64,000 bases of DNA from Candidatus Sulfopaludibacter sp. SbA3. GTDB taxonomy: Bacteria > Pseudomonadota > Alphaproteobacteria > Caulobacterales > Hyphomonadaceae. The notes under the pieces are model-generated. The model saw only the letters and a program-made list of their open reading frames with translations, was not told where the DNA came from and ran no database searches. Numbering within the stretch: position 1 is the first letter of the stretch; every line of letters begins with the position of its first letter. The position numbers and the translations under genes are program-made. This document shows positions 1 through 64,000 of the stretch, piece by piece. The DNA is taken from the NCBI GenBank assembly GCA_945913285.1, contig CAMEDD010000003.1:1-64000 (forward strand), in the 5' to 3' direction.

Positions 1-925
1 GGGCGAAGTCCTCGCCGGCATGATGGCTCGAGCGGGTCAGAGGGCTCGCCGAGACCATCAGGAAGCCCTTGGCGCGCGCGATCTCCTCATATGATCTGAA
101 CTCGTCCGGCGTCACAAACCGGTCTATGGCCGCGTGCTTGCGCGTCGGCTGGAGATACTGGCCGATGGTGATGAAGTCGACACCGGCTGAGCGCATGTCG
201 TCCATCACCTGCATCACCTCTTCTCTGGTCTCACCCAGACCGACCATCAGGCCGGACTTCGTGAACTGCGAAGGGTCGCGGTCCTTCACCTTCTGCAGAA
301 GGCGGAGCGAATGGAAGTAGCGCGCCCCCGGACGGATCGAGAGGTAGAGGCGCGGCACCGTTTCGAGGTTGTGGTTGAACACATCTGGCTTTGCATCGAT
401 GACCCGGGTCTCCCAACCGTCCTTACGCAGGAAATCAGGCGTCAGGATCTCGATCGTCGCGCCGGGCGCGCACGCGCGGATCGACTGGATCGTGTGCACG
501 AAGTGCACCGCGCCGCCGTCTTCCAGGTCGTCGCGGTCCACCGATGTGATCACGACATGGCTGAGCCCCATCTCGGCGACGGCTTCGCCCACCCGGCGCG
601 GCTCGTCAGAATCTACCCCGGGTTTCGGCTTTCCGGTCGCAACGTTGCAAAACGAACAGGCGCGCGTGCACACGTCGCCGAGAATCATCATGGTGGCGTG
701 CTTCTTGTCCCAGCACTCACCGATATTCGGGCACCCGGCTTCCTCACAAACCGTCACCAGACCCTTCGATTTCACAATCGCCCGGGTCTCGGCATAGCCT
801 TGCGAGGTGGGCGCCTTGACGCGAATCCAATCCGGTTTTCGCATCAAGGGTGTATCCGGACGCCCCTGTTTCTCGGGGTGGCGCGGGCGGGGCGTGTTGG
901 ATTTCAGATCAATGAGGTTTGCCAT
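1..925 (-). CDS. lipA: Lipoyl synthase, C-terminus cut by window edge
   Basis: Radical-SAM enzyme that inserts two sulfur atoms into protein-bound octanoyl groups to make lipoyl cofactor for 2-oxoacid dehydrogenases in the cytosol. Translating the minus strand from the ATG at 925 gives 308 residues before the window ends. The two diagnostic cysteine sets are visible: Cys60, Cys65 and Cys71 in [12 protein letters not shown] (auxiliary cluster) and Cys86, Cys90 and Cys93 in CTRACSFC (SAM cluster). The last visible residues, [11 protein letters not shown], resemble the usual LipA C-terminus, so only about 10-20 residues should be missing. It is transcribed away from the acyl-ligase gene across a 152-base gap. 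The start follows GGTGG and matches the usual family length near 320. Confidence 0.96.
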
Positions 926-1013
926 TGCCACCAAAATGACGCCCAGCGAGCGATTCAGCAAGCGCCGCGTCGCGCAGGCTGCATATGCAGTCTTGCAATA
1001 ATCCTTGCTTCGA

Positions 1014-1028
1014 TGACGCTTAGTGTCA
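1014..1028. promoter_or_regulatory. Dyad between lipA and the acyl-ligase gene
   Basis: TGACGCT-T-AGTGTCA is a near-perfect inverted repeat (six of seven arm positions pair) in the divergent gap, 50 bases upstream of the acyl-ligase ATG. Its size and form suit a dimeric repressor. A similar palindrome, TGACGCCTGCGTCA, lies upstream of the P450 gene at 27716. No regulator can be named from the sequence. Confidence 0.35.
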
Positions 1029-1077
1029 GATTATTACACAAAACGAGACTGGGACGAAACAGGTCAGGGCCAACCCG

Positions 1078-2664
1078 ATGCAACACCCCCTCCAGCCGAT
1101 CGTGCCGGCGCCGCTGACCTATCAGCCCGAACGCACCCGGATCAATCTGTTCACGGCCCTGCGCCGCGCTGCGCGCGAGTTCGGGCAAGACAAAGCGATT
1201 CTCGTTGATGGCGATGAGCGCATCCTGACCTATAAAGAGATCATACGCGCGGCGTACGGCCTCGGCTCTGCCCTCAGAAAAGGCACCAAGCGCGGAGAAT
1301 CAGTTGGCGTCATGCTGCCCACAGGGGCGGGCGCCGTGATCGGGTTCTTTGCCCTCACCGCATACGGCCGCGTCCCGGCAATGCTGAATTTCACAGCCGG
1401 CTCGAAAAACCTCAAATCGGCCATGCGAGCGGCAAAGGTCAAACGCCTCATCACCGCGCACAAGTTCGTGGAGCTTGGTGGTCTGCAGGATCTGATCACC
1501 GAACTTTCGAAAGTGGCTGAGGTCATCTATCTGGACGACCTGCGTGAAAAGCTTAGCCTCGGGGACAAGCTGAGCGCGCTGGCCGGTCCGGCTGTGCCCA
1601 GCTTGATCGGTTCGCCGCTCCATCACAAGCAGCCCGGCGTCATCCTCTTCACCTCAGGCACGGAAGGCGAGCCCAAGGGCGTAGTGCTCAGCCACGAGAA
1701 CGTCATGACAAACGTGGAACAGGTCCGCGCGCATATCGGGCTTAGTCCGGACACGGACATTGTATTCAATCCGCTGCCCACCTTTCACTGTTTCGGATTG
1801 ACGGTTGGTGCGGTCCTGCCGCTCATCGGCGGAATCAAGGTGCTGTTCCACCCCTCGCCGTTGCAGCCAAAGGAGATCGTGCGGCGCATCCGCGAAAGCG
1901 GCGCGACCATCCTTCTGGCAACTGACACCTTTATCTCGCAATACGCCCGCACCGGCGCCGAGGGAGACCTCGACTCCATCCGCCTCGCCGTGTGCGGCGC
2001 CGAACGGGTGAAAGATGAAACGCGCGCCTATGTGCGCCGCAAGTTCAACATCGAAATCCTCGAAGGCTATGGCGCGACCGAAGCGTCACCGGTCGTCGCG
2101 GCAAATCAATGGGAAAACAACAGGCCCGGGACCGTTGGCCGTTTGCTGGCCTGCATGGAATCGAAGCTGGTTCCCGTCGAAGGCATGCCCGAGGGCGGGC
2201 GTTTGCATATCCGCGGTCCGAACATCATGATGGGGTACCTGCGCCCAACTAATCCGGGCGTCATCGAGCGCCTGTCGGATGGCTGGCACGACACGGGAGA
2301 TATCGTTGATATCGACGCCGATGGCTTCATTAAAATCCTCGGACGCGTGAAACGCTTCGCCAAGATCGGCGGTGAAATGGTGTCCCTCGCTGCCGTGGAA
2401 AATTGCGCGGCCGCCGTCTGGCCAGATCACATGCATGCCGCCGTGACCCTGCCGGACCCGAAGAAGGGCGAACAGGTCGTGCTGCTGAGCGAAGCCCCCG
2501 AAGCATCGCGCAGCCCGATCCTTGACTGGGCACAGACCAACGGCGTCCCGGAAATCTCCGTGCCGCGGCGCGTTTTCAAGGTCGGTCAAATTCCTGTGCT
2601 GGGCACCGGCAAGGTAGATTACAGCGCCGTGCGCAGCGAAGCCGAACGGCTGATGGCCGACTAG
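1078..2664 (+). CDS. AMP-forming acyl-CoA/acyl-ACP synthetase (Aas-like ligase domain)
   Basis: 528-residue adenylate-forming enzyme that activates a carboxylic acid, probably a fatty acid, with ATP and transfers it to CoA or ACP. The phosphate-binding loop FTSGTEGEPKG lies at residues 191-201, GYGATEAS is motif A5, and the C-terminus carries the hinge and the catalytic-lysine region (GTGK). The overall look resembles the ligase half of Aas (acyl-ACP synthetase) proteins, here without an acyltransferase or MFS domain. It converges on phaZ, and the two stop codons share one CTAG at 2661-2664. Beside a class II PHA synthase it could supply or recycle medium-chain acyl-CoA, but that role is inferred from position. 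CAGGG sits 8 bases before the ATG. Confidence 0.85.
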   Translation: MQHPLQPIVPAPLTYQPERTRINLFTALRRAAREFGQDKAILVDGDERILTYKEIIRAAYGLGSALRKGTKRGESVGVMLPTGAGAVIGFFALTAYGRVPAMLNFTAGSKNLKSAMRAAKVKRLITAHKFVELGGLQDLITELSKVAEVIYLDDLREKLSLGDKLSALAGPAVPSLIGSPLHHKQPGVILFTSGTEGEPKGVVLSHENVMTNVEQVRAHIGLSPDTDIVFNPLPTFHCFGLTVGAVLPLIGGIKVLFHPSPLQPKEIVRRIRESGATILLATDTFISQYARTGAEGDLDSIRLAVCGAERVKDETRAYVRRKFNIEILEGYGATEASPVVAANQWENNRPGTVGRLLACMESKLVPVEGMPEGGRLHIRGPNIMMGYLRPTNPGVIERLSDGWHDTGDIVDIDADGFIKILGRVKRFAKIGGEMVSLAAVENCAAAVWPDHMHAAVTLPDPKKGEQVVLLSEAPEASRSPILDWAQTNGVPEISVPRRVFKVGQIPVLGTGKVDYSAVRSEAERLMAD

Positions 2665-3491
2665 GCCGCCTTCGCGAGCGGCTCCTTCAGGAAGTCATTG
2701 ATCACGCCCGCCGTTTCGGCAGCGCGCGTTACCAGGAACAGGTGGCCGCCGCCTTCCACAACGTGCAGGCGCGCGTCGGGCAGTGCCCAGGTCAGGATCT
2801 GACCGTTCACGAGCGGGACGATGCTGTCCTTGTCACCCATCATCACCAGCGTCGGCATCTTGACGAAGCGGATGAATGGCAAGCTGGACCAGCCGGCAAA
2901 GGCGAGCAGCTGATAAAGATAGCCCTTCGGATCCGGCGGCAGCAGGTTTCCGATATGATTGTCCGCAGACGGATCGGCCATGTCGCCGTAGAGCGTCGCA
3001 AAGTTCTCACGCATGTATTCGGGATCAGTGTAGCGGCGCGTATCTACCATCTTGGACAACGATGCCGGCTGGCCCGGTATCATCGTCATGCCGGATGACG
3101 TGGCGCACAGGATCAGCTTGTTCACGCGGTTGCGGTACTGGAAGGCAAACTGCTGCGCGAGCGCGCCGCCCCAGGACACACCCATCACATCGACCGATTC
3201 AAAGCCAAGGCGATCGGCCAACTTGCGGGCCCAGCGGGCCGCCATCCAGTGCCGGTAGGGCCACTGCGTGACCGGGCTCAGGCCCACGCCGGGCACGTCG
3301 AACGTAAGGATCTCACGATCGGGGAACATGTCCCCCAGACCGAGGGTCAGCTCCAGGTTGGCACCGATGCCGTTGAAGAATACGAGCGGCAGCTCCCTGG
3401 CCGCGCCAGACACGGGCCAATAGGCCGTGCGCAGCATAACGCCGTCCAGATCCTGCATCGTCACTTCCGGCATACGGGTCGGTCTAGCCAT
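2661..3491 (-). CDS. phaZ: Intracellular poly(3-hydroxyalkanoate) depolymerase
   Basis: Alpha/beta-hydrolase of about 276 residues that releases 3-hydroxyacids from PHA granules. It follows Pseudomonas medium-chain PhaZ closely: FNGIGANLEL near residue 40, FDVPGVG near 66, the nucleophile elbow GVSWGGALAQQF with serine near 106, GDKDSIVPL carrying the acid, and a GGHLFL histidine near the end. No signal peptide is visible, which fits an intracellular enzyme. It starts 23 bases after phaC on the same strand, so a phaC-phaZ operon is likely, as in pseudomonads. A GTG three bases upstream (3494) and ATG at 3473 are alternative starts. Confidence 0.92.
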   Translation of the reverse strand: MARPTRMPEVTMQDLDGVMLRTAYWPVSGAARELPLVFFNGIGANLELTLGLGDMFPDREILTFDVPGVGLSPVTQWPYRHWMAARWARKLADRLGFESVDVMGVSWGGALAQQFAFQYRNRVNKLILCATSSGMTMIPGQPASLSKMVDTRRYTDPEYMRENFATLYGDMADPSADNHIGNLLPPDPKGYLYQLLAFAGWSSLPFIRFVKMPTLVMMGDKDSIVPLVNGQILTWALPDARLHVVEGGGHLFLVTRAAETAGVINDFLKEPLAKAA

Positions 3492-3514
3492 CACTCAGTG
3501 TCTTTCGTCTTTGT

Positions 3515-5203
3515 TCAGTCGTTGAATACGTAGCGGCCGGGCGCCGCATAAATGGGCGGGAAAGCGTCATTTCCAACCGTCTTCGGCGCAGGCTTCTGCG
3601 CCCCTGCCCGCTCTTTCAGCCAGCTGCCCCAGCGCGGCCACCAGGAACCGTTATGCTCTTCCGCGCCCGCCGCCCATTCATCCGGCGTCGGCTTGATCTG
3701 CGTGCTGCGGAAGTACTTCGCCTTCGGATTACCGGGAGGGTTGATCAAAGACTGCAAATGTCCGCTGGAGGAAAGCACGAACTCGACGTTCCTCGAGCCG
3801 AGCAGCGCCGGCGTCCGGTAACACGCTTTCCACGGCGTGATGTGGTCGGTGAGTCCCGCCACGACAAAGGCATCGGCCGTCACCTTACGCAGGTCGGCAA
3901 TATGCCCGGCGACTTCTACCGTACCCGGATGGTCGAAGGGCTGGTGCAGGGCAATGTCCAGATAGTCCGAATGCAGCTGAGCGGGCAGGTTCGTCGTATC
4001 GTTGTTCCAGAACAACACGTCATAGGGGGGCGGGTCTTCGCCCATCAGGTAGTTGTTGACGACGTAGTTCCAGATTAGATCGTTCGGACGCATCCAGGCA
4101 AAAATCCGGGCGAGGTCATCGCCCTTAAGAATGCCACGCGCCTTGGACATCTTGCGCGCAATCTCGAGACTGCCGTCCGAGACGATCTGCCCGACATCAC
4201 TGTCTTCCTTCTGCGGGTTCAGCACACATACCATGAAGGTCAGCGCGTTGATGCGCTTGTCTCCCGCGGCAGCCAGAAGGCTCGCAAATGTCGCCGTCGT
4301 AATGCCGCCCGAGCAGGCGCCGGAGACGTTGATCTTCGGAGACCTGGTGATTTTGCGGATGACTTCTGTCGCCTGTATCAGGCTGTCGATGTAAGCCGAA
4401 AGCCCCCAGCTGCGATGCTCCTTACGCGGATTGCGCCAGGAGATGACGAAGGTTTGCTGCTCCATCGCGAGGAGGAACTGAACCATCGACGTCATCGGCG
4501 TCAGGTCCATGGCGTAGAACTTGTTGATCTGTGGCGGGATGATCAGGATGGGTGTCTTGTAAACCCTCTCCGTCGTCGGGGCGTACTGGATCAGCTCCAG
4601 CATCTCGTTCTTCCAGACCACCGAGCCGTGCGAGACGGCGAGGTTCTCGCCCACTTTGAACGGGCGCTTGTCCACCTGCGACGGAAGCCCACCATTCTTG
4701 GTAAGGTCGTCGTACAGGTTCTTTATGCCCCTGAGCAGGGACAGGCCGCCGGAATCCACCACGCGTTTCGTCGCCGCCGGGTTTCCGATCAGCGTATTCG
4801 TCGGCGCCAGCGCGTCCGTGATCATGCCCATCACGAATTTCGCCCGGGCGTGCTCCAGCTCGCTCAACTTGATTTCGCTCACCCAGTCATGGAGGTGTTC
4901 CTGCGTTGCCAGGAAGGACTGCATGCCGCGCCGGTAGAATGGATTGTTCTCCCAGGCCGGATCCTTGAAGCGGCGATCCTTCTTGTCGGCCTCGCGCTTA
5001 GATTTCCTCATCAGGATCTGCGTATTCTCGGACACGATCTTGCGCGCGGCCCTGGCCGTGGTGACCGGGTTCGTCATGGACGAACGCAGCATCATCGTGA
5101 CGGCACCCAGCAATTCCTGCCGGTTAATGCCGCCCAGCAAGGGATTAAGGGCTGTGGTGCTTTGCGCCGCGTTTTGCGCAATCTCGTCTTTTGGTGTGCT
5201 CAT
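3515..5203 (-). CDS. phaC: Class II (medium-chain) PHA synthase
   Basis: Polymerises (R)-3-hydroxyacyl-CoA into polyester at the granule surface. From the ATG at 5203 it is 562 residues, the length of Pseudomonas PhaC1 (about 559). The ATG has a good Shine-Dalgarno (GGGAGGG) and an N-terminus that aligns with PhaC1. The lipase-like box is G-A-C-S-G with catalytic Cys297 (Cys296 in PhaC1), followed by the Asp in TDHITPW and the His in SSGHLQS. Long stretches such as APTNTL, PPQINKFY, WAWMRPNDLIWN-like and FWNNDT match class II enzymes rather than the class I enzymes more usual in alphaproteobacteria. It is divergent from phaD. An in-frame upstream ATG at 5239 lacks the ribosome-binding support. 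Confidence 0.95.
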   Translation of the reverse strand: MSTPKDEIAQNAAQSTTALNPLLGGINRQELLGAVTMMLRSSMTNPVTTARAARKIVSENTQILMRKSKREADKKDRRFKDPAWENNPFYRRGMQSFLATQEHLHDWVSEIKLSELEHARAKFVMGMITDALAPTNTLIGNPAATKRVVDSGGLSLLRGIKNLYDDLTKNGGLPSQVDKRPFKVGENLAVSHGSVVWKNEMLELIQYAPTTERVYKTPILIIPPQINKFYAMDLTPMTSMVQFLLAMEQQTFVISWRNPRKEHRSWGLSAYIDSLIQATEVIRKITRSPKINVSGACSGGITTATFASLLAAAGDKRINALTFMVCVLNPQKEDSDVGQIVSDGSLEIARKMSKARGILKGDDLARIFAWMRPNDLIWNYVVNNYLMGEDPPPYDVLFWNNDTTNLPAQLHSDYLDIALHQPFDHPGTVEVAGHIADLRKVTADAFVVAGLTDHITPWKACYRTPALLGSRNVEFVLSSSGHLQSLINPPGNPKAKYFRSTQIKPTPDEWAAGAEEHNGSWWPRWGSWLKERAGAQKPAPKTVGNDAFPPIYAAPGRYVFND

Positions 5204-5296
5204 TCTGCCCTCCCAAGCGGAGCCGGTCTCTCCTGGCAATGGTCCGCCAGACGTCGTCCTAAACCGGCTCTCTTGCCATCTCGCAAAAAGACCGTG

Positions 5297-5343
5297 GTAA
5301 ATTTACTCGTAAAATTCGTTTCACAGTCAGATTTAGCTGTCAA
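5297..5343 (-). promoter_or_regulatory. Candidate phaC promoter with overlapping PhaD operator
   Basis: In the 155-base phaC/phaD divergent gap the minus strand reads a perfect -35 TTGACA (5343-5338). Downstream of it lies a block of three alternating half-sites, GTAAA TTTAC TC GTAAA, at 5297-5313. These form a perfect 10-base palindrome (5297-5306) and a second inverted repeat (5302-5313). A TetR-type dimer bound here would cover the -10/start region of phaC. The -10 itself is poorly matched. The operator assignment is inference from layout and from the known PhaD role. Confidence 0.45.
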
Positions 5344-5358
5344 ACTGCCGAAGTGGCC

Positions 5359-5991
5359 ATGAAAACGCGCGACCGGATACTTGAAGTCAGCCTTCTTCTC
5401 TTCAACGAAGAGGGGGAAAGCGGGCTGTCGTCTGTCGATATCGCCAATGCGCTCGAGATCAGTCCGGGCAACCTTTACTACCATTTCAAGGGCAAGGACG
5501 CGATCATCCGCGCCCTCTACGACCGGTTTGACGAGGAACTGCGGGTGATCCTGCGCGGCTCCAAGGGCGGGGTCGCCTCCATCGAGGATAACTGGGTCTA
5601 TATCTACATCCTGCTCGAAGAGATCTACGACTTCCGCTTCTTCTACCGTGATATCGCCGGCCTTCTGGCGCGCTATCCTGATCTTGCCGTGCGGTTTCGC
5701 AGCCTCATCGCAGCCAAGCGAAACAACATCGCACAGATTATCGATGACCTGGAGCGGCCCGGACTGATCCGCGTGGACAAACGCCTGAAAAGTCCGTTGG
5801 CAGATCAGATCATCACCACGCTCACCTTCTGGCTTGCAGGCGATGCGCTCACCAAAGATGTCCATGACGGCCCTGCCCTCATCCACAAGACGGTTTTCCA
5901 GGTAATGTGCCTCATGGTGCCCTACACAGGCGAGGCTGCGCCGACAGTCCTCGGGCGGATGATCCGGCATTTCGAGGAAGCAAAGCAATAG
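5359..5991 (+). CDS. phaD: TetR-family regulator of PHA genes
   Basis: 210-residue TetR/AcrR protein. The N-terminal MKTRDRILE and the helix-turn-helix core ISPGNLYYHFKGK (about residues 31-43) are nearly identical to Pseudomonas PhaD. In Pseudomonas, PhaD activates the pha operons in response to an acyl-CoA-like ligand. The gene is divergent from phaC and convergent with the phasin, with a strong hairpin at the 3' end. The ATG at 5359 is preferred because it yields the family N-terminus; a GTG two codons upstream (5353) is possible. Whether it activates or represses here cannot be read from the sequence, though the dyads in the gap overlap the phaC promoter side. Confidence 0.88.
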   Translation: MKTRDRILEVSLLLFNEEGESGLSSVDIANALEISPGNLYYHFKGKDAIIRALYDRFDEELRVILRGSKGGVASIEDNWVYIYILLEEIYDFRFFYRDIAGLLARYPDLAVRFRSLIAAKRNNIAQIIDDLERPGLIRVDKRLKSPLADQIITTLTFWLAGDALTKDVHDGPALIHKTVFQVMCLMVPYTGEAAPTVLGRMIRHFEEAKQ

Positions 5992-6014
5992 GGCGCGAGA
6001 CGATCGCGCCCTAT
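5988..6014. terminator. Bidirectional hairpin between phaD and phasin
   Basis: A perfect 11-base inverted repeat, ATAGGGCGCGA and TCGCGCCCTAT, flanks a GACGA loop and begins at the phaD stop codon. It ends nine bases before the phasin stop on the other strand. The stem is GC-rich. The tails are only weakly T-rich (CGACTTTATC on plus, TGCTTTGC on minus), so it may stop transcription with help or protect 3' ends. Confidence 0.65.
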
Positions 6015-6022
6015 CGACTTTA

Positions 6023-6835
6023 TCAGACGGCGGCCTTCGCCAGTTTCGACCAGGCTGCCTTGGCAACGCGCCCGCGCCCGGTCACTCTGGCGTCCAATGC
6101 TTCAAGCTCGGCTTTCTTCAGCGCAGCAAGCTGCGAAAATCGCGTCAGGCCTTGAGCGTTGAGCTTCTTGGCAAGCGCCGGACCGATGCCCGGAACTTGC
6201 GTCAGGTCGTCGGCTCCTTCGGACGCGGCGAACGCGGCCTTCACGGCTTTTGTCGTTTTGCGGGCGGCCTTCTTGGCGGTTTTCGCGACTTCCGAACCGG
6301 TTTCGCCGGCAACGGCTTCGATCTCTGCGGAGAGACGCGCGATCCGCGATTTCAGGTCTGCATCCGCAACTTTTGCACGGGCTTTCGACGTAACCGAGGC
6401 CACTTCATCTTCCAGCTTGTCGATCTGGCGGGCGAAGGTTTCGCGCACCGAGCCGAGGCCTTTAACCCCAACCAGACCGCGCATCCGCTCGAGGCGGGCC
6501 TCGAACTGGTCACGGGCCTGCGCCTGCAGATCACGGACCTGCTCGATGGTCTTCGAGACCTGCTTGGAAGCGCCCGCAACACGCTCATTGCCAGCAAGGC
6601 GCGAGCGCACGTCGCTCTCGATCTCAGCGCCGCGTTTCACGAGGTCTTCGAAAATATCGGCCGATTGCTTGTTCAGCACATTGGCGCCGGCAAGAGCGGT
6701 ATCATAGGCTTTGCCGTAGGCGCCGACGCCTGCAAGCCAGATCTTGTGGGCGGTTTCAGCCGATTGGGCTTCGACTTGCTGGCCGACCGCTGCAGCTTTG
6801 GCACGCGTTTTGGATTTCACCGGTTTCTTCGCCAT
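6023..6835 (-). CDS. PhaF/PhaI-type phasin fused to a helix-hairpin-helix domain
   Basis: 270 residues from the ATG at 6835 (GGAG upstream). Residues about 20-75 carry the granule-binding phasin signature, including KIWLAGVGAY and FEDLVKRGAEIE, as in Pseudomonas PhaI/PhaF. Residues 85-180 are heptad-rich and probably coiled coil. A lysine/alanine-rich stretch (about 184-201) recalls the histone-like tail of PhaF. Residues 210-268 form a helix-hairpin-helix-like domain (VPGIGPALAKKL). Known PhaF coats granules and binds DNA through AAKP repeats to share granules at division; an HhH domain could serve the same end here. That function is inference. It is convergent with phaD and divergent from the hydrolase at 6982. 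Confidence 0.88.
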   Translation of the reverse strand: MAKKPVKSKTRAKAAAVGQQVEAQSAETAHKIWLAGVGAYGKAYDTALAGANVLNKQSADIFEDLVKRGAEIESDVRSRLAGNERVAGASKQVSKTIEQVRDLQAQARDQFEARLERMRGLVGVKGLGSVRETFARQIDKLEDEVASVTSKARAKVADADLKSRIARLSAEIEAVAGETGSEVAKTAKKAARKTTKAVKAAFAASEGADDLTQVPGIGPALAKKLNAQGLTRFSQLAALKKAELEALDARVTGRGRVAKAAWSKLAKAAV

Positions 6836-6981
6836 GGGAGGCTCCTTTTCCAGGTAAGCTGAGTTGATGGCGCCCGGTTTAGGGAAAAAGTCTAGAAAGC
6901 GCATACTAATCGCGGTTGGCCTTGAACTGCGGGTGCTTTGCGCTCTATCGACACCGAAAGAACGCATCAGAGGAGCAGATT

Positions 6982-7683
6982 ATGAGCGCAGTGGATTATC
7001 AGATCGACGGCCAGACCTATGAAGGCTGGTTCGTTAAGCCTGCCGGTTCGTCAAGCCTGCCGGTCGTGGTCATTGCACATGCCTGGGGCGGCCTCAGCGC
7101 AAACGAAAAACAGAAGGCGCAGATCGTTGCAGACGAATTCGGTTACGCCGCTTTCGCGATTGACGTTTACGGCAAAGGCAAACGCGGCACGACGCAGGCC
7201 GAAAATGAAGGCCTGATGTACCCGCTCGTCGGCAACCGTGCCGAATTGCAGAAGCGCCTTGCCGGGGGACTTGCCGCCGCCAAAGCCCAGCCCGGCGTCG
7301 ACGCCTCGAAAACCGCAGCGATCGGCTTCTGCTTTGGCGGTCTTTGCGTCCTGGACATGGCGCGCGCCGGCCAAGACGTGCTCGGCGTTGCCTCCTTCCA
7401 CGGACTTTTCCGCCCGGCCGAAAACATCCCCGCGCCGAAGATCAAAGCCAAGGTGTTGATCGAACATGGCTGGAACGACCCGATGGCGAAACCGGACGAT
7501 GTGCTCGCCATCGCCAGGGAGTTTGCAGGCGCCGACTGGCAATTGCACGCACACGGAAAGGCTGTGCATTCGTTCACCACGCTCGAAGCGAACGCTCCGG
7601 AAGCCGGATCGGCGTATGATGCCGACGCAGACCGACGCAGCTTTGCTTATCTGAAGACGTTCCTCGCCGAACTGCTTGGCTGA
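6982..7683 (+). CDS. Dienelactone hydrolase family protein
   Basis: 233-residue alpha/beta-hydrolase with a cysteine nucleophile, the family that opens dienelactones in chloroaromatic breakdown but also includes general esterases. The triad is visible as Cys117 in GFCFGG, Asp166 in HGWNDP and His196 in AVHSF. The ATG at 6982 has AGGAG six bases upstream; an in-frame upstream start at 6916 has no such support and would overlap the phasin promoter region. No aromatic-degradation genes flank it, so the true substrate is unknown. Confidence 0.85.
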   Translation: MSAVDYQIDGQTYEGWFVKPAGSSSLPVVVIAHAWGGLSANEKQKAQIVADEFGYAAFAIDVYGKGKRGTTQAENEGLMYPLVGNRAELQKRLAGGLAAAKAQPGVDASKTAAIGFCFGGLCVLDMARAGQDVLGVASFHGLFRPAENIPAPKIKAKVLIEHGWNDPMAKPDDVLAIAREFAGADWQLHAHGKAVHSFTTLEANAPEAGSAYDADADRRSFAYLKTFLAELLG

Positions 7684-7717
7684 TCAAACGCTGCCGGGGG
7701 CCGGCCGGGGGCCTGCG

Positions 7718-8404
7718 TCAGTCCTCGCGCAGCGCATAGCCGGCCGAACGCACGGTACGGATGGGATCATCGCCGCCCGCATTGCGCAGCGCCTTGCGCA
7801 GGCGCCCGACATGTACGTCCACCGTGCGGGCCTCGACATACACATCCGAGCCCCAGACCGTATCGAGCAGCTGCTCGCGGGAAAACACCCGGCCAGGATG
7901 CTGCATGAAGTAATCCAGCAGACGAAACTCCGTCGGACCAAGATGGATGTCATCGCTCTGACGCGTCACGCGGTGGGCCACCCGGTCGATCTCGATATCG
8001 CCAACGGTGATGCGATCTTCCTTCAATCCAGGACGAATGCGGCGTAGCACTGCGCGCACGCGCGCCATCAGCTCGGTCGTCGAGAACGGCTTGGTCACGT
8101 AATCGTCCGCGCCCGTATCGAGGCCGCGGATCCGGTCGCTTTCCTCTCCCCGCGCTGTCAGCATGATGATCGGCAGGTTGGGGTTTGCCCCGCCTGTGCG
8201 AACCCGGCGGCAGATCTCGATGCCGCTGACTTTCGGCAACATCCAGTCCAGCAGCAGCAGGTCCGGCGTGCGCTCGTCGATCATCATCAGCGTTTCTTCG
8301 CCGTCCATCGCCACGCCGACATCGTAGTCTTCCTTGCGCAGATTATAGAGCAGGAGTTCGGATACGGCTTTCTCGTCTTCTGCGATCAGCACATAAGGCT
8401 TCAT
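7718..8404 (-). CDS. phoB: Phosphate regulon response regulator
   Basis: 228-residue OmpR/PhoB-type transcription factor. The receiver domain (1-120) has the acidic pocket AEDE at 8-11, phospho-acceptor Asp53 in LLLDWMLP, and the KPF lysine. The winged-helix DNA-binding domain (130-228) ends in RTVRSAGYAL, typical of PhoB. It is the last gene of pstC-pstA-pstB-phoU-phoB on the minus strand. The kinase PhoR, often at the head of this cluster in Caulobacter relatives, is not in the window. Confidence 0.95.
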   Translation of the reverse strand: MKPYVLIAEDEKAVSELLLYNLRKEDYDVGVAMDGEETLMMIDERTPDLLLLDWMLPKVSGIEICRRVRTGGANPNLPIIMLTARGEESDRIRGLDTGADDYVTKPFSTTELMARVRAVLRRIRPGLKEDRITVGDIEIDRVAHRVTRQSDDIHLGPTEFRLLDYFMQHPGRVFSREQLLDTVWGSDVYVEARTVDVHVGRLRKALRNAGGDDPIRTVRSAGYALRED

Positions 8405-8441
8405 GTCTTCGGCTCCATTGATCCCAGTGGCCCTTCAGGCC

Positions 8442-9128
8442 TCAAAACTGGTTTTGCTTTGGCCGTTCGAGTTCCGACAGATAGTCCCCGACGGCCTGAT
8501 AATAAACGAATTCCGCGATGTTCGTGCAGTGATCGCCGATCCGCTCGAGGTTCTTCGCCATGAACAACATGTGCGCCCCGGCAGTAATCCGGCGAGGGTC
8601 CTCGACGAGGTGGGTCAGCATTTCGCGAAACACCGCATTGTAGTGCAGGTCGATATCGTCATCCGCGCTCCATACGGCCTTTGCCTTGTCGGCGCTGCCG
8701 GTCGCATAGGCGTTGAGCACATCTTTCAGCTGCCGCGAGACAGGCTGAGCCATGCGGGTGATCGCATTGCGCATTTCGACGTTCACGTTCTCATCCAGAC
8801 GCTGGGCGCGTTTGGCGATGTTCTTCGACAAGTCGCCGATGCGTTCCAGCTCGCTGGAAATCTTCATCGCCGACAGGATCATCCGCAGATCATGCCCCAT
8901 CGGCTGGCGGCGCGCGATGAGGGACACAATCTGACGCTCGGCATCCGCCTCGATTGTATCGACCAGCGGATCGCGCAGAACCACTTCCTTGGCGAGATCC
9001 AGATCATTCGACACCAGCGCGCGGCAGGCGCCGGTAATCATCGTCTCGACGATGCCGCCCATCTTGAGAAGATCGGCGGACAGGCGCTCGAGTTCCTCGG
9101 AATAGGCAGAAACGATGTGATCTGACAT
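8442..9128 (-). CDS. phoU: Phosphate signalling protein PhoU
   Basis: 228-residue all-helical protein of two PhoU repeats that links the Pst transporter to the PhoR/PhoB system and keeps the regulon off when phosphate is plentiful. Typical motifs ERIGDLSKNIAKR (about 100-112) and LERIGDHCTNIAEFV (about 195-209) carry the acidic metal-binding residues of each repeat. It lies 11 bases after pstB and 37 bases before phoB in one operon. Confidence 0.95.
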   Translation of the reverse strand: MSDHIVSAYSEELERLSADLLKMGGIVETMITGACRALVSNDLDLAKEVVLRDPLVDTIEADAERQIVSLIARRQPMGHDLRMILSAMKISSELERIGDLSKNIAKRAQRLDENVNVEMRNAITRMAQPVSRQLKDVLNAYATGSADKAKAVWSADDDIDLHYNAVFREMLTHLVEDPRRITAGAHMLFMAKNLERIGDHCTNIAEFVYYQAVGDYLSELERPKQNQF

Positions 9129-9139
9129 GGAAATCCCGC

Positions 9140-9967
9140 TCAGCCGAACCGGCCCGTGATGTAGTCTTCCGTGCGCTTCTCACGCGGATTGGTGAAGATT
9201 TGCCCAGTGTCTCCCATCTCGACCAGATTGCCCAGGTGAAAGAACGCCGTGCGCTGCGACACGCGGGCCGCCTGCTGCATCGAGTGGGTCACGATCACGA
9301 TACAATAACGGTTGCGCAACTCGTCGATCAGCTCTTCGATCCGGGCGGTCGCGATAGGGTCAAGCGCCGAGCACGGTTCATCCATCAGGATCACTTCCGG
9401 CTGCACGGCAATGGCGCGCGCAATGCAGAGGCGCTGTTGTTGGCCGCCCGACAGGCCGGTGCCCGGTGCAGACAGGCGATCCTTCACCTCTTCCCAGAGG
9501 CCGGCGCGCCGCAGGCTCTTCTCGACGATCGCATCGAGATCTTCCCGGCCATTGGCCAGCCCGTGGATACGCGGACCATAGGCAATGTTGTCGTAGATCG
9601 ACTTGGGGAACGGGTTCGGCTTCTGGAACACCATGCCGACGCGCGAGCGCAGCAGGACGGGGTCAACATCGGCGTCGTTGATATCCTCGCCGTCCATGAG
9701 GATCTTTCCCTCGACCCGGCAATTCTCGATCGTGTCGTTCATCCGGTTGAGGCAGCGCAGGAACGTGGATTTTCCGCAGCCCGAAGGGCCGATGAGAGCG
9801 GTAACGGCCCGGTCCGGGAAGGACATGGATACATCATGGATCGCTTCGGCCTGGCCGTAGAACACCTTGATATTACGGCAATCGATGCGCGGCCCGCCAT
9901 CTTTGGTGGGCTGGGGCGTGATGCTGTCGTCCATCATCGGGTTTCCCTGGCTCGTATCCATCACCAT
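9140..9967 (-). CDS. pstB: Phosphate ABC transporter ATP-binding protein
   Basis: 275-residue ATPase that powers phosphate import through PstA/PstC. Walker [10 protein letters not shown] is at 60-68, the signature LSGGQQQR follows, and Walker B is [13 protein letters not shown]. The start codon overlaps the pstA stop by 7 bases, indicating coupled translation. An internal ATG at 9937 with AGGG upstream would remove 10 unconserved residues and is a fair alternative start. Confidence 0.96.
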
Positions 9968-11541
9968 CTCCGTTCGTATTTGCGCCGCAGGAATACCACG
10001 AGCCCGTTCATCAGCAAAAGGAAGGCGAGCAGGACGATAATCATCGCCGATGTCAGCGGCTCCCAGGCCCGTTCAGCGTTGTTCGACCAGCTGAAGATCA
10101 AAACCGGCATCACAGTCGATTCGTCCGTCGGGCTGCGCGGCACATCGCCGACAAAGGCCACCATGCCGATCAGCAGCAGCGGGGCTGATTCGCCGAGCGC
10201 GCGCGCCATGCCAAGGATGGCGCCGGTCAGGATACCCGGCGCAGCCAGCGGGACAACGTGATGAAACACGGTCTGCATCTGCGAGGCGCCGACAGCGAGT
10301 GCGCCCGAGCGTACCGAGGGGGGCACGGCTTTGAGTGCGGCGCGGGAAGCAATGATCACGACCGGGAACGTCATCAGCGCAAGCACGAGACCGCCCACGA
10401 GCGGCGCAGAGCGCGGCATGCCAAGGAAGTTTATGTAAAGCGCTGCGCCCAGAAGGCCGAACACGATGGAAGGCACCGCCGCCAGATTGTTGATGTTCAC
10501 TTCAATGAACTCGGTGACCCGGTTCTTGGGGGCGAATTCTTCAAGGTAGACGGCCGCAAAGATGCCGATCGGCATGGCGACAAGCGCCGTGACCAGCATG
10601 GTCAGCAGCGATCCCACGATCGCGGCGAGGCCGCCGGCGAGCTCGGGATAGGTGCTGTCGGAATTTGTCAGCAGCGTCTTGCGCGGCACGCGTTCGATCC
10701 GGCCCATGTCTTTCAGAGCCAGCGTCCAGGCAATTTGCTGGTCGCTGATCGTGCGCTCGCTTTCGAGCGCCACAATCAGGCGCGCCTTTGATTGCAGGCG
10801 CGCAAAATCCTTGATGTTGCCGGTCAGGAGTTCGAGATGACCACTGCCTGCCGATATCTCGGTAAGCCGTCCTGTGCTGGGCCCCGCCGTCAGCAGAACG
10901 CCCGGCTCAGCCGCATCCGCCGGCAAGTCGGCCGCAGCGACGGCCAGCGCGGCCACGACCGCATCGAACGCGCCGGCACCGGTCACCCGGTAGCCGCCTT
11001 CCACCTCGCCCTTGATCGCGGCAATTGCGCCGACGCCGAGTTTGCGTTCCCGAACGCCCTGACCTTTGAGGTAAAGGTCAAGATCATCGTTCAGCGGCGC
11101 TGTGAGCGTGATCCGTGTGCCAACCAGTTCTGGCTGCTCCGCCACCATTTGCGCGGTGGGCAACACAGCGAGGCGCGTCACGAAATCAGCGACTTCGCGG
11201 CGCGAGGCGCGGTCCTTGGCCGCCTCCGGGAATGTCGCAATCAGATTGTCGCGGACGAGACCGTAAAAGCCTTCCACATTCCGAGAGATATCCTCCGGCC
11301 GTCCCGCGCCTTCCGGCGCAATGACAGCCGGATCGAGCGTGATGTCGTAGTTGACGACATGGTAGGTCGCCGCCGACAGAGCCTGTGAGCCGATCGTGAA
11401 GATCAGCACGGCGAGCGCGCCGAGCGCTGTCAGGATCGCGCTGAGGCCGTAATAACGAAAACGCCCGTCGGCCGCGCGGCGCTTCCTGAGGCGCTTCATG
11501 GCGCGGGCTTTCGAGGCCTGGGTGCGGGCTGTGTCAGTCAT
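9961..11541 (-). CDS. pstA: Phosphate ABC transporter permease PstA (long form)
   Basis: 526-residue inner-membrane permease. The C-terminal half (from about residue 300) is the usual ABC-permease core with five or six membrane helices and the cytoplasmic loop for PstB (ALGESAPL region). Residues about 28-52 form an extra N-terminal helix, followed by roughly 240 residues of presumably periplasmic sequence. This extension is typical of alphaproteobacterial PstA (DUF3333-type) and makes it nearly twice the E. coli length. It overlaps pstC by 8 bases and pstB by 7. Confidence 0.94.
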
Positions 11542-12949
11542 ACTTTTCCCGGTATTTCTTGACCACGCGCAGGGCCACCACGTTGAAGGCCAGCGTCACC
11601 GTGAACAGCACAAGCCCGAGGGCGAAGGCAGAAAGCGTCTTCGGATCGTCGAAGCCTGTTTCGCCGGTCATCAGCGACACGATCTGAACCGTGATGGTGG
11701 TCAGGTCCGATGTCGGATCCATCGAGATGCGCGCACTCTTGCCGGCTGCCATGACGACGATCATCGTCTCGCCAATGGCGCGCGAAACCGCGAGCAGAAG
11801 TGCAGCAATGATACCGGGCAACGCCGCCGGCACCACCACCTGCTGGACCGTTTCGGACTTCGTCGCGCCAAGCGCAAAAGCTGCGTCACGCAGGGTTTGC
11901 GGAACGGCGTTGATCACATCGTCCGACAGCGATGACACGAACGGGATGATCATGATCCCCATCACGAGACCGGCAGCCAGCGCGCTGGTCGGCTGCGCCG
12001 CAAGGATGGGCTCGCTGGCGAGGCCGAGCTGAATGGCCGTTTCGTTGATCCAGATCGCAGCGCTGCGAATGCCGGGTGCGACGACAAGCAGCGCGAAGAA
12101 GCCGTACACCACGGTCGGGATACCGGCGAGAATTTCAAGGATCGGCTTGATCCACGCCCGCGCTGTTTGCGAGGCATACTCCGACAGGAAAATCGCAGAG
12201 AACAATCCGATCGGCGCCGCGACCAACATCGCGATCAGGGCGATCATGAAGGTGCCGAAGAAGAGCGGCAAGGCGCCGAACTCGGCTTCTGTCTGAGCGT
12301 TCCAGCGCGTGCCGGTCAGGAAATCCCAGGCCGAGACCTTCTGGAAGAACTGCAGGCTCTCGTAAAGCAGGGACAGGACAATGCCGGCTGTGGTCGCAAT
12401 GGCGACGCCTGCGCACAGGAACAGCACGAGTTCCATGCCGTTCTCGACCAGGGCACGCGCGCGAAAGTCGGACTTCAGGCGGCTCTGCCCCCAGACTATG
12501 CCAAACGCAGCGACAAGACCCAGAATGACGAGCGTGCCGGCATTCACGAGGCCGCGCAGTTCGAGATACCGGTTGGTGATCGCCTCGAATACTCGGTCTG
12601 CCCCGGCGCTCGCGGCGCTGCCGGCCGCAAGCCGGACAGAGTCGAGATAGCTTTGCAGTTCCGCTGGAGACAGCCTCGAGAATGATGATGGCAACTCCCG
12701 CGCCAGCTGGCCACGTGTCAGCATCTCGCCGAAAACCGCATAGGAAAGGGCAATAGCCAAGACCGGGACCGTCGCCCACATGGCAACGTAATAGCCGTGG
12801 TAATTCGGCCGGGAATGCATCCGGCCGGCGGTGCTCATGAGCAGGCGTTCGGCGCGCATCCGGCCGAGAAAGAATGCGGACGAACCGAACACAGCGATCA
12901 GGGCGATCAGCAACCAGTCCATTGGCAGTTGTCCGAGCTGTTGCAGCAT
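11534..12949 (-). CDS. pstC: Phosphate ABC transporter permease PstC (long form)
   Basis: Partner permease of PstA, 471 residues from the ATG at 12949. It has an N-terminal helix pair (about 10-75), a soluble segment, then the permease core with the conserved AIGETMIV loop. An in-frame ATG at 13018 would add 23 residues, but the coding sequence would then run through an excellent PHO box (12992-13009) and its -10, so the transcript should start inside that extension. The later start is therefore preferred, although its ribosome-binding site is weak (CGGGG). No pstS gene lies beside it. Confidence 0.93.
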   Translation of the reverse strand: MLQQLGQLPMDWLLIALIAVFGSSAFFLGRMRAERLLMSTAGRMHSRPNYHGYYVAMWATVPVLAIALSYAVFGEMLTRGQLARELPSSFSRLSPAELQSYLDSVRLAAGSAASAGADRVFEAITNRYLELRGLVNAGTLVILGLVAAFGIVWGQSRLKSDFRARALVENGMELVLFLCAGVAIATTAGIVLSLLYESLQFFQKVSAWDFLTGTRWNAQTEAEFGALPLFFGTFMIALIAMLVAAPIGLFSAIFLSEYASQTARAWIKPILEILAGIPTVVYGFFALLVVAPGIRSAAIWINETAIQLGLASEPILAAQPTSALAAGLVMGIMIIPFVSSLSDDVINAVPQTLRDAAFALGATKSETVQQVVVPAALPGIIAALLLAVSRAIGETMIVVMAAGKSARISMDPTSDLTTITVQIVSLMTGETGFDDPKTLSAFALGLVLFTVTLAFNVVALRVVKKYREKYD

Positions 12950-12977
12950 GACGAACCCCGCGACGACCTTCCCGTCA

Positions 12978-13009
12978 CTTAAAAGGAGCCTGCGACGGTT
13001 ATGTGACAA
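12978..13009 (-). promoter_or_regulatory. PHO box and promoter of the pst-pho operon
   Basis: On the minus strand 13009-12992 reads TTGTCAC ATAA CCGTCGC, two 7-base half-sites with the 4-base spacer of the PhoB consensus CTGTCAT-N4-CTGTCAC. Eight bases downstream is TTTAAG (12983-12978), a possible -10. PhoB sites replace the -35 in such promoters. The operon encodes PhoB itself, giving positive autoregulation under phosphate limitation. Confidence 0.75.
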
Positions 13010-13077
13010 ATCGGCCATATTTGCGAGGTTGCCGCCGTCCCTTGCGCGAAAAGCACAACTCCGCCAGTTTCCCGCCC

Positions 13078-13635
13078 ATGAACACGCAAGAACACTCCGG
13101 CCCGTCCTGGCATGGCACCACCGTCATCGCCGTACGCAAGGCCCAGAAACTGGTCATGATCTCGGACGGCCAGGTCTCGATGGGGCCCACGATCATGAAG
13201 GGCAACGCCCGCAAAGTGCGCCGCATCGCCGATGGCAGGATCCTCGCGGGATTTGCTGGCGCGACCGCGGACGCGTTTACCTTGTTCGAGCGGCTGGAGC
13301 AGAAGCTGGAACGGTTCCCCGGCCAGCTCCAGCGCGCCGCGGTGGAACTCGCGAAGGACTGGCGCACCGAGCGCTACCTGCAGAAACTGGAGGCCCTCCT
13401 GATCGTCGCGGACCAGACGAGCACGCTGGTCATCACCGGCGCCGGCGATGTGCTGGAGCCTGAATACCCGGTCGTCGCCATTGGATCCGGCGGCAATTTC
13501 GCCCTCGCGGCTGCCCGCGGCCTCTATGAGTATGAAACGGACGCCGAAGTGATCGGGCGCAAGGCCATGCAGATCGCGGCGGATATCTGCGTTTATACGA
13601 ACACGCACTTCACGGTGGAGGTCCTCGATGTTTGA
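13078..13635 (+). CDS. hslV: ATP-dependent protease peptidase subunit HslV
   Basis: 185-residue proteasome-like threonine peptidase that forms a dodecamer with the HslU unfoldase. The catalytic Thr14 in [10 protein letters not shown] becomes the N-terminus after the propeptide is removed. The rest matches HslV, for example SDGQVSMG and [14 protein letters not shown]. The ATG at 13078 gives the usual short propeptide; an in-frame ATG at 13003 would add 25 residues and enter the pst promoter region. It is divergent from pstC and overlaps the next gene by 8 bases. Confidence 0.95.
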
Positions 13636-14749
13636 CCGGTCCGATATCCGCGCCGCCGCCGATGCCGGTATCCTGACCCGGGACCAGGCGAACCGGCTTG
13701 AGGCCTTCCTCGCAACACGCGCCGATTCGGTCACGAAAGCCATGCCGGAGCAGACCGAGAACCTGCGTTTCCTCAACAACTTCAACGACATCTTCATCAC
13801 GACCGGCATCGTGATCCTGGCGATGGGCCTGACAGCGATCACCGGCCTGTTCTTCGGTCCGCGCTTCTGGACGATGGTATCAGGTGGCAGCGTCGGCGCG
13901 TTCGGCGCGATTATCCTGATGCCTGTTGCCGGCGTCATGTGGCTGCTCGCCGAATATTTCGGGCGCCGCCGCCGGATGCTGTTGCCAAGCATGGCCGCGA
14001 TCACCGTGTTTACCCTGTATTCCGGCCTTTCCTTCGGCATGATCACGAGTGGCATCACGGGCGCGAATGCCGAGACCATCACCAGTTTTACGCAGGCCTG
14101 GGACACGCTCGGCAATACCGGCATGGGCACGTTCATCGGATGCTGCGGAGCGGGCGCCATTGCGTGGCTGCGCTTCCGCCTGCCCTTCTGCATGTTCCTG
14201 ATGGCGGTTTCGGCGGCCGCGGCCGCTTACACGTTTGCCGGCTTCTTCGGCGATGCCGGGCTGATCTTCGGCGGCTTCCTGTCGATCGTGATCGGCCTTG
14301 CCACGCTCGGCGCCGCCATCTGGTTCGACCAGAAAGACCCGGGGCGGATCACGCGGCTGTCTGACAATGCATTCTGGTTGCACGTGGCCGCTGCCCCGCA
14401 GATCATCCTCGGCCTGCGCGGCATGATCATGGGATCGCCGGACGCGGCACCGAGCACGCCGGAAGCGACACTGCTGCTGGCCTGCCTGATTGGCCTCGGG
14501 CTGCTGTCGCTGGCGCTGAACCGACGCGCGCTCGTGGTTTCCAGCCTGCTCAGCTTCTGGCTGGCGCTCGGACAGGTCGTCGATGCGGTTGGCGGCGACG
14601 CCACCACGGGTTTCATCGCGACCGCGATGCTGCTCGGCACCGGCATCATCCTTCTGGGCGGGGGCTGGCATACGGCGCGGCGCTGGGTGCTTGGCTTGGC
14701 GCCGAAGACGGGGCTCGCCGCGCGGATTTTTCCGCCGGAGCCTGTGTAA
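13628..14749 (+). CDS. Polytopic membrane protein encoded between hslV and hslU
   Basis: 373-residue protein of unassigned function. Residues 1-40 are soluble and resemble the start of DUF2157-type membrane proteins ([14 protein letters not shown]). About nine or ten hydrophobic helices follow from residue 58 to 350. The start ATG lies inside the last codons of hslV (8-base overlap), so translation is probably coupled. It precedes hslU by 93 bases. Sitting inside the hslVU unit suggests a link with membrane-protein quality control, but nothing in the sequence proves that. Confidence 0.75.
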
Positions 14750-14842
14750 AACCCGTCCACAGACCGTCCACAAAAAAGCGTATGAACCACCCTGACGTAT
14801 GGACTGATCCGACGTCTGTCCGAGACACGTGAGACCATCCCG

Positions 14843-16150
14843 ATGACCGAACTTACCCCGCGCGAAATTGTTGCCGAACTTGACCGGCACATCGTTGGCC
14901 AGAATGCCGCAAAGCGCGCTGTCGCCATCGCGCTGCGCAACCGCTGGCGGCGCAAGCAGGCGCCGGAGAACCTGCGTTCGGAAATCACGCCCAAGAATAT
15001 CCTGATGATCGGGCCCACGGGCGTGGGCAAGACGGAAGTGTCGCGCCGGCTCGCCCGCCTCGCGAATGCGCCGTTCCTGAAGGTCGAGGCCACCAAGTTT
15101 ACCGAGGTGGGCTATGTCGGCCGGGACGTCGAGCAGATCATCCGCGACCTTGTTGAAGCGGCCGTCGGCATGGTGCGCGAGCAGAAGCGTGCCGGCGTGG
15201 CGCAGGCCGCGAAGGACAAGGCGGAAGAACGCCTGCTCGACGCGCTGGTCGGCGCCGAGGCGCAGCGTTCGACCCGCGATGTGTTTCGCAAAAAACTTCG
15301 GGCCGGCGAACTCGATGACAAGGACGTCGATATCGACTTTGCGGAAACGGCGGGCGGACCGATGCAGATGCTGGACCTGCCCGGCCAGCAAGGCGCGATG
15401 GGCATGATCAACCTGTCGGAAATACTCGGCAAGGCAATGGGGCAGCGCACGAAACGCGTGCGCACGACGGTGAAGGACGCCTATAAGCCGCTGCTGACCG
15501 AAGAAGCCGATAAGCTGGTGGATGAAGAACAGGTCGTTCGCGAGGCGCTGATCGCCGTGGAAGAAGACGGCATCGTTTTTCTCGACGAGATCGACAAGAT
15601 CGCCGCCCGGAAGGATCGGGGCGGCGCGGATGTCAGCCGAGAAGGCGTGCAGCGCGACCTGCTGCCGCTGATCGAAGGCACAACGGTTTCAACGAAGCGC
15701 GGCGCGGTGAAGACCGATCACATCCTGTTCATTGCATCCGGCGCGTTCCATGTTGCCAAGCCGTCTGACCTGCTCCCCGAGCTGCAGGGGCGGCTGCCCA
15801 TCCGCGTGGAGCTCGAACCGCTGACGCGGGACGATCTGCGCCGCATCATGGTCGAGCCGGAAGCGAGCCTGATCAGCCAGTATGAGGCGCTGTTGGCGGC
15901 CGAGAAGGTGACCCTGATTTTCGAGGACGGCGCGATCGACCGGCTGGCCGATCTTGCCGAGGCGGTAAACAAGTCCGTCGAGAACATCGGCGCGCGGCGA
16001 TTGCAGACCGTGCTCGAACGCCTTCTGGACGAGATCAGCTTCGATGCGCCTGATAAGGCGGGCGAGACGTTCGTGATTACCGCGGCCTATGTGGACGAGA
16101 AGGTCGGCGCGCTTGCGGGGAACGCCGACCTGTCGAAGTTCATTCTATGA
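14843..16150 (+). CDS. hslU: ATP-dependent protease ATPase subunit HslU
   Basis: 435-residue AAA+ unfoldase partner of HslV. Walker A GPTGVGKT is at about 56-63, the pore loop follows ([10 protein letters not shown]), then Walker [12 protein letters not shown] near 248. The C-terminus ends in KFIL, the HslV-docking tail. The length and the inserted I-domain (about 110-230) are normal. It follows the membrane-protein gene on the same strand. Confidence 0.97.
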
Positions 16151-16174
16151 GCAAGGATCGACCCTGCTGACGGT

Positions 16175-17869
16175 TCAGGCCTTCCAGGCAATAGTGCCCC
16201 GCCCGCGCTCGATCGTCTCCTCCCGGATCACGCGCGCGGCGTAGTCCGGCCGAAGCACGGTATCGACGGCGACATAACTAACGCGCGCCTCCGTTCGCCC
16301 CAGCACGACACGCACGTAGCCCTGGTGCAGGTTGTCGGTCCAGCGCACCTCATCGAGGGCCGCCTCGAACACGCGGTCGAGGCGCTCCGGACTTTCGCCA
16401 AGCCAGCCGGACTCAACAAAATCGCCCGGCGAGGTGATCCCGGCTGTGCCAACCTCAAGCCCCATGGGCTGACCCGACGCGTCCGACAGAGTATTTGCCC
16501 AAAAGCTATGACTGTCACCTGTCAGGACCAGAAGATCGCCAGCCCCTGCCGCGCGGCAAAGCGCGTAGAATGCCTCGCGCGCCGCCGGATAACCGTCCCA
16601 GGTGTCTGTATAGAATGGCAAATTCCACTCGCCCTTCCAGAAAAGATTCGGTCCGGCTCCGGGCTGCTCCGCAGCAGGCGCATCCGCTGGAGTGATCCCG
16701 AACCGCTGCACATCCGGCACCAACATGCGCGCTATGGGGCTCGCGTTGCCGATCACGCGCCACGGCTCACCGGCCGCAACGGAGCGCGACAGACCGGTTG
16801 CCAGAACATCTTCCATCCCTCCAGAAATCATCTTCCGGGCAGGATCACCGATCACGGCAGACATGAACGCATCACGGTCTGCAGGGCTTTTCAGCGTGTC
16901 CTTGTATCTAGAATAATCGACTTGCTCGCCGCGCGCCGTGTGGCGCGTTTCAAGCGTGATCAGGGTCGCAAGATCGCCGATCACGTAAGTGCGCCAGAAT
17001 TCGGTTCGGGCCTCAACCGTGGCGGGGTCCCGGACCGGCATCCATTCGTAGTAGGCCTGGATGGAGGCATTCCGCCGCTGAATCCAGTCACCTTCCGTAT
17101 CCGGCTGGTGATTACCGGCCCCGTCCGTCCACGGATTATTCGTACTTTCATGGTCATCCCAGCAGGCGACGAAGGGGTGGGCTGCATGCATCGCTTTTGA
17201 AGCAGGATCGGTCTTGTACTGCGCATGGCGCAGACGGTAGTCTTCCAATGTCACCATCTCGTGAGCAGGGTTGTGGGCCCGCCCGATGGTGCTCGCCGTT
17301 TCGTGCCCCCACTCACCGGCGCCGTATTCGTAAATGTAGTCGCCGGTATGCAACACGAGATCGATGGCGTCGTCTTTCGCGATCGCATCGTATGCGTTGA
17401 AGTGACCGAAGCAGTAATTTGAGCACGATGCGAGCGCGATGCCGAAGTTTTCAACCCGGCCTGCTGGAAGCGCTTTCGTGCGCCCGGTAGGGGAGATTTC
17501 TTCGAGCGCCTTGAAGCGGAAATAGATGCGCTCGCCCGGGGACAGATCGCCAGCGATGACCTTTACGGTAAAGTCGGCGGCAGCGGTGGCAGATTGCGTG
17601 CCGGTCCTGACCACGTTGGTGAAGTCGGCATCGCTGGCGACTTCCCAGGTTACCGGGACGTCTTCAGTTGCGCCGCTGATGCGTGTCCAGAGCACGACGC
17701 TGGTCGTATCCGGATCACCGCTCGCCACGCCGTGCAGGAACACTTTCGCCGGCGATGGCGATGACGTCGCGGGCGCCTGGTCTGGGACGAGCGCACAAGC
17801 GCTCAACACGCCGGCGGATCCGAGAGCCAGGAGGGCGGATCGGCGATTGAAATAAATGGACATGGCCAT
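16175..17869 (-). CDS. phoD: PhoD-family alkaline phosphatase lipoprotein
   Basis: 564-residue metallophosphoesterase of the PhoD type, which removes phosphate from organic esters outside the cytoplasm. It begins with a twin-arginine-like NRRSALLAL followed by a hydrophobic run and lipobox LSAC (Cys at about 25), so it is probably a lipid-anchored exported protein. Metal and active-site motifs include GVASGDPDTTSVVLWTR, ASCSNYC, HTGDYIYEYG, WDDHESTNN and LTGDSHSFW. It lies 106 bases behind a TonB-dependent receptor on the same strand, hinting at an uptake partnership. Two starts (17869, 17863) are possible; GAAAGG precedes the first. Confidence 0.93.
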   Translation of the reverse strand: MAMSIYFNRRSALLALGSAGVLSACALVPDQAPATSSPSPAKVFLHGVASGDPDTTSVVLWTRISGATEDVPVTWEVASDADFTNVVRTGTQSATAAADFTVKVIAGDLSPGERIYFRFKALEEISPTGRTKALPAGRVENFGIALASCSNYCFGHFNAYDAIAKDDAIDLVLHTGDYIYEYGAGEWGHETASTIGRAHNPAHEMVTLEDYRLRHAQYKTDPASKAMHAAHPFVACWDDHESTNNPWTDGAGNHQPDTEGDWIQRRNASIQAYYEWMPVRDPATVEARTEFWRTYVIGDLATLITLETRHTARGEQVDYSRYKDTLKSPADRDAFMSAVIGDPARKMISGGMEDVLATGLSRSVAAGEPWRVIGNASPIARMLVPDVQRFGITPADAPAAEQPGAGPNLFWKGEWNLPFYTDTWDGYPAAREAFYALCRAAGAGDLLVLTGDSHSFWANTLSDASGQPMGLEVGTAGITSPGDFVESGWLGESPERLDRVFEAALDEVRWTDNLHQGYVRVVLGRTEARVSYVAVDTVLRPDYAARVIREETIERGRGTIAWKA

Positions 17870-17919
17870 AGCCTTTCGGTCTTGGAACTCCCGGAGCGGA
17901 ATATTTCCCCAGATGTAGT

Positions 17920-17950
17920 GACGGGGCGAAGCCCGCAGGCCCGCCCCGTC
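17920..17950 (-). terminator. Hairpin after the TonB-dependent receptor gene
   Basis: A perfect 9-base stem (GACGGGGCG with CGCCCCGTC) around a 13-base loop lies 26 bases past the receptor stop. No run of T follows on either side, so a Rho-independent role is uncertain. It may weaken rather than block read-through into phoD. Confidence 0.4.
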
Positions 17951-17975
17951 TGATCTACCTCGACAGGCGCAGGCC

Positions 17976-20342
17976 TTAGAAGGCCTTGCGCAAGGTCACG
18001 AACACCTGCTGCGGCGCGCCGGTGACGAGCGTCTGCGAGTCGCCGGAGTTGACGAAGCCGTTGGTGCCCAGTGTACCGACATAGTCTTCGTCAAAGAGGT
18101 TCGTTGCGTTGAGCTGGATTTCCAGCCCTTCGAGCAGCGCGTTGCCACCGAAGCGATAACCGAGCGATGCATCGACGAGCGTGCGGCCCGGGACATCACC
18201 GCCAGTGTTCGTGAAGGTGAAGTAACGGTTGCCGATGTAGTTTGCTCCGAGCGAGCCGAAGAGCGAACCATTGTCGTAGGACACTTCTGCGAACGCGATC
18301 GTGTCCGGCGTGTTGACGACTTTCTTGCCGGCGGTCAGTGCCTGGACGACGCCAGCACGGTTCACGACGTTATCCTGGTAGCGGGAGTCGTTGAAAGTGA
18401 AGGAGCCGAAGAGCGTCAGGTCGTCGGAGAGGAATACGGAACCAACAAGTTCAATACCCTTGGTTTCGACACCGCCAACGTTCGAGATGACCGGCGCGTT
18501 GCCGACAATGCCGGGGCCTTGCGAGACAGCAAGCAGTCGATCGTCAAATTCGACCATGTAGGCGGCTGCGCCGAGCTGGACGAGGCTGTCGGTGTAGCGA
18601 ATGCCGGCCTCGTAGGTCTGCGAGCTTTCCGCATCAACCGAGCTGATGACTTCGTTGACGACGGTCTGGTTGCGCGAAGAGAACGGACCCGCTGTCGCCG
18701 CGGAGACGAACGCGGCCGCGTTCTGTGCATACGAACCGAACACGTCGATCTGGTCCGAGACTTTGTAGTTGAAACCGATCTGCGGCAGGAAGGCTTCGTC
18801 GGTCTCGATGGTGGCGTTGAGGTCCGAGGCCGTACCAGCAACCGGCAGGGCATTGTTGATGATCAGCGTGTCGGCCGAGTTTTCGACTTTCAGCGACTTG
18901 AAGCCGCCATTGACCTTCAGCGCATCGGTCACCTGCCAGGTATCCTGCAGGAAGAACTGCCGGGTTTCGGTGTCGAAGGTATAACCCCACTGCGTGAAGA
19001 AGGGGTTGCTCAGGAAGTTCAGGAAGTCCTGAGTCGGGGCCGCACGATCGGAGCTGTAGAAGCGGCGGAACTGGTAAAAGCTGTTCGTCTCGATCCAGAA
19101 ACCGCCCTCGATTTCGTGATCACCGATCTCGTATGTCAGGCTGCCGGTCGCGCCTTTACGGTCGATGCTGTACTCGGTCGTGCGGACCGAAAGCGGTGCG
19201 TTTGCGGTGGTCGCTCCCGGGGTCAATGCGTTCGGCGAAATCAGGTAAGGCGTGCCCCAGAGGCCCTGGCCCTTGTTCTTGTGCGTGTAGGCCTGAAGAC
19301 GCAGGTCGAGCGCGTCGCTGACCGGCCAGTCGAGTGCGATATAGCCGAGATCGTCGTCACGCAGACCCGACGCATTCCAGTACGCATCGTCAGCCGAGGT
19401 GATGGGCGCGGGATAAACCAGCGGGGCAGCAGGGTTGGTAACTGGCTGACCCGTATCGCCGCGGCGGTGAGCAATGTCGGCGACCAGAACGGCGAGCGCG
19501 TAATTGCTGTCACCGAAGTTGTCCCAGTCACTGCCGAGGCTGCTGATCTGCCCGAGCGAGAGATCCTGGTAGTCGTTCTCGCGGCGCTCCGAGCGGTTGA
19601 AATAGCCGGTCACTGTGGCAGGCCCGATCGGTTGCACGATCTTCAGGGCATACTGGTCCTGGTTCTGCTGGCCGTCGCCTTTCCATTTGTCCATTTCGCT
19701 GGACATGATCGAGAGCCAGCCGCGCGTCTGGAACGGTCCCAGCTCGCCCGAATCGAGGCGGGCAAAGCCGCGCAGGGTGTTATTGGAACCCGTGGTCAAT
19801 GCGCCAACGGCGCCGAACTTGTCAGCCGCATCGACAGAGCTGAACTTCAGCGCGCCGCCGAGATTGCTGGACGATGCGACGTCGAGCGCGCCAGAGCCTT
19901 GCTGCAGGTCGACCTGGCCGAGGTTCTCGGAGATCAGGGCCCGCGAAATGTGCAAGCCATTGTGGTTGCCATAGCTCATGTCGCCCAGCGGCACGCCGTC
20001 CAGCGAGAAGCCGAGCTGGTTCTGGTTGAAGCCGCGGATGTTAATGCGGACAGCCCACTCGTAAGCGCCGAACGGATCGGCGCCGGACACGGCGACGCCG
20101 GGCAGGCGCTCAACCAGCTTGATCGGGCTGGTGCCGGGCGCGAGTTGTTCGAACACTTCGGCCGTCACGGTCTGCGTCTGGCGGACTTCGCCGCCGCCGA
20201 TGATAACGATCTGGTCCATCACCGCGGTCGTGCTCGCGTCCGCTGCGGCCGGTGTCTCCTCAACCGGCGCCTGCGCCTGTGCGCTGAAGGCTGTCGCGGC
20301 AAACACGGCCGTCGAAAGCAGTATCGAAGTTTTGAATTTCAT
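17976..20342 (-). CDS. TonB-dependent outer-membrane receptor
   Basis: 788 residues from the ATG at 20342, giving the signal peptide MKFKTSILLSTAVFAATAFSA. A plug domain (about 45-160) contains LVERLPGVAVSG and IRGFNQNQLGFSLDGVP. A long beta-barrel follows and ends in the terminal aromatic motif VFVTLRKAF. Such receptors import large substrates with TonB energy. The next gene is phoD and a possible PHO box lies upstream, so a phosphorylated substrate is a reasonable guess. An in-frame start at 20429 would add 29 cysteine-rich residues with no signal-peptide character. Confidence 0.92.
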   Translation of the reverse strand: MKFKTSILLSTAVFAATAFSAQAQAPVEETPAAADASTTAVMDQIVIIGGGEVRQTQTVTAEVFEQLAPGTSPIKLVERLPGVAVSGADPFGAYEWAVRINIRGFNQNQLGFSLDGVPLGDMSYGNHNGLHISRALISENLGQVDLQQGSGALDVASSSNLGGALKFSSVDAADKFGAVGALTTGSNNTLRGFARLDSGELGPFQTRGWLSIMSSEMDKWKGDGQQNQDQYALKIVQPIGPATVTGYFNRSERRENDYQDLSLGQISSLGSDWDNFGDSNYALAVLVADIAHRRGDTGQPVTNPAAPLVYPAPITSADDAYWNASGLRDDDLGYIALDWPVSDALDLRLQAYTHKNKGQGLWGTPYLISPNALTPGATTANAPLSVRTTEYSIDRKGATGSLTYEIGDHEIEGGFWIETNSFYQFRRFYSSDRAAPTQDFLNFLSNPFFTQWGYTFDTETRQFFLQDTWQVTDALKVNGGFKSLKVENSADTLIINNALPVAGTASDLNATIETDEAFLPQIGFNYKVSDQIDVFGSYAQNAAAFVSAATAGPFSSRNQTVVNEVISSVDAESSQTYEAGIRYTDSLVQLGAAAYMVEFDDRLLAVSQGPGIVGNAPVISNVGGVETKGIELVGSVFLSDDLTLFGSFTFNDSRYQDNVVNRAGVVQALTAGKKVVNTPDTIAFAEVSYDNGSLFGSLGANYIGNRYFTFTNTGGDVPGRTLVDASLGYRFGGNALLEGLEIQLNATNLFDEDYVGTLGTNGFVNSGDSQTLVTGAPQQVFVTLRKAF

Positions 20343-20451
20343 GGTCGTCGTCCCTGTTTCACGCTGCTTTGTGCAGCAAACTTTATCGCAACGAGGGCAG
20401 CCGACGATCGGATCCCAAGTTTGCGTCACCGCGGCGCACTAGGCGGTGGTG

Positions 20452-20469
20452 ATGACAGAGGTGTGAACT
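20452..20469 (-). promoter_or_regulatory. Possible PHO box of the TonB receptor
   Basis: Minus strand reads AGTTCAC ACCT CTGTCAT: the second half-site is a perfect PhoB repeat and the first keeps TCAC with the right 4-base spacer. It is 110 bases from the receptor ATG. It lies in a 284-base gap (20343-20626) in which no gene was recognised. One half is weak, so this is only a candidate. Confidence 0.35.
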
Positions 20470-20626
20470 TTTGGCGCCGTTTCCGTGAAACCTTGACATC
20501 CGAACCCAAGACGAATGAGCCTGTCTTCAAGTCTCGGTTGACAGCCTTCATCCGCGGGAGACCGAGCTTGGATTCTTCAGCCGGCGTTCAGCCGATATGG
20601 ACCGGGCGAACTCTACTCAGACCCGG

Positions 20627-21265
20627 CTAGCTGACGGCTTGCAGCGTGTCCGGATCATAAACCGGCGGCTCTGTGCCCCAGTCGATCATGATCACCTTGT
20701 CCGGAGCGCCGGCCAGGACCCGGTTCGTGCGGCCACCGGCTTCGGATGGGCCAAGCGGTCCGCACGGCATGCTTGGCTCTTCGGCTTCGCCATTGAGGAA
20801 CTTGCTATAGGCCAGGGCTTGATCGCCGGTGGGCATCAGGACGAAATCATCATGAGAGCCGGGCTCGATCTCGCAGGATTCAGATCCCGGAGAGGCCGCA
20901 CGCACAGCGTCGATGACCGCGCCGATCGGGGCGTCCGGCGCCTTTGCGAAAAAGATGATCATCGGCTCGCGCACGGCCGTTCCATCGGCATTGGTCGTTT
21001 CACGCAGGAAGCCGGGCAAGGCCTCATCCGCGACGAGGCGGACGGTTGGGCAGGTATAGCTCCAGATCGCTACGCCTGCCGAGACGACTTCGCCCCAGGT
21101 GCAGGTGGCGCCATAGGTTTCGGCGATGCTTTCGCGAGGCTGCGGGGGCGGCGTTGCCGCGGCGACGGCTGCAGCCGGCTCATCTGCGACGGGCGCCGCC
21201 GGTGTTGTGGGCGTGCAGCCGGCAAGCAGCGCGGCGGCGATGAGTATCTGGCTGGAACGGATCAT
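20627..21265 (-). CDS. Hypothetical lipoprotein
   Basis: 212 residues with a clear lipoprotein signal: hydrophobic ILIAAALLAGC and a lipobox cysteine at 17. An alanine/proline-rich linker follows (18-45), then a globular part of about 165 residues with five further cysteines (for example ATCTWGE, SYTCPT, ESCEIE, MPCGP) that could pair in the periplasm. No known family was recognised. A strong AGGGGG ribosome-binding site precedes the ATG. Confidence 0.75.
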   Translation of the reverse strand: MIRSSQILIAAALLAGCTPTTPAAPVADEPAAAVAAATPPPQPRESIAETYGATCTWGEVVSAGVAIWSYTCPTVRLVADEALPGFLRETTNADGTAVREPMIIFFAKAPDAPIGAVIDAVRAASPGSESCEIEPGSHDDFVLMPTGDQALAYSKFLNGEAEEPSMPCGPLGPSEAGGRTNRVLAGAPDKVIMIDWGTEPPVYDPDTLQAVS

Positions 21266-21339
21266 TGCCCCCCCCTTCGGTGATAAGATCGATATCCAGC
21301 ATAAGGGCGTCGCGGGCGAAATTGAGGCGGGCCTGAACG

Positions 21340-21678
21340 TCAGGTCTTCGCCTCGCGCCGGACGGGCATGTGCTTCTTTCCCCAGTCTTTCATGACGCGC
21401 AAAGCGGGGCGGAGCTCCTCGCCCTTCTCCGTCAGGACGTAATCATAGCGTTTCGGGGCTTCGGAATAGAGACGGCGTTCAAGCACGCCCTCCTCCACGA
21501 GACGCTTCAGACGTTCGGCCAGGATGTGACGGGTCATGCCGCTCGATGCGGCGAATTCCTCGAACTTGGATTTGCCGAGATAGCAGTCGCGCAGGATCAG
21601 AAGCGTCCAGCGATCGCCGACGACGGACAGCGTGCGGGCGACCGGGCACCAGTTATCTGAAAGTTCGGACCATTTCAT
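21340..21678 (-). CDS. HxlR-family transcriptional regulator
   Basis: 112-residue winged-helix repressor or activator of the HxlR type, dimeric DNA-binding proteins that often answer redox or electrophile stress. The family core is plain: CPVARTLSVVGDRWTLLILRD, then the recognition helix region SGMTRHILAERLKRL and the wing KRYDYVLTEKGEEL. Cys11 lies at the usual sensing position. It is divergent from the isomerase gene with a 59-base gap that holds CATAAGT twice (21676, 21714) and facing TGACA/TGTCA half-sites, likely its own operators. Confidence 0.9.
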   Translation of the reverse strand: MKWSELSDNWCPVARTLSVVGDRWTLLILRDCYLGKSKFEEFAASSGMTRHILAERLKRLVEEGVLERRLYSEAPKRYDYVLTEKGEELRPALRVMKDWGKKHMPVRREAKT

Positions 21679-21737
21679 AAGTGACAGTGTTAGCGCATTT
21701 TGTCATAAGTTCCAAAACAAAACGTAGGGGCGCGGCT

Positions 21738-22328
21738 GTGGCAAAATTCTTCGAATTCTTCTTCGACTATACAAGCCCGACGGCGTGGCTGGCCGTGCCG
21801 GTGGCGCTCGGCGTGGAGGATCGCTCAGGCGCCGAACTGCGGTTCCGGCCTATGTTCCTCGGCGGCGTGATGCAGGGTAGCGGTAACCGGCCGCCCGGCG
21901 CCGTGCCCGCCAAAGCGAAATACCTGAACCGGGACCTGCAACGCTGCGCCAGACATATCGGAATCGAGGTGCACATGAACCCTGCCTTTCCGATCAACAC
22001 GCTCGGCGTGCTGCGCGCGACGACCGGCATGACCGACAAGGCCGAGCAGCGCCGCTTCATCCTGACGCTGTTCGAAGCCGCCTGGGGCCAGCCGGACCCG
22101 GTGGACCTTGGCGATATGGCGCAGGTGGCCAGGCTGTGCAGCGCAAACGGATTTGATCCCGCGGTGATTGCAGCACTGGCGACGGATCCGGCCAGCAAGG
22201 AGGCGCTTAAAACAACGACAGACGAAGCGATCGCGCGCGGCGTGTTCGGGGCGCCGAGCTTCTTTGTGGACGATGACCTGTTCTTTGGTCACGACCGGCT
22301 CGATTACGTGGAACGGGCACTGGCTTAG
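21738..22328 (+). CDS. DsbA-family 2-hydroxychromene-2-carboxylate isomerase-like protein
   Basis: 196-residue kappa-class GST/DsbA-like thioredoxin fold protein. FFFDYTSPTAWLA at the N-terminus has the catalytic Ser of the glutathione-dependent isomerases in place of CxxC, and GVFGAPSFFVDDDLFFGHDRLD near the end is the cis-Pro region. Relatives act in naphthalene breakdown or glutathione conjugate chemistry; the substrate here is unknown. Start is GTG at 21738 with AGGGG upstream. The stop overlaps the PfkB stop by 4 bases (tail to tail). Confidence 0.87.
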   Translation: MAKFFEFFFDYTSPTAWLAVPVALGVEDRSGAELRFRPMFLGGVMQGSGNRPPGAVPAKAKYLNRDLQRCARHIGIEVHMNPAFPINTLGVLRATTGMTDKAEQRRFILTLFEAAWGQPDPVDLGDMAQVARLCSANGFDPAVIAALATDPASKEALKTTTDEAIARGVFGAPSFFVDDDLFFGHDRLDYVERALA

Positions 22329-23323
22329 ACGAAGACGCCGGCCTGCTCCGCGAGCGCCTTATAGGATTGCTCCGGACGCGGACCAAAGTGGGAAATCACT
22401 TCAGCGGCGGCGATATGGCCGAGACGGGCGCAGGTGGCCAGCGGCAGGCCGCGCGCCAAGCCGAACAGGAAGCCGGCCGCATACTGGTCACCGGCTCCGG
22501 TGGTATCGACGACTTTTAAAACCGGCTCTGCAGGTACGGCAATCGGCGCGCCGTCACCGATGACGACAGAGCCCTTTTCGCTGCGCGTGACGGCGGCGAC
22601 CGTACATTCAGATTGCAGGGCGCTGAGGGCCGTACCGAAATCATCTGTCTCGTATAGTGAGAGAAGCTCCGCCTCGTTCGCGAAGACGACATCGACATAG
22701 CCGCGTACCATCTGGCGGAAGCTGGCGCGGTGACGGTCCACGCAGAAACTGTCGGACAGGGTGATCGCGACCTTGCGGCCGGCCGCCTTGGCGATTTCGG
22801 CGGCGTGGACAAAGGCTTCCTTGGCTTCGTCCTTGTCGAAGAGATAACCCTCCAGATAGAGGATACTCCCGTCCCGGATCATCTGGGCGTCGACGTCTGC
22901 TTTCGAAAACAGGACGGACGCGCCCAGAAACGTGTTCATGCTGCGCGAGCCGTCTTCGTTGACGAAGATGATGCAGCGCGCGGTCGCAGGTCCTTCGGCC
23001 TGCGCGCGAGTGTGGAAAGGCACGCCGGTCGCGGTCATTTCGCCCAGGAACTGGTGGCCGAGATCATCTTTGGCGATCTTGCCGATATAAGCGGCCGAGG
23101 CGCCGAAGCTCGCAAGCCCCGCAATCGTGTTCGCACCGGAGCCACCGGATGTCACGACCGCATCCTTCGCGAGCGCCGTCAGCTCGTGCGCGCGGGGCTC
23201 CTCGATCAGGCTCATCGCATGCTTGGCAATGCCGTGCCTGGCGAGGAAGGCGTCATCGCCGCGGGCGAGCACGTCCACGATGGCGTTGCCGATGCCAACC
23301 ACGTCGTATTTTGCGCTGCTCAT
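22325..23323 (-). CDS. PfkB-family carbohydrate/adenosine kinase
   Basis: 332-residue ribokinase-fold kinase. Family motifs are GSGANTIAGLASFG (about 58-71), a substrate lid, and the C-terminal signature VDTTGAGDQYAAGFLFGL with the catalytic Asp. Alphaproteobacterial adenosine/sugar kinases of this length look the same, so adenosine is a likely but unproven substrate. The ATG at 23323 gives the usual N-terminus (YDVVGIGNAIVDVL); a 31-residue longer frame to 23416 would overlap the divergent gene. Confidence 0.88.
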   Translation of the reverse strand: MSSAKYDVVGIGNAIVDVLARGDDAFLARHGIAKHAMSLIEEPRAHELTALAKDAVVTSGGSGANTIAGLASFGASAAYIGKIAKDDLGHQFLGEMTATGVPFHTRAQAEGPATARCIIFVNEDGSRSMNTFLGASVLFSKADVDAQMIRDGSILYLEGYLFDKDEAKEAFVHAAEIAKAAGRKVAITLSDSFCVDRHRASFRQMVRGYVDVVFANEAELLSLYETDDFGTALSALQSECTVAAVTRSEKGSVVIGDGAPIAVPAEPVLKVVDTTGAGDQYAAGFLFGLARGLPLATCARLGHIAAAEVISHFGPRPEQSYKALAEQAGVFV

Positions 23324-23414
23324 GCCCGCCGGTTCCCTGCCGTTCAACTCTGTCCCGCGCCTTGCCAGAGCGGGGGCGTGGACACAAGGCCCGCAGGCGA
23401 TTAGAGCGCGGCGC

Positions 23415-24290
23415 ATGAGAAAGATCGCTTACCTCGCCAGCCGCGTCACCCTGCCCGGCTCGCCCATCCGCCGGACCGACGCGTTCGAACATGACTTCAT
23501 GATGGACGCACTGCGCGACCCCTTCGAGGCGCGCGGCCTGAAGCTGGAGGACGTTTCATGGGACGATGCGAAGGTTGATTGGGCGAGCTATGCCGGTGTG
23601 ATCATCGGCACGACCTGGGACTATTGGGACAGGCTGGAGGAGTTCCTGGCAGCGCTGGACCGGATCGAGGCGAAGACACGGCTGTTCAATCCGTCAGCGC
23701 TCGTGCGCTGGAACATCCGCAAGACTTACCTGCGCGACCTTGAGGGCGAGGGCGCGCAACTGATCCCCACGTTGTGGCTCGACGTTGCCGACGAAGCGGC
23801 TGCCAAGGCGGCGTTCGATACGCTGGGCGCGGGAGACGTCGTGTTCAAACGCCAGGTCGGCGCGGGCGCGAAGGACCAGCACCGGGTGACGCGCGGCGAG
23901 GCCATTCCAGAGATGCATCATCCGATGATGGCCCAGCCTTTCATGCCGATGATCCAGACCGAGGGCGAGCTGTCGTTCATCTTTATAGACGGCAGCTTCT
24001 GCCACGCCCTCGTCAAGCGCGCGCAGCCCGGCGATTACCGCATCCAGTCGACCTATGGCGGGCGGGAAGAGAAGATCACTCCGTCAGCGGACGACCTGAC
24101 ATCCGCGAAAGCGATTATCGCCGCGCTGGACGAGCCACCGCTTTATGGGCGTGTGGACATGCTGCGCGGGGCGGATGGCGGCTTGCTGCTGATGGAGCTC
24201 GAAGTCATCGAGCCCTACCTTTATCCGGTCGAAGGGCCGGAACTGGGGGAGCGCATGGCTGCAGGCGTTGCGCGGCGGCTCGGCGTCTAA
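23415..24290 (+). CDS. ATP-grasp ligase domain protein
   Basis: 291-residue protein of the glutathione synthetase/RimK-like ATP-grasp group, which joins a carboxylate to an amine through an acyl phosphate. Visible features are the nucleotide-binding strand VVFKRQVGAGAKD (about 150-162), a Gly-rich STYGGREEKI loop, and the metal-ligand motif LMELEVIEPYLYP near 262-274. The preATP-grasp domain is at the start (GTTWDYWD). The partner amine and acid cannot be predicted. It is divergent from the PfkB gene, and its stop lies 2 bases from that of the next convergent gene. Confidence 0.8.
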   Translation: MRKIAYLASRVTLPGSPIRRTDAFEHDFMMDALRDPFEARGLKLEDVSWDDAKVDWASYAGVIIGTTWDYWDRLEEFLAALDRIEAKTRLFNPSALVRWNIRKTYLRDLEGEGAQLIPTLWLDVADEAAAKAAFDTLGAGDVVFKRQVGAGAKDQHRVTRGEAIPEMHHPMMAQPFMPMIQTEGELSFIFIDGSFCHALVKRAQPGDYRIQSTYGGREEKITPSADDLTSAKAIIAALDEPPLYGRVDMLRGADGGLLLMELEVIEPYLYPVEGPELGERMAAGVARRLGV

Positions 24291-24292
24291 GC

Positions 24293-24646
24293 TCAGGACG
24301 GGTCTGGCACAGGTTCGCAGGTGAGGCCGGTGAGCGCGTGGAGCGCGCCGTCCCTCTGCGCGCGGACATAGCAGTCGCCGTCCATCAGCACGATGTCGAA
24401 CAAGGCGGGCATCGCGGTGCTGTTGCCCTCCATCGGACCCGGCGGCGGCGGCAGCACTGAAACCACGGGATCGCGGGTCACGTCATTTGGGCCCAGCTGA
24501 ATGCGCGCGCGCCCGGTGGCGGTTGCAAGCACCGACGAGAGCGCCTCGATCGTTTCCGGCGAGGCGTCGGTCAACGTCGCGAGCTGCGGCTCGGACTGGC
24601 AGGCCGTGAGGGGCAACAGGGCGGTGAGTATCAACCACGGGCGCAT
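24293..24646 (-). CDS. Small hypothetical lipoprotein
   Basis: 117 residues from ATG 24646, with hydrophobic WLILTALLPLTAC and lipobox cysteine at 16. The remainder is a short periplasmic segment with two cysteines (GDCYVRA, LTCEPV) and no recognised domain. GAGGG sits 9 bases before this ATG; an ATG at 24664 forms an ATGA overlap with the protease stop and is the alternative. Either way it is probably co-transcribed with the S41 protease. Confidence 0.65.
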   Translation of the reverse strand: MRPWLILTALLPLTACQSEPQLATLTDASPETIEALSSVLATATGRARIQLGPNDVTRDPVVSVLPPPPGPMEGNSTAMPALFDIVLMDGDCYVRAQRDGALHALTGLTCEPVPDPS

Positions 24647-24660
24647 ATCGGATGGCCCTC

Positions 24661-26352
24661 TCATTGTCCGGGCGGCGGGGTCATGTCGCGGTTGAGCTCC
24701 ATGACCGAGGGCTGCGGCAGGCTGATCGGCGGGCCCTTCGTGGTGGTCTTCGGATCGTCGGTACGAGGCTGAGCGGCCTCAGCCGAGGATGCCGTCGGGC
24801 ACGCGAAGGAGCTGCGATAGGCCAGCGCCGCCGAGAGCAAGCCCTCGTTCGGATCTCCCAGTTCGCGAGACAGATCGTCTGCCACCGCGCAGCCCGGCAG
24901 GCGGACGCCGAAGCTGGCGGTCGAATTGTTGGGGATGAAGCCGTCCGCATAGTCGCCGAAGCCGGCCGCGTTCACGCCCTGGAACTGGATCGTGTAGTAG
25001 GTCTCGCCGCAATTGTCCTGGGCGTAGAAACCGAAGGGCTTCCCGCAGGTCGTACCGCCGATCTGGATCACCTCGACGCCCACGCCGCGCAGGCCGTTGA
25101 TGACGGCTTCGCTCGCGCTGCAGGTAGACGGGGTCGTGAGCACAAAAACGCGCGGCAGGTTGAGCGTGGGCAAGGCGGTTCCACTGGGCACGGTGAAACC
25201 TTGTCCATTCGTATAGAACGGAATCGGATTGTTGGTGGCGCCGGTGACGGGGTTGCGATTGCCGGCGGCCGCGTTGAACCGCAGGCGTTCGAAGGGCTGG
25301 TTACGTGTCCGGGTGTCGCCGGCCACCATGTAGCCGAGCTGCGACGCCACAGCGAGCAGCCCGCCACCATTATAGCGCAGGTCAAGCACCAGATCGCGCA
25401 CGCCGGCGGCGCGCATCTGGGTCATCGCATCGACGATTTCCCGCTCGCTCAGGAAGGGGCTGAACGTGTTGAAGAGAATATACCCGACGCCGCCGGACGA
25501 GGTGTTGATGACCGACGTGCGGTTGACCGGCTTGGGCGACAGGTTGACGGAGGTCAGCGTGAAGGTACGCTGTGCGCGGTCTGCATCCTCGACCGTGAAC
25601 GTTGTGGTGACGCCCGCAGCCGAAGGAAAGAGCGCAGCGTTCAACTGGTTCACATCGGCCTGGCTCGACGCACTGACGAAATCGATGCCGTTGACGCGCA
25701 GGAGGCGCGACCCGCGCTCGAAGTTCGGTTGCCCATTGGCGGTCGTCGCCGCAGGTGAGCCAGGCTCGGTATAGCGCACGCGGAAGTCGCGCGGCGGGCT
25801 GGCGGAGATCGACAGAAAGCTGGCGCCGTACGTCGCCTGCGGCGCCGCCGTTCGCCGGATCAGGGTTTGCGTGGTCGGCTCGCTGAAGTGAAAGTCGTCC
25901 TTCTCCTTGCCCGACGCCGTGCGCGCCAAGGTGCGCAGGACGGCGAAATAGTCGGTCCGGGTCGAGAAATCAGCCGGATTGCGGTCGGCGACTTCGGTGT
26001 TCCAGAGATAGGTTTCGTTGGTCCAGGAGCGAAGCCAGAAGCGCTCTTCAATCGCAGAGCCTGCCCGGTCCGGGAAGGTGTTGCCTTCGATGTCGCGTCC
26101 GGTGCGCACGGTTTCGCAGCGATCCTTGAAGGTGCTGGCGGCCTGGAACACACCGGATGTCCAGGACGGTCCGCTGGGCGGTGGAGGGGGGGGTGGGGGC
26201 GGCGAGACGGCGGGTGGAGGGACCGACCCTTGAGGGGGGGGCGTCCCCGAAGATCCGCCACCGCCGCAGGCGCTGAGCCATACGGCGGCGCTGACGGCCA
26301 AAACGGAAATCGCTGCTGCCCGGGCGGCTTTTGGAAACTTGGATCGCCGCAT
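24661..26352 (-). CDS. S41 (C-terminal processing) peptidase lipoprotein
   Basis: 563 residues from ATG 26352 (AAAGGA upstream). A signal sequence ends in lipobox LSAC, followed by a Gly run and a polyproline linker (nine prolines), then an S41/CTP serine protease. The catalytic pair is seen in STCSASEAVINGL (Ser) and GGTTCGKPFG (Lys), with substrate strand VLDLRYNGGGLL before them. A PDZ-like region lies about 190-290 (SRLLRVNGIDF). It likely acts in the periplasm on unfolded or tagged proteins. The linker is coded by two G8 runs, which are potential slippage points. Confidence 0.88.
   Translation of the reverse strand: MRRSKFPKAARAAAISVLAVSAAVWLSACGGGGSSGTPPPQGSVPPPAVSPPPPPPPPPSGPSWTSGVFQAASTFKDRCETVRTGRDIEGNTFPDRAGSAIEERFWLRSWTNETYLWNTEVADRNPADFSTRTDYFAVLRTLARTASGKEKDDFHFSEPTTQTLIRRTAAPQATYGASFLSISASPPRDFRVRYTEPGSPAATTANGQPNFERGSRLLRVNGIDFVSASSQADVNQLNAALFPSAAGVTTTFTVEDADRAQRTFTLTSVNLSPKPVNRTSVINTSSGGVGYILFNTFSPFLSEREIVDAMTQMRAAGVRDLVLDLRYNGGGLLAVASQLGYMVAGDTRTRNQPFERLRFNAAAGNRNPVTGATNNPIPFYTNGQGFTVPSGTALPTLNLPRVFVLTTPSTCSASEAVINGLRGVGVEVIQIGGTTCGKPFGFYAQDNCGETYYTIQFQGVNAAGFGDYADGFIPNNSTASFGVRLPGCAVADDLSRELGDPNEGLLSAALAYRSSFACPTASSAEAAQPRTDDPKTTTKGPPISLPQPSVMELNRDMTPPPGQ
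26186..26241 (-). repeat. Two G8 homopolymer runs in the S41 protease linker
   Basis: Runs of eight G at 26186-26193 and 26234-26241, plus G5 at 26195-26199, encode the proline-rich linker just behind the lipobox. A one-base slip would cut the protein before its protease domain. Confidence 0.8.
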
Positions 26353-26422
26353 GTCTTTCAAATCCTTTTCTTTGCCGCTCGGTAGAGGATGCCCCAACCT
26401 TCAGGCGCAGGTCAAATCGTAT

Positions 26423-26441
26423 AACGTATCACCGATACGTT
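26423..26441. promoter_or_regulatory. Perfect palindrome between S41 protease and nth
   Basis: AACGTATC-ACC-GATACGTT has perfect 8-base arms and touches the nth stop codon. No T run follows, so an operator for the S41 gene (start 71 bases away) is as likely as a 3' end hairpin. TATAACGTAT, part of this site, recurs at 42966-42975. Confidence 0.4.
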
Positions 26442-27151
26442 CAGCGTCGATTCAGCGGTGCACGTTTCGGAATGGCCGGCGCCTCCGGATCCCTTGTCTT
26501 GGGCTTGAACGCGCAGAGATGCGAAATGGCGCACTGCCAGCACTCCGGCGTTCGCGCCTTGCAGACATAGCGTCCGTGGAGGATCAGCCAATGGTGCGCG
26601 CCCTTCTTGAAGTCGGGCGGCGTGATGCGTTCGAGGCCGGCTTCGACATGATCGGGTGTTTTGCCGGGCGCGAGGCCGGTGCGGTTGGAGACGCGGAAGA
26701 TGTGGGTATCGACCGCGATGGTGGGCTCGCCGAAGGCTTCGTTGAGAACCACGTTCGCGGTTTTCCGGCCGACGCCCGGGAGGGTGACGAGTTCGTCCCG
26801 CGTGCGGGGCACCTCGCCGCCGAAGTCGTCGATGATCTTTTTGCTCAGAGCGATGACGTTCTTGGCCTTGTTGCGCCAAAGGCCGATGGTCTTGATGTAT
26901 CCGGCGACGCCTGCCTCCCCCAGTGCGAGCATCCTTTCCGGTGTATCGGCCACAGCGAAGAGCTTTTTCGTGGCCTTGTTGACACCCACGTCGGTCGCCT
27001 GCGCCGAGAGCGCGACGGCGACGACGAGCGTGAACGGGTTGACGAAATCCAGCTCTGTCCGGGGATCCGGCCGGTCGGCGGCGAGCGCGGCAAACAGCTC
27101 GGCTGCCTTGGCCCGGTTAAACTTCGATCTGGGTTTTGCTGCCTTGGCCAT
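26441..27151 (-). CDS. nth: Endonuclease III
   Basis: 236-residue base-excision repair glycosylase/AP lyase for oxidised pyrimidines. The helix-hairpin-helix LPGVGRKTANVVL holds the catalytic Lys, AVDTHIFRV holds the Asp, and the iron-sulfur loop has four cysteines spaced 6-2-5 (CKARTPECWQCAISHLC). Length fits the family with a short lysine-rich N-terminal tail. The alternative ATG at 27163 adds four residues. It is divergent from the DUF2244 gene. Confidence 0.95.
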   Translation of the reverse strand: MAKAAKPRSKFNRAKAAELFAALAADRPDPRTELDFVNPFTLVVAVALSAQATDVGVNKATKKLFAVADTPERMLALGEAGVAGYIKTIGLWRNKAKNVIALSKKIIDDFGGEVPRTRDELVTLPGVGRKTANVVLNEAFGEPTIAVDTHIFRVSNRTGLAPGKTPDHVEAGLERITPPDFKKGAHHWLILHGRYVCKARTPECWQCAISHLCAFKPKTRDPEAPAIPKRAPLNRR

Positions 27152-27207
27152 GGGGTGAGGCATAGAGCGCCATTTTCCCGGCGCAAGGCCGTGCTAGCTC
27201 TCTGTTC

Positions 27208-27696
27208 ATGACCGAGCCTGCCGAAACGATCTACCTCGACGCCACCCTGACCCCGAACCGTTCGCTCAGCGAACGCGGCTTTGCGATCGGTATGGCCATC
27301 GTGGCCGTCGTTTTCTTTCTCACGGGCCTGATGTTCTGGTCCATGGGCGCCGCGCCGATCCTCGGCTTTTTCGGGCTCGATATGGTGGCGATCTGGCTCG
27401 CATTTCGCCTGTCGTTCCGCCAGCAGCGCGAGCAGACGCACATTACTGTCACGGCGCGGGCGATCCGGATGCACCATACCGACGCCAAGGGGCGCACCAG
27501 GCAGGCAGAGGTGCCGACGGGATTTGCGCGGGTCGAACTGGACGAGCCGCTGACACCTGGCAGCTGGCTGCGAATCGAGCATGGCCGCACGGCCTGGGTG
27601 ATCGGGCGCTTCCTGACCGTGGATGAGCGCAAGAGCTTTGCGGCAGCCCTTCGCAAGGCGCTTCAGGCCGCCCGGGCCGAGCGTTTGCCGGCGTAA
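27208..27696 (+). CDS. DUF2244 membrane protein
   Basis: 162-residue inner-membrane protein typical of alphaproteobacteria. Two close transmembrane helices (about 25-45 and 48-66) are followed by a cytoplasmic domain with ITVTARAIRMHH and a Trp/Arg-rich stretch. The family has no established function. It is divergent from nth with a 56-base gap. Confidence 0.8.
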   Translation: MTEPAETIYLDATLTPNRSLSERGFAIGMAIVAVVFFLTGLMFWSMGAAPILGFFGLDMVAIWLAFRLSFRQQREQTHITVTARAIRMHHTDAKGRTRQAEVPTGFARVELDEPLTPGSWLRIEHGRTAWVIGRFLTVDERKSFAAALRKALQAARAERLPA

Positions 27697-27715
27697 ACGC
27701 TGCGCCGCACAAAAG

Positions 27716-27729
27716 TGACGCCTGCGTCA
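27716..27729. promoter_or_regulatory. Palindrome upstream of the CYP153 gene
   Basis: TGACGC-CT-GCGTCA is a perfect 6-base inverted repeat, 84 bases before the P450 ATG, followed by a second small dyad GGATT-TCCG-AATCC (27731-27744). The first resembles the dyad before the acyl-ligase (TGACGCTTAGTGTCA). Possible operator of a lipid- or alkane-responsive repressor; spacing differs by one base between the two sites. Confidence 0.4.
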
Positions 27730-27812
27730 TGGATTTCCGAATCCGGCTGTGCTAACCCGTTTTCAGACTGTTCAATCGCCCAGAAGACGGGCCAGACGCC
27801 GGAGGACTATTC

Positions 27813-29144
27813 ATGGCTGCCGATACCTTCTCCTTCGAAAACCACCCTGCACTCGAGCGCCCGAAAATCACGCCCCGCGAGCCGATGCACCCGGGCTACA
27901 CACCCACGTTTGGCGACGTGAAGCCTGCGTCCGAACTCGACCTCGCCACGCTGGACGTGGTCGATCCCGAGATGTGGCGCCAGGGCAAGTTCTGGGACCG
28001 TCTGGAGCGCCTGCGCAAGGAAGACCCGGTCCACTACACGCCGGACAGCTTCGTCGGCCCCTACTGGTCGGTCACCCTCTATGAAGACATCATGGCGGTC
28101 GACACCGACCACAAGCGCTTCTCCTCGTCCTGGGAGTATGGCGGCATCACTCTCGGGCCGCCGCTCGAAGATTTCGAGATGCCGATGTTCATCGCGATGG
28201 ATGAACCGCGCCATTCGGAACAGCGCAAGACCGTCCAGCCGGCCGTCGCCCCGAACATGCTGAAGGAATACGAGCCGCTGATCCGTTCGCGCACACAGGC
28301 CGTGCTCGACGGTCTGCCGGTAGGTGAGCCGTTCGACTGGGTAGACCGCGTCTCGATCGAGTTGACCGGCATGATGCTGGCGACCCTGTTCGGCTATCCG
28401 CAAGAGCGCCGCCGCGAACTGACCCGCTGGTCTGACATTGCCACCAACATGCACAACCCGGACATCTGCCCCGGCGGCGAAGTGCAGTGGAAGCAGGAAA
28501 TGATGCAGTGCCTGACCACGTTCATGGGCCTGTTCCAGGAACGCGGCGCAGCGCCTGACACCGGCGATCTGATCAGCCTGCTCGCGCATGGCGATAAGAC
28601 CCGCAACATGACGCCGATGGAACTGCTCGGCAACGTCATCCTGCTGATCGTCGGCGGCAATGACACCAGCCGCAACACGATGACGGCCTCGGTCTACGCG
28701 CTCAACAAGTATCCGGAAGAATACAAGAAACTGAAGGCCGATGAGGGCCTGATGCCGAACATGGTGTCGGAAGCGATCCGCTGGCAGACGCCGCTGTCCT
28801 TCATGCGTCGCACCGCGCTGGAAGACGTGACGATCCGTGGCAAGACAATCAAGAAGGGCGAGCAGATCGCGATGTGGTATGTCTCGGGCAACCGCGACAC
28901 GAACTTCTGGGACAAACCGGAAGACTTCATCATCGACCGCAAGAATGCCCGCCAGCACCTCTCGTTCGGCTTCGGCATCCACCGCTGCGTGGGCAACCGC
29001 CTCGCCGAACTACAGCTGAAGATCCTCTGGGAAGAGCTGATGGCCCGCTATGAGCATATCGAAGTCTTGGCCGAGCCGTCGTTCACGTCGGGCGCGTTCG
29101 TGCGCGGCTACACTTGGATGCCGGTTGTGCTTCACCCAAAGTAA
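27813..29144 (+). CDS. CYP153-type cytochrome P450 (terminal alkane/fatty-acid hydroxylase)
   Basis: 443-residue soluble bacterial P450. The heme loop FGFGIHRCVGNRLAE places the thiolate at Cys392, the I-helix reads LLIVGGNDTSRN, and EAIRWQ is the ExxR motif. The sequence style (GGNDTxRN, RRTALEDVTIRG) matches CYP153, enzymes that oxidise the terminal carbon of medium-chain alkanes or fatty acids. Its usual ferredoxin and ferredoxin reductase are not adjacent, so electrons must come from elsewhere. GGAGG lies 7 bases before the ATG. With class II PHA genes 22 kb away, alkane carbon could be stored as medium-chain polyester (inference). Confidence 0.92.
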   Translation: MAADTFSFENHPALERPKITPREPMHPGYTPTFGDVKPASELDLATLDVVDPEMWRQGKFWDRLERLRKEDPVHYTPDSFVGPYWSVTLYEDIMAVDTDHKRFSSSWEYGGITLGPPLEDFEMPMFIAMDEPRHSEQRKTVQPAVAPNMLKEYEPLIRSRTQAVLDGLPVGEPFDWVDRVSIELTGMMLATLFGYPQERRRELTRWSDIATNMHNPDICPGGEVQWKQEMMQCLTTFMGLFQERGAAPDTGDLISLLAHGDKTRNMTPMELLGNVILLIVGGNDTSRNTMTASVYALNKYPEEYKKLKADEGLMPNMVSEAIRWQTPLSFMRRTALEDVTIRGKTIKKGEQIAMWYVSGNRDTNFWDKPEDFIIDRKNARQHLSFGFGIHRCVGNRLAELQLKILWEELMARYEHIEVLAEPSFTSGAFVRGYTWMPVVLHPK

Positions 29145-29174
29145 GGCTTGGCGGCCCCGGGCCGGAGTGATTAG

Positions 29175-29205
29175 ACCTCCTGTCAGGAATGACAGGAGGT
29201 TTTTT
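29175..29205 (+). terminator. Intrinsic terminator whose 3' arm is the next gene's Shine-Dalgarno
   Basis: ACCTCCTGTCA-GGAA-TGACAGGAGGT is a perfect 11-base stem closed by a GNRA-type tetraloop and followed by six T (29200-29205). It ends 30-60 bases after the P450 gene, as a Rho-independent terminator should. The 3' arm contains AGGAGG (29194-29199), placed 7 bases before the nitroreductase ATG. The folded hairpin therefore hides that ribosome-binding site. Confidence 0.8.
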
Positions 29206-29206
29206 C

Positions 29207-29878
29207 ATGGACGTCTCTAAAGCTGTCGCGAAGCGCATTTCCACGCGGGGCTTCCTGCCGGAGGCGCTGCCTCTGGACGAGGTGAAAGCCTGGCTTACAG
29301 CGGCGCAGCGCGCGCCATCTGGCGGCAACACGCAGCCTTGGCGCGTGATCGTCGTCGCAGGCGAAGAGAAAGACAGGCTTATCAACATCGCGCAAGCGAA
29401 GCTCGCGGCAAGCCCGGGTGGCGAGCCGACCGATCGGCCGATCTATCCCAAGGACCTCTGGGAGCCGCACGAAGCCCGCCGCCGCCGCGTGGGCGAGATG
29501 CTGTACGAAGCGCTCGAAATCCCGCGCGAGAACAAGCTTGGCCGCCTGGCCTGGTTTGCCAACAATTTCCGTTTCTTCGGCGCCCCGGTCGCCGTGTTCA
29601 TCGTCATCGACGAACGCATGGGCCACGGCCAATGGGGTCATACCGGCATGTACCTTCAGACGCTATGCCTGCTCGCCGAGGAGCGCGGCTGGGGCACCTG
29701 CATGCAGGAATGCTGGGGCATCCTGCGCCCGACCCTGAAAGCCCATTTCGCCCTTGGCCCGACCGAGATGGTCTGGTGCGGCCTGGCCGTTGGAAAACCC
29801 GATCCGAACGAAAAGGCCAACCGGCTCTACGCCGAGCGCGCCCCGCTGGAAGAGATCGCCGAGTTCAGAGGCTTCTGA
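29207..29878 (+). CDS. Nitroreductase family oxidoreductase
   Basis: 223-residue flavoprotein of the nitroreductase fold (FMN, NAD(P)H). N-terminal RISTRGF, AAQRAPSGGNTQPWRV (FMN-binding Ser/Asn) and the later GWGTCMQECWG are the family landmarks. Substrates may be nitroaromatics or quinones; none can be chosen. The ATG at 29207 is preferred because AGGAGG precedes it, and translation depends on opening the hairpin described at 29175. An ATG at 29189 inside the hairpin would add six residues. Confidence 0.9.
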   Translation: MDVSKAVAKRISTRGFLPEALPLDEVKAWLTAAQRAPSGGNTQPWRVIVVAGEEKDRLINIAQAKLAASPGGEPTDRPIYPKDLWEPHEARRRRVGEMLYEALEIPRENKLGRLAWFANNFRFFGAPVAVFIVIDERMGHGQWGHTGMYLQTLCLLAEERGWGTCMQECWGILRPTLKAHFALGPTEMVWCGLAVGKPDPNEKANRLYAERAPLEEIAEFRGF

Positions 29879-29921
29879 TTCCGGACAAAATCCTGCCGCA
29901 AGCGCGCGCTTTCCTGCGCGC

Positions 29922-30530
29922 ATGCAGACCCGGCGTAACTTCCTGATTTCGATCTGTGCGGTACCGTTCCTGCCGCCCTTGCCGATCGTCGAGGCGGAGA
30001 AGCATTGGACACGCAGGCTCGTGCGGGCGGCGCGGCGACAGATCGGCGTGACCACAGGCTATGATCCTGCCTATGTGCAGATGGGCTATCCGGGCGGAGA
30101 CATCCCGCGCGAAAGCGGTGTGTGCACGGACGTTGTGATCCGGGCCTACCGGGATGCGTTTGACCTCGACCTGCAGGTTCTCGTGCATGAGGACATGGCC
30201 GCTTCGTTCGCCGGCTATCCGAAGACCTGGGGCCTCAGAGGCACAGATCGCAACATCGACCATCGCCGCGTACCGAACCTTGAGCGCTTCTTCGAGCGCG
30301 GCGGCCACGAGCGCGAAGCGCCGGGCACTCGCAGCGATTGGCAAGCCGGCGACCTCATCACCATGCGCCTCGGTGGGCGCCTGCCCCACATTGCGATCTT
30401 TTCCGGCCATGACACGGTCACCGGTCGCGCGATGTATATCCATAACATCGGCGCGGGCACCCGCGAGGATGAACTTTATGCGGATTATGACACGCCGAGA
30501 CGTTTCCGGTTCAGGCCGCCGGAGGCCTAA
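29922..30530 (+). CDS. DUF1287 exported protein
   Basis: 202 residues starting with a twin-arginine-like MQTRRNFLISICAVPF signal and cleavage near 25. The rest is DUF1287, an NlpC/P60-like fold: GVCTDVVIRAYRDAF carries a cysteine suited to a thiol nucleophile, and LPHIAIFSGHD and IHNIGAGT hold later conserved His residues. Family members are thought to be periplasmic peptidase-like proteins without proven substrate. Its stop is 3 bases from the convergent scpB stop. Confidence 0.82.
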   Translation: MQTRRNFLISICAVPFLPPLPIVEAEKHWTRRLVRAARRQIGVTTGYDPAYVQMGYPGGDIPRESGVCTDVVIRAYRDAFDLDLQVLVHEDMAASFAGYPKTWGLRGTDRNIDHRRVPNLERFFERGGHEREAPGTRSDWQAGDLITMRLGGRLPHIAIFSGHDTVTGRAMYIHNIGAGTREDELYADYDTPRRFRFRPPEA

Positions 30531-30533
30531 GGC

Positions 30534-31508
30534 CTACTCATCGTCTCGCCAGGTATGCATGGGCTGCTGAGGTACACGGGTTTCGGCGCGCAGCTTCCGG
30601 ACAGCGGCCTGGACCGCGTCGCGGTCAAAAGCTTCGGGATCTTCCATCGGCTTGGGCGCCCTGGTGTAAGCAAAAACGCTGACAGCTTCATCCTCGTCGT
30701 CGCCCTCATCCACATCATCGGATCGCTCCGACAGGGAAGGCACGGCTAGCGCAGGCAGGGTCACGGTTTCATCGCCCACGAAGTCAGTCACAAAAGAACC
30801 GGCATCCTCAAGGTTTCCGAGTTCGTCGATCAGCGGGTCTTCATCGGACAGCGTCTCTTCGTCCGGCATCTGGAAACCGGACGGGATAACGTCAGTCAGA
30901 AGCCCTTCAGCTTCAAGGTCCGCCTTGCCGGGAAGTGTGTCGAGGCTTTCGAGGCCGAAGTGCTCGAGGAATTTGTCGGTTGTGCCGTAAGTAATCGGCA
31001 GGCCCGGTGTCTTGCGGCGGCCGCGCACGCGAACCCAGCCGGATTCGAGCAACGTATCGATCACCGACTTGGCGACCGCCACGCCGCGAACCGCTTCAAT
31101 TTCGGCACGCGTGACGGGTTGACCATAGGCGATGATGGCGAGCGTTTCGAGTGCGGCCTGCCCGAGTTTCTTCTGGACCTGGCGCTCTTCGACAAAGAGA
31201 TAGGAGAGATCCTGCGCCGTCTGGAAACGCCACTTGCCGGCAACCTCCACAAGGTTGACGCCGCGCTTTGAATACACGGCACGAAGCGCCATCAGCACTT
31301 CACCCGCCTCAATGCCCTGTGGCAGGATCTGCGAGATTTGCTCCGCGGACAGAGGTCCGCCGGCGGCGAACAGCACGGCTTCGGCCCGGCGCACACCTTC
31401 AGCGAGCAGTGCGTCACGCCCGCCCAGCAGGTCAGCCTCGGCGCGGGCCTGAGCTTCGGAAAGCTGGCTCATTGCATTCCGGCGATCGTCGGACATGTCA
31501 TGGGTCAT
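30534..31508 (-). CDS. scpB: Segregation and condensation protein B
   Basis: 324 residues from ATG 31508 (GAGAAG six bases upstream). Winged-helix partner of ScpA in the SMC-kleisin complex that folds and segregates chromosomes. The core shows AEAVLFAAGGPLS, LETLAIIAYGQPVTRAEIEAVRG and the second wing TYGTTDKFLEHFGL. The C-terminal 110 residues are acidic and probably disordered (DDVDEGDDEDEA), longer than in E. coli-type or Bacillus ScpB. It overlaps scpA in the operon only if an earlier ATG (31532) is used. Confidence 0.93.
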   Translation of the reverse strand: MTHDMSDDRRNAMSQLSEAQARAEADLLGGRDALLAEGVRRAEAVLFAAGGPLSAEQISQILPQGIEAGEVLMALRAVYSKRGVNLVEVAGKWRFQTAQDLSYLFVEERQVQKKLGQAALETLAIIAYGQPVTRAEIEAVRGVAVAKSVIDTLLESGWVRVRGRRKTPGLPITYGTTDKFLEHFGLESLDTLPGKADLEAEGLLTDVIPSGFQMPDEETLSDEDPLIDELGNLEDAGSFVTDFVGDETVTLPALAVPSLSERSDDVDEGDDEDEAVSVFAYTRAPKPMEDPEAFDRDAVQAAVRKLRAETRVPQQPMHTWRDDE

Positions 31509-31518
31509 CTGGAACTTC

Positions 31519-32349
31519 TCAAGCGGTTGCATCGAGGCCCTCCCCGGCGCGGGCAGCGTTGCGAAGGTAGAGCGGCGCAAAGTGCGCATCCTGGCGCAGC
31601 TCCACTTCCCCGTCACGTGTGAGTTCAAGGGCAGCAGAGAAAACGCTGGCCGTGACCGAACGGCCTGGCACTTCGGGGGTCGTTTCCGAAAGTGCGGCGC
31701 GGATGTCGTCGAGGCTCGACCAGTTCTCGAGCTGTTTGCGAAGGCCGCGCAATGTGTTGCGCGCCTGCTCAAGCGCCATCACGGGCAGCTTCTCGATCCG
31801 GTGAGGGGCTTCCTTTTCCTTCCGGTCACGGATGAAGCCGAAGGCAGAGGTCAGGTCATACAGAGTGGCTGTGAATTCGGTCAGCTTCACGACTTTCGGC
31901 TGGACCGGCGCGCCGCGCAGGAACACGACATTGTGCAGAACAGGTCCGGCTTCCAGTTCGCGCACGGCCTGGCGCATGGCTTCCAGGCGTTTGAGGCGGA
32001 ACGAGAGACGCGCTGCCATTTCCTCGCCGGTCGGCTCATCATCGCCAAGGGCTTCAGGCTTCGGCAACAGCAGGCGGGACTTCATGAAGGCCAGCCAGGA
32101 GGCCATCAGGAGATAGTCGGCGGCGAGGTCGATACGCTTGGCACGGGCGTCCTCGATGAACCCCATGTACTGCTCGGCCAGCTGCAGCATCGAGATTTGG
32201 AGCAGATTGACCTTCTGGCGCCGCGCCAGTTCGAGCAGAAGATGGAGCGGGCCTTCATAGCCGGGCACATCCACGGAAAAGAGGTTCACCCCCTCCGCGT
32301 CGGCCACATCCGCAGACAGGGCGTCAATCGAAATGGCGACGTTGCTCAT
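31519..32349 (-). CDS. scpA: Segregation and condensation protein A (kleisin)
   Basis: 276 residues. N-terminal domain begins FSVDVPGYEGPLHLLLELARRQKVNLLQISM, the standard ScpA signature that binds the SMC neck, and the C-terminal winged helix binds the SMC head. The start overlaps the nagZ stop as ATGA, so nagZ, scpA and scpB are translationally coupled. This order behind a SPOR gene is common in alphaproteobacteria. Confidence 0.95.
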   Translation of the reverse strand: MSNVAISIDALSADVADAEGVNLFSVDVPGYEGPLHLLLELARRQKVNLLQISMLQLAEQYMGFIEDARAKRIDLAADYLLMASWLAFMKSRLLLPKPEALGDDEPTGEEMAARLSFRLKRLEAMRQAVRELEAGPVLHNVVFLRGAPVQPKVVKLTEFTATLYDLTSAFGFIRDRKEKEAPHRIEKLPVMALEQARNTLRGLRKQLENWSSLDDIRAALSETTPEVPGRSVTASVFSAALELTRDGEVELRQDAHFAPLYLRNAARAGEGLDATA

Positions 32350-33383
32350 GCCATCGCTCCGGCAGGCGGGAACAGTTCATGGAACCGGCGCCAGCCGTTG
32401 GCGGCCTCGAAAGGTTCGAGCTTTTTCGCAATGGCATCAGCGGCCGCTGCGCGGGCCTCGGCCTTACCTTTAAGCCCTGGCGCAGCTTTTGCGACTTCGG
32501 TCATCTCGGCGAGGATCTCTCCGGCATCCTGCAGGAAGCCCGAGCAATGCAGGAGGATATCGCAACCTGCCGCAATCGATGCATCGGCGCGTTCCTTCAG
32601 CGTACCCCCCAAGGCTTTCATACCCAGATCATCCGTCATCAGGAGACCATCAAAGCCGATTCGGCCGCGAATGATGTCCTGAATCATGATGCGTGAGACG
32701 GTGGCCGCCTTGCCGGGATCGAACGCGTCGTACGAAATGTGCGCGGTCATCGCCATCGGTGCGTGAGCGACGCGGGCGAAGGCGTCGAAATCCTTCGACA
32801 GTTCGTTATCGCCCGCCGTGACCCGCGGAAGTTCATAGTGGCTGTCGGCGAAGGCGCGGCCGTGTCCCGGGATATGCTTGATCACACCGGCAACGCCGCC
32901 CGCAGCGAGCCCCGCCAGCGCCGCATCTGCCAGAGCGGCAATACCCGCCGGATCGGTGCCAAAGGCGCGGTCGCCAATGATGTCGTGGGCGCCGGGCACG
33001 GGCAGATCGACCACCGGGGCGCAGTCGGCATGGATCGACAGGCTGGCGAGCTCCGACGCGATCAGCCGGTGACCGAGCCACGTCACCTCCCGGCCCCGTT
33101 CAGGATCTGCGGCATAGATGGCGGCATAGTCAGACCCGCGCGGAAACAGCGGCCATTCCGGCGCCTTGAGGCGCGCCACGCGGCCGCCTTCCTGGTCAAT
33201 GAAGATCAGCGTTTCACGGCCCGTGGCCTGCCAGATGTCAGCGACAAGCGCGCGCACCTGCATCCGGCTCACGCACGAGCGGCCCATGAGGATCACACCC
33301 CACGGGTTTTCAGCGCGAAACAGCGCGGCTTCGCCCAGGGTCAATTCCGGACCCGATACGCTCAGAATGCAGGCTTTGACCAC
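32346..33383 (-). CDS. nagZ: Beta-N-acetylhexosaminidase, peptidoglycan recycling
   Basis: 345-residue glycoside hydrolase family 3 enzyme that removes GlcNAc from anhydromuropeptides in the cytosol. Diagnostic motifs are IDQEGGRVARL, KHIPGHG (with the catalytic His of the mobile loop) and the nucleophile Asp in LLMTDDLGM. Start is GTG at 33383, sharing its first base with the upstream TAG stop. It lies between the SPOR gene and scpA. Confidence 0.95.
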   Translation of the reverse strand: MVKACILSVSGPELTLGEAALFRAENPWGVILMGRSCVSRMQVRALVADIWQATGRETLIFIDQEGGRVARLKAPEWPLFPRGSDYAAIYAADPERGREVTWLGHRLIASELASLSIHADCAPVVDLPVPGAHDIIGDRAFGTDPAGIAALADAALAGLAAGGVAGVIKHIPGHGRAFADSHYELPRVTAGDNELSKDFDAFARVAHAPMAMTAHISYDAFDPGKAATVSRIMIQDIIRGRIGFDGLLMTDDLGMKALGGTLKERADASIAAGCDILLHCSGFLQDAGEILAEMTEVAKAAPGLKGKAEARAAAADAIAKKLEPFEAANGWRRFHELFPPAGAMA

Positions 33384-34186
33384 TATCCGTTCACCACGAT
33401 GCAGTTGGCGCCAACCTCCTTGATCGCATCACAGAAAGCCGTCGCTTCCGCTCTGTCGGCAAAGGCACCGGCGCGCAACCGGTAAAACACACCGTCCGGG
33501 CCAAGGTCGGCGCGCTGAATGATCTTCGTGGCACCGTGGTAAAGTTCCGGCGCTGAAGCGGTCACGCGCTTCCATTGCGATTCGGCCGCTTCCTCCGACC
33601 GCAGGGCCGCGATCTGGACAAGGAAGGCGCCGTTCGCCGCAAACGTGAAACGGGCCTTGGGCCCCTGGGCTTCCAATGCGGGCAGCGGCAAGGCTGGGGC
33701 CGGTTCTGCGACAGCCGCAACCGGCTGAGCCGCCGGAAGCGGGGGGGCCGCCGGTGGCTCGAGGTCGACTACGGGATCTACAGATCCGCGGATCAGGTTT
33801 GTCGGCTCGCCGTCGCTGATGACCGGCGGGACATCGCCTGCCAGCTCCGCACCTGCCGAGGCCGTTTCGCCTTCGGCGTCGCGGCTGGTTGCGTCCATGT
33901 CGTCATAAAAATGCTTGTCGGTATTTGGCACGACCACGCCGCCGGCATCGTCGGGCGCCCGCTTGAACGGGGCAGCCTCGGCCAGGACGCTCGGCAGGCC
34001 TTCACCCGCGGGCCGGATGCCCTGCCGGTAGGTGTTCCAGACGACGGCGCCGAAGATCAGCAGCACGCCGACCGCCAGCGCCAGGATCACCGGGCCGCGC
34101 GCGGTTTCGTCCTCGCGGGGGTCAAATCCGCGATAATCATCTTCAAACGGGGCGTAGTCCTGACCTTGCGAGTCTGATCGGCCCAT
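33383..34186 (-). CDS. SPOR-domain cell-division protein
   Basis: 267 residues from ATG 34186 (GGGAG upstream). A charged cytoplasmic segment (1-32), one membrane helix (about 33-50, GPVILALAVGVLLIFGAVVW), a long Pro/Ala-rich periplasmic linker, and a C-terminal SPOR domain (about 190-267) that binds septal peptidoglycan lacking stem peptides. The linker and SPOR ends have the usual QIAALRSEEAA and YRLRAGAFADRAEA. Known relatives localise to the division site; the operon links it to wall recycling and chromosome packing. Confidence 0.9.
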   Translation of the reverse strand: MGRSDSQGQDYAPFEDDYRGFDPREDETARGPVILALAVGVLLIFGAVVWNTYRQGIRPAGEGLPSVLAEAAPFKRAPDDAGGVVVPNTDKHFYDDMDATSRDAEGETASAGAELAGDVPPVISDGEPTNLIRGSVDPVVDLEPPAAPPLPAAQPVAAVAEPAPALPLPALEAQGPKARFTFAANGAFLVQIAALRSEEAAESQWKRVTASAPELYHGATKIIQRADLGPDGVFYRLRAGAFADRAEATAFCDAIKEVGANCIVVNG

Positions 34187-34278
34187 GCGGCGCTCCCTGT
34201 GAGGATTCGTAGAGTTAACAACTAGCCGGTTTTCCTTAACGAGCCTTGAAGACAAGGGTTCCGGTGGCCCGTCTGGGG

Positions 34279-35451
34279 TCAGGCAAGGCTGCGCGAATCG
34301 AACAACCGGCGGTGCTCTTCCAGGGCAAAATTGTCCGTCATTCCAGCGATGTAGTCGCAGACGATCCGGGCCCGATCCGCATCTTCCAGCGCCTCCGCCA
34401 GCCCCTTCCAGGGCGGCGGCAGGGTCTGGGGTTCGTTGAGGAATACCTCGAACAGGTCAGCCAGCACGCGTTTGGCTTTCGAGCGCATGCGGTTGACGCG
34501 GTAATGCTTGTACATCCGGGCGTGCAGGAAGGCGCGAAGGGCGCGCTGGGGAGGCTCGAGACCTTGCGAAAAGGCGATCAGCGGCTCGTCCAATGCCCTC
34601 ACATCTGCTGTAGATTTTGGTTTGTGCCGCGCCACCCGTGCTTGCGTCTCGCCAATCAGGTCATTGATCCAGAGGCCAATCAGGCGACGCACGGCTTCGT
34701 AGGTGACCATCCGGTCGTCCAGCATTGGATACTCGATGCGCACGCCGCGAAACACATCACCGACGACGGGGAGTTCCAGCAGGTCATCGACGGTAAAAAG
34801 TCCGGCGGCCATGCCGTCATCGATGTCGTGGTTGTTGTAGGCAATGTCGTCGGACAAGGCCGCGACCTGAGCCTCGGGGCCGGCAAACTGGTCAATCTCC
34901 AGATCGGCCAGATGCGGGAAGTCGCGGAAGGCAGCCGGCAGATCCCGGATCGACGTATCCGGCCCGGTCAGCGGCCCATTGTGCTTGCACAGCCCTTCGA
35001 GGGTTTCCCAGGAGAGGTTCAGGCCGTCAAACTGGGGATATCGCCGCTCCAGCCGGGTGACGATCCGCAGGGACTGGGCGTTGTGGTCGAACCCGTCAAA
35101 GGGCTGCATGCAGGCGTCGAGCTGGTCTTCGCCGGCGTGGCCGAACGGCGGGTGGCCGAGATCGTGGCAAAGCGCGAGCGTTTCGGCGAGGTCTTCGTCC
35201 AGCCCGAGGGTGCGGGCAATCGTTCTGGCAATCTGGGCGACTTCCAGCGAGTGGGTCAGCCGCGTGCGGAAATGATCACCCTCATGGGCGACGAAGACCT
35301 GGGTTTTCTGCTTCAGCCGGCGAAAGGCGGTGGCGTGGATGATGCGGTCCCGGTCCCTCTGGAAGGGCGTGCGGGTCGCTGATGGGGCCTCACTGAAGTA
35401 GCGCCCGCGACTGTCTTCATGCCGGGTTGCGAACAAGGCTCTCTTTTCCAT
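34279..35451 (-). CDS. dgt: dGTPase (HD-domain deoxynucleotide triphosphohydrolase)
   Basis: 390-residue HD-superfamily enzyme that splits dGTP or other dNTPs into nucleoside and triphosphate. The metal site is RTRLTHSLEVAQIA (His67) and LCHDLGHPPFGHAGE (His96, Asp97), with a later DDIAYNNHDIDDG. Starts 27 bases from the divergent erpA ATG, so both promoters lie inside each other's 5' sequence. Confidence 0.93.
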   Translation of the reverse strand: MEKRALFATRHEDSRGRYFSEAPSATRTPFQRDRDRIIHATAFRRLKQKTQVFVAHEGDHFRTRLTHSLEVAQIARTIARTLGLDEDLAETLALCHDLGHPPFGHAGEDQLDACMQPFDGFDHNAQSLRIVTRLERRYPQFDGLNLSWETLEGLCKHNGPLTGPDTSIRDLPAAFRDFPHLADLEIDQFAGPEAQVAALSDDIAYNNHDIDDGMAAGLFTVDDLLELPVVGDVFRGVRIEYPMLDDRMVTYEAVRRLIGLWINDLIGETQARVARHKPKSTADVRALDEPLIAFSQGLEPPQRALRAFLHARMYKHYRVNRMRSKAKRVLADLFEVFLNEPQTLPPPWKGLAEALEDADRARIVCDYIAGMTDNFALEEHRRLFDSRSLA

Positions 35452-35478
35452 TACCGATTTCGTCCTTATGTTCAGCCT

Positions 35479-35820
35479 ATGACCGACGTTTCTACACCGG
35501 ATGTGACCCTTACAGCCTCGGCTGCGAAGCGGATTACTGCGATTCTCGCAAAGCAGGGCGGCGCAGCGTTCCTTCGCGTCTCCGTCGAGGGGGGGGGATG
35601 TTCGGGCTTTTCTTACAAGTATGATTTCGCGCCCGAGGCGAACGGCGACGATCTGATCATCGAGCGCGACGGCGCGCGCGTGCTGATCGACGAGATGAGC
35701 CTTGAATTCCTGAAGGGTTCGGAAATCGATTTCACGAACGAGCTGATCGGGGCGGCCTTCAAGATCAACAATCCGAATGCAACCAGCGGTTGCGGCTGCG
35801 GCACCAGTTTTTCTGTGTAA
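35479..35820 (+). CDS. erpA: Iron-sulfur cluster insertion protein
   Basis: 113-residue A-type carrier that delivers Fe-S clusters to apoproteins. The three conserved cysteines are Cys41 in GGGCSGF and Cys105/Cys107 in GCGCG. An upstream in-frame ATG at 35419 would add 20 unconserved residues and overlap dgt, so 35479 is used. The codons just before Cys41 form an unbroken G9 run. Confidence 0.94.
   Translation: MTDVSTPDVTLTASAAKRITAILAKQGGAAFLRVSVEGGGCSGFSYKYDFAPEANGDDLIIERDGARVLIDEMSLEFLKGSEIDFTNELIGAAFKINNPNATSGCGCGTSFSV
35589..35597 (+). repeat. G9 run inside erpA
   Basis: Nine consecutive G encode the glycines directly before catalytic Cys41. A slip of one base here would remove all three cluster ligands. 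Confidence 0.85.
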
Positions 35821-35894
35821 CCCAGCGCAGCCGCGCCATTGTGCCTGCCATCGGTCACGGTAGTGTCAGCCTTTGTTCTGAGTGGGGTCATTGA

Positions 35895-36677
35895 ATGTTC
35901 GGCAAGCGTAAGTGTGATTCCGCCCCGGTTTTTGCCGCCCCCCTGCATATCGAAAACCGCGGTCAGACCCGCGCCGCGATTGAAGCCCTCGCCTGCCCAT
36001 CCGGTGCCAATTTCGCGCAAGGGGCGCTGCGCGCGCCCAGCGCAGCGGCGCTGGTGAAGGCCTCGCAGAAGCCGGACGCCGTCTGGATGTATGCTCAGCA
36101 CGCCGAATGCAACCGGTGCAAGAAGCTGTGCGAGATCACCATCAGCCATCCGACTGATGGCGAGGCGCCGAACGTCCACGCCGTGCGGTCCAAGGCACGT
36201 CCGGACCTCTACGCCCTGCAACATGCCTATCTGCCGGAATGGTTCCTCAACCGGCCAGACGAGGCGATCCGGCTGCTGACCACGAAGCTCGACGACTGGC
36301 AGGCTCAGACGATGCGCCACCTCGGCGAGATCGTGGAACGCTCTGCGGGCAATCCGATGCCGATCACGAATGTGCAGATCGTCGGCACGCCTGGGGAGAC
36401 GACGTCCGTACTGATCGATTTCATGGTCCCGTGCGCCCCGATCGAGGCGCACCATGCGCTGCTCGTCGGCGGACCGGCCCCGCGCTTCTTCTTGTCGGAA
36501 AAGACGCATCTGGGTGAGACCGGCCCTGTGGCGGACATGGCGGGCCTGACAGAATGGGCCTTCGGGAAACCCGACAAGTCCGAAATGAAACATACCGCGA
36601 TTACGCTCCTGCCCGAGGTGTCGCGCAGCGCGTTCTTCAACGCGGCAGTGGAGCAGCTCAAACAAAAGCTGGCATGA
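35895..36677 (+). CDS. Hypothetical protein with CxxCxxxC motif
   Basis: 260 residues of unknown function. It lacks a signal peptide. CNRCKKLC at about residues 72-79 could bind metal, and a helix-rich stretch around 115-150 follows. Codon use and GC look native. It starts 74 bases after erpA on the same strand and could share its transcript. No family was recognised. Confidence 0.7.
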   Translation: MFGKRKCDSAPVFAAPLHIENRGQTRAAIEALACPSGANFAQGALRAPSAAALVKASQKPDAVWMYAQHAECNRCKKLCEITISHPTDGEAPNVHAVRSKARPDLYALQHAYLPEWFLNRPDEAIRLLTTKLDDWQAQTMRHLGEIVERSAGNPMPITNVQIVGTPGETTSVLIDFMVPCAPIEAHHALLVGGPAPRFFLSEKTHLGETGPVADMAGLTEWAFGKPDKSEMKHTAITLLPEVSRSAFFNAAVEQLKQKLA

Positions 36678-36725
36678 ACGGCGCGCGCAATTGCACTTGG
36701 GCTGCGGGGCATTACACTGCGCCGC

Positions 36726-37886
36726 ATGACCCAGCCCTCCCCCTTCAAGATACACGTTCCGGATCCCAAACTCGCCCGCATTCGTTCGCGCGTCGAGGCT
36801 TATCCCTGGTTCCCCGCGCCGGCGAATGAACAAGGCTTCGCCTACGGGATGTCCACGCCCGTGATGAAGGATCTTCAGCGCTACTGGCTGGAGACCTATG
36901 ACTGGCGCAAGGCTGAGGCTGAACTTAACCGGTGGCCACAATTCACGGCCAAGGTTGACGGGCTCGACATTCACTTCGTGCATGTGGTTGGCGAGGCGAA
37001 GGGCAGGCGGCCCCTGCTGATTACGCATGGCTGGCCCGGAAGCGTGTACGAATTCTGGCAGGCGATCGGGCCTTTGGCTTTTCCGTCCGAACACGGAGGA
37101 AATCCCGAAGACGCCTTCGACCTCGTGATCCCCTCCCTGCCCGGCTACGGATTTTCGGGCAAACCCGCCTCGCCGCTTGGCCAGCGCGCTACGGCTGCGC
37201 TATGGGACAAGCTTATGCGGGACGGGCTCGGCTATGACACCTACCTCGCGCAGGGCGGCGACTGGGGCAGCCTCGTCACATCCTGGCTCGGCATCAATCA
37301 TGGACCCGGCAAAGGCGGATGCCGGGGCATCCACCTCAACATGATGGCCCTGCGTCCTGCTTTGGCAGTTCCTCAGACCCCGGAAGAAATGACTTGGGCG
37401 GCGCACGCTGCCGGAAAGATGCAGAGCGAGGGCGCCTACCTTATGGAGCAAGCGACGAAGCCGCAGACGCTGGCCATGGCGCTGATGGATTCGCCGATGG
37501 GCACAGCTGCATGGATCCTCGAGAAATTCCACGGCTGGAGCGACCTGCGCGACCGCGGGCTGCTGGAAGTCTATACCCGCGACCAGCTGCTCACCAACGT
37601 GATGATCTATCTCGTGACCGACTCCATCGCGACCAGCGTGTGGTACTATAACGCCCTGTTCCAGGAGGGCGGCGCGCAGCTCGCGGAGGGCCAGAAGTGC
37701 GAAACGCCGACCGCCTTCGCGAGCTATCCCGGCGAGCAGTATATCCTGGCGCCGCCGCGCAGCTGGGCAGAGCGGGCTTACAACATCACGCGCTGGAGCG
37801 AGCTGCCGCGTGGCGGGCATTTCGCGGCGATGGAAGCGCCGGACATTTATGTCGCCGATATCCGGGACTGGGCGCGCGGCGCGTGA
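36726..37886 (+). CDS. Epoxide hydrolase (EHN-type alpha/beta-hydrolase)
   Basis: 386 residues. The N-terminal epoxide-hydrolase cap (about 1-85) with DWRKAEAELNRWPQFTA is followed by oxyanion motif HGWPGS (101-106), SLPGYGFSG, and nucleophile Asp179 in GGDWGS. GGHFAAME near the end holds the base His. Such enzymes open epoxides to diols or hydrolyse juvenile-hormone-like esters; the natural substrate is unknown. No obvious operon partner. Confidence 0.92.
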   Translation: MTQPSPFKIHVPDPKLARIRSRVEAYPWFPAPANEQGFAYGMSTPVMKDLQRYWLETYDWRKAEAELNRWPQFTAKVDGLDIHFVHVVGEAKGRRPLLITHGWPGSVYEFWQAIGPLAFPSEHGGNPEDAFDLVIPSLPGYGFSGKPASPLGQRATAALWDKLMRDGLGYDTYLAQGGDWGSLVTSWLGINHGPGKGGCRGIHLNMMALRPALAVPQTPEEMTWAAHAAGKMQSEGAYLMEQATKPQTLAMALMDSPMGTAAWILEKFHGWSDLRDRGLLEVYTRDQLLTNVMIYLVTDSIATSVWYYNALFQEGGAQLAEGQKCETPTAFASYPGEQYILAPPRSWAERAYNITRWSELPRGGHFAAMEAPDIYVADIRDWARGA

Positions 37887-37898
37887 GATTGCGATCCG

Positions 37899-39542
37899 CT
37901 ATGGGATCATCGCCTCCCTGATCTCGGGCCGCGCTTCAGCGGTTTCCAGATATCCGGGCGCAAGGCGGATGCCGCTGGCCTGCTCATAGGCGAAGCCATA
38001 GCCGAGGATGCGTGCGTCCGAATTCTTCGTGCCCATGAAGGAGATGCCCACCGGAATGGCGTGGACGTCGCCCATCGGAACGGTGAGGTTAGGATAGCCA
38101 GCGATGGCCGGCGCCCAGCCTGCACCGGCCCATTCGGGCCAGACGTCCCCATTCACCGGGTCGGTCCGCGGGGCAATCGGGCCAGACGGCGCGACCAGGA
38201 CGTCCACCTTGTGTGTGACCAGCAGCCGGTCGATCCCCTTCTCCCGTGTCGCTGACTGCACAAGCGCCAGTGCATCTTTGTAGGCCTTGTCGGTCAGCGG
38301 GCCGAGCGCGTCCGACGCCTCAAACAGGTCCTGCCCGAAGAGTGCGAGTTCTTCGGCTGCGTTGGCCTGGTTGAAGGCGATGACGTCCGAGAGCGATCGC
38401 ACGGTCACGGCAGACGGGGCGCTCGCGAGATACGTATTGAGGCTGGCTTTGAATTCGTATTCCAGCACAAGCAGGGACGCAGGCCAGAACCCCTCAGGCG
38501 GATCGTACTCAGTCACGTCAACGAGCTCAGCGCCTTGCGCCTTCAGAACCTCCAACGCGGCATCGAACCGCGCGGTAATATCCGGGTTAGTTCCTTGCGC
38601 GGCGCGCAGCACGCCGACGCGGACGCCTCTGAGGGCGTCCGGCGACAGCGCCGCCGAGAATGTGTCCTCACCCGGGATCATGGCGTCCAGAAGCATGGCG
38701 GCGCCGCGTACGGTTTTCTCCATCGGCCCCGCCGTATCCTGGCTGGGAGAAATGGGAATGATACCGGCCTGCGGGATCAGGCCCACCGTCGGCTTGAACC
38801 CGACCAGGCCGTTGACATTTGACGGACAGATTATGGAGCCATTCGTCTCGGTACCGACACCGCCCGCTGCCAGCGAAGCGGCCAGCGCGGCGCCCGTTCC
38901 GGAACTGGATCCGCAGGGATTGCGGTCGAGCATGTGCGGATTGCGGACCTGTCCGCCCACGGACGACCATCCGCTGAGCGAGAAGTTCGAACGGAAGTTG
39001 GCCCACTGGCTTAGATTGGCCTTGCCGAGGATGACCGCGCCATCCGCGCGCAGGCTAGCAACAAGCGGACTGTCGCGGCCCGTGATGTTGTCCTTGAGCG
39101 CCAGCGAACCGGCGGTCGTCGCCATTGGGTCCAGCGTTTCGATATTGTCCTTGAGGAGTATCGGCACCCCATCGACCGGGCTGCGCATCTGGCCATTCGC
39201 GCGGCGCGCATCAGCTGCAGCCGCTTGCCCCAGCGCATCTGGATTGAGCGCGATGATCGCTTGCAGGCTCGGACCTGCGCGGTCGATGGCCGCGATCCGG
39301 TCGAGATAGGCCTGCGTCAGCTGCACCGACGTCACTTCGCCGTGGATGATCGCTTCAGAGATTTCCGGCAGCGATCTGGCCAGCCAGCCTGATGCTTCAT
39401 AGGGACCGACTGGCGAAGCTTCAGCTTGCCCGAATGAAGGCTCCCCTTCTTCGTAAAGCTCCCCACCCTCGCGGCTTTGAGAAGGGGTAACGCACGCCGC
39501 GAGCAGGAGGGCGCCAAGCGCGGCGGAGAAGTTGTGGGTCAT
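37899..39542 (-). CDS. Amidase-signature lipoprotein
   Basis: 547 residues from ATG 39542 (GGGAGG six bases upstream). Lipobox LLAAC near residue 17 indicates a membrane-anchored exported enzyme. The Ser-cisSer-Lys triad of the amidase-signature family is present: Lys in PILLKDNIET, and the serines in GSSSGTGAALAAS with GGVGTETNGSI. The usual roles are amide hydrolysis or amino-acid/peptide modification; an exported form suggests action on extracellular or periplasmic amides. Convergent with the epoxide hydrolase. Confidence 0.9.
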   Translation of the reverse strand: MTHNFSAALGALLLAACVTPSQSREGGELYEEGEPSFGQAEASPVGPYEASGWLARSLPEISEAIIHGEVTSVQLTQAYLDRIAAIDRAGPSLQAIIALNPDALGQAAAADARRANGQMRSPVDGVPILLKDNIETLDPMATTAGSLALKDNITGRDSPLVASLRADGAVILGKANLSQWANFRSNFSLSGWSSVGGQVRNPHMLDRNPCGSSSGTGAALAASLAAGGVGTETNGSIICPSNVNGLVGFKPTVGLIPQAGIIPISPSQDTAGPMEKTVRGAAMLLDAMIPGEDTFSAALSPDALRGVRVGVLRAAQGTNPDITARFDAALEVLKAQGAELVDVTEYDPPEGFWPASLLVLEYEFKASLNTYLASAPSAVTVRSLSDVIAFNQANAAEELALFGQDLFEASDALGPLTDKAYKDALALVQSATREKGIDRLLVTHKVDVLVAPSGPIAPRTDPVNGDVWPEWAGAGWAPAIAGYPNLTVPMGDVHAIPVGISFMGTKNSDARILGYGFAYEQASGIRLAPGYLETAEARPEIREAMIP

Positions 39543-39645
39543 GCAATGCCTCCCGGGCTGGGTGCCACCGTAGCCCGGCACGGCGCCGTAGCAAGCGCCG
39601 TCACGGCCGCGGCCTGCCTCAAACGGACGTCGCGGGCGGCGGGCT

Positions 39646-41310
39646 TCAGCGCGCGAACTTCTTGAACTTCAGGCGTTTCGGATTGACCGAGTCCTCGCCG
39701 AGGCGGCGCTTCTTGTCTTCGAGATAGGACGAGAAATCACCCTCGAACCATTCGACATGGCTGTCGCCCTCGAAGGCGAGGATGTGCGTCGCCATCCGGT
39801 CAAGGAACCAGCGATCGTGGGAGATGATCACGGCGCAGCCTGGGAAGTTGTCGAGGCCTTCTTCGAGGGCCTGCAGCGTTTCCACGTCAAGGTCGTTGGT
39901 CGGTTCGTCAAGGAGCAGCAAGTTGTGGCTGCCCTTCAGCATCTTCGCGAGGTGGACGCGGTTGCGCTCACCGCCTGAGAGGATGCCGACCTTCTTCTGC
40001 TGGTCGGTGCCCTTGAAGTTGAATGCGCCGACATAGGCCCGCGACATGACGGTGACACCGCCGAGGTCGATGACATCCGTGCCGCCCGAAATTTCTTCCC
40101 AGACGTTCTTGTTGGCGTCGAGCTTGTCGCGGCTCTGGTCCACGTAGCCGATCTTTACCGTCTCGCCGACCCGCATCGCGCCCGAATTGGGTTTCTCCTG
40201 GCCGAGGATCATCTTGAACAAGGTCGACTTACCCGCGCCGTTCGGACCGATCACGCCAACGATGCCGCCGGGCGGCAGCTTGAACGAAAGGTTTTCGATC
40301 AGCACATTGTCGCCGAACGCCTTGTTGAGATTTTCAGCTTCCAGCACCACGCCGCCGAGACGCGGGCCGGGCGGAATGCGGATCTGAGAGGTCATGACCT
40401 GCTCGCGTTCGGCTTCCGAAGCCATCTTCTCGTAAGCGTTGATACGGGCCTTGGATTTCGCCTGCCGCGCTTTCTGGCCCGAGCGGACCCATTCAAGTTC
40501 CTTGGCGAGGGTGCGCTTGCGGCCAACGTCTTCGCGGGCCTCCTGCTCCATGCGCTTGGCCTTCTGTTCCACCCAGCTTGAGTAGTTGCCCTGGAAGGGC
40601 ACGCCGCGGCCGCGGTCGAGTTCGAGAATCCAGTCGGTGATATCGTCGAGGAAGTAACGGTCGTGCGTGACGAGGATGACGCAGCCCGGGAAATTGATCA
40701 GGTAGTTCTGAAGCCAGGCGACCGTTTCAGCGTCAAGGTGGTTGGTCGGTTCGTCCATCAGGATCATGTCGGGCTTCGACAGGAGCAGCTGGCAGATTGC
40801 GACGCGCCGGATTTCACCGCCGGACAGCTTGGTCACGTCGGCGTCATTCTCCGGGCAGCGCAGGGCGTTCATCGCCATCTCGATCTTGGAGTCGATGTCC
40901 CAGGCATTCGCTGCGTCGATCTTTTCCTGCAGCGAGGTCATCTCTTCCATGAGCTCGTCGGAATAGTCCTCGCCAAGTTTCGCTGAAATCGCGTTGAACT
41001 CATCCAGCATGATCTTTTCGGGGCAAGAGGCCGCGATATTGTCGAACACATTCTTGGCCGGGTCGAGTTTCGGCTCCTGAGGCAGGTAGCCGACCTTCAC
41101 GCCGTCTGCCGCCCAGGCTTCACCCGTAAAGTCCTTGTCCACGCCGGACATGATGCGCAGCAGCGTGGATTTACCCGAACCGTTGACACCCACGACACCG
41201 ATCTTAGCGTCCGGAAGGAAGTTCAGGTGGATGTTCTCAAACACCTTCTTGCCGCCGGGATAGGCCTTGGTGAGGCCCTGCATGTGGAAGACGTATTGGG
41301 GACCGGCCAT
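39646..41310 (-). CDS. ettA: ABC-F energy-dependent translational throttle
   Basis: 554-residue soluble twin-ATPase that binds the ribosomal E site and couples translation to ATP level. Domain 1 has GVNGSGKST and LSGGEIRRV with DEPTNHLD; domain 2 has GPNGAGKST and LSGGERNRV with DEPTNDLD. The arm and P-site tRNA-interaction linker lie between. The MAGPQYVFHMQGLTK start matches EttA; an earlier ATG (41334) is also in frame. A 7-base hairpin lies just upstream (41347-41366). Confidence 0.94.
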   Translation of the reverse strand: MAGPQYVFHMQGLTKAYPGGKKVFENIHLNFLPDAKIGVVGVNGSGKSTLLRIMSGVDKDFTGEAWAADGVKVGYLPQEPKLDPAKNVFDNIAASCPEKIMLDEFNAISAKLGEDYSDELMEEMTSLQEKIDAANAWDIDSKIEMAMNALRCPENDADVTKLSGGEIRRVAICQLLLSKPDMILMDEPTNHLDAETVAWLQNYLINFPGCVILVTHDRYFLDDITDWILELDRGRGVPFQGNYSSWVEQKAKRMEQEAREDVGRKRTLAKELEWVRSGQKARQAKSKARINAYEKMASEAEREQVMTSQIRIPPGPRLGGVVLEAENLNKAFGDNVLIENLSFKLPPGGIVGVIGPNGAGKSTLFKMILGQEKPNSGAMRVGETVKIGYVDQSRDKLDANKNVWEEISGGTDVIDLGGVTVMSRAYVGAFNFKGTDQQKKVGILSGGERNRVHLAKMLKGSHNLLLLDEPTNDLDVETLQALEEGLDNFPGCAVIISHDRWFLDRMATHILAFEGDSHVEWFEGDFSSYLEDKKRRLGEDSVNPKRLKFKKFAR

Positions 41311-41346
41311 GGGCGAAGGTTCCTTGCTAGGCATGAATTTCGGATC

Positions 41347-41366
41347 AGCGCGCGATGTGGCGCGCT
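41347..41366 (-). other. Hairpin in the ettA upstream region
   Basis: AGCGCGC-GATGTG-GCGCGCT is a perfect 7-base stem 37 bases upstream of the ettA ATG, between ettA and the metallo-hydrolase gene. It may be an upstream terminator without T run or a leader structure; its role is unknown. Confidence 0.4.
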
Positions 41367-41444
41367 ACGGCGGTAAGATCAAGCACGAAGGTGGGGTATC
41401 CGCCTTCCCGTAACAGCGCCGGGGCGATCAAGCCTGGCCCCGCC

Positions 41445-42377
41445 TCAATCGCGAAAACCCTCGATAAGACGGCCTTCTTCAATCAGCGCCCTGATATGGT
41501 CCCCGTCATGGGCGGGAATCACCGCGAGATCAGGGTTGGCTGCCATAAGGTCATGCAAGGCCCGCAATTGCGCCTTCACGGAGGCGCGGTCCTCGTCGGG
41601 GTCGAAGATCATGTACTGCGTCAGCACCGGGCGCGTGGTCAAAGTTTCGACCGCGTCCAGCGACCAGGCGACGTCCCCGATCAGCAAGGTTTCGCGTCCG
41701 TCCTGCGTACGGATGAAGACGAGCTGGCTGCCGGGCGTGTGTCCCGCTGCCGGGATGATGACGACCCCCGGCGCGATCGACTGGACATCACCATCAAGGC
41801 GCGGGGCAAGACTTGCAATGGCCGGATCGAGCGCACCGATGGCAAAGAGAGGCAACGCCCCGATCTGAGGTGCATTGAGCGTGAGGCGCGGCCCCAGCGC
41901 GGCCGGGTCCGGATGCCGCGCGAGCGCAATGACGTGGTCAAGGTGTTCGTGCGTGATCACGACTTGCTCGGCTTTCAGCATCGCGGCCAGTAGCGTGTCG
42001 TACGCCGCGGCGTCGAACGACCAGTCCGCTTCTGACTGTTTCATACCTTCGGCTGTTGCAGCGTCGATGGCGCCATCAACGATCATGGTGCGGCCGGGCC
42101 AGACGATCTGGACGGCATTGTAGGTCGTGTTCCAGTCAGAATCGAAGCCGCCCGCGCGCGCGGCAAAACCGGGCGCCTTGTCGCGTCCGATCTCGAGCAC
42201 CCGGATTTCAGTGGGCAACGCGGATGGATCGTCCGGAAGGCGCGATCGCCAGTCTCCAATGGCAAAAAGCCCCGGCGCAGCTTCGGGCGCTTTGGAATCA
42301 GCCAGGAACAGCCACCAGAAACCGCCAAAAACAGCGATGCCCAGCGCAGCGGCAGCAATCAGAATTGTTCGAAGCAT
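41445..42377 (-). CDS. Metallo-beta-lactamase-fold hydrolase
   Basis: 310 residues. An N-terminal helix (about 3-25) anchors or exports the protein, and the domain follows with metal ligands THEHLDHV (His143, His145, Asp147, His148), AAGHTPGSQ and the bridging Asp in LIGDVAW. The family spans lactonases, glyoxalases and esterases; no specific substrate is evident. It is divergent from the DUF1330 gene and 134 bases upstream of ettA on the same strand. Confidence 0.87.
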   Translation of the reverse strand: MLRTILIAAAALGIAVFGGFWWLFLADSKAPEAAPGLFAIGDWRSRLPDDPSALPTEIRVLEIGRDKAPGFAARAGGFDSDWNTTYNAVQIVWPGRTMIVDGAIDAATAEGMKQSEADWSFDAAAYDTLLAAMLKAEQVVITHEHLDHVIALARHPDPAALGPRLTLNAPQIGALPLFAIGALDPAIASLAPRLDGDVQSIAPGVVIIPAAGHTPGSQLVFIRTQDGRETLLIGDVAWSLDAVETLTTRPVLTQYMIFDPDEDRASVKAQLRALHDLMAANPDLAVIPAHDGDHIRALIEEGRLIEGFRD

Positions 42378-42398
42378 GTTCGGCCCTCCCGGCGGATA

Positions 42399-42412
42399 GA
42401 TTTCAGGAAATC
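42399..42412. promoter_or_regulatory. Palindrome in the metallo-hydrolase/DUF1330 gap
   Basis: GATTTC-AG-GAAATC is a perfect palindrome 22 bases before the hydrolase ATG, nested inside outer GGCG/CGCC pairs (42391-42420). It could be an operator or a leader hairpin. Confidence 0.35.
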
Positions 42413-42537
42413 ACGCCGCCCCTACCGAAGGGAAGGAAAATCGTGCCACAGGGTTCAGGCTGACGGGCAGGGTCTGGTCAGCCGGATGAAACGCTGGCAA
42501 TCCGGGCGAGTGTCATGGCCAAGATGGAGTGACGATC

Positions 42538-42960
42538 ATGCCTGCCGTCCAGCCCACCGCTGCCCAGTTTCGCGCCTTTCGCGATGACCCGCATGACGGG
42601 CCGGTGGTGCAGGTGAACTTGCTGAAATTCCGGATCAGGGCGGAGTACAAGCCGGACGACCCGGAATTCGGCGATGGCAGCACGGGCCGTGAAGCTTATG
42701 CCCGGTATTCGCAGGCGTTCACCGCCGCCGCAGCGGAAGCCGGCGGTATCACGCTCCTGCTCGGCGACACCGAGAGGTACTTTATGGGCGGGGGTGACTG
42801 GGACGGCGTTCTGGTCAATCACTTCCCGAACCGGCAGGCCTTCATCGCAACGCTGAACCACCCGGACTACAAGGACATCTCGAGGCACCGGGAAGCAGGT
42901 CTTCTGTGTCAGGACCTCATCGTGACGCGGCCGGCCTGGGTAAATGGAAAACAAGCATGA
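42538..42960 (+). CDS. DUF1330-like protein
   Basis: 140-residue small protein with the ferredoxin-like dimeric alpha/beta-barrel look of DUF1330: VVQVNLLKFR at the first strand, a YSQAF helix and WDGVLVNHFPNRQAF before the last helix. Proteins of this type bind or turn over small molecules, but function is not established. ATG 42538 with GGAG at 42526-42529 is preferred over the GTG at 42529. Confidence 0.75.
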   Translation: MPAVQPTAAQFRAFRDDPHDGPVVQVNLLKFRIRAEYKPDDPEFGDGSTGREAYARYSQAFTAAAAEAGGITLLLGDTERYFMGGGDWDGVLVNHFPNRQAFIATLNHPDYKDISRHREAGLLCQDLIVTRPAWVNGKQA

Positions 42961-43041
42961 TCAGATATAACGTATACGGCGCATTGGGCTCGCTCTTGCG
43001 ACCATCCCCGCGCGCGCTGATCCAAGAAGGCGTGGTGCGGC

Positions 43042-44148
43042 ATGACTGATCCCTATTCGCCGATCGCGCGGTTGCTCCATCACCGCACCCAGGGCCGCCG
43101 CAAGGGCGAGCCCATTGCCCTGCCAATTGTGGCGTCCTCGACCTTTGACCAGCCGGGCGATCCCGACGGCACGCATTTCTATGGGCGCAACGGCAACCCG
43201 ACGGTCGAAGAGGTAGAGGCGGAGCTCGGTATTCTGGAAGCTGCCGGCAGCGTCTTGTTTCCCTCCGGCATGGCCGCCATCGCCTCAGTCTTTTTCGGGC
43301 ATCTCCGGCCGGGTGACCGGGTGCTGGTGCATTCGGACGGCTATTACAATGCGCGCGCCCTGCTCGCCGCCCAGTTCGAACCCATGGGTGTAAGGACGCA
43401 AACCGTACCCACGGCGGACTTTGCTTCGGCCGACTTTACCGGCATCAAGCTCGCATTGATCGAGACGCCCTCCAACCCCGGCCTTGATGTCTGCGATATT
43501 GCCGCAGTGGCTGGCCGCACGAAATCAGCTGGCACGATCCTCGTTGCTGACAATACGACCGCCACCCCGCTTTGCCAGCGCCCACTGGATCTGGGGGCGG
43601 ACATCTCGATCATGGCTGACACGAAGGCGATGGCGGGCCATTCGGACATCCTGGCCGGTCATGTCGCGAGCCGGAATCGCGCCCTCCTCGAACCCGTCAG
43701 AACCTGGCGGCGGCTCGCCGGCGCCGTGGTCAGCCCGTTCGATGCCTATCTGCTTCACCGGGGACTCGAAACGCTGGAACTGCGGGTGGGACGCGCCAAT
43801 TCCAACGCACTGGCCATCGCAACCGCCCTGTCTGGCGATCCCCGCATCAGCGGCCTGCGCTACCCCGGCCTGGTGGGGGACCGCGCGCATACCGTGGCCC
43901 GCCGCCAGATGACGGGCTACGGACCGATCGTCAGTTTCTGCCTGAGCGACCGCGCGGCCGCCGAAGCGTTCATCGCCCGCCACCCCCTGCTCGCCGCCGC
44001 AACCAGTTTTGGCGGCGTTCATTCGAGCGCCGAATGCCGCATCCGCTGGGGCGACGCGGTGCCGGAAGGGTTCATAAGGATGGCTTGCGGCATCGAACCC
44101 GTTGGCGATCTGGTCGCGGCAACGCTCGCCGCATTGGACGCCGGTTAG
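43042..44148 (+). CDS. Cys/Met metabolism PLP-dependent enzyme
   Basis: 368-residue fold-type I PLP enzyme of the cystathionine gamma-synthase/beta-lyase/gamma-lyase family. YGRNGNPTVEEVEAELGILE, then PSGMAAI, and the Schiff-base Lys in ADTKAMAGHSD identify it. The C-terminus has the SFGGVHSSAE substrate loop. The variant active-site ADTK (SATK in most) blurs which reaction it carries out; beta-lyase is my guess. It follows DUF1330 by 81 bases. Confidence 0.88.
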   Translation: MTDPYSPIARLLHHRTQGRRKGEPIALPIVASSTFDQPGDPDGTHFYGRNGNPTVEEVEAELGILEAAGSVLFPSGMAAIASVFFGHLRPGDRVLVHSDGYYNARALLAAQFEPMGVRTQTVPTADFASADFTGIKLALIETPSNPGLDVCDIAAVAGRTKSAGTILVADNTTATPLCQRPLDLGADISIMADTKAMAGHSDILAGHVASRNRALLEPVRTWRRLAGAVVSPFDAYLLHRGLETLELRVGRANSNALAIATALSGDPRISGLRYPGLVGDRAHTVARRQMTGYGPIVSFCLSDRAAAEAFIARHPLLAAATSFGGVHSSAECRIRWGDAVPEGFIRMACGIEPVGDLVAATLAALDAG

Positions 44149-44174
44149 CGTCAAAACGGCCCGCTGGTCGGATC

Positions 44175-44201
44175 ATGACAGCCGATTAACGTTAGTATAC
44201 T
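44175..44201 (+). promoter_or_regulatory. Possible sigma-70 promoter of the carboxylesterase
   Basis: ATGACA (44175-44180) and TATACT (44196-44201) with a 15-base spacer lie 30 bases before the esterase ATG; the spacer also holds TAACGTTA, an 8-base palindrome. The spacing is shorter than ideal. Confidence 0.35.
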
Positions 44202-44230
44202 GATCACGGCCAAGGCATGGGAACCTGAGT

Positions 44231-46168
44231 ATGCGGCGTCTGAGTATAGTTTTCTTTTTTGTCCTTGCGATTGCCGCAGGCATTGGATGGTTCGTTCTGC
44301 GCCAGCCGCCGAAACCGCTCGATATTTCCGAGCCGGTCCGTATCCATCAGGGCATCGTGATTGGCGGCATCGACGCGGACAACAGGGCGATCCGCGTGTT
44401 CAACGGCATTCCTTATGCAACCGCCGAACGCTGGACCGCGCCGGCCGCGCCGCCTCAATGGGGCGCCACGTCGCGCGATACCCGCGCGTTCGGGCCGGAA
44501 TGCATCCAGCCGCGCACCCGGTTCGGATCGTTCGTTAACCAGATTATCGACGGCATGGGCCTGTCGATGATCGAGCGGACGGCGGCACGCATTGCGATGT
44601 CGGCTCAGGAGCCCCCGCCGGAAGCTGAAAACTGCCTCGTACTGAACGTACGCACTGCGAATCTCAAGGGCGCCGAGCCGCAGCCCGTGATGGTCTGGAT
44701 CCATGGCGGCGCGCACCAGTATGGGTCCGGCTCCAGCGGGATTTACCAGTCCAACGGGCTCGTCGAACAAGGCGTGGTCCTGGTCACAATCAACTACCGG
44801 CTCGGCGCATTCGGATATCTGGCCCACCCCGCGCTCACCGAAGAGGCCGGCACGTCCGGCAATTACGGCCTGCTCGACCAGGCGGCGGCGCTGGGCTGGG
44901 TGCGCGACAACATCTCCGCGTTCGGCGGCGATCCCGGGAACGTAACGATCTTCGGCGAAAGCGCAGGCGCCCAGTCTGTCACCGAACTGATGGCGATGCC
45001 CGCCGCAAACGGGCTGTACCACAAGGCCATACTGCAGAGCGGCGCCAGCACCGGAAACCTCTTGCACCTCAAGCGGTCTCCCATGGCCGGCATCAAGAGC
45101 GCCGAAGAAGCCGGCGCCGATTTCCTGTCCTCCCTTGCCCCGCCAGCGGCGACTGCAGTGGATCTGCGCGCCATTCCCGCCGCAGCGATCATCTCGCGCG
45201 GCGAAGCCCGCAGCGATCTCAACGGCTATTTCCTTCCGGTTGTGGATGGCCGGGTCATCCCGCGGCCGATCGGTGCGGCGTTCCGGGATGGAACCGTGCC
45301 GAAAGTGCCGATGCTGGCCGGCTACAACGCCGATGAGGGCAGCCTGTTCTACGATAGCCTCCAGTCGCCGACGATCCTGCGCTCTCAGCTGACAGGACCG
45401 CTGGAGGAGCGCGAAGCCGCTTTGGCGGAGGTGTTCGGACGCAATCCTGCCAAGGCGCTGCAGGCACTTTACGGCATGGACACGCCAGAAACCTGGGACA
45501 AGGGCGCGGCAGACATGCTGGGCGACGACCTTTTCGGCGTTCACATGCGCTTTGTTGGCCGGCTGAATGCCGAGGCGGGCCAGCCGACCTTCCTCTATCA
45601 CTTCACGCGCGTGCCCCCCTCGAAACGCCAGACGATCGGCGCGTTCCATGCCGCCGAAATCTCCTTCGTTTTCGACAGCCATCTCAGCGGCATGAAGATC
45701 ACCGCTGCGGATCGCAAGCTAACCGATCAGATGGTCAGGTTCTGGGCGAACTTTGCGCGCTCCGGCAATCCAAACGGTCCGGGTCTGCCCGAATGGCAGC
45801 CGACCCGTTCGGAAAAGGACGTCTGGCTTGAACTCGATGCCACGCCTGAGCCCATCGAAGGGCTGCGCGCCCGCAAGCTCGACATTCTGGAGGAGAGTCT
45901 GCTGAAGCGCCTCGCTGCGGTCGCAGGCGCGCCGCCTGCCGCTGAGCCATCGGCCGAAACCACACCGGCGCCCGCAGGAATACCCAGTCTGCCAATCCGG
46001 CAACCTGTAAAGGCCCGCCCCCGCACACCGGCTCCTGCCCCGGCTGAGCCCTCGGTCGCGGTGTCCGGTTTTATCACGCCTCAGCCCGCGCCGGCCGAGC
46101 CTGAACCGGCCCCAGCTGATGCGGCTCCGGTTGAAACGCCCGCGGCGCCTGCCTCAGGCAGTGAGTAA
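44231..46168 (+). CDS. Type B carboxylesterase with Pro/Ala-rich tail
   Basis: 645 residues. An N-terminal hydrophobic segment (5-23) anchors or exports the protein. The carboxylesterase type B fold follows with WIHGGAHQYGSG and nucleophile Ser244 in FGESAGAQS. The Glu is in GYNADEGSLFY and the His in GAFHAAEISFVF. About 95 residues after position 550 are low-complexity Pro/Ala/Glu, an unusual tail that may span the periplasm or cell surface. It converges on msrC with a 15-base overlap. Confidence 0.9.
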   Translation: MRRLSIVFFFVLAIAAGIGWFVLRQPPKPLDISEPVRIHQGIVIGGIDADNRAIRVFNGIPYATAERWTAPAAPPQWGATSRDTRAFGPECIQPRTRFGSFVNQIIDGMGLSMIERTAARIAMSAQEPPPEAENCLVLNVRTANLKGAEPQPVMVWIHGGAHQYGSGSSGIYQSNGLVEQGVVLVTINYRLGAFGYLAHPALTEEAGTSGNYGLLDQAAALGWVRDNISAFGGDPGNVTIFGESAGAQSVTELMAMPAANGLYHKAILQSGASTGNLLHLKRSPMAGIKSAEEAGADFLSSLAPPAATAVDLRAIPAAAIISRGEARSDLNGYFLPVVDGRVIPRPIGAAFRDGTVPKVPMLAGYNADEGSLFYDSLQSPTILRSQLTGPLEEREAALAEVFGRNPAKALQALYGMDTPETWDKGAADMLGDDLFGVHMRFVGRLNAEAGQPTFLYHFTRVPPSKRQTIGAFHAAEISFVFDSHLSGMKITAADRKLTDQMVRFWANFARSGNPNGPGLPEWQPTRSEKDVWLELDATPEPIEGLRARKLDILEESLLKRLAAVAGAPPAAEPSAETTPAPAGIPSLPIRQPVKARPRTPAPAPAEPSVAVSGFITPQPAPAEPEPAPADAAPVETPAAPASGSE

Positions 46169-46621
46169 GATCCGGCAGATTTCGGTAAGCCCGGCCTGAT
46201 CCGTTTCGTCGAAGGCGTCATAGTCCGTAGAATCGACGTCGAGGACGCCGACCAGTTCGCCATTCGCCTTGAACACGGGCACGACGATCTCGGAATTGGA
46301 GGCCGAATCGCAGGCGATGTGCCCCGGAAATTCGTGAACGTCGGGAACGATGATCGGCTTGCGTGTCGCCGCCACATGGCCGCACACGCCCTTGCCAAAC
46401 GGGATCCGCAGGCAGCCGAGCGTGCCCTGGTAGGGACCGACAACGAGTTCGCCGGGTTTCAAAGGATCAACCAGGTAAAAGCCGGTCCAGAAAAAGCGCG
46501 GCTTGAAGGCCAGCGTCAGCAGGCAGGCCGCGCTCGCGTAGCGCGCCGTTTCGGAGGTTTCGCCAGCCACCACGCTCGCGATTTCCTTTGTCAGCTGCCG
46601 GTACGCCTCTGCCTTGTCCAT
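46154..46621 (-). CDS. msrC: Free methionine-(R)-sulfoxide reductase (GAF domain)
   Basis: 155-residue GAF-fold enzyme that reduces free Met-R-sulfoxide. Cys70, Cys80 and Cys104 keep the exact 10 and 24 residue spacing of the E. coli enzyme's Cys84/94/118 catalytic set. FFWTGFYLVDP and the SEIVVPVF strand complete the fold. ATG 46621 is used; an upstream frame to 46678 is Arg-rich and lacks support. Likely part of oxidative stress repair. Confidence 0.92.
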   Translation of the reverse strand: MDKAEAYRQLTKEIASVVAGETSETARYASAACLLTLAFKPRFFWTGFYLVDPLKPGELVVGPYQGTLGCLRIPFGKGVCGHVAATRKPIIVPDVHEFPGHIACDSASNSEIVVPVFKANGELVGVLDVDSTDYDAFDETDQAGLTEICRILLTA

Positions 46622-46761
46622 ATCCTGCCTCTCTGCGGTCACCGGCCGCCTGTACCGCCGGATCGAGGCTCGCCGCAAGTGCCCGTTGAAGCGGCAGGCG
46701 ACCTCTGAAATAGTCTGGCAGGTGAACTCGGGTTCGGAATCGCGGGGAGGGTCGGGCGTTT

Positions 46762-47556
46762 ATGCGCAGGTTGAGGACGCCCCTGAGCGCGCTGGCCCTC
46801 TGCCTGTTGCTCGCAGCGCCATCGCTCGCCCAGCCTGCGCCCGCAAACGACAGCGAAACCGGGTCTGGCGACTATGTCGAAGTCTTTGACGGCGATGTTG
46901 AAGCGATCCCGGAGCCTGGGCTCGAAACCGATCTCGACGCCGTAGATGAAGCCCACGCCGCCTACCTCTCTGATCCGGCACTGCAACTCGAACGTCCCGA
47001 GCAGGATATCGAGGTTGCGGACCCGCCCGATCCGCCGCCGGACTGGCTGCGCGCGTTCGGGGAATTTCTGGACTCACTCGCTCCCCTCTTTCGCATCATA
47101 TTCTGGATCGCAGTCGCGCTTGTGGTGGCCGGACTTTTGTACTTCATCTTCGGTGAAGCGGTGCGCCTCAGATTTGGCGGGCCCCGCAAGCCGAAGGGCA
47201 CTTTGCCGGATGATGTGCTGACGGATTTGCGCCCGGATGCCGACGCCGCCCGTTCGCTGCTCGACGAAGCGGACGCGCTCGCCCGCGCCGGACGGTTCGC
47301 CGAGGCGGTTCACCTCCTGCTCTTCCGGTCCATTGAGGGTATCCAGACGCGCCTTGACGGCGGCGTTCCGACATCCCTGACGGCGCGCGAGATCGCAGGG
47401 CTCGGTAAACTGCCGGACCGCGCCAGGCGGGCGCTGAAACCCATCATCCAGGTTGTGGAGCGCAGCTTCTTCGGAGGCCGCGATGTCGACGCCGTTGGCT
47501 GGCAGGAAGCAAGACGCAGTTACGAAGACTTTGCATTCGGTGAGGGCTGGGCATGA
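46762..47556 (+). CDS. DUF4129 membrane protein, first gene of the MoxR operon
   Basis: 264 residues with signal peptide (1-23), an acidic periplasmic segment (24-95), one membrane helix (about 108-130) and a cytoplasmic DUF4129 domain (165-264, LLDEADALARAGRFAEAVHLLLFRSI). DUF4129 is often found with MoxR and DUF58 genes, but its role is unknown. The next gene starts inside its last codons. A weak candidate -35 (TTGAAG, 46686) with AAATAG about 17 bases further may drive the operon. Confidence 0.85.
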   Translation: MRRLRTPLSALALCLLLAAPSLAQPAPANDSETGSGDYVEVFDGDVEAIPEPGLETDLDAVDEAHAAYLSDPALQLERPEQDIEVADPPDPPPDWLRAFGEFLDSLAPLFRIIFWIAVALVVAGLLYFIFGEAVRLRFGGPRKPKGTLPDDVLTDLRPDADAARSLLDEADALARAGRFAEAVHLLLFRSIEGIQTRLDGGVPTSLTAREIAGLGKLPDRARRALKPIIQVVERSFFGGRDVDAVGWQEARRSYEDFAFGEGWA

Positions 47557-48765
47557 GCACAGCAACAGAGTCCCGTTCGCCCTTTTCTGCCCGCGTCATG
47601 GCGATCCTGATCGCGGTCGCCGCGATCTCGTTCGGGGCCGTGCTTGTGATGGCCGGGTGGGCGCCTGAACTGCGGGACCGTAACCGCGCCGGTGATCATC
47701 CGTTTTCCACATCAGCGCTTGGGTTCAATGGCCTCGTGCGCCTGCTCGAGACGTCAGGTTATCCGGTCAAGATATCGCGGCTCGCGAGCGACCTCGAAAC
47801 GCGCTCGTACGGGCTGATGATCGTCACATTATCCGCAGACGCCAGTTTCCAGCCGCTTGTCGACAAGTCCTTCCAACCCGCAACACTGGTTGTTCTGCCA
47901 AAATGGTATGGCCGCACGGACCCGGTGAACCCAGCCCGGCAATCAGATACCCGGTTCATCGACGCGAGTGAACTCAATGACCGTATCCGGACCATCTATT
48001 CCGGCGCCGAGATCGTGCGCGTGAAACCGCCGGGCGTCGCGGATACGCCTTTCGGCCAGGTCCCGATCAAGCCCGATATACGGTTGCAGCTGATCAGCGA
48101 CACATCGCTGGCAACCGTGATTGGCGCCGATAACGGTGCGCTGCTGGCCTATGACCCGGTCCGCAGCCTGTACATCCTCAGCGATCCCGACATGCTGAAC
48201 ACGTTCGGCCTCGCCGAGCGTGATAATGCCCGCTTCGCAGTCCAGCTGGTAGACTTGCTTCGCCAAGATGCGTCAGAACCCATCCTGATCGACGCCGCGC
48301 TGCACGGGTTCGAGCGATCCGAGAACTTGCTCAAGATGATGTTCAGCGTGCCCTATATCGGCGTCACGCTTGTGGCACTCGCCGCAGCGCTCCTCCTCGG
48401 TTGGGCCGCCGCGATCCGCTTTGGCCCGCCGATGCGCGAGGAACGGGCGATCGCGCTCGGCAAGCAGGCACTGGCAGACAACTCTGCCGGCCTCGTCGCG
48501 ATGGCGCGGCGCGAGGCCCGAATGGCTCCGGGCTTCCTCGCGCTCGTCCGCCGCCGGCTCGCGCGGGAGATCGGCGCACCGCGCTGGCTGAGCGAGACCC
48601 AGTTGACGGAAATTTTTGATCATCTCGGACCTGATCCCGAAACGGGCCGGACTTTTTCACAAATGGAAGCGGAGCTGAAACAGCCCGCCGCAAGCCGCGA
48701 AGACCTGCTCGCAAAAGCGCGCGGGCTGTATCGCTGGCGCAAGGACGTTATCAGGAGAACACTCA

Positions 48766-48779
<14 letters not shown>
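47553..48779 (+). CDS. DUF4350-like membrane protein
   Basis: 408 residues. A membrane helix (about 12-33) is followed by a large probable periplasmic or extracytoplasmic domain of the DUF4350 type (about 45-265) with [15 protein letters not shown], and a second helix (about 270-290) before a cytoplasmic tail. ATGA overlap links it to the upstream gene, and it runs 14 bases into moxR. DUF4350 may be a degenerate ligand-binding fold; that is inference. Confidence 0.82.
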
Positions 48780-49718
<939 letters not shown>

Positions 49719-49722
<4 letters not shown>

Positions 49723-51032
49723 TTTCGCCCACGCTCCGCGCGATCTTCCTGATGCTGCTGGGCCTGCCCCTGCTGGTCGCCATCGCGTTGCTGGCGCCGG
49801 AGCTCTGGATTGTGTCAGCCGGGTGGATCGCCGCGGTTGGGGCGCTGATCGGCGTGGATACTCTGCTCGGCGCTTCGGTTCGGCAGTACGCAGTCAAAGT
49901 CTGCCTGCCGCCGATACTTTATGTCGGCAGCGCGGACGATGTTGAGATCGAACTTTCGTTCGAGAACGGACCGCTTCCGGCGCGCGTCGAAGTTCAACTC
50001 GAAACCAACGCCCTGCTCGGCACCCGTGAGCCCCAGGGCCTGCGCGGCTGGGACGGCCGGATCCGTGCGCATACGATCAGTGTTACGCCCTCGCGGCGCG
50101 GCATGGCGCAGATCATCCGCCTCTGGAGCCGCTGGCAGGGGCCGCTCGGTCTCATCCAGAAACGCCATGTCGAGCTGCTGAACCTGAACGTTCCGGTAAC
50201 CCCCAATGTCCGCTGGGTGCGCGACGAAGCCATCCGCCTGTTCTCTCGCGATGCAGAATTCGGCATCAAGACGCAGATTGAGCGCGGCGACGGCAGCGAA
50301 TTTGATGCCTTGCGAGAGTTTGCCTCCGGCATGGACCGCCGAGCGATCGACTGGAAACACTCCGCCCGCCACCGCGCCCTCCTGGCCAAGGAGTTCAAGA
50401 CCGAGCGCAATCACAATATCGTCTTCGCCTTCGACACCGGCCGTCTTATGAGCGAACCGCTCGGCGGTGTGCCGAAGCTCGACCGGGCGGTCACCGCGGG
50501 CTTACTGCTTGCCTATGTGTCACTGCGCAACGGCGACCGGACGATGTTCTACGGGTTTGCGGACCACCCCGGGGCCAATAGCGGCTTCCTGACGGGCACG
50601 AGCAGCTTCCCGAAGGCGCAGGCAGTCGTCGCCGGAATGGACTATTCCGAGGACGAAGCAAATTTCACCCTCGCCCTGTCGAAACTCGGATCGCAGCTGC
50701 AGCGCCGGAGCCTCGTCATCATCTTCTCCGATTTCGTCGACACGATCTCCGCCGAACTGATGCTGGAAAACGTCAAGCGCCTGACAGACCGCCACCTCGT
50801 CCTGTTCGCGACCTTCGAAGACGCCGCCTTGTCCCAGATGGCCGACGCCGCCCCGGGCACTGCGCAGGATGTCGCCCGCGCCGTCATCGCCGACACGTTG
50901 CTGTCTGAGCGCGATGTCGTGTTGCGGCGACTGCAACGCCTCGGCGTGCAGATCATCGAGACAACGCCTGGGAAGTTCAGCAGTGAACTTGTATCGCGCT
51001 ACCTTCAGATCAAGCAGAGGGACATGCTGTGA
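49719..51032 (+). CDS. DUF58 (vWA-like) membrane protein
   Basis: 437 residues starting at GTG 49719, overlapping moxR by GTGA. Two N-terminal membrane helices (about 5-45) precede a beta-rich part and the DUF58 core [22 protein letters not shown] (near 192). A vWA-like segment follows with FAFDTGRLM, where the usual DxSxS metal site is DTGR. This is the expected MoxR partner. Confidence 0.9.
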
Positions 51033-52030
51033 GCGATCTCCTCAAGTCTTACCGCTTTCGTGAAGAGCGCCAGTCCGATTGGGCGAAGCTCGACCAGATC
51101 CTCACGCGGGCCGAAGGCGGCGGCGTGAAGAGCCTTACCGACGACCAGATGCTCGCCCTGCCCCGCCTGTACAGGCAGGCCGTCTCGTCGCTTTCGGTGG
51201 CGCGCTCCATCTCGCTCGACCAGAACGTGATCAATTATCTCGAGAGCCTCTGCACCCGCGCCTACTTCTTCGTGTACGGCGCCCGCACGACGATCGGTGA
51301 GCGGATGATGCTGTTCCTGCGCAAGGACTGGCCGGCCGCCGTCAGCGGGTCCGTCTGGAATACGCTGATCGCGGCGTTCTTCTTCTTTGGCGGATGGGCC
51401 CTCGCCTTCTTCCTCTGCCTTCAGGATATGGACTGGTTCTGGACCTTCCATGGCCAGAACTTCATGGACGCACGCAACCCGGACGCAACGGCCGAGTATC
51501 TTCGAGGCACGATTTACACCCTCGAAGGCGGTACAGGCGAAGGTGAGCTCTCGGCCTTTGCCAGCTTCCTGTTCAACAACAACGCCCAGATCGCGCTCCT
51601 CGCATTCGCCCTCGGCTTTGCTTTTGGCATCCCCACTGCCTGGCTGCTGGTCTATAACGGGGTTATGATCGGCTCCCTCTATGCCGTGTTCTGGGACAAA
51701 GGTCTCGGCTACGAATTCACTGGCTGGCTGATGATCCACGGCGTGACGGAGATTTCCGCCATCGTGCTGGCTGGCGCGGCCGGCTTCGTGATTGGCGGCG
51801 CAGTCGCCTTTCCGGGGGCGCATTCACGGATCGCCTCGGCGCGCCTCGCCGGCCAGCGCGCCGCGACGATTGCGATGGGCTGCGTCTTGATGCTCATCAT
51901 CGCGGCCCTGCTGGAAGGGTTTGGCCGCCAGCTGATCAATTCTGACGTTGTTCGCTACGCCATCGCCGGCGCGACGCTCGTCTTCTGGCTGGTCTATTTC
52001 TATGCCCCGCGCAAAGAGCTGCCAGTATGA
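51029..52030 (+). CDS. Stage II sporulation protein M-like membrane protein
   Basis: 333 residues starting at GTG 51029 (AGAGGGA upstream), overlapping DUF58. An N-terminal cytoplasmic helix bundle is followed by about five membrane helices from residue 107. It has the SpoIIM/UPF0106-type core (FLFNNNAQIALLAFALGFAFG, GVTEISAIVLAGAAGF). SpoIIM in Bacillus belongs to a septal peptidoglycan-hydrolase complex; in non-sporulating bacteria the role is unknown. Confidence 0.88.
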   Translation: MSDLLKSYRFREERQSDWAKLDQILTRAEGGGVKSLTDDQMLALPRLYRQAVSSLSVARSISLDQNVINYLESLCTRAYFFVYGARTTIGERMMLFLRKDWPAAVSGSVWNTLIAAFFFFGGWALAFFLCLQDMDWFWTFHGQNFMDARNPDATAEYLRGTIYTLEGGTGEGELSAFASFLFNNNAQIALLAFALGFAFGIPTAWLLVYNGVMIGSLYAVFWDKGLGYEFTGWLMIHGVTEISAIVLAGAAGFVIGGAVAFPGAHSRIASARLAGQRAATIAMGCVLMLIIAALLEGFGRQLINSDVVRYAIAGATLVFWLVYFYAPRKELPV

Positions 52031-52980
52031 CAAAGCCCCCGGTCAAGATGGCGCCGGTCAATGCCGCTACGGCGATCAGCCGCGAGGCCGCAGTCCAACG
52101 CCGCGCGCGCTTTGCCGAAGAGCTGCGCCAGTCCAAAACCGTGCGCCGCCTCGTGACACCCGAAGGCGCAGCCATCCAGCTGCGACTTGCCAGCGTGGCA
52201 GAGCGTGCCGGCGCCTTCATGATCGACCTTGCGATCCAATGGGCCATCGTGATCGCCACCCTCATGGGGCTCGGCTATATGGGCAGTGCCCTGAGCCCTG
52301 GCAGCGCCAATATCGCCTTTGCCTTCTGGCTGGTTTTCTTCTTTTTCCTGCGCAACTTCTACTACATCTTCTTCGAGATCGGTCAGCGCGGCGCGACCCC
52401 TGGCAAGCGGATTCTGGGGCTTCGCGTTGCAGCCCGTGACGGAGGCCGGCTGACGGCCAATTCCGTGCTCGCACGAAACTTCATCCGCGAGATCGAGATC
52501 GGCCTGCCCTTTCAGTTTGTCCTGATGGGCGCAGACCAGTTCGGCGCCTGGATGGCGCTGTTCGGCCTTCTCTGGTCCGGCGTATTCCTGCTATTTCCGG
52601 TCTTCAACAAGGACAAGATGCGTGTCGGTGACCTGCTCGCCGGTACCTGGGTCATCAAGGCGCCCAAGGCCAAACTGATGGAAGATATCGCCTCATCGAC
52701 GGCTCGGCCGGAGACGGCTTCGCGATTTGCGTTCTCGGCGGCGCAAACCGAGGTTTATGGGATCCACGAGCTGCACGTCCTGGAGGATGTGCTGCGTCAG
52801 TCCACAGCCGAAATCAAAGCGCGGGTTGCGGGCCGTATCCGCACGAAGATAAGCTGGTCGCGCACTGACGGCGAAGCGGATGTTGCATTCCTGGAGGCCT
52901 ACTACGCCGCGCTCCGGAAACGCCTTGAGCAACGCATGCTTCTCGGCGATCGCAAATCCGACAAGTTCGACGTCCGCTGA
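52027..52980 (+). CDS. RDD-family membrane protein with cytoplasmic tail
   Basis: 317 residues. RDD domain with three or four helices (about 60-200), beginning ASVAERAGAFMIDLAIQW with the Arg and Asp of the family name, and GQRGATPGKRILGLRV. The 100-residue C-terminal tail is soluble and helix-rich (LEDVLRQSTAEIKARVAGRI) and is not part of a standard RDD. ATGA overlap with the SpoIIM-like gene makes it the last of six coupled genes. Confidence 0.88.
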   Translation: MTKPPVKMAPVNAATAISREAAVQRRARFAEELRQSKTVRRLVTPEGAAIQLRLASVAERAGAFMIDLAIQWAIVIATLMGLGYMGSALSPGSANIAFAFWLVFFFFLRNFYYIFFEIGQRGATPGKRILGLRVAARDGGRLTANSVLARNFIREIEIGLPFQFVLMGADQFGAWMALFGLLWSGVFLLFPVFNKDKMRVGDLLAGTWVIKAPKAKLMEDIASSTARPETASRFAFSAAQTEVYGIHELHVLEDVLRQSTAEIKARVAGRIRTKISWSRTDGEADVAFLEAYYAALRKRLEQRMLLGDRKSDKFDVR

Positions 52981-52995
52981 GTATCAGCTGGAGCG

Positions 52996-53976
52996 TCAGG
53001 CTTTTGCGGCTGTATCCCGGCCTTCGTCGCGGCCCTGCGGATAAAGCGGGATCTTGAGACAATGCTTCCCCAGGCGAACGATGATTGAAGTGGAAACAAC
53101 GAGCGGGGACGCAAATATCTTCAACGCGGCTACCAGGTTTCTTGCTCTCACTGCGTCAATGAGCTTCATCCATGCCAGATCAATCTGAGTCTGCGTCAGA
53201 TGCTCCCGAAGCGCCGACCTGGCCTCGGAAGAAACGCCCGGCCCCGTTAACAGCGCAAGATCCGAATCGAGCACCTTCTGCATAGCCTTGGTAGGAATAT
53301 CCTTCGACAACGATCCTGCACGGTTCAAGGCTATGTATCCACACGGATCAATCACATCCAGCTTCGCACCGGCCGCTAGCGAGCGGGCGTAAAAATCGTA
53401 GTCCTCGGAGAGGCGCATATCTTCGCGAAACGACAGACCGTGCTTGAACAAAAAAGCGGTTCGCATCATCGGCTTCAAATAGCCGAGCTCCCGCCTGAAA
53501 CCGACATGCCGCAAAGTGTTCTCCCGCACGAAGCGCGCGAGATCTATGCGAACCGTCCCCAGCGTCTCGTCCCGCCAGACCCTGAAGCCTTCTTCGGGCC
53601 TCTGGCCCGGCCAGATACGGATGATGTCATCTGCGATGAAATCAGCATCGCTGCGCTCAGCATGTTCCAGCAATTTGGCCATGCGGCCCGGCAGAAGGAA
53701 GTCGTCTGCATCAAGACCGGCGACCCAGGCCGTCTCAACCATCCGGAGCCCTGTATTCCGCGCCGCGCCGGGTCCGCCATTCCGGGCGTGACGCCGGACC
53801 GTCAATTGCGGGTGCTGCGCGGCCAGAGCTGTGAGGCGTTCAGAACTGTTATCGGCCGAGCAATCGTCGATAACGATGATCCGCACAGGAACTGTCTGTG
53901 CCAGCGCGCTCTCCACCGCTTTCACGATGGTTGCGCCAGCATTGTAACACGGGATGACGAGCGTAGCTTTTTCCAT
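52996..53976 (-). CDS. Family 2 glycosyltransferase
   Basis: 326 residues from ATG 53976, the position giving the fold start ATLVIPCYNAGATIVKAV. DDCSADNSSERL and the metal motif GLDADDF (about 95) are the GT-A signature; ARNGGPGAARNTG follows the loop. It transfers a sugar in polysaccharide or glycan synthesis. A longer in-frame start (54045) would overlap the upstream glycosyltransferase. It is 16 bases from the RDD stop (convergent). Confidence 0.9.
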   Translation of the reverse strand: MEKATLVIPCYNAGATIVKAVESALAQTVPVRIIVIDDCSADNSSERLTALAAQHPQLTVRRHARNGGPGAARNTGLRMVETAWVAGLDADDFLLPGRMAKLLEHAERSDADFIADDIIRIWPGQRPEEGFRVWRDETLGTVRIDLARFVRENTLRHVGFRRELGYLKPMMRTAFLFKHGLSFREDMRLSEDYDFYARSLAAGAKLDVIDPCGYIALNRAGSLSKDIPTKAMQKVLDSDLALLTGPGVSSEARSALREHLTQTQIDLAWMKLIDAVRARNLVAALKIFASPLVVSTSIIVRLGKHCLKIPLYPQGRDEGRDTAAKA

Positions 53977-53987
53977 CGGTTTTGGCT

Positions 53988-55106
53988 TCACGGCATGGAG
54001 AAGCGTAAGCGTTTGCGCAGGAATCGGGCGAGGTTTTTCAGCCATTGGGGCCGCGTCGCCGGATCAAGCCTGAGCCCCATCAACGCGTAGCGGGCAGGCC
54101 GGGGCGAAATCAGGAATGTCGTCCACCAAACCCAGGTCACGAGACGGCGAGGACCGGACTGCGTTTGCCACGAAAGCTTGCGAATGGCCCAGACAGCATC
54201 TTCAAGTGTCTCGCCCGGAATCGTATGCGCCGATGGCTCAAACAAAACCGAAACGACGCGCTCGAACAGGTGCTGTTCGTCGCGGGCGCCGAGGTCTGCT
54301 GCCACGAACAAACCCAGTCGGGTAGCGTGCTCTCTGAGCGCTTTGTAGCGCTCCTGATCATGTGATATCCGCCAGCGTGCAAGGCGCGCTTTTTCTTCCC
54401 GCCGCGAGGTATGCTGACGGCTGTGGAGCCTGTACGCGCAGATCGCACTCTCGAAACTGCGAACAGGTCCGTAAAGCGGTGCAACGGCACATAGATACCC
54501 GTCGCCGCCGTAACGAAAGGCCTCCGGATCCATCGGCAAGATCCGTTCAAGGATGGACCTGTCAAACACGAGTCCGGAGGTAATCGTACCCTTGTACCGT
54601 CCGGTCTCGCGCAGCGCGCTCGACGCATCACCATTGGCAAGCTTCTGGTTCAGTGGCGGAAAACATCCTTCGCCAACAGCATTCGTCGCATCCGTGTAGT
54701 GCATGCGGTAATGGTACACAGTGACACCGGTCTCGCGGCGGCTGCCAATCAGGTTCGAGGCGCCGGGAAGCATGAAATCGTCTGCATCCAGAAACATGAC
54801 AAGCTGACCGTTACTCGCCGCGAACCCGGCATTGAAGCCGGCGCCCTGCCCGCTGTTGACGGGCTGGAACACCGTCTTGATGCGCCCCGGGTTCTTCGCC
54901 TGGAAGTCACGGATCACATCGCGCGAACGATCGGTCGAGCAATCATCGACGACGATGATTTCGATCCTGGCCGGATCCTGCTGCAACAGGCTTTCAATCG
55001 CTTTGCTGACGAACTGCTCGTAATTGTAATTGTTGATGATCACCGACAGCACGACGGGCGCGCTTGCCGCGATTTCCTGCGCCTGCTGGTCCATTGTGCT
55101 CATCAT
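53988..55106 (-). CDS. Family 2 glycosyltransferase
   Basis: 372 residues from ATG 55106 (GAGGAGG 10 bases upstream; an ATG at 55142 is the alternative). Core VVLSVIINNYNYEQFVSKAIESLL, DDCSTDRSRDV and DADDFMLPG define a GT-A transferase, and the C-terminal 100 residues are helical and may hold a membrane-associated or acceptor domain. It lies 39 bases after galE and immediately before the next transferase, so the three are likely co-transcribed. Confidence 0.9.
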   Translation of the reverse strand: MMSTMDQQAQEIAASAPVVLSVIINNYNYEQFVSKAIESLLQQDPARIEIIVVDDCSTDRSRDVIRDFQAKNPGRIKTVFQPVNSGQGAGFNAGFAASNGQLVMFLDADDFMLPGASNLIGSRRETGVTVYHYRMHYTDATNAVGEGCFPPLNQKLANGDASSALRETGRYKGTITSGLVFDRSILERILPMDPEAFRYGGDGYLCAVAPLYGPVRSFESAICAYRLHSRQHTSRREEKARLARWRISHDQERYKALREHATRLGLFVAADLGARDEQHLFERVVSVLFEPSAHTIPGETLEDAVWAIRKLSWQTQSGPRRLVTWVWWTTFLISPRPARYALMGLRLDPATRPQWLKNLARFLRKRLRFSMP

Positions 55107-55145
55107 AGTCTGCTTGCCTCCTCGGATAACAGGAGACGCCACCCC

Positions 55146-56150
55146 TTAAGTACGTTCGGCATGGGCTTCTGCCGCCCAATCGTTTTCATGCCAGGCCAGC
55201 GCAGACCGGATTATATTGTCGATGCCCGACCGGCTTGCAACCCAGCCCAGTTCCCGTTTCGCCTTGTCCGGCAAGGCAATCAGCCGTCCCGGATCGCCCG
55301 GGCGGCGCGGCCCATACCGGCGGGGGATCTTGCGGTTCGTCGCCCGCTCAACAGCGGTTACGACTTCCGCGACGCTGGTGCCACGGCCGGTTCCCAGATT
55401 GTAGGCCGACGAGGCAGCCCCGCTCGCAAGCGCCGTCAGCGCACGCAGGTGCGCTTCGGCAAGGTCTTCCACGTGAATGTAATCGCGAATGGCTGTGCCA
55501 TCGGGCGTATCGAAATCGTTGCCCAGGATCGTGAACTCGTAACCCTCATCATATGCCCCTTTCAGGGCCAGCGGGATGACGTGGGTTTCGCAGGCGTGGC
55601 GTTCGCCGGTCTTTGCGTCACGGTCAGCGCCGGCGGCATTGAAGTAGCGCAGCGGGATCGAGCGAATACCATGCGCCTTGTCGAAATCACTGAGCAGGTG
55701 CTCGACCATCAGTTTCGACATGCCATAGGGATTGATCGGCTTCTGCGGATGCAGCTCGTCGATGGTCTCGGAGCTTGCGTGTCCGAACGTGGCACAGGTG
55801 GACGAGAAGATCAGGTAGCCTGCGCCATGCCTGCGCATCGCTTCCAGAAGGTTGAGCGTGGCAAACGTATTGTTCCGGTAATAGATCGAAGGCTCACGCA
55901 CAGATTCCGCAACAAGCGCCGAACCCGCGAAATGGGCAACCGCGTCGGGCTTCACTTGCGAAAAAGCGGCTTCCAGATCTGCCGGATTCTGGAGGTCCCC
56001 GACCAATAGCGGCCCCCATTTCACCAGATCGCGCCAGCCAGTCGACAGGTTGTCAAAAACCGTGACCTGCCAACCCGCTTCGGCAAACGCCCGGCTGCAG
56101 TGACTTCCGACATAGCCGGCGCCGCCGGTCACCAAAAGTTTTCCTGGCAT
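55146..56150 (-). CDS. galE: UDP-glucose 4-epimerase
   Basis: 334-residue short-chain dehydrogenase-type epimerase that interconverts UDP-Glc and UDP-Gal. GGAGYVGSH (about 9-17) binds NAD, and YGMSK (about residue 144) is the catalytic YxxxK. RYFNAAGAD and the later AIRDYIHVEDLA are typical GalE. GAGAGGA precedes the ATG. It supplies galactose donors for the neighbouring glycosyltransferases. Two small dyads lie in the upstream gap. Confidence 0.94.
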   Translation of the reverse strand: MPGKLLVTGGAGYVGSHCSRAFAEAGWQVTVFDNLSTGWRDLVKWGPLLVGDLQNPADLEAAFSQVKPDAVAHFAGSALVAESVREPSIYYRNNTFATLNLLEAMRRHGAGYLIFSSTCATFGHASSETIDELHPQKPINPYGMSKLMVEHLLSDFDKAHGIRSIPLRYFNAAGADRDAKTGERHACETHVIPLALKGAYDEGYEFTILGNDFDTPDGTAIRDYIHVEDLAEAHLRALTALASGAASSAYNLGTGRGTSVAEVVTAVERATNRKIPRRYGPRRPGDPGRLIALPDKAKRELGWVASRSGIDNIIRSALAWHENDWAAEAHAERT

Positions 56151-56183
56151 TGAATCCTCTCGCGGAGCGCAACAAAACGGGCC

Positions 56184-56222
56184 GACGTAGCCCTGTCTAC
56201 GTCAGACCATTTGATCTGGTCT
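56184..56222. promoter_or_regulatory. Tandem dyads upstream of galE
   Basis: GACGTAG-CCCTGT-CTACGTC (56184-56203) and AGACCA-TTTGATC-TGGTCT (56204-56222) are two adjacent perfect inverted repeats, 34 and 54 bases before the galE ATG. They may be operator sites for galE or form 5' hairpins. Confidence 0.4.
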
Positions 56223-56281
56223 ATGCAAAAGACGGTCCGGAATAAATTTAACGGCGTCCACAGCCGCGGCGGTTTTCGGGA

Positions 56282-56398
56282 TTAACCGATGAGCCACAGC
56301 ACGACAGAGATGATCGCCGCCCAGAGACCCGCGCTCAATCCGATGATTGTGACAAGGCGCAGCCACACGGGCCATTTTCCTTCGCTGAGATCGTCCAT
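56282..56398 (-). CDS. Small putative membrane protein
   Basis: 38 residues from ATG 56398, almost all one membrane helix (LVTIIGLSAGLWAAIISVVL) after a short acidic head. A longer in-frame start (56485) gives 67 residues. The short form is favoured because four TTAA motifs (56464-56524) fall upstream of it and could be promoter elements. No family was recognised. Confidence 0.4.
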   Translation of the reverse strand: MDDLSEGKWPVWLRLVTIIGLSAGLWAAIISVVLWLIG

Positions 56399-56485
56399 GA
56401 ACGCATAGTCCGCCCTAGCAGGCAGCCCGGCTTGAGACGTGAAAACGTGATGCTCTACAGAAGTTAACGGCTCGATACTCAGCAT

Positions 56486-56772
56486 GCACGCACTTAACCG
56501 GGCAAGGCTTAACGTGGCGTTTAAGCGGGTACGCGCCAGACAACGCTAATGGTTATCAAGATGAATTGTAATTCGGGCACAAATCCGGCAGGCTCCGGAC
56601 AAATCTGCGCGTGCCCCAGAGATGTTTTTCCACCAGAAGGTGTAGCTTCTGGTTGCGCTCCTGCCCCATGGGGGCTCAACCGCGGCGCCAGACACCGGCG
56701 CTCCAGCGCGTCAAAACCCGGATGCCGAATTGGCTGATTTGCAGTCTTGGCAGCAGGGCAAAGCCGGGCTCG
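56486..56772. other. Gap before the glycosyltransferase gene
   Basis: No convincing gene. It holds TTAA motifs (56494, 56509, 56521); the last two are spaced by eight bases instead of the seven of a CtrA box. The right half is GC-rich without clear hairpins. Confidence 0.5.
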
Positions 56773-57921
56773 TCAAACGGCGGCATGCGCAACGAGACTT
56801 CGCCGAATGACGTCAGCCATGAACCCTTTCGGTTGAATAAACGTCGAGTCCGGCAGTTTTGAAAGTGTGGCAGCGCGTGCGGATATCGGTTCGCGATTCC
56901 CGATCAGCTGCTCGATCAAGGCCGGGAGGGTCTCGCCGAGCGGCTCTTCGATGATGAAACCGCAGCTATTCTGATCGAGCCAGGCGGCCGTCTCGGTACC
57001 CGCCGGCGCAATCGACGGCGTGCAGTAATAGCCCCCCTCGTAAATGCGGTTAGGCAGCAGCCAGACGGAGTTGTAGCCGGCTTCCATGAAATCCCCGGCC
57101 CAGACGACGTCCAGGTTCTCATAGATGCCCGCCAGATCTTCCGGCGACCGGTAGCGGCCAAAGAAAGTCATGTTGGGCCGCGCATCGATCAGCGGCTCGA
57201 ACACGCTGATCTCCGTGCGCGATGGAACACCGTGCAGGCGTATCTCGAGTTGATCCGGAAACTGGTCAGCCAATTTGCAGAGAAGCTCAAACGAACGTTT
57301 GCAGCGAAGATTGCCCACCCAGCCGAGCCGCAGAGGCCGTTGATCTGACCGGCCGGATAACTTCTGCGCGCAGGTGCGCTCGCCATAGTTCGCGCCCGGC
57401 GCCAGCCGGTTTTCCACAAGGTAAGCTTGGTATCCGCCTGGATAGCGCTTCTCGAAATGGTTCCGGATGAAGCCTGGCGACGAGACAACCAACCCCGCCG
57501 AGCGCATCAGAAGCTGGCCCTCGATCCAGCGCATCGCGCCGCCGATGACATCGGGGCGAGTCAGTAGCCGGTGCACGTCAAGGCTTTCGTAGATCACCGG
57601 CGTATCCAGTGACGCGAGGCGCTTCGCCAGAAAAGCGCAGGCCAGCATGTCCAGATTGCGGGCATAGATCACATCCGCGGCCGCGAGGTCAGCCTTGGCG
57701 GCGGCAGCGAACCGGGCGCCGGCGAATATCTGACGGATGCGTTGCACGAAGGCGCCGTCACGCGTTTCGCCAAGATCGATGTTGCGCCAGGCGAGCGTGC
57801 CGGGATCGCGGCGCCGCATCATGAAGCCAGTTACGTCGAGACCGTCATCCAGAAACGCCTGGACCCGGCGGCGTACGGCGGCGTCCGCCGCGTCGTGACC
57901 GAAGAAAGCGATCCGGGTCAT
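56773..57921 (-). CDS. Glycosyltransferase, GT4-like
   Basis: 382 residues with the two-domain GT-B look: N-terminal MTRIAFFGHDAADAAVRRRV, a middle VIYESLDVH and a C-terminal donor-binding half with RLGWVGNLRCKRSFELL and NRIYEGGYYCTPSIAP. GT4 enzymes act in capsule and holdfast synthesis. GGAGG precedes the ATG. It starts 59 bases after the Wzc-like gene on the same strand, implying co-transcription. Confidence 0.85.
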   Translation of the reverse strand: MTRIAFFGHDAADAAVRRRVQAFLDDGLDVTGFMMRRRDPGTLAWRNIDLGETRDGAFVQRIRQIFAGARFAAAAKADLAAADVIYARNLDMLACAFLAKRLASLDTPVIYESLDVHRLLTRPDVIGGAMRWIEGQLLMRSAGLVVSSPGFIRNHFEKRYPGGYQAYLVENRLAPGANYGERTCAQKLSGRSDQRPLRLGWVGNLRCKRSFELLCKLADQFPDQLEIRLHGVPSRTEISVFEPLIDARPNMTFFGRYRSPEDLAGIYENLDVVWAGDFMEAGYNSVWLLPNRIYEGGYYCTPSIAPAGTETAAWLDQNSCGFIIEEPLGETLPALIEQLIGNREPISARAATLSKLPDSTFIQPKGFMADVIRRSLVAHAAV

Positions 57922-57980
57922 CCGAAGCCTCCAGGACGCCAGACCGGACGCAACTTGCGCCCCGCCGGCCGAGCCCCCGC

Positions 57981-60371
57981 CTATTCGGCGGAGATCCGGT
58001 CGACCGGCTCGCCGCGACCTGTTGCCTTGGAAGGCGGAACCTGTACGGCGACATTGGCCTTCGGCGATTTGCCATTCGGCTTGCGCTTGTTGATCCAGTT
58101 GAACAGAGACGGCTTCTCTTCCATCTGGTAGTACTTGCGATAGGCCTTGTAGCTTGCGCTAGGGTCGCGGTGATGGCGGCGGCGGTTCAGGTCCACCATG
58201 TTGAGCGTCACGCCCAGCACGTCAGCCTTAAAGTTGCGCAGCAGCATCAGCGATTGACGGGCAGCCGAGCGCGACGAGTGGCGCCAGCGAACAACCAGGA
58301 TCGTCTTGTCGGCCTTGCCGGCAACCACGCGGGCTTCAGCCATGAGCAGAAGCGGACCGGTATCGATCAGGATCAGGTCGTACATGGACCGCAGGCGCGC
58401 AAGCAGGTCGTCGAATGCGCGGGTGCCGAACACATCGTGCGGCGTGTGGCCGTTCTTCGAAAGCGGCAGGATGTGGAGCATCGTCTTGCGATCTTTGACG
58501 ATGGCGTCCGACAGCTGGCCAGTGCCGAACAGATACTCGACGAAACCGATCTCTGGCGACAGGCCAGCCGTATCGGTGAGTTGGCGGCGGCGGAAGTCGC
58601 CGTCGATGACCAGCGTGCGGGAGCCGGACATCGCCGACATGCGGCCGATCGACAGCGTCAGGCTGGTCTTGCCTTCGTCCGGAAGCGAGGAGCAGATCGC
58701 GACCGTCTTGGTTTCGCTGTCGAGATCTGAGAAAGCGATCGAGGCGCGCAGGTAGCGGATGCTTTCGGCGTAGGCCGATAATGGGCTTTCGACCAGGAAG
58801 TCGGCGGGACTAGTTTTCGACAGGCCCATGAAGTTGACAGTGCGGATCAGCGGCACCGTGCCGATCGGACTGGCGCCGAGCTTGCGCTCAACATCCTCCG
58901 TCGAGCTGATCTTCATGTCTAACATCTCGGCGAACAGGGCGAGCGCGCCGCCGACGACCAGCCCCAGCAGACAGCCGATAATCAGGTTCAGCAGTTTCTT
59001 CGGCGAGTCCGGAGCGCCAGGCACAGACGCGCGCGACAGGATGTTTGCGTCAGCCGTGATCAGTGCGTCCTGCTCATTCGTCTGCTTGGAACGCGTGAGG
59101 AATTCCTCAAGCAGGATGCGGCTTGTTTCAGCATCGCGCTCAAGTTCCCGCAGCCGGACAAGCGCCTGGTTGTTGCCGCGCAGTTCGTATGTCGACCGGC
59201 CTATTTCACTCTGGATCGAGCCGATCTGCGACTGAGCAACGCGAAGTTCGTTCTCGATGTTTCCCGCGATACGCGACACTTCCGCGTTGATCTGCCGGTC
59301 GATGTCGGCCGCTTCGTTCCGGGCGCTGATCAGTTCAGGGTGCTGCGGCCCGAGTTTGGTTTCAAGTTCCGCAACCCGGCGATTGATGACCGCACGCTGC
59401 GCCTTGAGGTCGGTGATCACTTGCGAACTGAGAACTTCCGAGATCCCGTCCGCCCCTGCTCCGCTCGCCATCTGGCGGCGCATGCTGTCAGCGCGGGCGC
59501 GCGCCCGGTCGAGCTCAACCTGCAGCGTGGCTTTCTGGGTGGTGAGATAAGCGATCTGCTGTTCCGTCAGTGTCGCGCCCTGCGCTGCCAGAAGGCCGGA
59601 CTCGGCGCGGTAGCTTTCCACGCGGCGTTCTTTTTCTTCGACTTCCTCGCGCAGGGCCGCCACGCGCTCGGAGAGCCATTCGGTGGCCTTGCGGGTGGCT
59701 TCGTACTTTTCCTCGAGCTGCTGAACGCGGTATTGTTCGGCGACTTCGTCTGCCAGCCGCGCCGCCGTCTCGGGCGACACACTCCATACATCGATGTTGA
59801 TCAGGTAGGTCGTGCCAACGCGCGAAACCGAAACCTTGCCCCTGAGCGCTTCGACCGTGCTTTCAAGAACCGCAGCGTCTTTCTGTTCAGGCGTCAGGCC
59901 CGCGTTCGGATCGACCGGCGGCTTGCCACCCGTCAGGGCGCTTGCGGCGCCCTTGAGTGAAGAGATCAGCCCTTTGTCCGCCGGCACCAGAGCGTAGTTG
60001 AATTCCGGATCCTCGACGAGCTTCTGTTTAACCGCAACGCGCGTCAGAAGCGACTTCGATCCGAACACCAGAACTTCCGTATCGACCACGGCTGTCGTGC
60101 CGCCCATCCCGGAGAAGATCGCACCGAGGTCGATGACGTTCTTTTCTTCGGTGTCGAGCTGCACCACAGACTGCGCCTTGTAGATTGGCGTTTGGGTGAA
60201 GGTCATAAAGGCAATGATGCCAAACGTCGTCATGAAGCCGGCCAGGATCATCCAGAAGCGCCGGTAGACGACACCGACCAGCTGCTTCACGTCAAGCGGA
60301 GCCGCAGCTGCGGTTTCGCCACCGGAGGCACTGAGATTGGACGGTAATTCAATCGAGAAGGATTTGGTCAA
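57981..60371 (-). CDS. Wzc-like polysaccharide co-polymerase / bacterial tyrosine kinase
   Basis: 796 residues starting with TTG at 60371, supported by GAGG seven bases upstream. TM1 (39-58) and TM2 (459-480) flank a large periplasmic coiled-coil domain (about 60-455) that sets polymer length. The cytoplasmic kinase has Walker A SSLPDEGKTS (about 558-568), Walker A-prime VIDGDFRR and Walker B LILIDTGP. A tyrosine-rich C-terminus (YKAYRKYY) is the autophosphorylation site. It exports capsule, exopolysaccharide or holdfast and is 69 bases behind the outer-membrane barrel. Confidence 0.92.
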   Translation of the reverse strand: MTKSFSIELPSNLSASGGETAAAAPLDVKQLVGVVYRRFWMILAGFMTTFGIIAFMTFTQTPIYKAQSVVQLDTEEKNVIDLGAIFSGMGGTTAVVDTEVLVFGSKSLLTRVAVKQKLVEDPEFNYALVPADKGLISSLKGAASALTGGKPPVDPNAGLTPEQKDAAVLESTVEALRGKVSVSRVGTTYLINIDVWSVSPETAARLADEVAEQYRVQQLEEKYEATRKATEWLSERVAALREEVEEKERRVESYRAESGLLAAQGATLTEQQIAYLTTQKATLQVELDRARARADSMRRQMASGAGADGISEVLSSQVITDLKAQRAVINRRVAELETKLGPQHPELISARNEAADIDRQINAEVSRIAGNIENELRVAQSQIGSIQSEIGRSTYELRGNNQALVRLRELERDAETSRILLEEFLTRSKQTNEQDALITADANILSRASVPGAPDSPKKLLNLIIGCLLGLVVGGALALFAEMLDMKISSTEDVERKLGASPIGTVPLIRTVNFMGLSKTSPADFLVESPLSAYAESIRYLRASIAFSDLDSETKTVAICSSLPDEGKTSLTLSIGRMSAMSGSRTLVIDGDFRRRQLTDTAGLSPEIGFVEYLFGTGQLSDAIVKDRKTMLHILPLSKNGHTPHDVFGTRAFDDLLARLRSMYDLILIDTGPLLLMAEARVVAGKADKTILVVRWRHSSRSAARQSLMLLRNFKADVLGVTLNMVDLNRRRHHRDPSASYKAYRKYYQMEEKPSLFNWINKRKPNGKSPKANVAVQVPPSKATGRGEPVDRISAE

Positions 60372-60440
60372 GGCAAGGCCTCTTTGAGAAAAACCGGTGA
60401 TTGGCTGGGTTGCGGGCTCCCGGGGAGTTCAGATTCAGAC

Positions 60441-61724
60441 TTACGGGTAGAGCTTCAGACCGATACCGAACTGGGCCTGGCTGTAGGACGGATCGCCGAA
60501 GACGCCCGAGCCCGACACGTCGCGCTCCCGGTTGCGAGCGAAGACTTCCCAGTGAACGCGCTTGTTCATCTTGTAAGTCGCCGAAGCGCCAAACTCGAGG
60601 TTTTCGTCCTTACGGTCGGTTTCTTCATACTCGTAACTGGCGATGCCGGCATAGCCAGACAACACGATATTGCGGCGTAGTTCGTGGTCGATACCCGCAC
60701 CGAAACGCGTCTCGAGGGCGCTCGGCGAGTTGAACGCGCCGACATCGACGACCCGGCGGGCGGCATTGAAGTTGACCGTGGTCAAACGGGTCGGGAACCA
60801 CTGCAAATCCGCGTCAACCGACAGGCCGCTGACGTCTGCAAAGAAGGCGTCATCCTTCTCTTCGTTCAGGTAACCGACGGCGATGTCACCGCGGATGAGC
60901 GAGACGAGTTCAAAGTTCACACCGCCTGCGATCGTGTAGCCTTTTGAGTCGCGCGAGCGCAGCACGCCAGCCAGGAGTTGCTCGCTGTCATACTCGCTGT
61001 TGCTGATCGAGCCTTGCGTGAACACGGCAAAGTTTGGCGAGACGGCATAAGAGAGACGCGAACGCGCGTTCGTCTCGGAGCGGTCACGGAAGTCCTGGTC
61101 TACATCAAGGCCAGCGAGCGAGGTTCCGTCCTCGAAGTCTTCCTCCGTAACGCCGAAGCTGTTGACCCAGCGGACGCGGTCGTTCTCGTAGTTGGCGTCG
61201 AGCACGGCGCCGGTACGGGTGTATTCAATCGGCTTGTCGGAGCTGAAGGCGTTGACGAACTCATACCGGGGCTCATTCAGCTTTTCAGCGAACACGGCGC
61301 CGCCGAGCGAGAACGACCGCGACACGTCGAGACGGCCGCGGACACGGCCGGTCAGGTCACTGAACGACTCATCGCCGAAGTCCTGATATTCATTGTGGAA
61401 CGCAGAAGCATCAAAGCCGACGGCGTGGACGCTCCAGTCCGTCGTTGCAGACACCTGAGCGCCGGCGCGAGCGATGACATCCGATTGCTCGCTGGCCGAG
61501 GTTGCAAAAATGTTGTCGTTCGAGGTGATGCCGAGTTCGGCATTCGAGCGCACGAGGAACGTTCCGAGACGAACCGGCTCGGGATCGAACTCCGGCTGCG
61601 CGCGGTCGCGAACCGCCTCGTACTTGTCACGACTGTAATAGCCGTCAGCCTGGCCAAAGGCGACCTGTGCAATAAGGGCGCATGCTGCTGCGCTCATAAG
61701 TGTCATGCGTTTCAAGTTGGACAT
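60441..61724 (-). CDS. Outer-membrane beta-barrel protein (BBP2_2-like)
   Basis: 427 residues from ATG 61724 with signal peptide MSNLKRMTLMSAAACALIAQ and alternating hydrophobic strands throughout, ending in GIGLKLYP. The family (putative beta-barrel porin 2) frequently neighbours Wzc-type exporters and is thought to help polymer leave the cell. It is the first gene of the export unit and lies beside a CtrA box. An upstream frame to 61799 is not supported. Confidence 0.82.
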   Translation of the reverse strand: MSNLKRMTLMSAAACALIAQVAFGQADGYYSRDKYEAVRDRAQPEFDPEPVRLGTFLVRSNAELGITSNDNIFATSASEQSDVIARAGAQVSATTDWSVHAVGFDASAFHNEYQDFGDESFSDLTGRVRGRLDVSRSFSLGGAVFAEKLNEPRYEFVNAFSSDKPIEYTRTGAVLDANYENDRVRWVNSFGVTEEDFEDGTSLAGLDVDQDFRDRSETNARSRLSYAVSPNFAVFTQGSISNSEYDSEQLLAGVLRSRDSKGYTIAGGVNFELVSLIRGDIAVGYLNEEKDDAFFADVSGLSVDADLQWFPTRLTTVNFNAARRVVDVGAFNSPSALETRFGAGIDHELRRNIVLSGYAGIASYEYEETDRKDENLEFGASATYKMNKRVHWEVFARNRERDVSGSGVFGDPSYSQAQFGIGLKLYP

Positions 61725-61832
61725 TTCATCTTTCCCCAGCTTCACTGCAAGGCCGACATGGCCCGGGTTTTTCGTTAACCCCTGCAAGTTCAATACCATC
61801 TTTAAGGCCCGCGTCCCCGGCGAACTTGACGA

Positions 61833-61848
61833 TTAAGTCCGGCTTAAC
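61833..61848. promoter_or_regulatory. CtrA-binding box
   Basis: TTAA-GTCCGGC-TTAAC is a perfect match to the CtrA consensus TTAA-N7-TTAAC, 109 bases before the beta-barrel ATG and 152 before the hydroxyacid dehydrogenase ATG, in a 275-base AT-rich divergent gap. CtrA is the cell-cycle master regulator of Caulobacterales. Which gene it controls is not decided. Confidence 0.65.
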
Positions 61849-61856
61849 CGCAAATC

Positions 61857-61870
61857 ATTCAAAATTGAAT
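61857..61870. promoter_or_regulatory. AT-rich palindrome next to the CtrA box
   Basis: ATTCAA-AA-TTGAAT has perfect 6-base arms, nine bases from the CtrA box. It may be a second regulator site in the same promoter. Confidence 0.4.
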
Positions 61871-61999
61871 ACCAACCCTCGGAATATACGGAAATAAAGG
61901 CTACCTTTCGTTACCTTTTCGCTTGCTGTTACCAAGCAACGAGCGAACAGCGGCCAATAAAACCGGCCGTTTTTGAGCTTAAACTCTCGCGGATAAACC

Positions 62000-63178
62000 A
62001 TGCCGACCCTGACTCTCGCGCCTGCATCTGTCTCGGATTATCGCCGGCTGGCGGAGCGACGCCTCCCCCGTTTTCTCTTTGATTACCTTGATGGCGGGGC
62101 TTATGCCGAGGTTACGCTGAGCCGCAACGTGCGCGATTTCGAACGCCTCGAACTGCATCAACGAATACTTAAAGACGTGTCGGCCCGGTCCGCGAAAACC
62201 CACCTTTTCGGCGCAGAAGTAACCTTACCACTGGCCCTCTCCCCTGTCGGTTTGTCCGGAATGATGGCCCGCCGGGGCGAGGCGGCCGCCCGGCGAGCAG
62301 CTGGCGATTTCGGCATTCCGTATTGTCTTTCGACGCTTTCCGTATGCTCGGTGGAGGAAACCGCCGCGGCGGGCACCGGACCGCTCTGGTTCCAGCTCTA
62401 TATGCTGCGTGACCGGGGCGCCTGCGCCGACCTGATCCGGCGCGCGAAGGATGCCGGGGCGTCGGTCCTTGTTCTGACGGTCGATCTGCCGGTGGTCGGC
62501 ACGCGGTACCGCGATGTGCGCAACACGATGAGCGGGGGCGGCGGGAGCTGGGCCCGGTTGCGCCGGGGGCTCATCTCCTACGCCTTGCACCCCGCCTGGG
62601 CCCTGGAAGTCGGGCTGGGCGGCAAGCCTCACATCCTCGGGAACGTGGCGCCCTACGTTAAGGATGCCACGACGCCGGCGGATTTCTCGGCCTGGGCCAA
62701 TGCTTCGCTTGACCCTTCGGTCAGCTGGGCGGACCTCGGCTGGATCCGCTCGCACTGGCCGGGTCCGCTGGTGATCAAGGGCATCCTGAGCCCGGACGAC
62801 GCACTCGAGGCCGTCAGGCATGGGGTCGAAGGCATTATCGTGTCCAACCATGGCGGCCGCCAGCTCGACGGCGTTGCCTCATCAATTTCGATGTTGCCAC
62901 GCATTGCCGACAAGGTCTCGGGACAGACCACCCTGATCATCGATGGCGGGGTACGCTCCGGTCAGGATATCCTGAAATCCCTGGCCTTAGGCGCTGACGC
63001 TGCCATGGTTGGACGACCGTGGGTGTATGCGCTCGCTGGCGCGGGTAAGGCCGGTTTGAGCGCGCAACTGAACTCGTTTCTCGAAGAATTTTCAGTATCG
63101 ATGGCACTGACCGGGACTTTGGCGGTAGGTGATGTCTCTGCCAGCGTGCTGTCTGGACCGTCGCTTGCATTCAAATGA
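62000..63178 (+). CDS. FMN-dependent alpha-hydroxy-acid dehydrogenase (LldD-like)
   Basis: 392 residues of the lactate/glycolate/mandelate family, flavoproteins that oxidise alpha-hydroxy acids. LSPVGLSGM and LTVDLPVVGTRYRD precede the active site His284/Arg287 in SNHGGRQLDG, and IDGGVRSGQDI with GADAAMVGRPWVYAL bind FMN phosphate. N-terminal FLFDYLDGGA is standard. It is divergent from the export operon; an alpha-hydroxy acid such as lactate is the likely substrate. Confidence 0.93.
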   Translation: MPTLTLAPASVSDYRRLAERRLPRFLFDYLDGGAYAEVTLSRNVRDFERLELHQRILKDVSARSAKTHLFGAEVTLPLALSPVGLSGMMARRGEAAARRAAGDFGIPYCLSTLSVCSVEETAAAGTGPLWFQLYMLRDRGACADLIRRAKDAGASVLVLTVDLPVVGTRYRDVRNTMSGGGGSWARLRRGLISYALHPAWALEVGLGGKPHILGNVAPYVKDATTPADFSAWANASLDPSVSWADLGWIRSHWPGPLVIKGILSPDDALEAVRHGVEGIIVSNHGGRQLDGVASSISMLPRIADKVSGQTTLIIDGGVRSGQDILKSLALGADAAMVGRPWVYALAGAGKAGLSAQLNSFLEEFSVSMALTGTLAVGDVSASVLSGPSLAFK

Positions 63179-63246
63179 GCCTATAAGACCGGTCGGCAAT
63201 GTTGCCGACGGGACATCTCGAACAGCCCAACCTGCATTGAGCCCTC

Positions 63247-64000
63247 ATGACGGATTACCAGTCCCCGCTGCCGTCTGCCGCATCGACGGCCCAACCAGGC
63301 GTCGCTCCGATGGGTCAGCGGGTAGCCAGGGGCGCGATCTGGACGATGGCTGCCAGTGCGGCCCGGATCGCTTCCGCCATCCTGATCCTCCCGGTTCTTA
63401 CACGGCTCCTGAGCCCTGAAGACTTCGGCCTTATGCAGATTGCCGCACCCTTTCTGTTCTTCCTTATGGTGTTCAGCGACTTCGGCATGCAACCTGCGCT
63501 CGTTGTCGCGGATGAGCCATCAGACAAACTCTGGTCAACCGCCTTCTGGACAGGACTGGGGACCGCTTCCTTACTGACCTTAATCCTGATTATGGCAGCG
63601 CCGGGCGTAGCGTCCTTTTTCAACGAACCGCGCGCCGAGCTTATCCTCCAGGTCCTCTCGATAACGCTGTTGTTAGGCGGTGCCATGATTGTGCCGGCCG
63701 CCTGGCTCCTTCGGGCCATGAGTTTTCGTGCGCTAGCCATCGTCGAATTCTTTGCGATGACTTGCGGCATCGTCGCAGCGCTTGCCTGCGCCGTTATGGG
63801 CTGGGGCGTCTGGTCGCTGGTCGCCCAGCAACTGGTCATGTTTTCAATCAAGGCGGTAGCCTACTGCACGATGTCCAGGGCGCCCCTGAAGTTCGAGTTC
63901 GGTGTCGCGGAGCTGAAATCCATCATTGGCGTCAGCTGGGGCATGATTAACGTGCGCGTGCTGTTGTTCTTCTCTGGCAACATCGACATGATCATCATCG
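63247..64000 (+). CDS. Polysaccharide flippase (Wzx-like), C-terminus cut by window edge
   Basis: 251 residues seen from ATG 63247 before the window ends. A polar N-terminus of about 30 residues is followed by six or more membrane helices. It starts RGAIWTMAASAARIASAILILPVLTRLL and continues VPAAWLLRAMSFRALAIVEF, typical of Wzx/WzxC oligosaccharide flippases. It follows the hydroxyacid dehydrogenase by 68 bases and completes an export locus with the Wzc-like kinase and barrel. Frame remains open at the last base. Confidence 0.88.
   Translation, partial: MTDYQSPLPSAASTAQPGVAPMGQRVARGAIWTMAASAARIASAILILPVLTRLLSPEDFGLMQIAAPFLFFLMVFSDFGMQPALVVADEPSDKLWSTAFWTGLGTASLLTLILIMAAPGVASFFNEPRAELILQVLSITLLLGGAMIVPAAWLLRAMSFRALAIVEFFAMTCGIVAALACAVMGWGVWSLVAQQLVMFSIKAVAYCTMSRAPLKFEFGVAELKSIIGVSWGMINVRVLLFFSGNIDMIII

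Follow-up and report, generated by a model that had tools for sequence, protein, structure and literature searches.

A probably native alphaproteobacterial PHA locus in Hyphomonas, with a predicted PhaD box upstream of its phasin gene

The genes at positions 2661-6835 of a Hyphomonas contig, where we confirmed phaZ-, phaC-, phaD- and phasin-like genes, probably constitute a native, vertically kept alphaproteobacterial locus for PHA synthesis and recycling that is distantly related to the phaC-Z-D-phasin cluster of Pseudomonas. The case is drawn from sequence comparison, through gene identities, conservation, phylogeny and a box upstream of the phasin gene, and the strongest new evidence in the analysis is that on regulation, provided by the box. 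Throughout, the window denotes the whole 64,000-nucleotide stretch that was analysed.

Gene content and layout

An earlier note on this DNA had described the four genes, with phaD transcribed away from phaC and towards the phasin gene, and this description proved accurate (Table 1). The nearest named loci, which belong to Hyphomonas MAGs and one MAG labelled Acidobacteria with the same gene order, have PhaC proteins 90-92% identical to that of the window. Among the 80 named loci, phaZ adjoins phaC on the same strand in 77, and phaD is present in 47, being divergent upstream in 30 and collinear downstream in 17. The cluster holds one phaC rather than the two that flank phaZ in the Pseudomonas pha cluster, and neither PhaJ nor PhaG was found within it; four MaoC-type matches above the Pfam cut-off lie elsewhere in the Hyphomonas genome. 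The AMP ligase was considered as a core part of the locus and set aside because the association is weak, its gene adjoining phaZ in 4/80 named loci, all from close Hyphomonas relatives. The dienelactone-hydrolase-family gene adjoins the phasin gene in 7/80, again in close Hyphomonas relatives only, and its product probably stands outside the pha system.

Table 1. Features of the pha locus and its neighbours (window coordinates)
Feature	Position	Strand	Details
Stand-alone AMP-forming acyl ligase related to the ligase part of Aas-type proteins	1078..2664	+	PRK06814 657 bits, residues 13-525, cut-off 1349
phaZ-like intracellular PHA depolymerase, alpha/beta hydrolase, 277 aa	2661..3494	-	GTG start, or ATG directly after
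phaC, class II-like PHA synthase, 562 aa	3515..5203	-	C297, D453, H482; Ala418 and Ile487 at two pocket positions
Inverted repeat GTTTGA-N16-TGRAAC	5318..5345	-	phaC/phaD divergent gap; candidate promoter or second operator
phaD, TetR-family regulator, 210 aa	5359..5991	+	PF13972 TetR domain 92.9 bits, cut-off 25
Phasin, 270 aa, Lys/Ala-rich linker, helix-hairpin-helix (HHH) C-terminus	6023..6835	-	HHH at about 6095-6211
Predicted PhaD box TTAGTATGCGCTTTCTAG	6892..6909	-	56 bp before phasin ATG
Dienelactone-hydrolase-family protein, divergent neighbour of phasin	6982..7683	+	PF01738 125.5 bits

The proteins had been called pseudomonad-like; PhaC and PhaZ fall below the curated pseudomonad-type cut-offs, a shortfall that the earlier note did not show. 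The best model for the PhaZ-like protein is TIGR02240 (PHA_depoly_arom), at 225.5 bits against a cut-off of 250.6, with the next model at 94. This protein is 42-45% identical to PhaZ of Pseudomonas-type loci, and its catalytic Ser (GVSWGG), Asp (GDKDS) and His (GGGHLF) are kept in an alignment with three Pseudomonas-type PhaZ proteins. The phasin, whose start was picked from the AAGGAG preceding position 6835, scores 36.3 bits on PF05597 (cut-off 28.8) and 28.0 bits on the HHH model PF14520 (cut-off 27). PhaF has a histone-like C-terminal tail; here the HHH domain takes its place, and the score on TIGR01837 (PHA_granule_1) is 34.2 bits versus a cut-off of 94.7. The name PhaF/PhaI phasin is thus loose.

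The identification of the TetR protein as a PhaD relative was borne out. It is 34-38% identical (119-140 bits) to the TetR whose gene adjoins phaC or phaZ in each of 13 Pseudomonas-type loci, the matches being nearly full length save in L044, which is cut by the locus end. A Pseudomonas-type PhaD query, run in one direction only, retrieved the window TetR as its best match in the genome (128.3 bits over residues 1-199 of 204; next match 30.1), and the stretch SPGNLYYHF of the window protein is identical in the four Pseudomonas-type PhaD rows aligned with it. PhaD-like TetRs occur at E 1e-25 in 70/398 genomes of the phylum, some of them beside phasins without the box, so the idea that PhaD marks class II loci alone was rejected. 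The outgroup of the PhaD tree was useless, with end branches of 7.9-10.

Class and origin of the synthase

PhaC has the length and the catalytic Cys297 previously given for it, the nucleophile lying in GACSGG, and Cys occupies this position in 93/93 alpha rows (91 distinct sequences), 14/14 Pseudomonas-type, 9/9 other class II-like and 6/6 class I rows. Its score is 691.5 bits on PHA_synth_II (TIGR01839), below the cut-off of 855.4, and 498.1 bits on PHA_synth_I (TIGR01838), below the cut-off of 622.65. The TIGR01839 cut-off was passed by 0/61 relatives and 0/385 genomes of the class, and by 13/398 genomes of the phylum, all with family code f45. Two trees were drawn. One has 76 rows, picked by hand out of 122 sequences from which some loci, truncated or nearly identical to others, were already missing; the other has 45 rows. 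In both, PhaC is separated from class I and falls in a class II-like supergroup (100/99 and 100/100, respectively), and forcing it together with the six class I rows, a thin sample of that class, was rejected (p-AU 0.009). The class II label of the earlier note, which had been staked on PhaC not grouping inside class I, therefore stands in that the enzyme is class II-like and outside class I; it does not stand in the strict Pseudomonas sense, with the cut-off missed and two pocket positions differing. The class I score and the presence of only six class I rows could indicate that PhaC is no more than a class I synthase that has diverged, its class II score being compositional. This is very improbable, as the class II model is better by 193 bits and the genome's own class I synthase scores 650.8 bits on the class I model versus 386.3 on the class II model, and we rejected it on the AU test and these model scores.

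Pseudomonas-type and core alpha PhaC rows form separate supported clades in both trees, where "core alpha" was defined after inspection of the 76-row tree and the alphaproteobacterial synthases L045, L055 and L142 fall outside. In the 45-row tree, the Pseudomonas PhaC joins beta/rhizobial rows (93/93), away from the core alpha clade. This PhaC is found in 35/37 genomes of the genus and 12/24 other genomes of the order, and codon use and GC3 resemble the values of 33 further ORFs in the window, so that the comparison with the flanks proposed in the earlier note gave an ordinary result. Because 35 of 37 genus genomes carry PhaC and codon use is ordinary, we read the locus as native; judged by sequence, PhaC belongs to an alphaproteobacterial clade of its own. 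Horizontal transfer and an unexplored alphaproteobacterial lineage had been offered as alternatives, and it is the lineage that the data favor. That Hyphomonas recently acquired a Pseudomonas mcl-PHA cluster by horizontal transfer might be suspected from the pseudomonad look of the genes at first sight, from the 45-47% identity of PhaC to three Pseudomonas-type PhaC proteins and from a phasin box of the same motif. However, forcing Hyphomonas PhaC together with Pseudomonas was rejected (p-AU 1.6e-48), and we discarded this extremely improbable scenario on the tree, the AU test, the spread in the genus and the native codon use.

Genes may have been exchanged at an ancient date, in one direction or the other, between the alpha clade and Pseudomonas: a single clade uniting the whole core alpha clade with Pseudomonas was neither shown nor rejected (AU p 0.23). 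Derivation of Pseudomonas phaC1 from an alphaproteobacterial phaC has already been suggested in the available part of PMC5944434, and the PHA synthases of Erythrobacteraceae, Sphingomonadaceae and Caulobacteraceae are tallied in an excerpt of PMC9676036. Another excerpt calls class II synthases widely distributed, yet names Pseudomonas and Halomonas (PMC6403647). Within the excerpts of open-licence PMC literature available to us, none was seen on this alphaproteobacterial PhaC clade or on PhaD outside Pseudomonas, and this argues only weakly that such work does not exist. A distinct clade that takes in the Hyphomonas, Caulobacter-like, Kordiimonas, Parvibaculum and Erythrobacter/Sphingomonas lineages would broaden both the organisms and the enzymes available for this polymer. 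Genes that miss both curated cut-offs could be labelled "alpha/beta fold hydrolase" by annotation pipelines, a label that records from Pukyongiella, Bradyrhizobium and Caballeronia do carry.

A predicted PhaD box upstream of the phasin gene

The box TTAGTATGCGNTTTCTA upstream of the phasin gene, the only exact copy of this 17-mer in the Hyphomonas genome, is also found upstream of phaI in eight Pseudomonas-type genomes. An unguided alignment of these eight upstream regions gave TTCTAATTTT, within the same motif, as its longest invariant run. We built a matrix from the eight phaI sites and tabulated its matches in all 80 named loci. At a score of 15, a threshold set after the scores had been seen and with sites counted anywhere, upstream of a pha gene or not, sites were present in 36/47 alphaproteobacterial loci with phaD (and missing from the other 11) versus 3/33 without it; at a score of 18 the counts were 33/47 versus 1/33, and in both cases the loci are related and the association is not independent. 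None of 300 column-permuted matrices equalled the observed totals. PhaD together with a strong box was seen only in Pseudomonas-type and core alpha loci, and in Pukyongiella L142 a single weak site, scoring 15.2, lies close to a different TetR gene.

The PhaD protein of P. putida binds the promoters of phaC1 and phaI and activates them, according to the accessible text of the reviews PMC9049629 and PMC7204398. A regulator equivalent to PhaD should have the same DNA element in a target promoter, and this is found here upstream of the phasin gene. We infer from these comparisons that the box is a PhaD operator, and the same sequence would be bound by PhaD in Pseudomonas. Alternatively, the box may be a core promoter or another regulator's site, associated with phaD through common descent of the loci only. 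The relatedness of the loci would allow this, as would the conserved position of the box near the phasin start, the four other genomes of the phylum in which a PhaD-like TetR lies beside a phasin with no site over 12 (L204-L207), and a P. mandelii plasmid locus (L141; class II, with no phaD in the annotated stretch) with no site over 11. We nonetheless consider it unlikely, since the box is an imperfect palindrome, as TetR operators often are, is found in two classes, and at a score of 18 is absent from 32/33 loci that keep phaC-phaZ without phaD.

No PhaD box was found in the Hyphomonas phaC/phaD gap, where the best score was -1.0, and for that reason direct PhaD control of phaC in Hyphomonas is unproven. 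In 10/10 loci of Pseudomonas-type genomes, the region upstream of phaC1 holds a related site with 4-5 mismatches, similar sites being found also inside genes, and the box was not among the four best blocks in an unguided alignment of the phaC1 upstream regions. The inverted repeat of the gap is exact in 39/42 hyphomonad phaC/phaD gaps (some genomes counted twice, under G and named loci). We found no regulon for it in the genome, which holds one exact copy and 16 sites at ≤1 mismatch versus 8 for a reversed control.

We propose a mechanism in which enzyme activities, PhaD binding, direction of control and granule tethering would be as follows. PhaC would convert (R)-3-hydroxyacyl-CoA into polymer granules, which PhaZ, encoded 20 bp downstream of phaC on the same strand, would depolymerise. 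The phasin would coat the granules, and its basic linker and HHH end may tether them to DNA. PhaD would sense a fatty-acid metabolite, bind the TTAGTATGCG-type box and turn the phasin gene on, and the phaC/phaD gap carries a conserved inverted repeat distinct from the PhaD box. The predicted box makes regulation directly testable. A wider reading, conceivable but doubtful, is that the PhaD regulon is one ancient circuit with a common operator in Pseudomonas and several alphaproteobacterial orders, of which the pseudomonad mcl-PHA cluster would be one late branch; that the Hyphomonadaceae synthase lost a channel-lining aromatic residue (Tyr/Phe to Ala/Gly/Ser) and hence would accommodate hydroxyacyl-CoAs of greater length or bulk than the class II enzymes characterised so far; and that in Kordiimonas-like bacteria PhaD would also control a wax-ester/triacylglycerol synthase.

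Monomer range and known systems

At the Tyr412 position, where class II synthases carry Phe according to an excerpt of PMC5509742, the window PhaC has Ala418; the residue is Phe in 14/14 Pseudomonas-type rows, Tyr in 6/6 class I rows and, among the 93 alpha rows, Tyr in 43, Phe in 34, Gly in 9, Ser in 4 and Ala in 3. Such natural variation at a single pocket position, from Tyr/Phe to Ala/Gly/Ser, could be used to test what determines monomer length. Position 484 is Ile (I487) in the window PhaC, Ile being found in 10/93 alpha rows and Leu kept in 83/93. The Q481 position is Gln in 93/93 alpha rows and Ala in 6/6 class I rows, and the E130 position is uninformative, being Asp in the window PhaC and also in 12/14 Pseudomonas-type rows. 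An AlphaFold2 model of PhaC (pLDDT 80.7) had PhaC 5xav as its best PDB match (Z 49.3 over 365 residues), and helix 408-420 was again present in a second model made from named-locus rows alone (pLDDT 77.4).

Class II synthases of the Pseudomonas type prefer C6-C14 monomers. The medium-chain substrate put forward in the earlier note is unsupported as stated, considering the missed cut-offs, the two differing pocket positions and the known case of Cupriavidus pinatubonensis JMP134 PhaC2. The available text of PMC4636328 describes that enzyme as class II by phylogeny, accepting 3HB-CoA and not 3HO-CoA and making short-chain polymer only, with Ile at 484, where class II most often has Leu. It is quite possible, if short of probable, that the window PhaC is likewise a class II-looking synthase making only short-chain PHA, which would double the genome's class I synthase under other control. 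By our mapping both enzymes have Ile at 484, and the S325 position is Cys in 73/93 alpha rows versus Ser in 14/14 Pseudomonas-type rows; excerpts report that engineered S325 and Q481 changes let class II synthases accept lactyl-CoA (PMC3815930) and that mutations mostly reduce mcl and increase scl polymer (PMC6403647). On the other side, PhaZ is nearest to the TIGR02240 family, most alpha rows keep Leu at 484, and Ala in place of the class I Tyr should widen the channel. On balance, we somewhat favor a monomer range that is broad or medium-chain over one restricted to short chains. The short-chain reading overlaps that of a native synthesis-and-recycling locus, from which it departs in the monomer alone.

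Among known systems, the genome's own class I PhaC (C3:85163-86683) is of the same family and has the same catalytic residues as the window PhaC, but passes the class I cut-off and is 32% identical to it. The PhaD-like TetR/phasin pairs of other Pseudomonadota (L204, L206 and L207) resemble the window in that the TetR gene is convergent with a phasin-like gene (PF05597 150.7 bits in L206), whereas their genomes have no class II-like PhaC by model (best 432-455 bits) and their locus stretches no box. Cupriavidus PhaC2 and the Paraburkholderia/Bradyrhizobium/Caballeronia-type clusters (L143, L144, L186), class II-like by tree or by the excerpt of PMC4636328, share with the window a single synthase, and these three loci share the downstream phaZ; unlike the window, they encode a MaoC hydratase together with a fatty acyl-CoA ligase, have no annotated phaD alongside and show no matrix site at or above 15. 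The phaC1-Z-C2-D/phaIF cluster of Pseudomonas putida differs from the window in having two synthases rather than one, in that phaD is divergent from phaC only in the window, and in its PhaF-tailed rather than HHH-ended phasin, the window PhaC also lying in a separate clade. As in the window, it brings together synthase, depolymerase, the TetR regulator PhaD and phasin, with phaC followed by phaZ, and Pseudomonas-type genomes share the window's motif upstream of the phasin gene.

Gene content of the pha locus

The window opens contig C3 of a 3.02 Mb draft assembly in 98 contigs, and its closest named relatives, among the best 80 of at least 591 stretches, are Hyphomonas MAGs. The earlier note was right on the coordinates and lengths, on the catalytic cysteine and on how the genes are arranged. 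PhaC scored under the curated cut-offs of both the class II (855.4 bits) and the class I (622.65 bits) models, while a second PhaC in the genome (C3:85163-86683; 650.8 bits) lies over the class I cut-off. AlphaFold2 models of the window PhaC show the PhaC fold (pLDDT 80.7, or 77.4 with named-locus rows only), the top PDB match of the first model being 5xav (Z 49.3, 365 aligned).

Features of the pha locus and its flanks
Feature	Position	Strand	Remarks
Aas-like ligase gene	1078-2664		flanks the pha genes
phaZ	2661-3494	-	TIGR02240, 225.5 bits (cut-off 250.6)
phaC	3515-5203	-	class II model 691.5 bits, class I model 498.1 bits
Inverted repeat	5318-5345		GTTTGA-N16-TGRAAC
TetR gene (phaD)	5359-5991	+	divergent from phaC
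Phasin gene	6023-6835	-	convergent with the TetR gene
Helix-hairpin-helix	6095-6211		PF14520, C-terminus of the phasin
Box	6892-6909	-	predicted PhaD site
Dienelactone-hydrolase-family gene	6982-7683		flanks the pha genes

For comparison we used genomes of one family (code f45) under the working label Pseudomonas-type, which reflects synthase scores of more than 1,000 bits against the class II model, their gene order (phaC-phaZ-phaC-TetR in 8 of 10 loci) and the position of the named Pseudomonas mandelii synthase (L141) among their rows in the tree. The window TetR protein is 34-38% identical to those adjoining phaC or phaZ in 13 Pseudomonas-type loci, and one Pseudomonas-type PhaD searched against the source genome found it at 128.3 bits, with a runner-up at 30.1. 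The phasin, which exceeds the PF05597 cut-off, carries its helix-hairpin-helix after a Lys/Ala-rich linker; this end might stand in for the PhaF DNA-binding tail when granules are sorted with the nucleoid.

The same 28-mer occurs within 100 bases of one end of four contigs of the source assembly (C3:99515, C62:64, C77:58 and C79:58), near the end of C3 and near the start of the other three, which suggests that the assembly may be interrupted by a repeated element.

Affiliation and spread of the synthase

The class II-like set was split from class I with support of 100/99 in a 76-row tree and 100/100 in a 45-row tree. Within it, the core alpha rows formed a single clade (100/99 in both trees) and the Pseudomonas-type rows a clade of their own (100/100 and 100/99, respectively). 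The core alpha set was defined after the first tree because some alphaproteobacterial synthases (L045, L055 and L142) fall outside it. Forcing the Hyphomonas PhaC together with class I cost 31 log units (p-AU 0.009), which agrees with the earlier placement outside that class. The earlier note had offered two origins for such a synthase, transfer from pseudomonads or an unexplored alphaproteobacterial lineage. A recent import is not borne out, given that joining Hyphomonas and Pseudomonas PhaC was 100 log units worse (p-AU 1.6e-48) and that GC3 and codon use are ordinary, all six genes lying within about 1.3 SD of 33 other window ORFs. A single clade of core alpha and Pseudomonas rows was neither shown nor rejected (p 0.23), and the unconstrained 45-row tree placed Pseudomonas closer to beta/rhizobial rows (93/93). 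The Hyphomonas pha locus is a resident lineage.

A class II-model PhaC (E < 1e-190) was detected in 35 of the 37 genomes of the genus, own genome included, and in 12 of the order's 24 other genomes; the two genus members lacking one at that threshold are 84% (G001) and 99% (G024) complete. At 1e-160, 12 of 385 genomes in the class sample passed, again including our own, and two scored 548-557 bits. Across the phylum sample of 398 genomes, 13 exceeded the curated class II cut-off, all from family f45, and 15 from the window's own class scored 601-692 bits, with no score between 472 and 601. The best 80 of at least 591 GTDB stretches encoding a relative, which were kept for analysis, come from Hyphomonas, Henriciella, Robiginitomaculum, Caulobacter-like, Kordiimonas, Parvibaculum/Tepidicaulis, Marinicaulis and Erythrobacter/Sphingomonas/Novosphingobium lineages.

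In 77 of these 80 named loci, phaZ lies downstream of phaC in the same orientation and no more than about 400 bp away; in the remaining three the distance is 1.8-2.5 kb. phaD is upstream and divergent, as in the window, in 30 loci and downstream and collinear in 17; it was not found in the stretch examined in 33, mostly Sphingomonadales by title and some of them short contigs.

A MAG titled 'Acidobacteria bacterium Ga0077551' (L061, LNFC01000014.1) contains the complete Hyphomonas locus with unchanged gene order and a 92% identical PhaC, and has very likely been mislabelled or binned from mixed sources. Plasmid records from Pukyongiella, Bradyrhizobium, Tsukamurella, Phyllobacterium and Caballeronia (L142, L144, L147, L148 and L186) encode a class II-like synthase adjoining phaZ and annotated just as 'alpha/beta fold hydrolase'; a MaoC hydratase adjoins the synthase in four of the five, the Phyllobacterium stretch having an acetoacetate-CoA ligase instead.

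A conserved box upstream of the phasin gene

Alignment of phasin upstream regions from 12 Hyphomonas/Robiginitomaculum loci revealed an invariant TAGTATGCG, followed 3-4 bases further by an invariant TTCTA. The 17-mer TTAGTATGCGNTTTCTA has a single exact copy in the genome, about 57 bp upstream of the phasin ATG; two more sites appear at 3 mismatches, while the reversed control gave 8 sites when as many as 3 mismatches were allowed. The looser pattern YTAGNNNGNNNTTTCTA matched once in the genome, at the phasin box, and its reversed control likewise had one match. The same motif lies upstream of phaI in Pseudomonas-type genomes and is exact in two. When the upstream regions of the 8 phaI genes findable among 10 Pseudomonas-type loci were aligned with no motif supplied, the longest invariant run was TTCTAATTTT, within CTAGTATGTGATTTCTAATTTTT-like sequence. 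All 10 loci also have a 4-5-mismatch site upstream of the first phaC, although chance sites of equal quality are present and no related site emerged from the same unguided alignment of phaC1 upstream regions.

A scoring matrix built from the 8 phaI sites alone was run over the 80 alphaproteobacterial loci (best 80 of at least 591). Among the 47 loci with phaD, 36 had a site scoring at least 15 and 33 had one of at least 18; among the 33 without phaD, the counts were 3 and 1. One of the 36 (L068, 15.0) does not have its site at the expected position; of the three phaD-less loci, L110 has a proper box on a short contig, and in the other two the site lies inside phaC. Column-permuted matrices reached 15 in a mean of 9.5 and 18 in 1.7 of the 80 loci, none of 300 matching the observed totals. 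The Fisher p of 1e-9 at score 15 overstates the association with phaD, because the loci are related. Two reviews (PMC9049629, PMC7204398) describe PhaD of P. putida as an activator that binds the phaC1 and phaI promoters. We infer that the phasin box is a PhaD operator. Neither this shared box nor the separate alphaproteobacterial clade is something that a specialist would expect.

ORFs lie between box and phaC in 11 loci inspected (10 of the collinear type and L110), many of them phasin-like by eye. Of three searched against Pfam, that of L091 exceeded the PF05597 cut-off (34.3 bits) and those of L088 (21.7) and L113 (20.6) fell under it; the tail of the L088 ORF has a histone-like HC2 match as weak as its PF05597 match. 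No box of the phasin-upstream type was found in the window phaC/phaD gap. The inverted repeat in this gap recurs without mismatch in 39 of the 42 corresponding gaps of hyphomonads and may act as a promoter or as a target of another regulator.

In two Kordiimonas-like loci a second PhaD-type site (L088:12001 and L101:11934; 20.1 and 30.2 with a 16-site matrix) precedes a gene for a wax ester synthase/DGAT (PF03007 at 215 bits in L088; in L101 the contig stops within the gene, whose first residues look the same). This hints that PHA storage and wax-ester/TAG storage may share a regulator in these bacteria. Elsewhere in the phylum, outside the window's class, L204-L207 encode PhaD-like TetR proteins (204-209 bits against the PhaD profile), each from a gene that adjoins a phasin-like gene or converges with it, with the box absent. 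Since these genomes have no class II-like PhaC by model, the TetR/phasin pair seems to predate class II clusters and to be more widespread than they are.

Predicted polymer and relation to the Pseudomonas cluster

We lean towards a medium-chain or mixed polymer as the product of the window PhaC. The place of PhaC among class II-like synthases in the tree, a PhaZ of the TIGR02240 type and PhaD count for medium chain, as do Gln at the Q481 position in 93 of 93 alphaproteobacterial rows (Ala in all 6 class I rows) and Leu at 484 in 83 of 93. By our own position mapping, however, the window PhaC has Ile at 484, and Cupriavidus PhaC2, class II by tree and also with Ile there, takes 3HB-CoA and not 3HO-CoA according to PMC4636328. 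At the Tyr412 position, which lines the active-site channel and where the class difference is said to call for experiments (PMC5509742), all 6 class I rows have Tyr, all 14 Pseudomonas-type rows have Phe, and the window has Ala; the 93 alphaproteobacterial rows divide into Tyr (43), Phe (34) and Ala/Gly/Ser (16), the last including Hyphomonas and its closest relatives. A small residue here is predicted to widen the channel. The S325 position is Cys in 73 of 93 alphaproteobacterial rows, whereas all 14 Pseudomonas-type rows have Ser. Asp at the E130 position does not discriminate, because 12 of 14 Pseudomonas-type rows also carry it.

What the earlier note had observed was thus confirmed, and its interpretation as a Pseudomonas-style cluster held in part: PhaC is class II-like, but strict membership does not follow, because the scores lie under the curated cut-offs and the gene order and pocket residue differ. 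Judged from sequence, the Hyphomonas locus is predicted to work like the Pseudomonas cluster, yet it is no member of it in the strict sense, differing in gene order and in having Ala for Phe at the Tyr412 position.
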